DNA from: Vicinamibacteria bacterium
GTDB lineage: Bacteria; Acidobacteriota; Vicinamibacteria; Vicinamibacterales; UBA8438
Direction: 5' to 3'
Assembly (NCBI GenBank): GCA_022821235.1
Contig: JAJEEA010000151.1
Location: 1-34,576 of the forward strand
Length of the DNA: 34,576 nucleotides
The notes beneath the pieces were generated by a model. It had not been told where the DNA came from. It made no database searches and was given only the letters and a program-made list of their open reading frames with translations. The translations under genes and the position numbers were made by a program. Of this stretch, positions 1 to 34,576 are shown piece after piece (within the stretch, counting starts at the first letter, position 1; each line of letters starts with the position of its first letter).

Positions 1-2
1 CC

Positions 3-1202
3 ATCGAGCACCTGCACAAGGCGGGCGTCGACATCGTGCCCGTCATCACCATCCTCAACGGCATCAACAACGAGCAGGTGGGCCGGGTCGTCCAGTTCGC
101 GCTCGACAACCCGAAGAAGATCAACTTCCTGTCGTTCCAGCCGGTGTCGTTCACGGGCCGCGACGAGGAGATCACCGACGAGCGTCGGCACGCCCAGCGC
201 TACACCCTGTCGCACCTCGCCCACGACGTGAAGGACCAGACCGGCATCGGCGAGCCCGTCCGCGACTGGTTCCCCATCTCGTTCATGGGCACGTTCACCG
301 ACTCGGCCGACTACGTCCACGGCCCGCAGGCCGACTGGGGCCAGCTCAACTGCGGCTGCCACCCCAACTGCGGCGTGGGCATGGCGGTGATGATCGACAA
401 GGAGACGAAGGAGTCGGTGCCGGTCACCGCGTTCCTGAAGGCGGAGCGGCTGGCCAAGGACCTCGGCCGGGTCAACGACGGCGGCCGCGGCCGCCGGACC
501 TCCGTCCTCGGCATGGCCCTCGCCCTGATGCGGAACTACGACCCGTTCAAGGCGCCGACCCACTTCAAGCTGTGGGACCTGCTGCAGAAGTTCGACAAGA
601 CCTTCGGGGCCTCGAAGAAGGACTACGGCAGCGTGACCGGCGACCGGACGCGGGCCGACATCGCCAGGCGGCGGTCCGACCGCTGGAACTTCCTGTTCAT
701 CGCCGGCATGTGGTTCCAGGACCTCTTCAACTACGACTTCCGGCGCACCGAGCGGTGCATCATCCCCTACGCCACGCAGGAGGGCGAGATCTCGTTCTGC
801 GCCTACAACACCGGCATCGGCTGGCGGAACATCATCGAGAAGATGCACATGACCGCCACCCTCACCAAGTGGTACGACGAGCACGGCCGCCACGAGATCT
901 TCGCCGGCGGCAAGAAGGTCGCCATGCCGAGCACCGAACACCACCTGGTGCTCGACCCCGAGGCGGTGGCGGCGGGCCAGCAGACCGACCTCGACGAGAA
1001 GGGCATCGCCAAGAACGCCCGCCAGGAGAAGCTCGAGGCCCGCGAGCGGATGAAGCAGGAGGCCGAGAACAAGCGGATGGCCGAGCTCTACCGCCAGCAC
1101 ATCCTGAAGGAGGAGGCGCAGACGGAGGGCCTCATCCAGATCCAGGGCCTCGGCGGCGCGAAGGCGAAGGCCGAAGAGCGCCAGCCGGTCGGCGTCGGGT
1201 AG
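3..1202 (+). CDS. C-terminal part of a large radical SAM protein, tetraether synthase (Tes)-like (5' end outside window)
   Basis: Frame is open to the window edge (IEHLHKAGVDIVPVITILNGINNEQ...). Contains FLSFQPVSFTGR, a Cys-rich NCGCHPNCG stretch, and a C-terminal WFQDLFNYDFRRTERCIIPYATQEGEISFCAYNTGIGWRNIIEKMH block typical of this radical SAM family. Confidence 0.6.
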   Translation: MEHLHKAGVDIVPVITILNGINNEQVGRVVQFALDNPKKINFLSFQPVSFTGRDEEITDERRHAQRYTLSHLAHDVKDQTGIGEPVRDWFPISFMGTFTDSADYVHGPQADWGQLNCGCHPNCGVGMAVMIDKETKESVPVTAFLKAERLAKDLGRVNDGGRGRRTSVLGMALALMRNYDPFKAPTHFKLWDLLQKFDKTFGASKKDYGSVTGDRTRADIARRRSDRWNFLFIAGMWFQDLFNYDFRRTERCIIPYATQEGEISFCAYNTGIGWRNIIEKMHMTATLTKWYDEHGRHEIFAGGKKVAMPSTEHHLVLDPEAVAAGQQTDLDEKGIAKNARQEKLEARERMKQEAENKRMAELYRQHILKEEAQTEGLIQIQGLGGAKAKAEERQPVGVG

Positions 1203-1417
1203 AGCCGGGCCCCGGCTGCCGCCGCCGGGCGGCGATCAGCTTGAACACCATGCATGGGGCCTCGCGGCTGACGCCGTGAGGTCCTTTGTCGTTCAGGGAG
1301 GCCGCCCGTGTGAACAGCATGTTCAGAACGGGTGCGCGGGCGCCGGTCAATCGCAGAGACAGAGAGCCGGCGACGAGGTGGTGCCCGGATTGGTCCAGAA
1401 CAGCGAGCCTCGGTTCG

Positions 1418-1666
1418 TCACGCCTCGGGTCCTCGCGCGGGGTGCGCGGCCAGATCGGCGCCGTCCCAGTCGGCGAGCCACGCCTGCTCTTCCGGATGAG
1501 CCTCGAGGAAGGCTCTGAACCTGCCGGCGGCGTCCCTTGCCTGCCGCCTCTCGATGTCCTTCTGCAGCACCCGGCGGACGTGAGCGGAGGTGCTTCGGCC
1601 TGCCGGCTTTGCGGCTTCGATGTCCTCGAGTAGCTTGCCCTCCAGCTTTATGGTTGTCGCTCTCAT
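1418..1666 (-). CDS. Ribbon-helix-helix (CopG-like) antitoxin
   Basis: MRATTIKLEGKLLEDIEAAKPAGRSTSAHVRRVLQKDIERRQ: short beta strand followed by two helices, RHH style; no full-length toxin ORF follows. Confidence 0.65.
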   Translation of the reverse strand: MRATTIKLEGKLLEDIEAAKPAGRSTSAHVRRVLQKDIERRQARDAAGRFRAFLEAHPEEQAWLADWDGADLAAHPARGPEA

Positions 1667-2003
1667 GCCTGGAATCCACCAAATCAGCATGACAGGGGCA
1701 AGACCCGGGCAAGGCGCCGGGCGGGGGCGGATGGTTGGGCAGCACCAGGCGCCGAAGGAGCGTCATGGAGATGCTCCGAGATCGACGGACGCCGTGCGGT
1801 CCTCTCCGTCGCACGGGCCAGCCGGGGAGTCGCGCCGGGACCCAACGAGGGGCCGGCGAACGCCGGAGTCGTCAACCGCGGGGGCGCGGCCCGATCGATG
1901 GCGCTCCCGTCGGCGGGCCGGGCCCCGTTCTTCCAGATGCTCGGTGAGAGAAGGCCGTAACCCGGCGTGTCCCTGCCCGGACCAGCCTGCCCGTGGAGTC
2001 GTG

Positions 2004-3384
2004 TCACGCGGGGCGGGCAAGCCGACCGGCGCCGCCGGCCGCCCGTCGAATGCGGCGGGCTACCTGCTCCACGCACGCGAGGGTTTCCGGGAGCGAGCCT
2101 GACAAGTCGACAGACACGACTTCCAGGCGCTTGCCGACGTGCCGCACCACGTGCGTGCTCGGTGGGGACTTGCCGGCGTAGATCAGCAGCCCGCCGGGCA
2201 GATCGAACGCGGTGGCGTACGCGAGCAACTGGTAGAGGTCGGGGTTGGATATACGGTCGTCGCGCTTGTACTTCACGTCGCCCACGAAGGTGCATTTGCC
2301 GTGGGGCCACCACGACAGGTCGGGTTCGAGCCGAATCCGTTCCGCTTCGTCGAGCGTGGCCCCGCCGCCGGAACGCAGCGTCCGGTCGTCGGCGCCGAGC
2401 GCCTCGCGCAACGCCCGCACGACGAACCGCTCGAACAGGAGGTTCATGTCCACCAGGAAGCCGGGGGCGCGTACGTCGTCGCCCCGGTCCGCCTCGAAGG
2501 CCCACCCCTGGAGGACGAGCCGGGCGAGGGCGACGACCCGGCGATAGTGGCGGTTCAGGCGGTCGAACGTCACCTTCGGCACCGCCGTGGGGCGGTACTC
2601 CTCATGCGTCACGTCCGCCAGCACCGCGGCCGTCCAGCGCAAGGCGTCCCGGTTCCGCCGGTGGCGGATGCGCATGCGCCCGAGCCGGACGACCGCCGCC
2701 TTCACCAGGCGATTCGCGGTGATGTCGGCCGTGTAGTCGTCGTGTCGCACCTCGACGGGCGGCACCAGGCCGAATCGCCGGCGGACCTGCGCGTCGAAGC
2801 GGATGCGGCCGCGCACCGCCGGCAGCGTCTCCTCCCGGGTACGGTAGCCGTGCAGCAGGTCCACGAAGTGGAAGCGCCGGCGCAGGGCGAGGTCGACCAG
2901 CGCGATCGACCGGTCGGCGGTGTTCATCGTGCCGATGAGATAGAGGTTCTTCGGCAGCGAGAAGGGCTCTTGCGAGTACGGCAACTGGATCCCGTGGTCA
3001 CGGTACTCCAGCAGGAAGTACAGCTCGCCGAACACCTTGGCGAGGCTGCCGCGGTTGATCTCGTCGATGACGAGGTAGTGTCTCTTGGGGGCCTCGCCAC
3101 TCGTCGCGGCTTCCCGGGCGTCGCTTCTGGCCGCCTCGGCGGCCTGCCGTAGCGGCCCGCGCACGAGCCGGAAGGCCGTCTGGCTGCCCTCCAGCGTCGG
3201 ACGAATCCCCTCGATGAAGTCCTCGTATGACGAAGTCTCGGCGGTCGCGGTAGAGGCGGGCGCGGTTCAGCACGTAGTCGTCCGCGCGATCGAGGTCGAG
3301 GTCGTCCCAGTGGGTCATCAGCCAGTACTTGTGGTCGCCGATGAAGAGATAGGTGTTGCGCCGGCTGAAGAAGCGGGCCTCCAC
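2004..3384 (-). pseudogene. Decayed McrB-McrC restriction locus (McrB Walker B/sensor region joined in-frame to the C-terminal half of McrC; N-terminal fragment in another frame)
   Basis: ORF 2004..3164 reads [28 protein letters not shown] and [26 protein letters not shown] (McrB), then directly [30 protein letters not shown] ... EPDLSWW...GDVKYK (McrC, PD-(D/E)XK). Upstream ORF 2998..3384 in another frame begins MEARFFSRRNTYLFIGDHKYWLM and breaks just before [16 protein letters not shown]. No GxxGxGK[ST] in any frame between. Confidence 0.75.
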
Positions 3385-3458
3385 GCCCTCCCCGGCCCGG
3401 AAGCGGCCGCAGACTCACGGACTTCGGCGCTTCCGGCGGGCGGTGGCGTTCTGGGCCG

Positions 3459-3731
3459 GGTGGCCCGTTTGTTCAGGTACGTGCTCAGCTCCGAGGTTTC
3501 CATCCCCAGCCTGTGGATCATCGTCGCGAGTTGCCTCCACGTGAACGCCCCTTCGAGGTGAGCCATCAACATGTCGTCGATGTCGGCCTCGCTGATGAGC
3601 GCTCCCGCGACCGCCATCTGCCGTTTCGTCGGTTGGTCGGTGCGCATTGCGTCGTACAGCTCGGCGGCGTCCGGCGGTTCGCGCCACCCGCAGCATCCGC
3701 CGCCGAGTATTCCCTCCACGGTCCGTGATTC
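3459..3731 (-). CDS. Small helical domain paralogous to the protein at 15370-15816, in a frame-disrupted ORF (ORF 3318..3863)
   Basis: SRTVEGILGGGCCGWREPPDAAELYDAMRTDQPTKRQMAVAGALISEADIDDMLMAHLEGAFTWRQLATMIHRLG aligns without gaps to SRTVRNRIARSCAGWPDRPTGREFYDAVRAPRPTERQRCLVSMWMLEATDEDVILAWAEEAYTLRDLVAAAHRAG. Confidence 0.6.
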
Positions 3732-3918
3732 TCTGCCTCGTCGACCCCCGTCTTCGGGCTTCTCGGGGGCGTAGGCGTCGCTGAAGGCGTCGGGGGGGCG
3801 AGCGTCTCTGTCCGTCCTTGGGCTTCCTCGACCAGTCGGCGCCGGAGCTCCCGCTCCCGCCATCGGTGCAGGTTCTGCTCGTTCATGGCTTCTGCCTTGG
3901 TGATCCGGTCAATCTCAT

Positions 3919-4362
3919 TCAGCCCCGGTCGAGGGCCTCCGGCGCGGCGGTCGGCGCGGCGGACAGCGCGTACGCTTCCGCGAGCCAGTCGGTGATCGGC
4001 GGCTCCACCTCGTCGCGGTGCCGGACCGGAATGGTGTGCCGCAGCTTGGACTTCGAGACCCGGTCGACGCGGCGCACCTGGGGGGCGTCCACCGTGCGGC
4101 CGAGGAAGACGTTCAGCTCGAGGAAGGTGCGCTTCGGACGGACGAAGCAGTAGCAGGACCCCCGTGAGAACATGATGGACCGGTGCGAGGCGTAGACGCG
4201 CTGGTCGCCGAGCTCCGTCGCGGTCTCGCGCAGCCGCTCCCAGGCCTCCCGCAGGTCCTCGGACAGGTCGGCGGTCAACGCCGCCTCGGTCGTCGTCCAG
4301 CAGTCGTGCGCCTCGCCCTCTTCGACCCACTGCTTGCAGTGGTAGCACTCGTGGCCGCCCAT
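3919..4362 (-). CDS. DUF5655-like protein
   Basis: N-terminal Cys/His motif (CYHCKQW...HDC), then RGSCYCFVRPKRTFLELNVFLGRTVDAPQVRRVDRVSKSKLRHTIPVRHRDEVEPPITDWLAEAYALS, DUF5655-like. Confidence 0.6.
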   Translation of the reverse strand: MGGHECYHCKQWVEEGEAHDCWTTTEAALTADLSEDLREAWERLRETATELGDQRVYASHRSIMFSRGSCYCFVRPKRTFLELNVFLGRTVDAPQVRRVDRVSKSKLRHTIPVRHRDEVEPPITDWLAEAYALSAAPTAAPEALDRG

Positions 4363-4372
4363 GTCGCCGATT

Positions 4373-4526
4373 CTACGTGCAGCGCCCGGCGAGGCGGCCG
4401 AGCGTTTGGATCAGCTCGTGGGCGGGTGCTCGGGGGGGCGCCGCTCGATCGGTGGTGGAGCCGCGTCGTGGCCGTCGTGCGATGCCGCGAAGCCGGCGAC
4501 GACGACGCTCGCATCGATCACGGGCA
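4373..4526 (-). pseudogene. VapC-type PIN toxin remnant (frameshifted and truncated)
   Basis: Minus-strand VIDASVVVAGFAASHDGHDAAPPPIERR (PIN N-terminus) continues in another frame as APAHELIQTLGRLAGRCT* (cf. VapC '...PAHELIE...L.RLP'). The break falls at a run of seven C (plus-strand G7 at 4432-4438). Confidence 0.55.
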
Positions 4527-4771
4527 TCACCGGCGTGTCTTCTCGAGGGTAGCGCGAACGAGATCATCGGTCAGCGGCGGAAGCTCGCGATCCGGAACCG
4601 CGACGAGATGGCCGTTCCGTTCTTCGAGACGCACCGTCGTGGCTGCCGGCTCGATCTCGATGACGCCTTCCCGTTCGCGGATCTCGATGGTTCCCCCGCC
4701 CGTCAGGCCCAGGCTGTCACGCATCGATTTCGGAATCACGACGCGGCCGGCTGCATCGATGGTGATCTGCA
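4527..4771 (-). CDS. AbrB/SpoVT-type antitoxin (VapB-like)
   Basis: MQITIDAAGRVVIPKSMRDSLGLTGGGTIEIREREGVIEIEP: swapped-hairpin AbrB signature. Confidence 0.85.
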
Positions 4772-4895
4772 TGACGGAACAACACCCGATTTCGCGCCGG
4801 ATCCTCGAAGTCGCCGGGGGATCCCGAATCCTCGTCCGCGCCGTTCCGGCGAGATGATGTCTTCGTATCCTACATCCTGATGCTATGATGCCATC

Positions 4896-5162
4896 ATGCG
4901 CAGCACGGTACGGATCGACGACGATCTGATGGCCGAGCTCAAGCGGCGCGCCCACGGCGCCGGCGTCTCTCTGACGCGCATGCTGAATCGTACGCTCCGC
5001 GCCGGGCTGACCGATCCCGATCGCCGACGACGATCCGCACGACCGTACAGGCAGCGTACCGTCGCGATGGGCCGGCCTCTCGCGGACCTCGACAAGGCCT
5101 TGGCGTTGGCCGCCGATCTCGAAGACGAGGAGGTGGCCCGCAAGCTGGCGTTGCGCAAATGA
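4896..5162 (+). CDS. vapB: RHH antitoxin of a VapBC module
   Basis: MRSTVRIDDDLMAELKRRAHGAGVSLTRMLNRTLRAGL; overlaps the downstream toxin start by ATGA. Confidence 0.75.
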   Translation: MRSTVRIDDDLMAELKRRAHGAGVSLTRMLNRTLRAGLTDPDRRRRSARPYRQRTVAMGRPLADLDKALALAADLEDEEVARKLALRK

Positions 5163-5596
5163 AGATCGTCGATCTCAACGAGCTGCTGTACGTGGTGAAC
5201 GAGGACGCGCCGCATCACGGCCGGCTGGCGGCGTCGTGGGAGGGCGCGCTGAGCGGCGACGAGACCATCGGACTGGCGTGGATGGTCGTATCCGGCTTCT
5301 TGCGCGTGTCCACGCGTCGGCGGGTCTTCCCGCAACCGCTGTCGGCCGAGGACGCCGCGCTCCAGATCGACGATTGGCTGGCTCTCGACGTCGTCTCGCT
5401 GGTCACGGAGACCCGCGAGCACTGGCGCACCTTGCGGAGCTTGCTGGCGGAGACCGGCGTCGCGGGCAATCTCGCGACCGATGCCCACCTCGCGGCATTG
5501 GCGATCACCCGCGGCGCGAAGCTGGTTTCGTGCGACGCCGACTTCGCGCGGTTCCCGGGCCTGCGCCGGGAGAATCCCCTGCGGCGTCGCGCGTGA
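5159..5596 (+). CDS. vapC: PIN-domain toxin VapC
   Basis: MKIVDLNELLYVVN ... ATDAHLAALAITRGAKLVSCDADFARFPGLRRENPL: PIN-domain acidic residues and C-terminal SCDADFARF motif. Confidence 0.88.
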   Translation: MKIVDLNELLYVVNEDAPHHGRLAASWEGALSGDETIGLAWMVVSGFLRVSTRRRVFPQPLSAEDAALQIDDWLALDVVSLVTETREHWRTLRSLLAETGVAGNLATDAHLAALAITRGAKLVSCDADFARFPGLRRENPLRRRA

Positions 5597-5828
5597 CAAG
5601 TAGTCACACTCCTCCGGTCCGTTCCAGGGCGGGTCGGTCCCCGACTTCCGGCGGGCGCCCCTCGGGACATGAGCCGCGCACGGTCTGCGCCATCGCCCTC
5701 GGCGCGTACGGCGTGGTTCCCGTCCGGACCGTCAGCACCATGCGCCGCGCACGGTCTGTAGTAGACTCGCCCGCATCCGGGCAGCGGCCGTGAGGACATC
5801 GGCCGGCGGTGCACGTTGCGGGGAGGGA

Positions 5829-6629
5829 ATGCGGACGGTGAACGGTTTCGAACAGGCTTTCGAGGACGTGGAGCGCGCCGCGGGCGCCGCGGTCGTGTCG
5901 GCGCGGGCACTGGTTTCCCTGGCCAAGAAGATGCAGAAGGCGGCCCGCGAGGGCAACGTCGCAGCCATCAAGCGGGTGCGGAGCGACTTCGACGCGGTCC
6001 TGCCCGAGGTGAGTCAGGCGGTCTCGAGCGCCGCCGACTCGTGGCCTCTGCCTGACGAGGACGAGCAGCGGTACCTCGAGGACGGCTACGCCGCGGAGCT
6101 GTGCGCCGTCGCCGAGGTGCTCGGGCTGAACGTCTACGAGCGGGACGGCAAGCTGATCTCGTACCCGTCCATCTTGCGCATCCTGCCCGGCGACCGGGCG
6201 GTGCGGGTGGACGGGAAGCGGGTCGCCGCCATCCGCCCGTCCCACCTGGCCGGCCTGCTGCTGAAGAACCAGAGCAGGCCGGCCCGATTCCGGTCGGACC
6301 GCTTCCTCGAGGCGATCTACACGGTCTATGCCGAGATCGTGCGCGAGGACGCCGCGGGCCGCGCGGCCGGCGACGGGCCCGTGGTGCCCCTGACCCGGAT
6401 CTACAAGCTCCTCACGTCGCTGCCGGGCGCGAGCCGCGAGTACGACCGGACGGACTTCGCCCGGGACCTCTTCATTCTCGAGGCCGAGGGCCCCCGCCGG
6501 ACGCGGAAGGGCGCCGCCGTCTCTTTCCCGGCCTCCACCGGCACGCGGCGGTCCGGCCTCTTCACGTTCGTGGGCCCGGACGGTCAGGAGGCGCGGTACT
6601 ACGGCATCAGCTTCACCGCGGACGGGTGA
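5829..6629 (+). CDS. Uncharacterised protein, first gene of BrxD-like operon (coiled-coil N-terminus)
   Basis: ATG preceded by gggaggga; 266 codons; contains LTRIYKLLTSLPGASREYDRTDFARDLFILEAEGPRRTRKG; stop overlaps next start (TGATG at 6627-6631). Confidence 0.75.
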   Translation: MRTVNGFEQAFEDVERAAGAAVVSARALVSLAKKMQKAAREGNVAAIKRVRSDFDAVLPEVSQAVSSAADSWPLPDEDEQRYLEDGYAAELCAVAEVLGLNVYERDGKLISYPSILRILPGDRAVRVDGKRVAAIRPSHLAGLLLKNQSRPARFRSDRFLEAIYTVYAEIVREDAAGRAAGDGPVVPLTRIYKLLTSLPGASREYDRTDFARDLFILEAEGPRRTRKGAAVSFPASTGTRRSGLFTFVGPDGQEARYYGISFTADG

Positions 6630-7762
6630 TGACGGACGCCATCCCCCTCGACGAGTGGTTGCGGCGGATCGACGACGAGTACCTGTCGGGGTTCGTCCGC
6701 GACGGGGGCGCGGCCGTCAAGTTCGCGGTGACCCCGGACGAGGCGCGGCCCGTGCTGCGCGACGCCCTGGAGCAGCGCTGCCGCGAGTCGGGCTACCTCT
6801 TCGTCGCCCTCGACGCGGCGGAGCTGCGGGCCCACATGCCGCAGGACGTCTTCTTCGGTCTGGCGCGCGGCATCGACTGGCGCGGGCTGGCGCGCCGCCG
6901 GGTGCTGCGGCTGGCCGCGGAGAGACGGTATCGCGTCGACGCCATCGACGCTGAGGGCGGCGGCGACGTGTTCGACGCCATCGCCGGCGCCAACGATCTC
7001 GAGCCGCGGACCGTGCTCATGCGTCTCCGGCCCGACATCGAGGCGCGTGTCTACAAGCACCCCGCGATGGCCCGCGACTTCCGGGCGGCCATGACGTTTC
7101 TGTGCGAGCAGACCGGAGATCGGTCGGACGGCAGCTACGACGGCCAGCCGGTGCTGGACTGGCTGACCGGAGAGGAGACGCGCCTGAGCCCGGTGCGGCC
7201 CTTTCTCATCCACACCGCCGTCAACCGCGCCACCGCCCGCTACTTCATCGAGTCGGCGCTGCACTGGGTGCGCGAGGCCGGCCTCGCGGGGACGGTGGTG
7301 CTGCTGGACAACCGCCGCGTCATGGTGGCGCGCAACCCCAGGGACGGTCTGCGGTACTACACCCGCGCCATGACCGTCGACCACTACGAGCTGCTGCGCG
7401 AGTTCATCGACGGCGTCGACCGGCTGGCCGGGGCCCTGCTCGTGGTGGCGACCGGCGACGGCTTCCTGGACGACGAGGCCGGCCGCGGCTCGCGCGGCTT
7501 CGGCATCTACGAGGCGCTGAAGACCCGGGTGATGAACGACGTGCGGGACCGGCGCCTGCTCAACCCGGTTGCCGCGTTGGTGCGGTTGTCGCCGGACGAC
7601 GCACGCCCGGACGGCCCCGAGGAGCGGGAACCGACGAACGGCGCAGAAGACCCCGGCGACGAACGGCGCGCGGGATCGCCGTCAGAGCCGGCCAGCGGCC
7701 TCGCCGGGGCGGCTGCGGCGGCGCGACGGGCGGCAAGATGGTTCGCGACGAACGGAAGCTGA
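6629..7762 (+). CDS. ATPase-like protein distantly resembling BREX ATP-binding (DUF2791) proteins, no recognisable Walker A
   Basis: YLSGFVRDGGAAVKFAVTPDEARPVLRDALEQRCRESGYLFVALDAAELRAHMPQDVFFGLARGIDWRGLARRRVL; translationally coupled to both neighbours. Confidence 0.6.
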   Translation: MTDAIPLDEWLRRIDDEYLSGFVRDGGAAVKFAVTPDEARPVLRDALEQRCRESGYLFVALDAAELRAHMPQDVFFGLARGIDWRGLARRRVLRLAAERRYRVDAIDAEGGGDVFDAIAGANDLEPRTVLMRLRPDIEARVYKHPAMARDFRAAMTFLCEQTGDRSDGSYDGQPVLDWLTGEETRLSPVRPFLIHTAVNRATARYFIESALHWVREAGLAGTVVLLDNRRVMVARNPRDGLRYYTRAMTVDHYELLREFIDGVDRLAGALLVVATGDGFLDDEAGRGSRGFGIYEALKTRVMNDVRDRRLLNPVAALVRLSPDDARPDGPEEREPTNGAEDPGDERRAGSPSEPASGLAGAAAAARRAARWFATNGS

Positions 7763-9009
7763 CGGCGCGCCGCGCCGTCGAGGCGTTGCGCAACGGCGTG
7801 CCCAACCGGGCGGCGGTGGAGATGCTGGGCTGCCGCCAGCCGAAGGCGGAGGCGGCGTTCGCCGAGCTGCTGGCCCGCGCCGGGGACGCGCAGGCCGGCG
7901 CGGGCCGCGCGCGGGGCGTGCTCGTGTCCGGCGACTTCGGCGCGGGCAAGTCGCACCTGCTGGTCCACCTGGAGCGCTTGGCCCTGGCGCAGGGCTTCGT
8001 GTGCAGCACGGTGGCCGTCAGCAAGGAGACGCCCCTCTACGACCTCGGCAAGGTGTTCAGCGCCGCCGTCGACAGCGCGCGGATGCCGGATCGCGGAGGA
8101 CGCCTGTTCGAAGAGCTGGGCGTCGCCGCCGACCGCGACTCGGCGTCCTTCACCGCGTTCGTGGAGTGGGTCGACGCCGCGACGGCGAACGGGGCGCTGC
8201 ACGATATCTTCCCGGCCAGCGTGGCGGTCTACGAGGGCGCCAGGGACCCCGAGCTCAGCGCCCGGATCGAGTCGTTCTGGGCGGGCGACCGGATACGGGT
8301 GTCCGAGATCAAGCGGGGACTGCGGGTGCTCGGCCAGCGGCGCGCCTTCCGGGCGCCGAGGGTCGCCGAGCTGCCCCCGCAGCGTCTGCGTTTCGCGGTC
8401 GAGCTGATGCGGGGCGCCGGCTACAAGGGCTGGGTGGTCCTGCTGGACGAGCTGGAGCTCGTCGGCTCCTACTCGCTCCTGCAGCGCGGTCGATCCTACG
8501 CCGAGCTGGCCGGATGGCTGGGGCAGGCCGCCGGCGACGCCGGTGCGGGCCTGATCGCGGTCGGGACGGTGACGGGCGACTTCGCAACGGCCATCATCGG
8601 TCCCGACGGCAAGAACGACCGCGAGGGCGCGGGCCGGCGGCTGGCGAACAGCCGCTACGCGGACCGCGTGCGCGGGGCGGAGGCGGGCATGCGTCTGCTC
8701 GAACGCAAGTGCATCCGCCTGTCGGCGCCCACCGCCGACGACGTGCGTGACACCCTGGAGACGCTACGGCAGATCTACGGCGAAGCCTACGGATGGGAGG
8801 CCCCGCGGCTGGAGACCGGCGCCCGCGGCGTGGGCATCCAGGCTCGGATGCGCTACAAGGTCAGGGCCGCCATCAACGCCTGGGATCTGCTGCGGATCTA
8901 CCCCGACTCGCGCCCCGAGACGGTGGGCGGCGAGTTCCGTCATGCCTACCGCGAGGACACCGACCTCGAAGGGGAATCCGGCGACGACGCGGAGCACGTC
9001 GAAGAGTAG
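7738..9009 (+). CDS. BREX-type P-loop ATP-binding protein (BrxD / DUF2791 family-like)
   Basis: ARRAVEALRNGVPNRAAVEMLGC; Walker A VSGDFGAGKSHLLVHLERLAL; VSKETPLYDLGKVF; Walker B VVLLDELELVGSYSLLQRGRSYAELAGWL. Confidence 0.8.
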   Translation: MVRDERKLTARRAVEALRNGVPNRAAVEMLGCRQPKAEAAFAELLARAGDAQAGAGRARGVLVSGDFGAGKSHLLVHLERLALAQGFVCSTVAVSKETPLYDLGKVFSAAVDSARMPDRGGRLFEELGVAADRDSASFTAFVEWVDAATANGALHDIFPASVAVYEGARDPELSARIESFWAGDRIRVSEIKRGLRVLGQRRAFRAPRVAELPPQRLRFAVELMRGAGYKGWVVLLDELELVGSYSLLQRGRSYAELAGWLGQAAGDAGAGLIAVGTVTGDFATAIIGPDGKNDREGAGRRLANSRYADRVRGAEAGMRLLERKCIRLSAPTADDVRDTLETLRQIYGEAYGWEAPRLETGARGVGIQARMRYKVRAAINAWDLLRIYPDSRPETVGGEFRHAYREDTDLEGESGDDAEHVEE

Positions 9010-9141
9010 TTCCTGTAAACGGACCCCTGACCGCGCGCGTCGTCAAACAACAGGCACCAGTCCGTCTCGTGTCTCCCACCCTTGGCGAGAGGACACGAGG
9101 CTCACCCCGAAACTCGCCGGAGCAACCCTGCAGGAGGCACC

Positions 9142-9933
9142 GTGAACATCGAACGCCGCAAGTTTCTCGCATCCATCGGTGGCGCGGGCGCGGTCGCCGC
9201 GCTTTCGCACGAAGATCGGGCGGAGGCGCTCGAGCACTACATGACCCGCCAACTGGGCCGGAAGGTCCCCGCCGCTCAGCCCGGGCGGGGCGGTCAGGCG
9301 GGGCAGGACGAGAGGTCTCCGCGCGGAACGGGACGGTTGTTCACGCCGCAGCCCGAGCCCTGGGGGCCGATGCCGGAGAGGCCGACCCTGATCGACTTCT
9401 TCAATCACCGCTTCGGCGCCACCGCCCGTCACGTCCTTCAGAGCGCGACCCATGCCGTCGAGACCGGTCAGCCGGAGCGGACCGTCTTCGCGTGCCTGAT
9501 CCATGACGTGACCCAGGGTCTCATGCGCGTGGACCACGGCTACTGGGGGGCACAGCTCTTCGCGCCGTACGTCGACGAGCGGGTGAGCTGGGCCGTGAAG
9601 TACCACCAGCCGCTGCGCTTCTTCCCCGACGAGTCCGTGGGGTACGAGTATCCCGAGATGTACAACCGGATCTACGGGGTGGACTACGAGCCCGACGAGT
9701 ACATCAAGGCGGACCACGAGTTCGCCCGGAACCACCGCTACTACATGGAGGCGCGGCTGGTCACCGTGAACGACCAGTACGCCTTCGACGAGAACGCCCG
9801 CGAGATCGAGATCGAGGAGTTCACCGACGTCATCGGCCGGCAGTTCAGGCAGCCCCGGGAGGGACTGGGGTTCGACAACAGCCCCGTGGCCCACATGTGG
9901 CGATCCATGATGTTCCCGGACAACCCGCTGTAG
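9142..9933 (+). CDS. Tat-signal-bearing HD-like metal-dependent protein (PhnZ/MIOX-like HD fold suspected)
   Basis: ERRKFLASIGGAGAVAAL Tat-like leader; RHVLQSATHAVETGQPERTVFACLIHDVTQGLMRVDHGYWGAQLFAPYVDERVSWAVKYHQPLRFFPDESVGYEYPEMY (H...HD...H...H). Confidence 0.55.
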   Translation: MNIERRKFLASIGGAGAVAALSHEDRAEALEHYMTRQLGRKVPAAQPGRGGQAGQDERSPRGTGRLFTPQPEPWGPMPERPTLIDFFNHRFGATARHVLQSATHAVETGQPERTVFACLIHDVTQGLMRVDHGYWGAQLFAPYVDERVSWAVKYHQPLRFFPDESVGYEYPEMYNRIYGVDYEPDEYIKADHEFARNHRYYMEARLVTVNDQYAFDENAREIEIEEFTDVIGRQFRQPREGLGFDNSPVAHMWRSMMFPDNPL

Positions 9934-10214
9934 GGTCGAACGGCCGGCGGGGCGATCTCGATCGGGCCGCCGAAGAGGGGGGGCGCCGACGAGGCCGCCC
10001 GCGTCGCGACCTGCTTCCAGCGGGAGCTGCGCCTTTCGCTGCGGCATGCCGGCCTCGGTGCCCGAGTTCACCGACCTCGCTCGACGAGACCGGCCGGAAC
10101 CCACTTCGCCTCCTTCACCGGGGCCGCTCGGCGGGCGCACGTCGAGGCGGTGCGGAGCGGGGCAGGCGGAGTCCGCGCCATCACGGCCGCGTATCACAAG
10201 CTGTCCGGGCCTGG

Positions 10215-12338
10215 TCATGGCGCCGGAGTTCCGGGAACGATCAGCGCGTCGAGCGCGACTACCCCCTGTCCCGAAGGGCGTACCACCACCGGGTTCAGCT
10301 CCGCGCTCTCCAGCCGATCGGCATGGGCGGCGGCGAAGCGGGACAGGGCCGCCAGCGCGGCGGCGAGGGCGTCGACGTCGCCCGGCGGGCGCCCGCGCGC
10401 GCCGGCGAGGAGCGGGTATCCCCTGAGTTCGCGCAGCATGCGGTGCGCCTCGGCGGCGTCGAACGGGGCCGGCCGGAAGGAGACGTCCGCGAGGATCTCG
10501 ACGAACACGCCGCCGAGCCCGCACATGACCACGGGGCCGAACGTCGGGTCGTGCTGCACGCCGAGGATCATCTCGACCCCGCCGGTGACCATGGGGGAGA
10601 CGAGGATCCCTTCGACGTGGGCCCCGGGGCGGGCCGATCGCGCGGCGGCGATGAGGGCGGTGAAGGCTCGGGCCACGGCCTCCGGGGTGCCGAGGTCGAG
10701 CGCCACGCCGCCCATGTCGCTCTTGTGCGCGATGTCGGGTGACGCGATCTTGAGGGCGACGGGAAACCCGAGCTCCGCCGCTGCCGCCGCCGCGTCGCCG
10801 GCCGTGCCGCACAGCCGCGATTCGATGACGGGAAGCCCCGCATCGGCGAAGATGCGGCGGGCCGCCGTCTCTCCGATGGGCGGCGGGGGCAGCGGGATGG
10901 TGGCGGGGGCGACGGCGGGCGCGCTCGCGGTCCGCTCGAAGCTCTCGGCGAGCCGGGCCAGGGCGGCGACGGCGCGGACGGCGCGCGAGGGGTCCTCGAA
11001 CACCGGACACCCCGCCGCCTCGTAGTGCTCCACGACGTCGGGCGGGCCGACGATGGACAGCACCAGCAGGTGGTCGGGATGTCGGCGGCGGGCGGCCTGC
11101 AGGATCTCGCGAACCGGGCCGACCATCGCCTCGGCCGCGGCGACGAACGTGAAGAAGGCGACGATTGCGTCGTAGCGACCCTCCTCGAGCATGACGTCGA
11201 GGTTCGAGCGGATGAGGTCGAGGTCGTTGAACGCCTGCGCGGTGATGTCGACGGGGTTGCGGGGCGAGGCGTAGGGCAGTCGGGCCTTCAGCCGGGCCTG
11301 CGCGCGGTCGCTCATCGGGGCGACGTCGAGGCCGCAGGCGACCGCCTCGTCGGCCATCTGCACGCCGACGCCGCCCGAGATGCTCATCAGCCCGATGCGC
11401 CGGCTCGCCGGGAACGCCCCGAAGCTCGCGGCGTAGGCGACGTCGAGCATCTCCTCGGCGTCGCGGGCGCGGTGGACGCCGAACTGGCGGAACACGCCGT
11501 CGTACACCGCGTCGCTTCCCGCGAGGGTGGCGGTGTGGGACCGCACCGCTTCCGCCCCGATCTCGCTGCGGCCCACCTTCTGCAGGACGACCGGCTTGCG
11601 GTGCTCGCGGGCGAGGGCGAGCGACGCGAGCAGCCGGTCGCGGTCGGCCGCGCCCTCTACGTAGGCGACGATGACGGAGATGTCGGGATGGCGGGCGAGC
11701 CAGCCGATGGTCTCGGCGACGTCGACGTCGCACTCGTTGCCGGTCGTCACCAGGAACCGGATGCCGATGCGGCGGCGGGTGGCGAGCAGCGACAGGTGGC
11801 TGCCGTAGGCCCCGCTCTGGCTGACGAGGCCGACCCCGCCGGGCACGGGGTGCGCCGCCTCGAGGGTGGTCGTGAAGGTGGCGTAGAAGCCGATCTCCGA
11901 GTTGTAGATCCCGAGGCAGTTGGGGCCGACGATGCGCATGCCCGTCGCGCGGGCGACGGCGGTCAGCGCGTCCTGCCGCCGGCGGCCGTCGTCGCCGGTC
12001 TCCGCGAACCCCGCGCTGAAGATGACCGCGGCCTTCACGCCGGCGGCGGCGCACGCCTCCACTGTATCGACGACGGCGGGGGCGGGCACCGCGACGATCG
12101 CGGTGTCGACGGGCTCGGGCACGTCGGTGATGCTCGGGAGCGCCGGCAGGCCCTGGACGGTGGCGCGCCGCGGGTTCACGGGAAAGATGGGCCCGGCGAA
12201 CCCGGCGTCGCGCGTGTACGCCAGCGGCCGGCCGCCGATGCGGGCGGGGTCGTCCGAGGCGCCGATGATGGCGATCGAGCGCGGGTGGAGCAGGGCGGTG
12301 AGCGAGTCGTCCGGCGCGGGGGTGGCGGTAACGGTCAT
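10215..12338 (-). CDS. Acyl-CoA synthetase (NDP/ADP-forming)-type protein: CoA-binding plus ATP-grasp domains
   Basis: LLHPRSIAIIGASDDPARIGGRPL...VGPNCLGIYN...GLVSQSGAYG...; C-terminal ATP-grasp FPVALKIASPDIAHKSDMGGVALDL ... ELNPVVV. Confidence 0.9.
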   Translation of the reverse strand: MTVTATPAPDDSLTALLHPRSIAIIGASDDPARIGGRPLAYTRDAGFAGPIFPVNPRRATVQGLPALPSITDVPEPVDTAIVAVPAPAVVDTVEACAAAGVKAAVIFSAGFAETGDDGRRRQDALTAVARATGMRIVGPNCLGIYNSEIGFYATFTTTLEAAHPVPGGVGLVSQSGAYGSHLSLLATRRRIGIRFLVTTGNECDVDVAETIGWLARHPDISVIVAYVEGAADRDRLLASLALAREHRKPVVLQKVGRSEIGAEAVRSHTATLAGSDAVYDGVFRQFGVHRARDAEEMLDVAYAASFGAFPASRRIGLMSISGGVGVQMADEAVACGLDVAPMSDRAQARLKARLPYASPRNPVDITAQAFNDLDLIRSNLDVMLEEGRYDAIVAFFTFVAAAEAMVGPVREILQAARRRHPDHLLVLSIVGPPDVVEHYEAAGCPVFEDPSRAVRAVAALARLAESFERTASAPAVAPATIPLPPPPIGETAARRIFADAGLPVIESRLCGTAGDAAAAAAELGFPVALKIASPDIAHKSDMGGVALDLGTPEAVARAFTALIAAARSARPGAHVEGILVSPMVTGGVEMILGVQHDPTFGPVVMCGLGGVFVEILADVSFRPAPFDAAEAHRMLRELRGYPLLAGARGRPPGDVDALAAALAALSRFAAAHADRLESAELNPVVVRPSGQGVVALDALIVPGTPAP

Positions 12339-12539
12339 GTGGCGTCTCGACGAGATGGGTCCGGGCCGGCGTCACCGGTACCCGGTTCCGAACCCGCAAG
12401 ATTGTATCCGTCGGCCCCCGTCGTGCAGCCCGGCTTCGGCGTCGGGGCGGTTCGGGAGTCCCGAACGCGGAACCGTCCTGTCGGCCGGCCGTGGCGCCGG
12501 CGCGCATGCCGGGCCGGTGCTACCATCACCCGTTCACCG

Positions 12540-13337
12540 ATGACGACGATGTCGGCCACGCCTATCCGGGTCCTCAACCATCACCCCGACGCGGTCTGGA
12601 TCGAGCGGCTGCGGGCGGCCGGCTACGCGGTCGACGTGCGCCCTCTTCGCACGCCCGCGGACCTGAAGGCGATCGGCGAGGACCGGCCGGCCGCGGTGGC
12701 CATCGACCTCTCGCGCGCGCCGAGCCAGGGGCGGGACTTCGGGTTGGGGATTCGTCAGCAGGCGTCCTCGCGCGCGGTGCCGCTGGTGTTCGTCGACGGC
12801 AGCCCGGAACGGTTCTCGCAGGTTCGCCACCTGCTTCCGGGAGCGGTCTGCACCCCCGGCCGACAGGTTCTCGCGGCGGTGCGGCAGGTCCTCGAGCGCC
12901 CTCCGGCCGACGTGCCCCGACCCCCGTCGGTGCTGGCCGGCTACTCCGGCACGCCGCTGCCCCGCAAGCTCGGCATCAAGCCCGGAACGGTGGTGCGGCT
13001 GCTGAACGCGCCGGCGGGGTTCGAGACCACTCTCGGGGAGCTGCCGGAGGGGGTCAGGGTCACCCGGCGCCGCGGCGGGGCGTGCGACCTCACCCTCTGG
13101 TTCGTGCCGCGCCGCCGCGATCTGGAGGAGGGGCTGGAGGACGTAGCCGGCGCCGTGACCACCGACCGGCTGTGGATCGTCTGGCCCAAGAAGACCTCGC
13201 CCCTCGCCGCCGACGTCTCGCAGCGGGACGTCCGCTCGGCCGGTCTCCACCAGGGGCTGGTCGACTACAAGATCTGCGCCGTCGACGACGACTGGTCGGG
13301 CCTCCTGTTCTCGCGCCGGAAGACACGAGGGCGCTGA
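12540..13337 (+). CDS. DUF3052-like protein with an extra receiver-like N-terminal region
   Basis: C-terminal YSGTPLPRKLGIKPGTVVRLLNAPAGFETTLGELPEGV...LWIVWPKKTSPLAADVSQRDVRSAGLHQGLVDYKICAVDDDWSGLLFSRR; N-terminal IRVLNHHPDAVWIERLRAAGYAVDVRPL...AVAIDLSR. Confidence 0.7.
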   Translation: MTTMSATPIRVLNHHPDAVWIERLRAAGYAVDVRPLRTPADLKAIGEDRPAAVAIDLSRAPSQGRDFGLGIRQQASSRAVPLVFVDGSPERFSQVRHLLPGAVCTPGRQVLAAVRQVLERPPADVPRPPSVLAGYSGTPLPRKLGIKPGTVVRLLNAPAGFETTLGELPEGVRVTRRRGGACDLTLWFVPRRRDLEEGLEDVAGAVTTDRLWIVWPKKTSPLAADVSQRDVRSAGLHQGLVDYKICAVDDDWSGLLFSRRKTRGR

Positions 13338-13440
13338 CCGATCGAGGACCGGTCGCGCCTCCCGATCGAGGCCGAAGACCGGGCCGCCGACTCGGCCGCG
13401 GTGGTTGATGAGCGCTCGCCGTGGTGGGTATGATTGAAGT

Positions 13441-13659
13441 ATGAAGCTGAAGACCTCAATCACACTTGAAGCGGGGGTGGTGGCGGCGGTGGAGAGGGCC
13501 GCCCGCGCTGGCGAGAGTCGATCTCAGGTGATCGAGCGACTGCTTCGACAGAGCCTCGCCGAGCAGGAACGGGCCGCGATCGACCGGCGCGATCGGGCCA
13601 TTCTCGATGCCCGCGCCGACGAGCTCAACGAAGAGGCGGCCGACGTTCTCGGCTACTAG
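13441..13659 (+). CDS. RHH antitoxin of a MazEF/PemIK-type module
   Basis: [44 protein letters not shown]; 8-nt gap to the PemK-like gene. Confidence 0.8.
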
Positions 13660-13667
13660 GCGGACCC

Positions 13668-14027
13668 GTGAGGCGCGGCGACCTCTATCGCGTTGCGAGA
13701 CCTCACGGCGGGGATCCGAAGCGGTTTCGAGTGTTCGTGGTCGTCAGCCGACAGGCGTCGATCGACTCCCGATTCTCGTCCGTGATCTGCGCGCCGGTGT
13801 ACACGGCGCGGCATGGTCTCGCGACGCAGGTCGACGTCGGACCCAGGGAGGGGCTGAGGCACGACAGCAGCATCCATTGCGACGAACTCAAGAGCCTGCC
13901 CAAGTCGCGGTTGACGCACTTCGTGGGCAGTCTCGGCGCTGAACTGATCGACCGACTCGACCACGCCCTGACGGTTGCCCTGGACATCGGCCGAGGGGGG
14001 TTGGGCGAGCAACGGTCACTTCATTGA
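13668..14027 (+). CDS. PemK/MazF-like mRNA interferase toxin
   Basis: GTG start; [82 protein letters not shown]. Confidence 0.85.
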
Positions 14028-14072
14028 CGGCGAGCCGACGCCCCGCCGGTTCCCGCGCACGCCGCGCCTCGG

Positions 14073-15194
14073 CTATGCCGGCGGAACGAAGGCGAGGAAC
14101 CGCAACGGGTTGTCGACGGTCATGGCGTGGATCTCGCCGCCGGTCACCCCCGCCTCGCGCAGCATGGGGACGAACCGGGTAATCGTCTTCGCATAGCCCG
14201 GCCCGCCGTTGCGCTGGATGTCCCGGGCGGCGGCGAAGTCCGACGCGAGCAGCACGCGGTCCACGTGGCCGTCCGCGATCAGCGCCTGAATCATCGGCAC
14301 CTTGCGCCCGTCGGCGTCCGGCCCGCCGCCGAGCCGGTCGAAGCCCACGAACGCGCCGCGCGCGGCGATGCGCCGGTGGACCGCCGCCTCGGGGTCGTCG
14401 AGCCCGCCGAGATGGCCGATGGCCACGCGCCCGGGCGCGACGCCGAGCGCCTCGAAGAGGTCGAGCTGTTCCTCGGCGGCCTGACCGTTCGCGGTGTGCG
14501 TGAAGATCGGCAGGTTCGTCAGCAGGTGGGCCTTGCCGACGGCGTTGAACGCCTTGCGCTCCGACGGCGTGATCTCGGCCGAGCTCCCGATCTCGCCGAA
14601 GGCCCCCCACCGCTCCGCCGCGGCCGCCCCGGCCAGCGCCTCCGCGATCTCGTCCTCGCTCCGATCCGCCAGCTCCGGGGGATGGAACGGGTCGGTGTAG
14701 TAGCCGCCGCTCGCCACGATCGGCATGCCGGAGCGCTCGGAGACCTCGCGCAGGAACGCCACGCTCCGCCCCATGTCGTCGTGGCCGCCGTCCACGAGCG
14801 CCGCGACCCCCTCGCGGGCCGCCGCCTCCAGCTCGGCCGCCATGACCTCCGCGTCCTGCATGAAGTAGGGAGAATCGGGCGGCCCGATGAACCGCTCCCG
14901 CGCCGGGTTCTCCGCCCCCAGCAGCCGGTCCCAGAACGCAAGGTCCAGCGACATGTGCTCGTGGAAGAGCACGGCGCCGTGCGCCAGTCGGTCCGGCGGA
15001 ACGTCCTCCAGTATGGTGCGGACTATCGCCCCTTCCGGAAAGGACGGCCCGACGGGGGCCGCCGACCTGGTGGGTGGCGCGGTCTCCGGCGGGCGGCCGC
15101 ACGCGGCCGCCAGACCGGCGCCGCCGAGTCCGACAATACGCATCGCCTCGCGGCGGCTCCATACTCTCGCCCGACTGCTTCGTCGTCCTGTCAT
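14073..15194 (-). CDS. Phosphotriesterase-family amidohydrolase with Tat/lipoprotein-like leader
   Basis: MTGRRSSRARVWSRREAMRIVGLGGAGLAAACG leader; LFHEHMSLD, ASGGYYTDPFHP, GEIGSS, FTHTANGQAAEEQLDLFEALGVAPGRVAIGHLGG, LLASDF typical of the PTE family. Confidence 0.85.
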   Translation of the reverse strand: MTGRRSSRARVWSRREAMRIVGLGGAGLAAACGRPPETAPPTRSAAPVGPSFPEGAIVRTILEDVPPDRLAHGAVLFHEHMSLDLAFWDRLLGAENPARERFIGPPDSPYFMQDAEVMAAELEAAAREGVAALVDGGHDDMGRSVAFLREVSERSGMPIVASGGYYTDPFHPPELADRSEDEIAEALAGAAAAERWGAFGEIGSSAEITPSERKAFNAVGKAHLLTNLPIFTHTANGQAAEEQLDLFEALGVAPGRVAIGHLGGLDDPEAAVHRRIAARGAFVGFDRLGGGPDADGRKVPMIQALIADGHVDRVLLASDFAAARDIQRNGGPGYAKTITRFVPMLREAGVTGGEIHAMTVDNPLRFLAFVPPA

Positions 15195-15369
15195 GTCGCC
15201 CTCGCTCCGTGCCGCGCCTCGTCCGGGACGCCGCGCCCGGTGGACGGCCCCATCTTGACATGATTGGCGCGGGGCCGTCCGCGCAAGGCGCGAGGGATTC
15301 CCTCGTGAACGCACGCCAGGTCACGCCAGGACCGCCGATCCGCGTGCTAGACTCGAGCTCTGGGGAACG

Positions 15370-15816
15370 ATGGCTGCGAAACGCCCACGAGCAACCGCAC
15401 GGGAGGCGGCAACGACGACGGCCGACAGCGCCCACGAGCTCGCCCCGGCCGGTGCATTCGACACCGAACGGGGGAACGCGGAGATCCGCCGAAGCTGCGG
15501 CGTGACGACCGACGAGACGGAAATCGGCCCGGACAGCCGTACAGTGAGGAACAGGATCGCTCGAAGCTGCGCCGGTTGGCCCGACCGGCCGACCGGCCGG
15601 GAGTTCTACGACGCCGTCCGCGCTCCCCGGCCGACAGAGCGCCAGCGATGCCTCGTCTCCATGTGGATGCTCGAGGCGACGGACGAGGACGTGATTCTGG
15701 CCTGGGCCGAAGAGGCCTACACTCTGCGGGACCTGGTCGCCGCGGCCCACCGGGCCGGCGCCCAGGACGACAACCCGGCACGGAACGACTACCTGAACAC
15801 CTTGAGAGCGCGATGA
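15370..15816 (+). CDS. Small helical protein, candidate antitoxin/adaptor coupled to AbiEii-like nucleotidyltransferase
   Basis: Stop overlaps next start by ATGA (15813-15816); C-terminal domain paralogous to 3459-3731 (minus strand). Confidence 0.7.
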   Translation: MAAKRPRATAREAATTTADSAHELAPAGAFDTERGNAEIRRSCGVTTDETEIGPDSRTVRNRIARSCAGWPDRPTGREFYDAVRAPRPTERQRCLVSMWMLEATDEDVILAWAEEAYTLRDLVAAAHRAGAQDDNPARNDYLNTLRAR

Positions 15817-16739
15817 CGCGGCTGAGGCTGCCGGAACCGGCCGCCGACCTCCTCGCGAAAACCCACCACATTCTCGACGCGTTCCTGACGCCGGTGACAC
15901 CGGGGCGATCCGGATGGGCCCTGACCGGGGGCACGGTCCTGGGCGCCCGCTGGCGGCACCGCGAGAGCAGCGACCTGGACCTCGTGGTCCATCCCGAAAC
16001 CGAGATCGCTCGGCTCGCGAAGAAGCACAACCCCGACTTCTGGCGGGCGATGGAGACCGCCGGGGCGACCGGTATCGAGCTCGGGGGCACACCCACCATC
16101 CACTTCCCGACGGGGAAGATCGAACTGATCACCACACCACCGGTGCCCAGGATGGGCCACACGACGGAGACCCTCGAGACGGGGCTCGCGGTCCTCCTCG
16201 GCCCCGCACAGGTACTGACGGGTAAGCTCCGGCACCGGAGCCTCGCCGCACCCGTGCGCGACCTCTACGACGTCGCGGTCGGGTGGCGGATCGATCCCGC
16301 AGCGACCGCGATCGCGGTGAACGCAACCAACGAGCGCACGCTGGCTGCGGCCTCGACACACTGGAGAAAACGGTGCGACCGGTACCGCGACGAGGCCCGC
16401 ACCGAGCTCACGGGGGTTCCCGAGAGACTCCAGGACATCCTGGCCGATCCGGCCGAACAGGCACGGCGGGCGGTCCGGGAGGCCAGGTATCGGCGTCTCG
16501 TCGTCGCCAGCAGCCCGGACGCGGTGACGGTGACCACCCGGAACCACCGCGGGCTCGCGCAACGCAGGTACAGAACCGAGCACGAAGCGCGAAACGGATT
16601 CGAAGAAGAAGGGGTGAACGCCTGCCTTGCAGCCCGGGGATGGAACCGGGGCCGCATCCGCAACCAGGCGATGAACGCGAGAGCGGTCGGACGAACCGGG
16701 ACGATCCTGGCAATCGGCGACGCCGAGGGGGGCGACTGA
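15813..16739 (+). CDS. AbiEii-like nucleotidyltransferase (type IV TA toxin-like)
   Basis: GWALTGGTVLGARWRHRESSDLDLVVHPE: GG...DLDL nucleotidyltransferase signature; also APVRDLYDVAV. Confidence 0.75.
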   Translation: MTRLRLPEPAADLLAKTHHILDAFLTPVTPGRSGWALTGGTVLGARWRHRESSDLDLVVHPETEIARLAKKHNPDFWRAMETAGATGIELGGTPTIHFPTGKIELITTPPVPRMGHTTETLETGLAVLLGPAQVLTGKLRHRSLAAPVRDLYDVAVGWRIDPAATAIAVNATNERTLAAASTHWRKRCDRYRDEARTELTGVPERLQDILADPAEQARRAVREARYRRLVVASSPDAVTVTTRNHRGLAQRRYRTEHEARNGFEEEGVNACLAARGWNRGRIRNQAMNARAVGRTGTILAIGDAEGGD

Positions 16740-16745
16740 CGGCGA

Positions 16746-17768
16746 TCACCCGCCGCGCGTGTGCATCTCGAGGTGGGGCTGGCTCTGCAGCGCCTCGACG
16801 GGGATGAAGGTGGAGCGGTCGGCGGCGGCCAGGCGTTCCTCGGCGCCGCGGTCGTCGCGCTGCCGCCAGGTGGCCGCGATGAGGTCCTGCAGGGCCTCGC
16901 GGCTCGCGCCGGCCCGCAGGGGCCCACGCAGGTCGGTGCCGGTGCGTGCGTAGAGGCAGCGGTACCAGAGCCCGTCGGCGGTGAGGCGGCTGCGGTCGCA
17001 TTGCCGGCAGAAGGGCTCGGTCGTCGACGAGATGATGCCGAACACGAGGCCGTCGGGCAGGGTGAAGCGGTCGGCGGGCGCGGCGGTGGACTCGTCGACC
17101 GCCTCGGTCCCTCCGTAGTGGGCGGCCAGCCGGTCGAGCATCTCGCGGCGCGGCACGACGTCGTCCATCGACCAGCGGGTGGCGCCGCCCACGTCCATGT
17201 ACTCGATGAACCGGACCTCGGCGTTCGCGCGCCGGCCGTACTCCAGCATCGGCACGAGCTCGTCGTCGTTGACGCCGCGGATCACCACCGTGTCGATCTT
17301 GACGCTCTCGAAACCGGCGCCGGCCGCCGCCTCCAGCCCCCCCAGGACGTCCCGGTGCCGGTCGAAGCGCGTCAGGGCCTCGAATCGGTCCGCGTCCAGC
17401 GTGTCCAGGCTCACGGTGATGCGCGGCAGGCCGGCCTGCCGCAGCGCCGAGACCTGAGCGGCGAGGAGGATGCCGTTCGTGGTCAGGGCGAGGTCGCGCA
17501 ACGCCGCCTTGCCGGCAAGCAGCGCGACGAGGTCGGGCAGGTCGGTGCGGAGCAGCGGCTCGCCCCCGGTGATGCGGACCTTGTCGGTCCCGAGGGCCGC
17601 GAACACGTCGACCAGGCGGTCGATCTCCTCGAACGTCAGGATGTCGTCGCGGGGCAGCCAGACGTACTCCGCCTCGGGCATGCAGTAGTGGCACCGCAGG
17701 TTGCACCGGTCGGTCACCGATACCCGCAGGTTGGCGAGCGGCCGGCCGAGCCGATCCTGGACCTCCAT
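16746..17768 (-). CDS. moaA: GTP 3',8-cyclase MoaA
   Basis: LRVSVTDRCNLRCHYCMPEAEYVWLPRDDILTFEEI...RITGGEPLLR...FCRQCDRSRLTADGLWYRCLYA. Confidence 0.96.
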   Translation of the reverse strand: MEVQDRLGRPLANLRVSVTDRCNLRCHYCMPEAEYVWLPRDDILTFEEIDRLVDVFAALGTDKVRITGGEPLLRTDLPDLVALLAGKAALRDLALTTNGILLAAQVSALRQAGLPRITVSLDTLDADRFEALTRFDRHRDVLGGLEAAAGAGFESVKIDTVVIRGVNDDELVPMLEYGRRANAEVRFIEYMDVGGATRWSMDDVVPRREMLDRLAAHYGGTEAVDESTAAPADRFTLPDGLVFGIISSTTEPFCRQCDRSRLTADGLWYRCLYARTGTDLRGPLRAGASREALQDLIAATWRQRDDRGAEERLAAADRSTFIPVEALQSQPHLEMHTRGG

Positions 17769-17846
17769 CGCCCCTCATTATGCCACCGCCCCGCCCGGGC
17801 CCGACGCGCCGCCGGCCGCCCGCCGGTTCGACATATAATTCACGCC

Positions 17847-18395
17847 GTGCTTCGGCCCCACCGCGCCGGCTTTCCGCGAGTCGCCGGGTCGGCGTTCGTA
17901 GACGAAAGCGCCCAGGTCATCGGCGACGTCGAGATCGGCGAGGACAGCAGCGTCTGGATGAACGCGGTGCTGCGCGGCGACGTCCACTGGATACGGGTAG
18001 GCGACCGCACCAACATCCAGGACGGGAGCGTGCTCCACGGGATGAGCGGGACTCACCCGACCCGGCTCGGCGACGAGGTGACGGTGGGGCACGGGGCGAT
18101 TCTCCACGGCTGCGTGGTCGAGGACCGTTGCCTCATCGGCATGGGGGCGATCGTGCTGAACGGCGCCGTCGTCGGGGCCGGGTCGATCGTCGCGGCCGGC
18201 ACCCTCGTGGCCGAGGGGACCGCCATTCCGCCGGGCTCGCTGGTCATGGGCAGCCCCGGCCGCGTGCGGCGGGCGACCACCGGCGACGAGGCGGCCTCGA
18301 TCCGCCGCTACGCCGACCACTACGTGGCCTACAAGCGCGAGTTCCTGATGTCCTCGGACGGATCCCGGGAGTCGGCAGGGTTGGCTGGGCGGTGA
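17847..18395 (+). CDS. Gamma-class carbonic anhydrase-like left-handed beta-helix protein
   Basis: SSVWMNAVLRGDVHWIRVGDRTNIQDGSVLHGMSGTHPTRLGDEVTVGHGAILHGCVVEDRCLIGMGAIVLNGAVVG hexapeptide repeats; GTG start. Confidence 0.93.
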   Translation: MLRPHRAGFPRVAGSAFVDESAQVIGDVEIGEDSSVWMNAVLRGDVHWIRVGDRTNIQDGSVLHGMSGTHPTRLGDEVTVGHGAILHGCVVEDRCLIGMGAIVLNGAVVGAGSIVAAGTLVAEGTAIPPGSLVMGSPGRVRRATTGDEAASIRRYADHYVAYKREFLMSSDGSRESAGLAGR

Positions 18396-18479
18396 GCGGA
18401 GCCGCAGGCGACGATCCCCGGGCCGGGAGAAGCAGGTGACGACGCAGTCGGCGGCAGAACGAAGGGACCCCTCCTCACG

Positions 18480-19820
18480 GTGATTTCCGGCATTCGCGGC
18501 ACGCGGGACATCCTGCCCGACGAGGTGGGGCGGTGGCGGCGCGTCGAGCGCGCGGCGGTGGAGGTGTGCGAGCGCTACGGGTACGTCGAGGTGCGGACTC
18601 CCGTGATCGAGCGCGAGGAGCTGTTCGCGAAGGGGACCGGCGAGTCGACGGACATCGTCCAGAAGGAGATGTACGCGTTCACCGACAAGGGCGGCGAGCG
18701 CGTCACCCTGCGGCCCGAGGCGACGCCCAGCCTCGTCCGCGCCTTCGTCGAGCACGGCCTGGAGCAGGCCCTGCCGTTCGCCAAGCTGTACAGCCTGGGG
18801 CCGATGTTCCGGTACGAGCGCCCGCAGAAGGGCCGCTACCGGCAGTTCCACCAGCTCGACGTCGAGGTGTTCGGCATCGCCGATCCGGCCGTCGACGCGG
18901 AAGTCATCGAGATGGCCTCGGCCTTCGTGGCCGAGCTCGGTCTCGAGGGGGCCGAGCTCGTCATCAACTCCGTCGGGTGCGAGGCCTGCCGGCCCGCGTT
19001 CAGCGCAGCCCTGCTCGCGGCCCTAGGCGAGCGGGTGTCGGACCTGTGCGGCGACTGCCGGCGCCGGGCCGACACCAACCCGCTACGCATCTTCGACTGC
19101 AAGGTGCCGGCCGACCAGCCGATCATCGACGCGCTCCCCCATTCGGAAGACTACCTGTGCGACGCCTGCCGGGACCACTTCGCCGAGGTGCGCGGCCACC
19201 TCGACGCCTACGGGCTGTCGTACCGCGTGTCGCACCGGCTCGTCCGAGGCCTCGACTACTACATGCGCACCACCTTCGAGATTCTCGGGGCCGGGCTCGG
19301 GGCGCAGAACGCGCTGCTGGGCGGCGGCCGCTACGACGGCCTCGTGAGGCAGCTCGGCGGGCCCGACCGCCCCGGCATCGGGTTCGCGGCGGGGCTCGAG
19401 CGCCTGGTCCTCGCCCTGCCCGCGGGCGCCGGGGACGCGGCGCCGGTCGACGCCTTCGTGGTGGCCCTCGGCGGCGCGACGTGGGCGGCGGCCCGGGTGC
19501 TGGCCCGCGACCTGCGCCGGACGGGCCTGCGGGTGCTGATCGACTACGGCGGCCGTTCCTCGAAGTCGCAGATGAAGCGGGCCAACCGCAGCGGGGCCCG
19601 GCACATGCTCATCGTCGGCGAGGACGAGCTGGCCGCCGGCGAGGTGGCGGTCAAGGAGATGGAGACGGGCGAGCAGCGGCGGGTGCCCCGCGACGGAGTC
19701 GCCTCGGCGATTGCGAACCGCCCCGCGGCGCACGACCGGGGGCGGCAAGCGAGTCAGCCGGCGTCGGAGAATCCGGGCGTGGCGGGAGACGCAGGGACGC
19801 GCAGCGTGCTCGTCGATTGA
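18480..19820 (+). CDS. hisS: Histidine--tRNA ligase
   Basis: ISGIRGTRDILPDE; PEATPSLVRAFVEH; FRYERPQKGRYRQFHQLDVE; LVRGLDYYMRTTFE; GGGRYDGL. Confidence 0.97.
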   Translation: MISGIRGTRDILPDEVGRWRRVERAAVEVCERYGYVEVRTPVIEREELFAKGTGESTDIVQKEMYAFTDKGGERVTLRPEATPSLVRAFVEHGLEQALPFAKLYSLGPMFRYERPQKGRYRQFHQLDVEVFGIADPAVDAEVIEMASAFVAELGLEGAELVINSVGCEACRPAFSAALLAALGERVSDLCGDCRRRADTNPLRIFDCKVPADQPIIDALPHSEDYLCDACRDHFAEVRGHLDAYGLSYRVSHRLVRGLDYYMRTTFEILGAGLGAQNALLGGGRYDGLVRQLGGPDRPGIGFAAGLERLVLALPAGAGDAAPVDAFVVALGGATWAAARVLARDLRRTGLRVLIDYGGRSSKSQMKRANRSGARHMLIVGEDELAAGEVAVKEMETGEQRRVPRDGVASAIANRPAAHDRGRQASQPASENPGVAGDAGTRSVLVD

Positions 19821-19957
19821 AGCGAGTCGGCCGCCGATCGCCTCGGACGTCGACCAGGTGGACGGCCCCGCGTGACGTCCCATCCGGGCTGCGGGCCGGC
19901 TTGCGGGCAGGTTCGGCGACGCCGGGGGCATCGACGCCGGCGACAGGGTGTAGACCA

Positions 19958-21709
<1,752 letters not shown>

Positions 21710-21967
21710 GCAGCCGGTGGCGAGAGTCCCCGCTGCTTTCGAGCGGCGAGGCGTCCCGCCTGAGCCCGGCAAGCGTCGCCTTCGGCTCCGATTGCCGGCC
21801 AACCGTGCCCGCCGGGCGTCAGCGCCGTGACCGGCGCAGACGCCCGGTTGCGTTGCTCCTCGGTCAGATACGCCCAGCACTCTCTCTCGTCGCGCCTTGG
21901 CAGGCGCCTCGACGATCCGCCGGCGCCCCGCGGGCGCTGCAACGCGGGGCCTTTCGCCACGGGCTGC
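21710..21967. mobile_element. MITE-like element, copy A (about 258 bp)
   Basis: Left end gcagccggtggcgagagtccccgc and right end gcggggcctttcgccacgggctgc are imperfect terminal inverted repeats (3 mismatches in 24); interior matches the inverted copy at 31507-31766. Confidence 0.7.
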
Positions 21968-22016
21968 GAGGGCACTTGCCGTAGCCGGCCGATTGGTGCA
22001 CGATCGCAGACGAGAC

Positions 22017-23057
22017 GTGTCCGAAGAACCCAGCCCATCCGGCACTGCCGCGGCCACGCGGATAGCCGTACCCGACGACGGGATCGAGCAACTGTTCGGC
22101 GCCCACGATTCACACCTCGCGACGTTCGAGGAGCTGTTCGGGGTGCGAGTCCGCACCGACGGCAACCAGCTCCTGGTCGACGGCGAGGCGGGGGCGGTCG
22201 AGGGGGTGGAGCGGACGGTCCGCCAGTTGTCGGCGCTGGTCGGCGACGGCTACCGGCTGTCGCCGGACGACGTGAGGCAGGCGGCCCAGCTCGTCATGCA
22301 GGACGCGTCGGTCCGGCTGCGCGACTACTTCGTCAAGACCACCGTCAAGGCGTCGAGCAAGCGGCAGGTCGCCCCCAAGAGCCTCAACCAGCGGCGTTAC
22401 CTGGAGGCCATCGACCGGCACGACGTCGTCTTCGGGGTCGGACCGGCGGGGACGGGCAAGACCTATCTGGCGATGGCCCAGGCCGTCGCCTACCTGACCG
22501 CGAAGAAGGTCACCCGCATCATCCTCGCGCGCCCCGCCGTCGAGGCCGGCGAGCGGCTCGGGTTCCTGCCCGGCGACATGCAGGAGAAGGTGAACCCCTA
22601 CCTGCGCCCCCTCTACGACGCCCTCTACGACATGCTCGACCTCGACCGCGTCGACCGGCTGCTCGACCGCCGGACCATCGAGATCGCGCCCCTCGCGTTC
22701 ATGCGGGGGCGGACCCTGAACGACGCGTTCGTGATTCTCGACGAGGCCCAGAACACCACCGCCGAGCAGATGAAGATGTTCCTCACGCGTCTCGGGTTCG
22801 GGTCGAAGGCGGTCGTCACCGGCGACATCACCCAGATAGACCTGCCGGCGGGGCGCGTGTCCGGCCTAGTCGAGGTCCTGGGCATCCTGGAGCACGTGGA
22901 CGGCATCGCGTTCACCCGCTTCGACGACCGCGACGTGGTGCGGCACCCGCTCGTGCGGCGCATCGTCCGGGCCTACGAGACCTGGGCCGAGCGCCCCGAC
23001 GACCCGGCCGCGGCGCCCGCGCCCGCCGGGCGTGGAGCCCTCGATTCGGCGCCGTGA
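22017..23057 (+). CDS. phoH: PhoH-family ATPase
   Basis: GTG start; VVFGVGPAGTGKTYLAMAQAVAYL; ILARPAVEAGERLGFLPGDMQEKVNPYLRPLYDAL; FVILDEAQNTTAEQMKMFLTRLG; VVTGDITQIDLP. Confidence 0.96.
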   Translation: MSEEPSPSGTAAATRIAVPDDGIEQLFGAHDSHLATFEELFGVRVRTDGNQLLVDGEAGAVEGVERTVRQLSALVGDGYRLSPDDVRQAAQLVMQDASVRLRDYFVKTTVKASSKRQVAPKSLNQRRYLEAIDRHDVVFGVGPAGTGKTYLAMAQAVAYLTAKKVTRIILARPAVEAGERLGFLPGDMQEKVNPYLRPLYDALYDMLDLDRVDRLLDRRTIEIAPLAFMRGRTLNDAFVILDEAQNTTAEQMKMFLTRLGFGSKAVVTGDITQIDLPAGRVSGLVEVLGILEHVDGIAFTRFDDRDVVRHPLVRRIVRAYETWAERPDDPAAAPAPAGRGALDSAP

Positions 23058-23159
23058 CCTCTCGACGGACCCGATGATGACAGTCATCACGACGCGTTGC
23101 GCGACGAGGGCCTTTCGATCCGGCGCCCTGACCCGCGCCCCGACCCCGCGCCGTCGCCC

Positions 23160-23302
23160 ATGACCGCCGACGACTTCGACCCTGCGCCATCGCCATGACC
23201 GCCGACGACCCCGACCCCGCGTCACCGCCCATGACCGCCGACGACCCCGACCCTGCGTCGTCGCCCATGACCGCTGACGACCCCGACCCCCGCCCCGCGC
23301 CC
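23160..23302 (+). repeat. Tandem repeat (~36-bp unit) overlapping the 5' end of ybeY
   Basis: Unit atgaccgccgacgaccccgaccc(c/t)gcgtc... recurs with ATG at 23160, 23195, 23231 and 23267 (spacings 35, 36, 36). Confidence 0.9.
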
Positions 23303-23770
23303 GCCCGGCTCGAGGTGGTGGTGACGGACGGGCGCGGGCGGCCCAGGGCGGCCGGCGACCTGCCGGCGTGGCTCGCGGGGGTGGCGCCCCGGTCCGCGGC
23401 CGGCCAGGCCGTGGTCGCCCTCGTCTGCGACCGCAAGATGCGCGACCTCAACCGCCGCTTCCGCGGCATCGACCGGGTGACCGACGTGCTGTCGTTCCCG
23501 GCCGAACCGGACGGCCCGGACGACCCGGGGGCGTCCGGCGCCGGGGAAGGCGGCGGCCCGCGGTGGCTCGGAGACATCGTCATCGCCACCGGCCGGGCGG
23601 CGCGGCAGGCGCGGGCGGCGGGGCTCACCGAGTCGGAGGAGCGGCGCCGCCTCGCCCTCCACGGCCTGCTCCACCTGCTGGGCTACGACCACGAGCGCGA
23701 CGACGGACGCATGCGGCGGCTGGAGCGGCGGCTCCAGCGGCGCGGCGGCCTGCCGGTGGACGCCTCATGA
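23195..23770 (+). CDS. ybeY: Endoribonuclease YbeY (rRNA maturation)
   Basis: MRDLNRRFRGIDRVTDVLSFPAE ... LGDIVIATGRAARQA ... LALHGLLHLLGYDHERDDGRM; true start uncertain because of the repeat. Confidence 0.93.
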   Translation: MTADDPDPASPPMTADDPDPASSPMTADDPDPRPAPARLEVVVTDGRGRPRAAGDLPAWLAGVAPRSAAGQAVVALVCDRKMRDLNRRFRGIDRVTDVLSFPAEPDGPDDPGASGAGEGGGPRWLGDIVIATGRAARQARAAGLTESEERRRLALHGLLHLLGYDHERDDGRMRRLERRLQRRGGLPVDAS

Positions 23771-25014
23771 TGCCCCTCGCGCTGTTCCTCCTCGGCTGCG
23801 CGGTCATCTACGTCGCGACCATCGAGTCGGCGTTCGGGGCGATGGTGCGGCTGCCGGAGCGCCTGACGGCGGAACGGGACGCCCGCAGCGCGTCGCTCGT
23901 GGCCCATCTCGAGGACCCGCTGCGCCTGTACGTCGTCACCCGCCTGCTCCGGGGCGGACTGTTCGCCCTCGCCGCCGTGATTCTCGCCCAGTTGATCGGC
24001 GTGGCCACGCCCCGGGCGGTGGGCGTGCTGCTGCTGAGCATCGCCGCGTTCGTCCTGGTCTGCGAGCAGGTGGTTCCCTCCGCCCTCGCGCGGCGCAACG
24101 CGGGCCGCGTGCTCGAGACGCTGCTGCCGTCGTTCGATCTCGCCCTCCGCGTCCTGGGCCCGGCGACGGGCTGGCTGCTGCTGCTGGCGCGGCCCCGACG
24201 CGGGCGGACCGCCAACGGCCGCGGCAACGGTCGCGGCGGCGGGGAGGTCGACGCGGCGGCCGACGACGAGGAGGCGCGGGCGGAGGCCGCCGACACCGAG
24301 GAGCGGCGGCTCCTGCAGTCGGTGGTCGACTTCGGGGGGACGCTGGTGCGCGAGGTGATGACCCCCCGGCCCGACATCGTGGCCGTCGCCCACGACGCGA
24401 CGGTGGACGAGCTGCGGGCCCTCTTCGCAGACGAGGAGTACTCGCGCATCCCGGTGTTCGAGAACGACCTCGACAACATCCTGGGCTTCGTCTTCGCCAA
24501 GGACCTCGTGAAGGCCGACGGGCTCTCGGGTGACTCGCCCATCGTCCCGCGCCTGCTGCGGCCGGCCTGCGTCGTGCCCGAGGGCCAGCGGGTCGCCGAC
24601 CTGCTGCGCGAGCTGCAGGTCAGGCGCGCGCAGAGCGCCATCGTCGTCGACGAGTACGGGGGCACGGCGGGGCTCGTGACCATCGAGGACCTGCTGGAGG
24701 AGATCGTCGGGGAGATACGCGACGAGTACGACGGCGACGAGTCGGAGCCGGTGGTCGAGGAGGACGACGGGCGGTTCGTGTTCCTCGCCACGGTGGGGGT
24801 CGGCGAGCTGGCCGAGCGGCTGGGGGTGTCGGTCGAGCGCGACGGCTTCGAGACCGTGGGCGGCTACCTGCTGACCCGGCTCGGGCGGGTCCCCGCGGTC
24901 GGGGAGACCGTCGACGTGGACGACCTCGTCGTCGAGGTGCTCGACGCCGAGCGCCGGCGGGTGCGCAAGGTGCGGGTCAGCCGACGGCCCGCGGCCGAGG
25001 CGGTCGGCGCATAG
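23767..25014 (+). CDS. HlyC/CorC-family transporter (DUF21-CBS-CorC_HlyC)
   Basis: N-terminal TM region; FGGTLVREVMTPRPDIVAV; EEYSRIPVFENDLDNILGFVFAKDLV; SAIVVDEYGGTAGLVTIEDLLEEIVGEIRDEYD. Confidence 0.94.
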   Translation: MMPLALFLLGCAVIYVATIESAFGAMVRLPERLTAERDARSASLVAHLEDPLRLYVVTRLLRGGLFALAAVILAQLIGVATPRAVGVLLLSIAAFVLVCEQVVPSALARRNAGRVLETLLPSFDLALRVLGPATGWLLLLARPRRGRTANGRGNGRGGGEVDAAADDEEARAEAADTEERRLLQSVVDFGGTLVREVMTPRPDIVAVAHDATVDELRALFADEEYSRIPVFENDLDNILGFVFAKDLVKADGLSGDSPIVPRLLRPACVVPEGQRVADLLRELQVRRAQSAIVVDEYGGTAGLVTIEDLLEEIVGEIRDEYDGDESEPVVEEDDGRFVFLATVGVGELAERLGVSVERDGFETVGGYLLTRLGRVPAVGETVDVDDLVVEVLDAERRRVRKVRVSRRPAAEAVGA

Positions 25015-25026
25015 GGCGGACCGGCC

Positions 25027-25980
25027 ATGCCCGAGACGCCGCCGCCGACTCCGCCGAAGACCGACCGCCCGGCCATGCGCGCCGGCTTCGTGTCGCTGAT
25101 CGGGCGCCCCAACGCGGGCAAGTCGACGCTCCTCAACCGCATCGTCGGCACGAAGCTGGCCATCGTCTCGGACAAGCCGCAGACCACGCGGAGCCGCATC
25201 CTGGCGGTACGGAACTACGCCGGCGAGACCCCCGCGCAGGTCGCCTTCGTCGATACGCCGGGCATCCACCGGCCCCTGCACCGGATGAACGTGCGCATGG
25301 TCGACGTGGCCCTCGAGTCGATGGGCGAGGTCGACCTGATCGGGCTGGTGCGGGACGCCACCGACGGCGTCGGGGCCGGAGACCGGTTCGTCATCGACGC
25401 CCTCGCGAGGGCCCCGGCGCCGGTGCTGCTCATCCTCAACAAGATCGATCTCGTCGCCAAGCCGCGCCTGCTGCCCCTCATCGACTGGTACCGCCGGCAG
25501 CGCGACTTCGCCGCCTTCGTGCCGGTGTCGGCGGCGACCGGCGACGGGGTCGACGTCCTCGAGCGCGAGATCGTCGATCGGCTTCCCGCCGGCGAGGCGC
25601 TCTATCCCGGCGACTTCCTCACCGACCAGCCCGAGCGCGCGCTCGCGGCCGAGACGGTGCGCGAGAAGGTGCTGCGCCACACCCACGCGGAGCTGCCGTT
25701 CGTGACGGCGGTGGTCGTCGACCGCTTCGACGACGAGAGCGAGCCGGGGCGCCTGGCCCTGTTCTGCTCGATCCTGGTCGAGCGGAAGACCCAGAAGCCC
25801 ATCGTCATCGGCCCCGGCGGGGCGCGCATCCGGCAGATCGGGACCGAGGCCCGGCAGGACCTCGAACGCTTCTTCGGCGTCCCCGTCTACCTCGACCTGC
25901 ACGTCAAGGTGCGGGCCGACTGGCGCGACGACGATCGGATTCTCGACCAGGCCGGCGTGGCGCCGACCGAGCAGGGATGA
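25027..25980 (+). CDS. era: GTPase Era
   Basis: GFVSLIGRPNAGKSTLLNRIVGTKLAIVSDKPQTTRSRILAV; FVDTPGIH; ILNKIDLV; KH domain IVIGPGGARIRQIGTEARQDLERFFGVPVYLDLHVKV. Confidence 0.97.
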   Translation: MPETPPPTPPKTDRPAMRAGFVSLIGRPNAGKSTLLNRIVGTKLAIVSDKPQTTRSRILAVRNYAGETPAQVAFVDTPGIHRPLHRMNVRMVDVALESMGEVDLIGLVRDATDGVGAGDRFVIDALARAPAPVLLILNKIDLVAKPRLLPLIDWYRRQRDFAAFVPVSAATGDGVDVLEREIVDRLPAGEALYPGDFLTDQPERALAAETVREKVLRHTHAELPFVTAVVVDRFDDESEPGRLALFCSILVERKTQKPIVIGPGGARIRQIGTEARQDLERFFGVPVYLDLHVKVRADWRDDDRILDQAGVAPTEQG

Positions 25981-26114
25981 GGCGACCACGCGGCACCGTC
26001 ACGGGCACCACGTCGGCGTCCCTCCCCACAGGTCGAGATCCCCCTGTTGCGCGAGCAGCACCGGGGCGCCCCCGCGGGGGGGGCGTCGACGACGAACTGC
26101 CAACAGATTCAAGC

Positions 26115-26148
26115 CCCGCTTGAAAAAAACATGATATTTTCAAGCGGG
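26115..26148. promoter_or_regulatory. Perfect 12-bp inverted repeat (10-bp spacer) abutting the start codon of the DUF4143 ATPase gene
   Basis: CCCGCTTGAAAA-aaacatgata-TTTTCAAGCGGG; last base is the first base of the GTG start at 26148. Confidence 0.7.
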
Positions 26149-27305
26149 TGTTCAAGAGACGATTGACGCTGCCCCCGGTGGGCGCGCGCACGTTCTTCCT
26201 CTGGGGACCGCGGCAGGTCGGCAAGACCACGCTGCTGCGGCAGTGCTATCCCGACGCGTTCTGGGTGGATCTGCTCAAGGCCGACGAGTTCCGCCGCTAC
26301 GCCACGCGGCCGGAGTCGTTGCGGCTCGCGCTCCAGGCCCTCGGACCGGATCCGGTCCGGCAGGTCGTGGTGGACGAGGTCATGAAGGTCCCCGCGCTAC
26401 TCGACGAAGCGCACTGGATGATGGAGAACCTGGGCGTCCACTTCGCCCTCTGCGCTTCGAGCGCCCGCAAGGTGCGCCGGGGCGCGGCGAGCCTGCTCGG
26501 TGGACGCGCGATCCGCTACGAGCTCCGGGGCCTCACCTCGGCGGAGCTCGGCCGCGACTTCGACCTCCACCGCATCCTCAACTGCGGCTTCCTGCCGCGG
26601 CCGTATCAGGACTCCGAGCCCGAGGCCCTGGTCGAGTCGTACGTCGCCGACTACCTGAAGGAGGAGATTGCCGCGGAGGGGCTCGTCCGGAGCCTGCCGG
26701 CCTTCGGCGACTTCCTGAGCGCGGCGGCGCTCGCCGACACCGAGATGGTGCGCTTCTCGAACGTGGCCCAGGACTGCGGCGTGAGCAGCCAGACGGTGAA
26801 GGGCTATTACCGGATCCTCGAGGACACTCTGCTCGGCCGCTGGTTGCCCGCCTACCGGCGGCGGCCGAAGCGGCGCGTGGCCGCGACCCCGAAGTTCTAC
26901 TTCTTCGACGTCGGCGTCGTGAACCGGCTTGCCCGCCGCGGCGAGCTCCATCCCGGCTCGGAGCTGTTCGGAAAGGCCTTCGAGAGCTGGCTCTTCCACG
27001 AGCTCGGCGCGCACCTCGGCTACGCCCGCTCGACGGAGGGCCTCTCGTACTGGCGGCTCGCGGGAGGGGTGGAAGTGGACTTCATCGTCGGCGACATGCG
27101 CGCCGCCATCGAGGCCAAGGCGGCGGCACGCATCGGCAACCGCCACCTGAAGGGGCTGCGGGCGCTCGCGAAGGACCATCCCGGCGTCGGCCGGCGCATC
27201 GTCGTCTGCCTCGAAACGCAACCGCTCCGCACGGACGACGGCATCGACATCCTGCCGGTGGACCACTTCCTCGATCGGCTCTGGTCCGGAGCGCTCCTCG
27301 GGTAG
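26148..27305 (+). CDS. AAA ATPase with C-terminal DUF4143-like domain
   Basis: FFLWGPRQVGKTTLLRQCYPDAFWVDLL; VVDEVMKVPALLDEAHWMME; SSARKVRRGAASLLGGRAIRYEL; C-terminal FGKAFESWLFHELGAHL...LSYWRLAGGVEVDFIVGD...AIEAKA. Confidence 0.93.
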   Translation: MFKRRLTLPPVGARTFFLWGPRQVGKTTLLRQCYPDAFWVDLLKADEFRRYATRPESLRLALQALGPDPVRQVVVDEVMKVPALLDEAHWMMENLGVHFALCASSARKVRRGAASLLGGRAIRYELRGLTSAELGRDFDLHRILNCGFLPRPYQDSEPEALVESYVADYLKEEIAAEGLVRSLPAFGDFLSAAALADTEMVRFSNVAQDCGVSSQTVKGYYRILEDTLLGRWLPAYRRRPKRRVAATPKFYFFDVGVVNRLARRGELHPGSELFGKAFESWLFHELGAHLGYARSTEGLSYWRLAGGVEVDFIVGDMRAAIEAKAAARIGNRHLKGLRALAKDHPGVGRRIVVCLETQPLRTDDGIDILPVDHFLDRLWSGALLG

Positions 27306-27462
27306 CGCGTGGGTGCCGACGGCGCTGGTAGCTGCTCGCACCGGCTGGACGAAGTCGGCTCAAGCCCGGCCGCCGCCGAATCGACGCGATCCGCCTGCGG
27401 TGACCGTCGCCGGTCGGTGGCGCCGGGGGGCGACCTGGTCCGGGAGTCGTTGCCCGCGGCGG

Positions 27463-27909
27463 CTACCGGCCCGCCATCCGCTCGGCCATGTTGCGCAGGA
27501 AATTGACGATGTGCCAGATCTCCTCGTCGGTGATGCGGCCCTCCCAGGCGTCCATGTCGTAGGCCGGCGGCACGCCGTTGCGGATCACCAGGAAGATGTC
27601 GCCGTCGGTGTCGCCGTGCACCCACTCGTCGTCGATCAGGTTCGCGGGCCTCGAGCCCGTCGGCGCGGTCATGCCCTGGCCGTCGGCGCGGATGCCGTGG
27701 CACGAGCGGCAGAAGCGGCCGTAGACCCGCAGGCCCGACCTCACCGATTCCTCGGTCGCCTCGACGGGGTTCTCGGGCGGCGCGGCGGCCTCCTCCTGCG
27801 CGGTGGCGGCCGCGACGACGGGGGCCGAATCGCCGGTCGCGACCAGGACGAAGACGAGAGCGAAAGCGGCGGGGACGGCCGCGATTCGGACGAGATTCGA
27901 TAGGGTCAC
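27463..27909 (-). CDS. Secreted mono-heme c-type cytochrome
   Basis: Signal-like N-terminus; GLRVYGRFCRSCHGIRADGQGM (CXXCH); MDAWEGRITDEEIWHIVNFLRN. Confidence 0.88.
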   Translation of the reverse strand: MTLSNLVRIAAVPAAFALVFVLVATGDSAPVVAAATAQEEAAAPPENPVEATEESVRSGLRVYGRFCRSCHGIRADGQGMTAPTGSRPANLIDDEWVHGDTDGDIFLVIRNGVPPAYDMDAWEGRITDEEIWHIVNFLRNMAERMAGR

Positions 27910-28334
27910 GCATCCTCCTCGATGTGGAAGTCTCGCCATGAGTCTATACCGTGCCGCCGCCTGCGGTGCGCGGCCGGCCGCGACTGCGCCGGAGTCGGCT
28001 GCAAATGCCCGATGCGCGCCCTCCTGATGCCTCGATCAGGCGGGCGCCTCGCCGTTCCCGGTGTCCCGACGGGACCGGGGTGCACGTCAGCATTGTTGGG
28101 ACCGGCACGGGCTGTGCCATCGCAGAGGCCGACGCCGCCATCGCGCTGCACGGCCGGAAGCTCCGCGGCTGCTTCGAGACTTCCGGGAACAAGAGCCGCC
28201 AAGCCAGCCTCAGGCTCTCCAACAAATCTGACGTGCACCCACGGGACCGCCGGCGGTTGACCGGTTCGTCGGCAACGGGATACACTGCTTCTCCTGATTC
28301 CGGGCCCGTTTTCTGATTTCGGAGAGATGAGCGA

Positions 28335-28889
28335 ATGCGTAGACTGAGCGTTTTCTTCATGGCCGTCCTGCTGGTGGCCGGCACTGCGCGAGCCCAGGAG
28401 GCCGAGCCGCAAGTGTTCGGCGATCTGGCCGAGGTGATGCGCGGCATCCTCTTCCCCAACTCGAACATCATCTTCGACGTGCAGACGATCAACCCCGACG
28501 ATCCGGTCGAGGCGGTCGAGGGCGATTCCACCACCGCGCGCTTCAGCACCATGTACACGGGGTGGGAGGCGGTCGAGAACGCGGCCGTCGCGCTGATCGA
28601 GTCCGCCAACCTGATCGAGCTCCCCCGCCTGTGCGAGAACCTCGAGGACGACCCCGCGCGCAACGGCTTGCCGGCGCCGGTCGAGCGCGACGACTGGAAG
28701 CAGTACGTCGCCGGGCTGCGGGCGGCGGGCCAGACCGCCTACGAGTGGGCGCAGGCCCGCGAGTACGACGATTTCGACGCGATCCTCATGACCGGCGAGG
28801 TCGCCGAGGCCTGCTCGGCGTGCCACGGCGTGTACCGCGACACCTACAACGAGCCGCCCACCCCGCGCTGCACGCCTCCCACGGAGTGA
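28335..28889 (+). CDS. Secreted cytochrome c-like protein (single C-terminal CXXCH)
   Basis: MRRLSVFFMAVLLVAGTARAQE signal peptide; C-terminal ACSACHGVYRDTYN. Confidence 0.8.
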   Translation: MRRLSVFFMAVLLVAGTARAQEAEPQVFGDLAEVMRGILFPNSNIIFDVQTINPDDPVEAVEGDSTTARFSTMYTGWEAVENAAVALIESANLIELPRLCENLEDDPARNGLPAPVERDDWKQYVAGLRAAGQTAYEWAQAREYDDFDAILMTGEVAEACSACHGVYRDTYNEPPTPRCTPPTE

Positions 28890-29154
28890 GCCTGTCCGCC
28901 CGCCCGGCCCGGGGATTCCCCGGCCGGGCGGCGTTCGCCCGCGACTTCGCCTGCCGCTCCAGCCCTCCACGTCTGCGCCCGTCATGGTGCTGACTCTGCG
29001 TGCCTATGCGGGCCCCGCCAGCTCGGCGGGATCCTGCGGGGGCGCCCCCGGCGCTGTGCTAAACTGAAATGATCCTGATGCTGACCGTGGACTACCCAGA
29101 CGAACCCGACTTGTCGCGGCACTCGTCCGCGACGGCTCCCCGGACGACGGGACG

Positions 29155-30528
29155 ATGCCCTTCCAGCGCCGAATCGACGTGGTGCTCGACTCGGTCAAGC
29201 GACTGCAGCGGATAGGTGCGTCCGCCAACCTCCTCAATCTCCTCCAGAAACAGCGTCCCGCCGACCTCGCCGAGGTCCTCGGCGAGCTCTCCGACACGAA
29301 CCGCCACGACGCGTTCGACCTGCTGGTCGACCGCGACAGCCGCCTCGCGATGGAGGCGCTCATGGAGTACGGGGTCGAGCCCGGCGCCGGCCTGCTGGCC
29401 GACCAGCCGCCGGAGCGCATCGCGCTGTGGCTGCTCGACCTGCCGTCGGACGACGCCGCGGCCCTGATCGACGAGCTTCCGGAGGACGTGTCGGCGGCGG
29501 TGCTCGAGCGGATGCGCCCCCACGAGTCGGGCGAGGTCGAGAACCTGCTCGAGTACGCCGAGCAGACCGCCGGCCGCATCATGAACCCGACGGTGTTCGC
29601 GCTCTCGGAGGACCAGACGGCGGGCGAGGCGATCCACGCCCTGCAGGGGTCGCGCGAGGTGGAGATGGTCTTCTACCTCTACGTGGTCGACGAGCGGCGG
29701 CACCTCGTGGGCGTGGTGTCGCTGCGCCGGCTGCTGCTCGTGGCCCCCGAGACCCCGCTGCAGCGCATCATGACCACCGACCTGATCAGCGCGCGGGTCG
29801 ACACCGACCAGGAAGAGGTGGCGCAGCACGTCGCCAACTACAACCTGCTCGCGATCCCGGTGGTCGACGAGGAGAACAAGCTCGTCGGCATCATCACCGT
29901 CGACGACGTCATCGACATCATCAAGGACGAGGCGACCGAGGACCTGTACCGGCTGGCCGGGGTCAGCGGCGACGAGCACGTGTTCACCCCGGCGGGGGAG
30001 TCGGCGCGGAAGCGGCTGCCGTGGCTGGCGATGAACCTCGTCACGGCGGCGCTCGCGGCGTTCGTCGTGCGGGCGTTCCAGGCGACCATCGACGAGGTGG
30101 TGATGCTGGCCGTGCTCATGACCATCGTGGCCAGCATGGGCGGCAACGCCGCGACCCAGACCCTGACCGTCATCGTGCGGGCCATCGCCCTCGGAGAGCT
30201 CACCTGGGGCAACTCGCGCAAGGCGGTGCTGAAGGAGGCGGTGGTCGGGCTCGGCAACGGCCTCGCCCTCGGCACGGTGGGGGCCCTGGTGGCGTGGCTG
30301 CTGTCGGGGAACGTCTACCTGGGGGCGATCCTGGCCCTCGCGATGGTCATCAACCTGCTCGTGGCGGCGGTGGCCGCGACCCTGATTCCCATCGCGTTGC
30401 GGGCCCTCAAGGTGGATCCGGCGCTGGCCTCGGCGGTGTTCATCACGACGTTGACGGACGTCTTCGGGTTCTTCGCGTTTCTCGGCCTCGCCACGGTCTT
30501 CCTGCCCTATCTGGAACGCCTGGGTTGA
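29155..30528 (+). CDS. mgtE: Magnesium transporter MgtE
   Basis: RPADLAEVLGELSDTNRHDAFDLL N domain; AGRIMNPTVFAL; two CBS domains; TM domain MTIVASMGGNAATQTLTVIVRAIALGEL. Confidence 0.95.
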   Translation: MPFQRRIDVVLDSVKRLQRIGASANLLNLLQKQRPADLAEVLGELSDTNRHDAFDLLVDRDSRLAMEALMEYGVEPGAGLLADQPPERIALWLLDLPSDDAAALIDELPEDVSAAVLERMRPHESGEVENLLEYAEQTAGRIMNPTVFALSEDQTAGEAIHALQGSREVEMVFYLYVVDERRHLVGVVSLRRLLLVAPETPLQRIMTTDLISARVDTDQEEVAQHVANYNLLAIPVVDEENKLVGIITVDDVIDIIKDEATEDLYRLAGVSGDEHVFTPAGESARKRLPWLAMNLVTAALAAFVVRAFQATIDEVVMLAVLMTIVASMGGNAATQTLTVIVRAIALGELTWGNSRKAVLKEAVVGLGNGLALGTVGALVAWLLSGNVYLGAILALAMVINLLVAAVAATLIPIALRALKVDPALASAVFITTLTDVFGFFAFLGLATVFLPYLERLG

Positions 30529-30761
30529 CCCCGCCCGGAAGGGGCGCTGTCGAGAAGCCGCGGGCAACCCAGGGCGCGGAAGCGGAGGCGGTGGCGCGTG
30601 CTGGTCGGCGCCGTCGAGAAGGCGTGGGGCGCCGCCGTCGGCAGTCTTCCGGCGTGGCCGGCGGCCGGGGCTGCCCCAGGCCGCCTACGCGGCAGCGGCG
30701 GCGGATCCGCGATGGCCTGTGCGGCGGCGTGAGGCTACAATGGTGGCCGGTCGCGCCCGCG

Positions 30762-31520
30762 ATGCCAGTCCTGACGACCGACGCGCTGATCCTGCGCACC
30801 TACCACCTTGGTGAAGCGGACCGCATCGTCGTGTTCCTGACCCCGGAGCGGGGCAAGAAGCGGGGGGTGGCGAACGGGGCGCGCAGCCCGCGGTCGCGCC
30901 GGTTCGCCGGGGGGCTCGAGCCGTTGACGGCGGTGCGGCTCGCCTACTACGAGCGGGAGCACCGCGAGCTGGTGCGGCTGCGCTACGTCGAGCCGGTGCG
31001 CTCGCCGATGCTGGCGAGGGACGGGGAACGGCTCGGCTACGTCGAGTACTTCGCGGAGATCCTCGACGAGTGCGCGCAGGAGGCGGAGCCGAATGCGGCG
31101 TTGTTCCGGCTTGGCTCGGCGATCGGTGCGTTGCTGGCGGGGGAGATCCCGGTCGCGCGGCTGGCGCGCTACTTCGAGTACTGGGTGCTGCGCCTGCAGG
31201 GCGTCTATCCCTCGCTGACCGCCTGCGGGCAGTGCGGCCGCCGCCCCGATTCCGGCGGCCGCATCGACGCCGAGCGCGGCGGCTTCCGGTGCGGGTCGTG
31301 CGCGGGCGACCGGGGGCTCCCGCTGTCGGCCGAGGCGCTGCGCTTTCTCCGCGACGCCGCATCGACGCCGCCCGGCGCGCTGTCCGGGGTCGGGCTGCCG
31401 GCGCGCGCGGACCAGGAGCTCGATCGGGCGCATCGACGCCTCCTGGCGATGCACCTGGAGAAGGAGCTGCGGGCCGCCAGAGTGTTGCGGGCGATGGCCC
31501 GGACGGGCAGCCCGCGGTGA
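30762..31520 (+). CDS. recO: DNA repair protein RecO
   Basis: MPVLTTDALILRTYHLGEADRIVVFLTPERGKKRGVANGARSPRSRFAGG-type OB fold; CGQCGRRP...FRCGSC zinc motif. Confidence 0.93.
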   Translation: MPVLTTDALILRTYHLGEADRIVVFLTPERGKKRGVANGARSPRSRRFAGGLEPLTAVRLAYYEREHRELVRLRYVEPVRSPMLARDGERLGYVEYFAEILDECAQEAEPNAALFRLGSAIGALLAGEIPVARLARYFEYWVLRLQGVYPSLTACGQCGRRPDSGGRIDAERGGFRCGSCAGDRGLPLSAEALRFLRDAASTPPGALSGVGLPARADQELDRAHRRLLAMHLEKELRAARVLRAMARTGSPR

Positions 31521-31766
31521 AACCCCGCGTTGCACTGCGCCCGGAGGGCGCCAACGGAAGCCGAGGCGCCGCCTGACAAGGCGCGACGACGGAAGATACT
31601 GGGCATATTCGACGGAGAACCAACGCAACCGGCAGACTGGGCGGGTCGCGGTGGCAGTCTCCCGGCAGGCGTGGTTGGGCGGCAATCGGAGCCGAAGGCG
31701 ACGCTTGCCGGGCTCAGGCGGGATGCATCGGCGCTCGAATGCAGCGGGGCTTTCGCCACGGGCTGC
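31507..31766. mobile_element. MITE-like element, copy B (about 260 bp), inverted relative to copy A
   Basis: Left gcagcccgcggtgaaaccccgc, right gcggggctttcgccacgggctgc; reverse complement shares cccgcctgagcccggcaagcgtcgccttcggctccgattgcc with copy A. Confidence 0.7.
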
Positions 31767-31827
31767 CGGGCCGGAGCGACGCCATCATGACGATGACACA
31801 TGACCTCATGACCCGGGCGGTGGCGCC

Positions 31828-32754
31828 GTGACCCTCCAGGACCTGATCGCCGCGTTGTCGCGCTTCTGGTCGTCTCGCGGCTGCCTGATCCACCAGCCCC
31901 TCGACACCGAGGTGGGGGCCGGCACCATGCACCCCGAGACGTTCCTGCGCGTGCTCGGGCCCCGGCCGTGGCGGGTCGCCTACGTGCAGCCGTCGCGGCG
32001 CCCGGCCGACGGCCGCTTCGGCGAGAACCCGAACCGGCTGTTCAAGCACCATCAGTTCCAGGTCATCCTGAAGCCGTCGCCGGACGCGGCGCAGGACCTC
32101 TATCTCGACAGCCTGCGGGTGTGCGGCATCGACCCCGCCCGCCACGACGTTCGCTTCGAGGAGGACAACTGGGAGTCGCCCACCCTCGGCGCATGGGGCA
32201 TCGGTTGGCAGGTGCTCCTCGACGGGATGGAGATCACCCAGTTCACGTACTTCCAGCAGGCCGGGGGCCTCGAGCTGTCGCCGGTGTCGGTCGAGCTGAC
32301 CTACGGGCTCGAGCGCATCGCGATGCACCTGCAGGGGGTCGACGACGTCTACGACCTCGAGTGGGCGCCGGGGGTGACGTACCGCACGGTGCGGCACCAG
32401 GACGAGGTGGAGCAGACGAAGTACGCCTTCGGCATGGTGGACATGCCGGAGGCGGAGTTCGCCGCCGCCCACCGGGACCTGTTCGAGCGGCATCACCGCC
32501 TGGCGCGGACGCTGATCGAGTCGGGCCTGGTGCTGCCGGCCCTCGACGCCTGCCTCAAGTGCTCGCACACCTTCAACATCCTCGACGCCAGCGGCGGCAT
32601 CGGGGTGACCGAGCGGGCCGCGTACATCCTCCGCGTGCGGGAGCTGGCGGTGGCGGTGGCCGGCGCCCATGCGGACGCCGAGGGCGGGGACGGCAAGCCG
32701 GACGGCGACGGCGCCGCCTCCGGGGAACCGGTGTCTCCCGGGGGCGCAAGGTAG
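31828..32754 (+). CDS. glyQ: Glycine--tRNA ligase alpha subunit
   Basis: [71 protein letters not shown]. Confidence 0.97.
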
Positions 32755-33095
32755 CTGCCGGGTCGGTCCGGTGGGGAGCCGTGCAAGGCATGCTCCCCGC
32801 CGGGAGATCCGAATACGGACGTGGGCATCGAGAAACGACCGCGGCCGAACTGACGTTCAGCCGCAGCCGTGCTCCGCCTCCGGCGCCCCTGACCGAATAC
32901 ACGCCGGAGGTGCAGGTCCGTAGTCAACGGTATTCCTGGAGTCGAACGGAACCGCCAACCGTAGGCAGAGAACAGGGTGCACGACGAGAAAGGCGAGACG
33001 CCGCCGAGCACGACACCCAGGTCGCGGCCCGACCCGTACCAGAGCGGTCATCTCGCGAGTCTGTCGTGCGCCCCGGAGAATCGGGTGCCTTGGTC

Positions 33096-34576
33096 ATGTA
33101 TCGAGAGCTGTTGATCGAGATCGGGTGCGAGGAGCTGCCCGCGAGCTGGATGCCGCCGCTGGTGCGGCAGCTCGGCGCCTGCGTCGGGGACCGGCTCGAG
33201 GCGGCCCGGCTCGCGTGCCCGACCCCGCCGGAGGCGTTCGCGACGCCGCGCCGGCTCGCGGTCCGCGCGGCACGGGTGGCGGAACGGCAGCCCGACCTCG
33301 AGGAGACGGTCACCGGGCCGCCGGTCCGGGCCGCGTTCACCGACACGGGAGAGCCCACTCGCGCCGCGGCGGGGTTCGCCCGCAAGCAGGGGGTCGCCGT
33401 CGACCGGCTGATCCGGATCGACACCCCCAAGGGGACCTATCTCGCCCATCGGCGCCGGCAGCGGGGGCAGGCCGCCCGCTCGGTCCTCGGGGGCGTGCTC
33501 GCCGCGACCCTGCGCGGCCTCGCCTTTCCGAAGCAGATGCACTGGGACGCCCGGCTCGACGACGGCCGCGGCGACCTGCCGTTCGGGCGCCCCATCCGCT
33601 GGCTGGTGTTCCTGTTCGGGGGCCGGGTGGTGCCCTTCGTCATCGGGCGGACGCCGGAGGCGGCGGCGCGGGGGGTCGGCCCGATCCGCGCGGGCTCGGC
33701 CACCCGCGGCCACCGCTTCTTCTCGCGCGACGGCCGGCCCGGGCGCCCCGTGCGGGTGGGCTCGTTCGCCGAGTACCGCAAGACCCTGAAGCGGCACTAC
33801 GTGCTGCTGACCCGCGAGGAGCGCCGCGCCCGCATCGCCAAGAAGCTCGAGACGCAGGCGGAGCGTCTGGGGGGCGTGGTCGGGGGCGCGGGCGGGGCGG
33901 CTTCGCTCCTCGACGAGGTGCCCGATCTGGTCGAGTACCCTTCGGTGGTCGCCGGCCGCTTCCCCGAGGAGTTCCTCGCCCTGCCCGAGGAAGTGCTGAA
34001 GACGACGATGATCCACCACCAGCACTACTTCCCGGTGGCGACGGGCAACGGCCGCCTCACCGAGCACTTCCTCGCGGTGACCAACGTCCCGAAGGACAAC
34101 GTGCCCGCGATCGCCCGCAACTCCGAGCGGGTGCTCGTGGCGCGGCTGCGGGACGCCCGGTTCTTCTGGGAGGCGGACCGCGGCGCGCCCCTCGACTCCC
34201 GCCTCGACCGCCTCGACACCCTGCGGTTCCACGCCAGGCTCGGCAGCTATCTGGACAAGGCCCGCCGCATCGAGAAGCTGGCCGCCGCCGTCGCCGGCGA
34301 CGCGTTCGGCGCGCCCGCCGCGGTCGGCCACGCGGCCCGCAACGCCCGCCTCGCCAAGGCCGACCTGACCACCGACATGGTCGGCGAGTTCCCCGAGCTG
34401 CAGGGGGTCATGGGGGGCATCTACGCCCGCGAGGACGGCGAGCCGGAAGAGGTGTGGCGCGCCGTCTACCACCACTACCTGCCGATCGGCGTCACCGCCG
34501 GCGCCCACCCGCGGCCGGGCGACCTGGGCGGGGCCGGCACGAGCTGGGCCGCCGTCGCCCTCGCCGACAAGCTGGA
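33096..34576 (+). CDS. glyS: Glycine--tRNA ligase beta subunit (3' end outside window)
   Basis: MYRELLIEIGCEELPASWMPPLVRQL; FPKQMHWD; FGRPIRWLVFLFG; ATPRRLAVR; open to window end. Confidence 0.95.
   Translation, partial: MYRELLIEIGCEELPASWMPPLVRQLGACVGDRLEAARLACPTPPEAFATPRRLAVRAARVAERQPDLEETVTGPPVRAAFTDTGEPTRAAAGFARKQGVAVDRLIRIDTPKGTYLAHRRRQRGQAARSVLGGVLAATLRGLAFPKQMHWDARLDDGRGDLPFGRPIRWLVFLFGGRVVPFVIGRTPEAAARGVGPIRAGSATRGHRFFSRDGRPGRPVRVGSFAEYRKTLKRHYVLLTREERRARIAKKLETQAERLGGVVGGAGGAASLLDEVPDLVEYPSVVAGRFPEEFLALPEEVLKTTMIHHQHYFPVATGNGRLTEHFLAVTNVPKDNVPAIARNSERVLVARLRDARFFWEADRGAPLDSRLDRLDTLRFHARLGSYLDKARRIEKLAAAVAGDAFGAPAAVGHAARNARLAKADLTTDMVGEFPELQGVMGGIYAREDGEPEEVWRAVYHHYLPIGVTAGAHPRPGDLGGAGTSWAAVALADKL

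Follow-up and report, generated by a model that had tools for sequence, protein, structure and literature searches.

BrxD is classified as an ORC-Cdc6 AAA+ ATPase, and its gene forms a tight dyad with that of the helicase BrxHI, and it has been proposed to act as the loader of this helicase (PMC12839542). Shango is an operon encoding an ATPase, a helicase and a TerB protein, and blocks phages experimentally (PMC10250203). The locus described here lies on a contig of 34,576 nucleotides from a Vicinamibacteria bacterium (GenBank assembly GCA_022821235.1, contig JAJEEA010000151.1), the whole of which is referred to below as the window. It comprises three genes, encoding proteins here termed P1, P2 and P3, and is filed as a variant of the BrxD-type ATPase and helicase theme which falls outside both BREX and Shango. 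Searches of the open literature, with few subscription journals included, for PF10923, BrxD-like proteins, Shango, SNF2 and AAA+ defence, and YprA systems found no description of this set.

All three genes are on the forward strand and are open without internal stops: gene 1 (5829..6629) encodes 266 aa, gene 2 (6629..7762) 377 aa, with homologues of around 320 aa, and gene 3 (7738..9009) 423 aa. The TGA of gene 1 (6627–6629) shares one base with the ATG of gene 2 (6629–6631), while the ATG of gene 3 at 7738 lies within gene 2, whose stop ends at 7762. A gene caller based on codon usage, with triplet genes as its training set, chose the same three genes in the window; together with the translations and overlaps, this confirms the three co-directional, overlapping genes described in an earlier sequence-only reading of this DNA. 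The flanks also agree with that reading, which had named a VapBC module and a Tat-leader protein gene: upstream are genes for a PIN-domain toxin and an RHH-like antitoxin (the RHH match is weak), and downstream is a gene whose product shows a Tat leader and an HD domain, both of them weak.

Two other features of the window are recorded here. An ORF on the reverse strand (2004–3164) encodes the end of an McrB-like AAA domain fused to an McrC domain, with the start of McrB absent, and is read as a truncated or fused McrBC. Positions 1–1202 encode the C-terminal portion of a radical SAM relative of the tetraether lipid synthase Tes, with a score of 141.8 bits that falls below the cut-off; in another genome, G002 (locus L009), a homologue of 698 aa sits just upstream of the triplet.

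P3 matches the Pfam family PF10923 (BrxC_BrxD) at 68.7 bits, above the curated cut-off of 22.2 bits, and fails the BrxD equivalog NF033438 (50.8 bits; cut-off 350). Its Walker A motif, GDFGAGKSH, is encoded at 7930..7956 (+) and its Walker B motif, VVLLDE, at 8434..8451 (+). Among 35 P3 homologues, Walker B is present in all and Walker A is canonical in 33, the other two having a variant first residue. With the PADLOC models, the window proteins gave matches to BrxD and SngB that were weak only. Judged from these matches and motifs, P3 is a BrxD-type (ORC/Cdc6-like) AAA+ ATPase with its motifs intact, which bears out the earlier assignment of the third gene to a BrxD/DUF2791-like ATPase with a P-loop and Walker B.

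P2 also passes the PF10923 cut-off, at 33.6 bits, and fails the BrxD equivalog (26.2 bits; cut-off 350). When the profiles of P2 and P3 were compared, P2 aligned to the AAA+ core of P3 (E ~1e-4, probability 56%). Walker A is found in none of 44 P2 sequences; the aspartate of Walker B is kept in 43 of the 44 and the glutamate which follows it in none. In the window, the degenerate P-loop region at 6704..6748 (+) reads GGAAVKFAVTPDEAR and aligns to MKFVIGRPGAGKTHLL of a deep triplet, L154. This deep locus provides the strongest evidence that P2 is a decayed ATPase, because its P2 homologue has an intact P-loop: MKFVIGRPGAGKTHLL stands where the P2 of the window has VKFAVTPDEARPVL, and GRPGAGKTH is kept at the Walker A place. 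In the AlphaFold model of P2 (pLDDT 88) the elements follow one another as in an AAA+ core, and a fold search with the model returned weak P-loop/AAA+ matches (VirB4, DAP3, RdrA and Cdc6), none of them below E 0.04. Most simply, P2 derives from a once-active ATPase and is a P-loop-less AAA+ relative of BrxD, a putative pseudo-ATPase. The second gene had been taken for a distant relative with a degenerate nucleotide site, and the Pfam score and the missing Walker A motif agree with this.

P1 has no significant match among Pfam families, the BrxD equivalog or the PADLOC models, and no match to a TerB domain; on sequence comparison it is a new family. Its AlphaFold model, built from 44 sequences, is confident (pLDDT 92.7); it starts with a long N-terminal helical hairpin, continues with a small beta element and ends in a winged-helix-like C-terminal half (residues 156–263, encoded at 6294..6617 (+)). 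The first gene had been described as uncharacterised, with one block, LTRIYKLL...DLFIL, singled out as a possible winged helix; in the model this block lies in helices of the winged-helix-like arrangement. Against PDB and viral structures the model found no fold below E 0.05, so the winged-helix reading is drawn from the order of secondary structure elements. On the basis of the model, P1 is proposed to be a DNA-binding or sensing adaptor.

A scan for P3 across 85,462 species, each represented by one genome, yielded 69 loci, distributed among Acidobacteriota, Chloroflexota, Pseudomonadota, Actinomycetota, Bacillota and others. P2 lies before P3 in every one of the 69; P1 lies before P2 in 67, and the contigs of the remaining two begin inside P2. 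As a check less biased by the P3 query, the P1 profile alone was run against 294 genomes from another class. Matches were obtained in 18, one of which was the centre genome already in the P3 scan, and the other 17 all have P1, P2 and P3 in order (a few are the same contigs as P3-scan loci). P2 and P3 likewise adjoin all seven P1 matches among relatives of the window's genome, and the pairwise divergences of the three proteins correlate (r 0.88–0.91). Since the order is kept in every locus that reaches far enough and divergence is correlated, the triplet is a real, conserved unit rather than a chance arrangement; the earlier reading had set this association as a point on which it could be refuted, and the association holds. 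At one deep triplet locus (L157, 1–4052), inspection by eye suggested a protein of 1350 aa encoded upstream on the opposite strand and the start of a NERD-like protein further downstream.

The distribution is patchy and, on the P3 tree, phyla are mixed. Besides the 18 of 294 genomes in one class, there were true P2 matches in 4 of 299 genomes of one actinobacterial order, the triplet was present in 6 of 60 genomes in a search of relatives (the window's own included), and an even sample of the window's phylum gave 1 of 297, again the window's own; as only a few candidates were scored per genome in some of these surveys, individual cases may have been overlooked. Weak P2 matches in three genomes (G479, G622 and G624) were rejected as P2, being probably Shango-like ATPases; an SngC-like helicase lies near the two that were checked. 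Searches for P1 in plasmid records, phage records and viral contigs, and for P3 in plasmids, were negative, and an Rfam search returned nothing informative.

Directly 3′ of P3 there is a helicase gene in 43 of 65 assessable loci, 37 of the SNF2 type and 6 of an XPB-like SF2 type. In 21 loci there is no adjacent helicase, one (L013) has a 131-aa C-terminal helicase fragment only, and four further loci end at a contig edge and are not assessable. Since a helicase gene follows directly in most genomes, the usual unit is one of four genes, and the window carries a helicase-less form. The description of the triplet as ‘stand-alone’ is not borne out. The XPB-like form belongs to a single actinobacterial clade, and helicase state (SNF2, XPB-like or none) changes at least nine times on the P3 tree, which indicates that the partner has repeatedly been lost or exchanged.

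Of PDB entries, Sulfolobus Snf2/Rad54 is the best match to the SNF2 core of the fourth-gene proteins, and of PADLOC models ZorD and DpdE; in this respect the core resembles the helicases of the same family in Zorya (ZorD), Dpd (DpdE) and DISARM (DrmD). It differs from these in being preceded by an N-terminal domain of approximately 190 aa, which has no Pfam match and no PDB relative and is a gene of its own in seven loci (L044, L045, L048, L050, L052, L053 and L067); moreover, no nuclease domain was recognised in the fourth-gene helicases scanned. An SNF2 gene in the G002 locus L009 was rejected as the cognate helicase, being DpdE/DrmD-like and part of a separate cluster.

The position of the triplet just upstream of a helicase gene in most genomes suggests that it is probably an undescribed anti-phage system. 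We infer that P1, P2 and P3 would form a hetero-oligomeric AAA+ complex in which P3 hydrolyses ATP and serves as the motor of the assembly, P2 acts as a dedicated subunit without a nucleotide site and so makes the assembly asymmetric, and the winged-helix-like half of P1 contacts DNA or a partner. This complex may recognise some state of invading DNA and then, by analogy with the proposed role of BrxD on BrxHI, load or activate a DNA translocase, the SNF2 or XPB-like protein encoded by the adjacent fourth gene in most genomes; the loaded translocase would block or dismantle phage DNA. The best explanation we can offer, held at about even weight, is that the triplet is a hetero-AAA+ module for sensing foreign DNA and for loading or activating a translocase, with a presumed anti-phage role, and so varies the theme of BrxD–BrxHI and SngB–SngC. 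The fuller proposal—an undescribed type of defence in which a BrxD-type ATPase, a derived pseudo-ATPase and a DNA-binding adaptor of unmatched fold make up a hetero-AAA+ helicase loader with an exchangeable translocase, whether SNF2, XPB-like or supplied in trans—is held tentatively and at slightly less than even weight. Counted against the loader model are the lack of an adjacent helicase in roughly one third of the loci that could be assessed, among them the window and the loci closest to it, the absence of a recognised nuclease domain in the helicases scanned, of P1 from plasmid, phage and viral-contig records and of P3 from plasmids, and of a fold match for P1.

In the window, as in two further loci (L008 and L011), there is no helicase or recognisable remnant downstream of the triplet, and a search of the window's whole genome (552 contigs, 92% complete) found no cognate helicase; outside the triplet that genome has one moderate SNF2 match, a DpdE-like gene truncated at the edge of its contig. 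As there is no adjacent fourth gene, the complex in this genome would either use a helicase in trans or belong to an incomplete system still under purifying selection. The triplet of the window could instead be what is left of a four-gene defence system that is disappearing after loss of its helicase: a close homologue (L010) has a full helicase, and the 131-aa C-terminal fragment lies in the related locus L013/G017. We nevertheless consider this unlikely, because several related genomes keep all three genes intact, with a within-genus dN/dS of 0.13–0.35 (by simple counting, in which dS may be underestimated for a high-GC genome), indicating that the helicase-less triplet is still under constraint, and because helicase-less triplets recur in other clades, one of them deep.

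The loader proposal also has to be set against the known systems which the triplet resembles. It shares with the BrxD–BrxHI pair of type 2 BREX the Pfam family PF10923 and a single-domain BrxD-type ATPase adjoining the gene of an SF2 helicase. It differs in that P3 falls far short of the BrxD equivalog, P1 and the pseudo-ATPase P2 are added, and the helicase is SNF2 or XPB-like where BrxHI is Ski2-like. No BREX core genes had been noticed nearby, and this stands: by gene content there are none in the window, and single-query searches of 90 triplet-related loci at E 1e-8 found nothing for PglZ type 3, PglZ type 1B, BrxL, BrxA-like or BrxB-like proteins, BrxC and PglX being outside the query set. 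With no PglZ, BrxL, BrxA or BrxB in its loci, the triplet is not BREX, and a fragment of BREX type 2 was rejected on this ground and on the failed equivalog cut-off. Nor does it occur mainly beside the pglX/pglZ or TerB genes of a named system, as far as the query set, without pglX, extends. Elsewhere in the window's genome, contig C390 (L164, 5566–11209) carries BrxL (803 bits), a 485-aa fragment of PglZ type 1B and, by sequence resemblance only, BrxB- and BrxA-like genes, and so resembles a type 1 BREX locus without BrxC and PglX. Contig C101 (L163, 7448–9532) carries a BREX type 3 PglZ (741 bits) by a small toxin-antitoxin-like pair near the contig end.

Shango (SngA, TerB; SngB, ATPase; SngC, helicase) likewise combines a BrxD-type ATPase with a helicase in a compact operon. 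In contrast, the triplet lacks a TerB protein, its helicases are SNF2 or XPB-like, and P3 scores only 24.6 bits against the SngB model, for which a true SngB reaches 569 bits. Three actinobacterial loci (L064, L065 and L075), the only ones with SngA beside the triplet, have next to it a complete Shango, a separate and divergent operon with its own SngB; the two systems are therefore separate, and a Shango variant was rejected.

These three triplets have no adjacent helicase of their own, which is consistent with an accessory module acting in trans with the helicases of other systems, for instance Shango or a Druantia-like system. Consistent with this too are the exchangeable helicase partner and the genome G002, of the same genus as the window's, where DruE-, DpdE/DrmD- and DrmMI-like genes stand in a row directly after the triplet (L103/L104). 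We regard it as unlikely, and slightly less likely than loss of the helicase: Shango has its own ATPase, most triplet loci have their own helicase, and the three loci beside Shango group closely on the tree, so that their association may be a single event. The row of genes in G002 resembles an ARMADA- or DISARM-like cluster. Other loci have a DUF1156 methyltransferase and a PLD-helicase (L053) or an McrBC relative (L071) as neighbours. A comparison of near and far neighbours with PADLOC, without per-gene quantification, found defence genes in both sets, and no general island enrichment is therefore claimed. The defence-island context proposed by the sequence-only reading thus stands for some relatives, namely those beside Shango and the same-genus genome with Druantia/DISARM/Dpd-like genes, and not as a general enrichment. 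As a whole, the interpretation given in that reading is partly borne out.

ORC/Cdc6-like ATPases serve replication and transposition too, and the P3 profile weakly matches TnsC as well as BrxC in the PDB; a non-defence DNA-handling AAA+ complex, whether a transposition helper of the TnsC/MuB type or a chromosome or replication factor, is nonetheless the least likely of these alternatives, since the triplet is too rare and patchy for a housekeeping function, the gene clusters around it include no conserved transposase or integrase, and the plasmid and phage searches were negative.

BrxD-type ATPases adjoin helicases in BREX-2 and in Shango, and the triplet represents a third setting, in which such an ATPase has a fixed partner, the putative pseudo-ATPase, together with a proposed adaptor and a helicase that is either SNF2 or XPB-like. 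The loader idea becomes directly testable with four proteins, and the unnamed family P1 gains a clear genomic context. In sponge metagenomes PF10923 has been counted as evidence of Pgl/BREX (PMC5099237); the existence of the triplet suggests that counts made in this way may overcount these systems.
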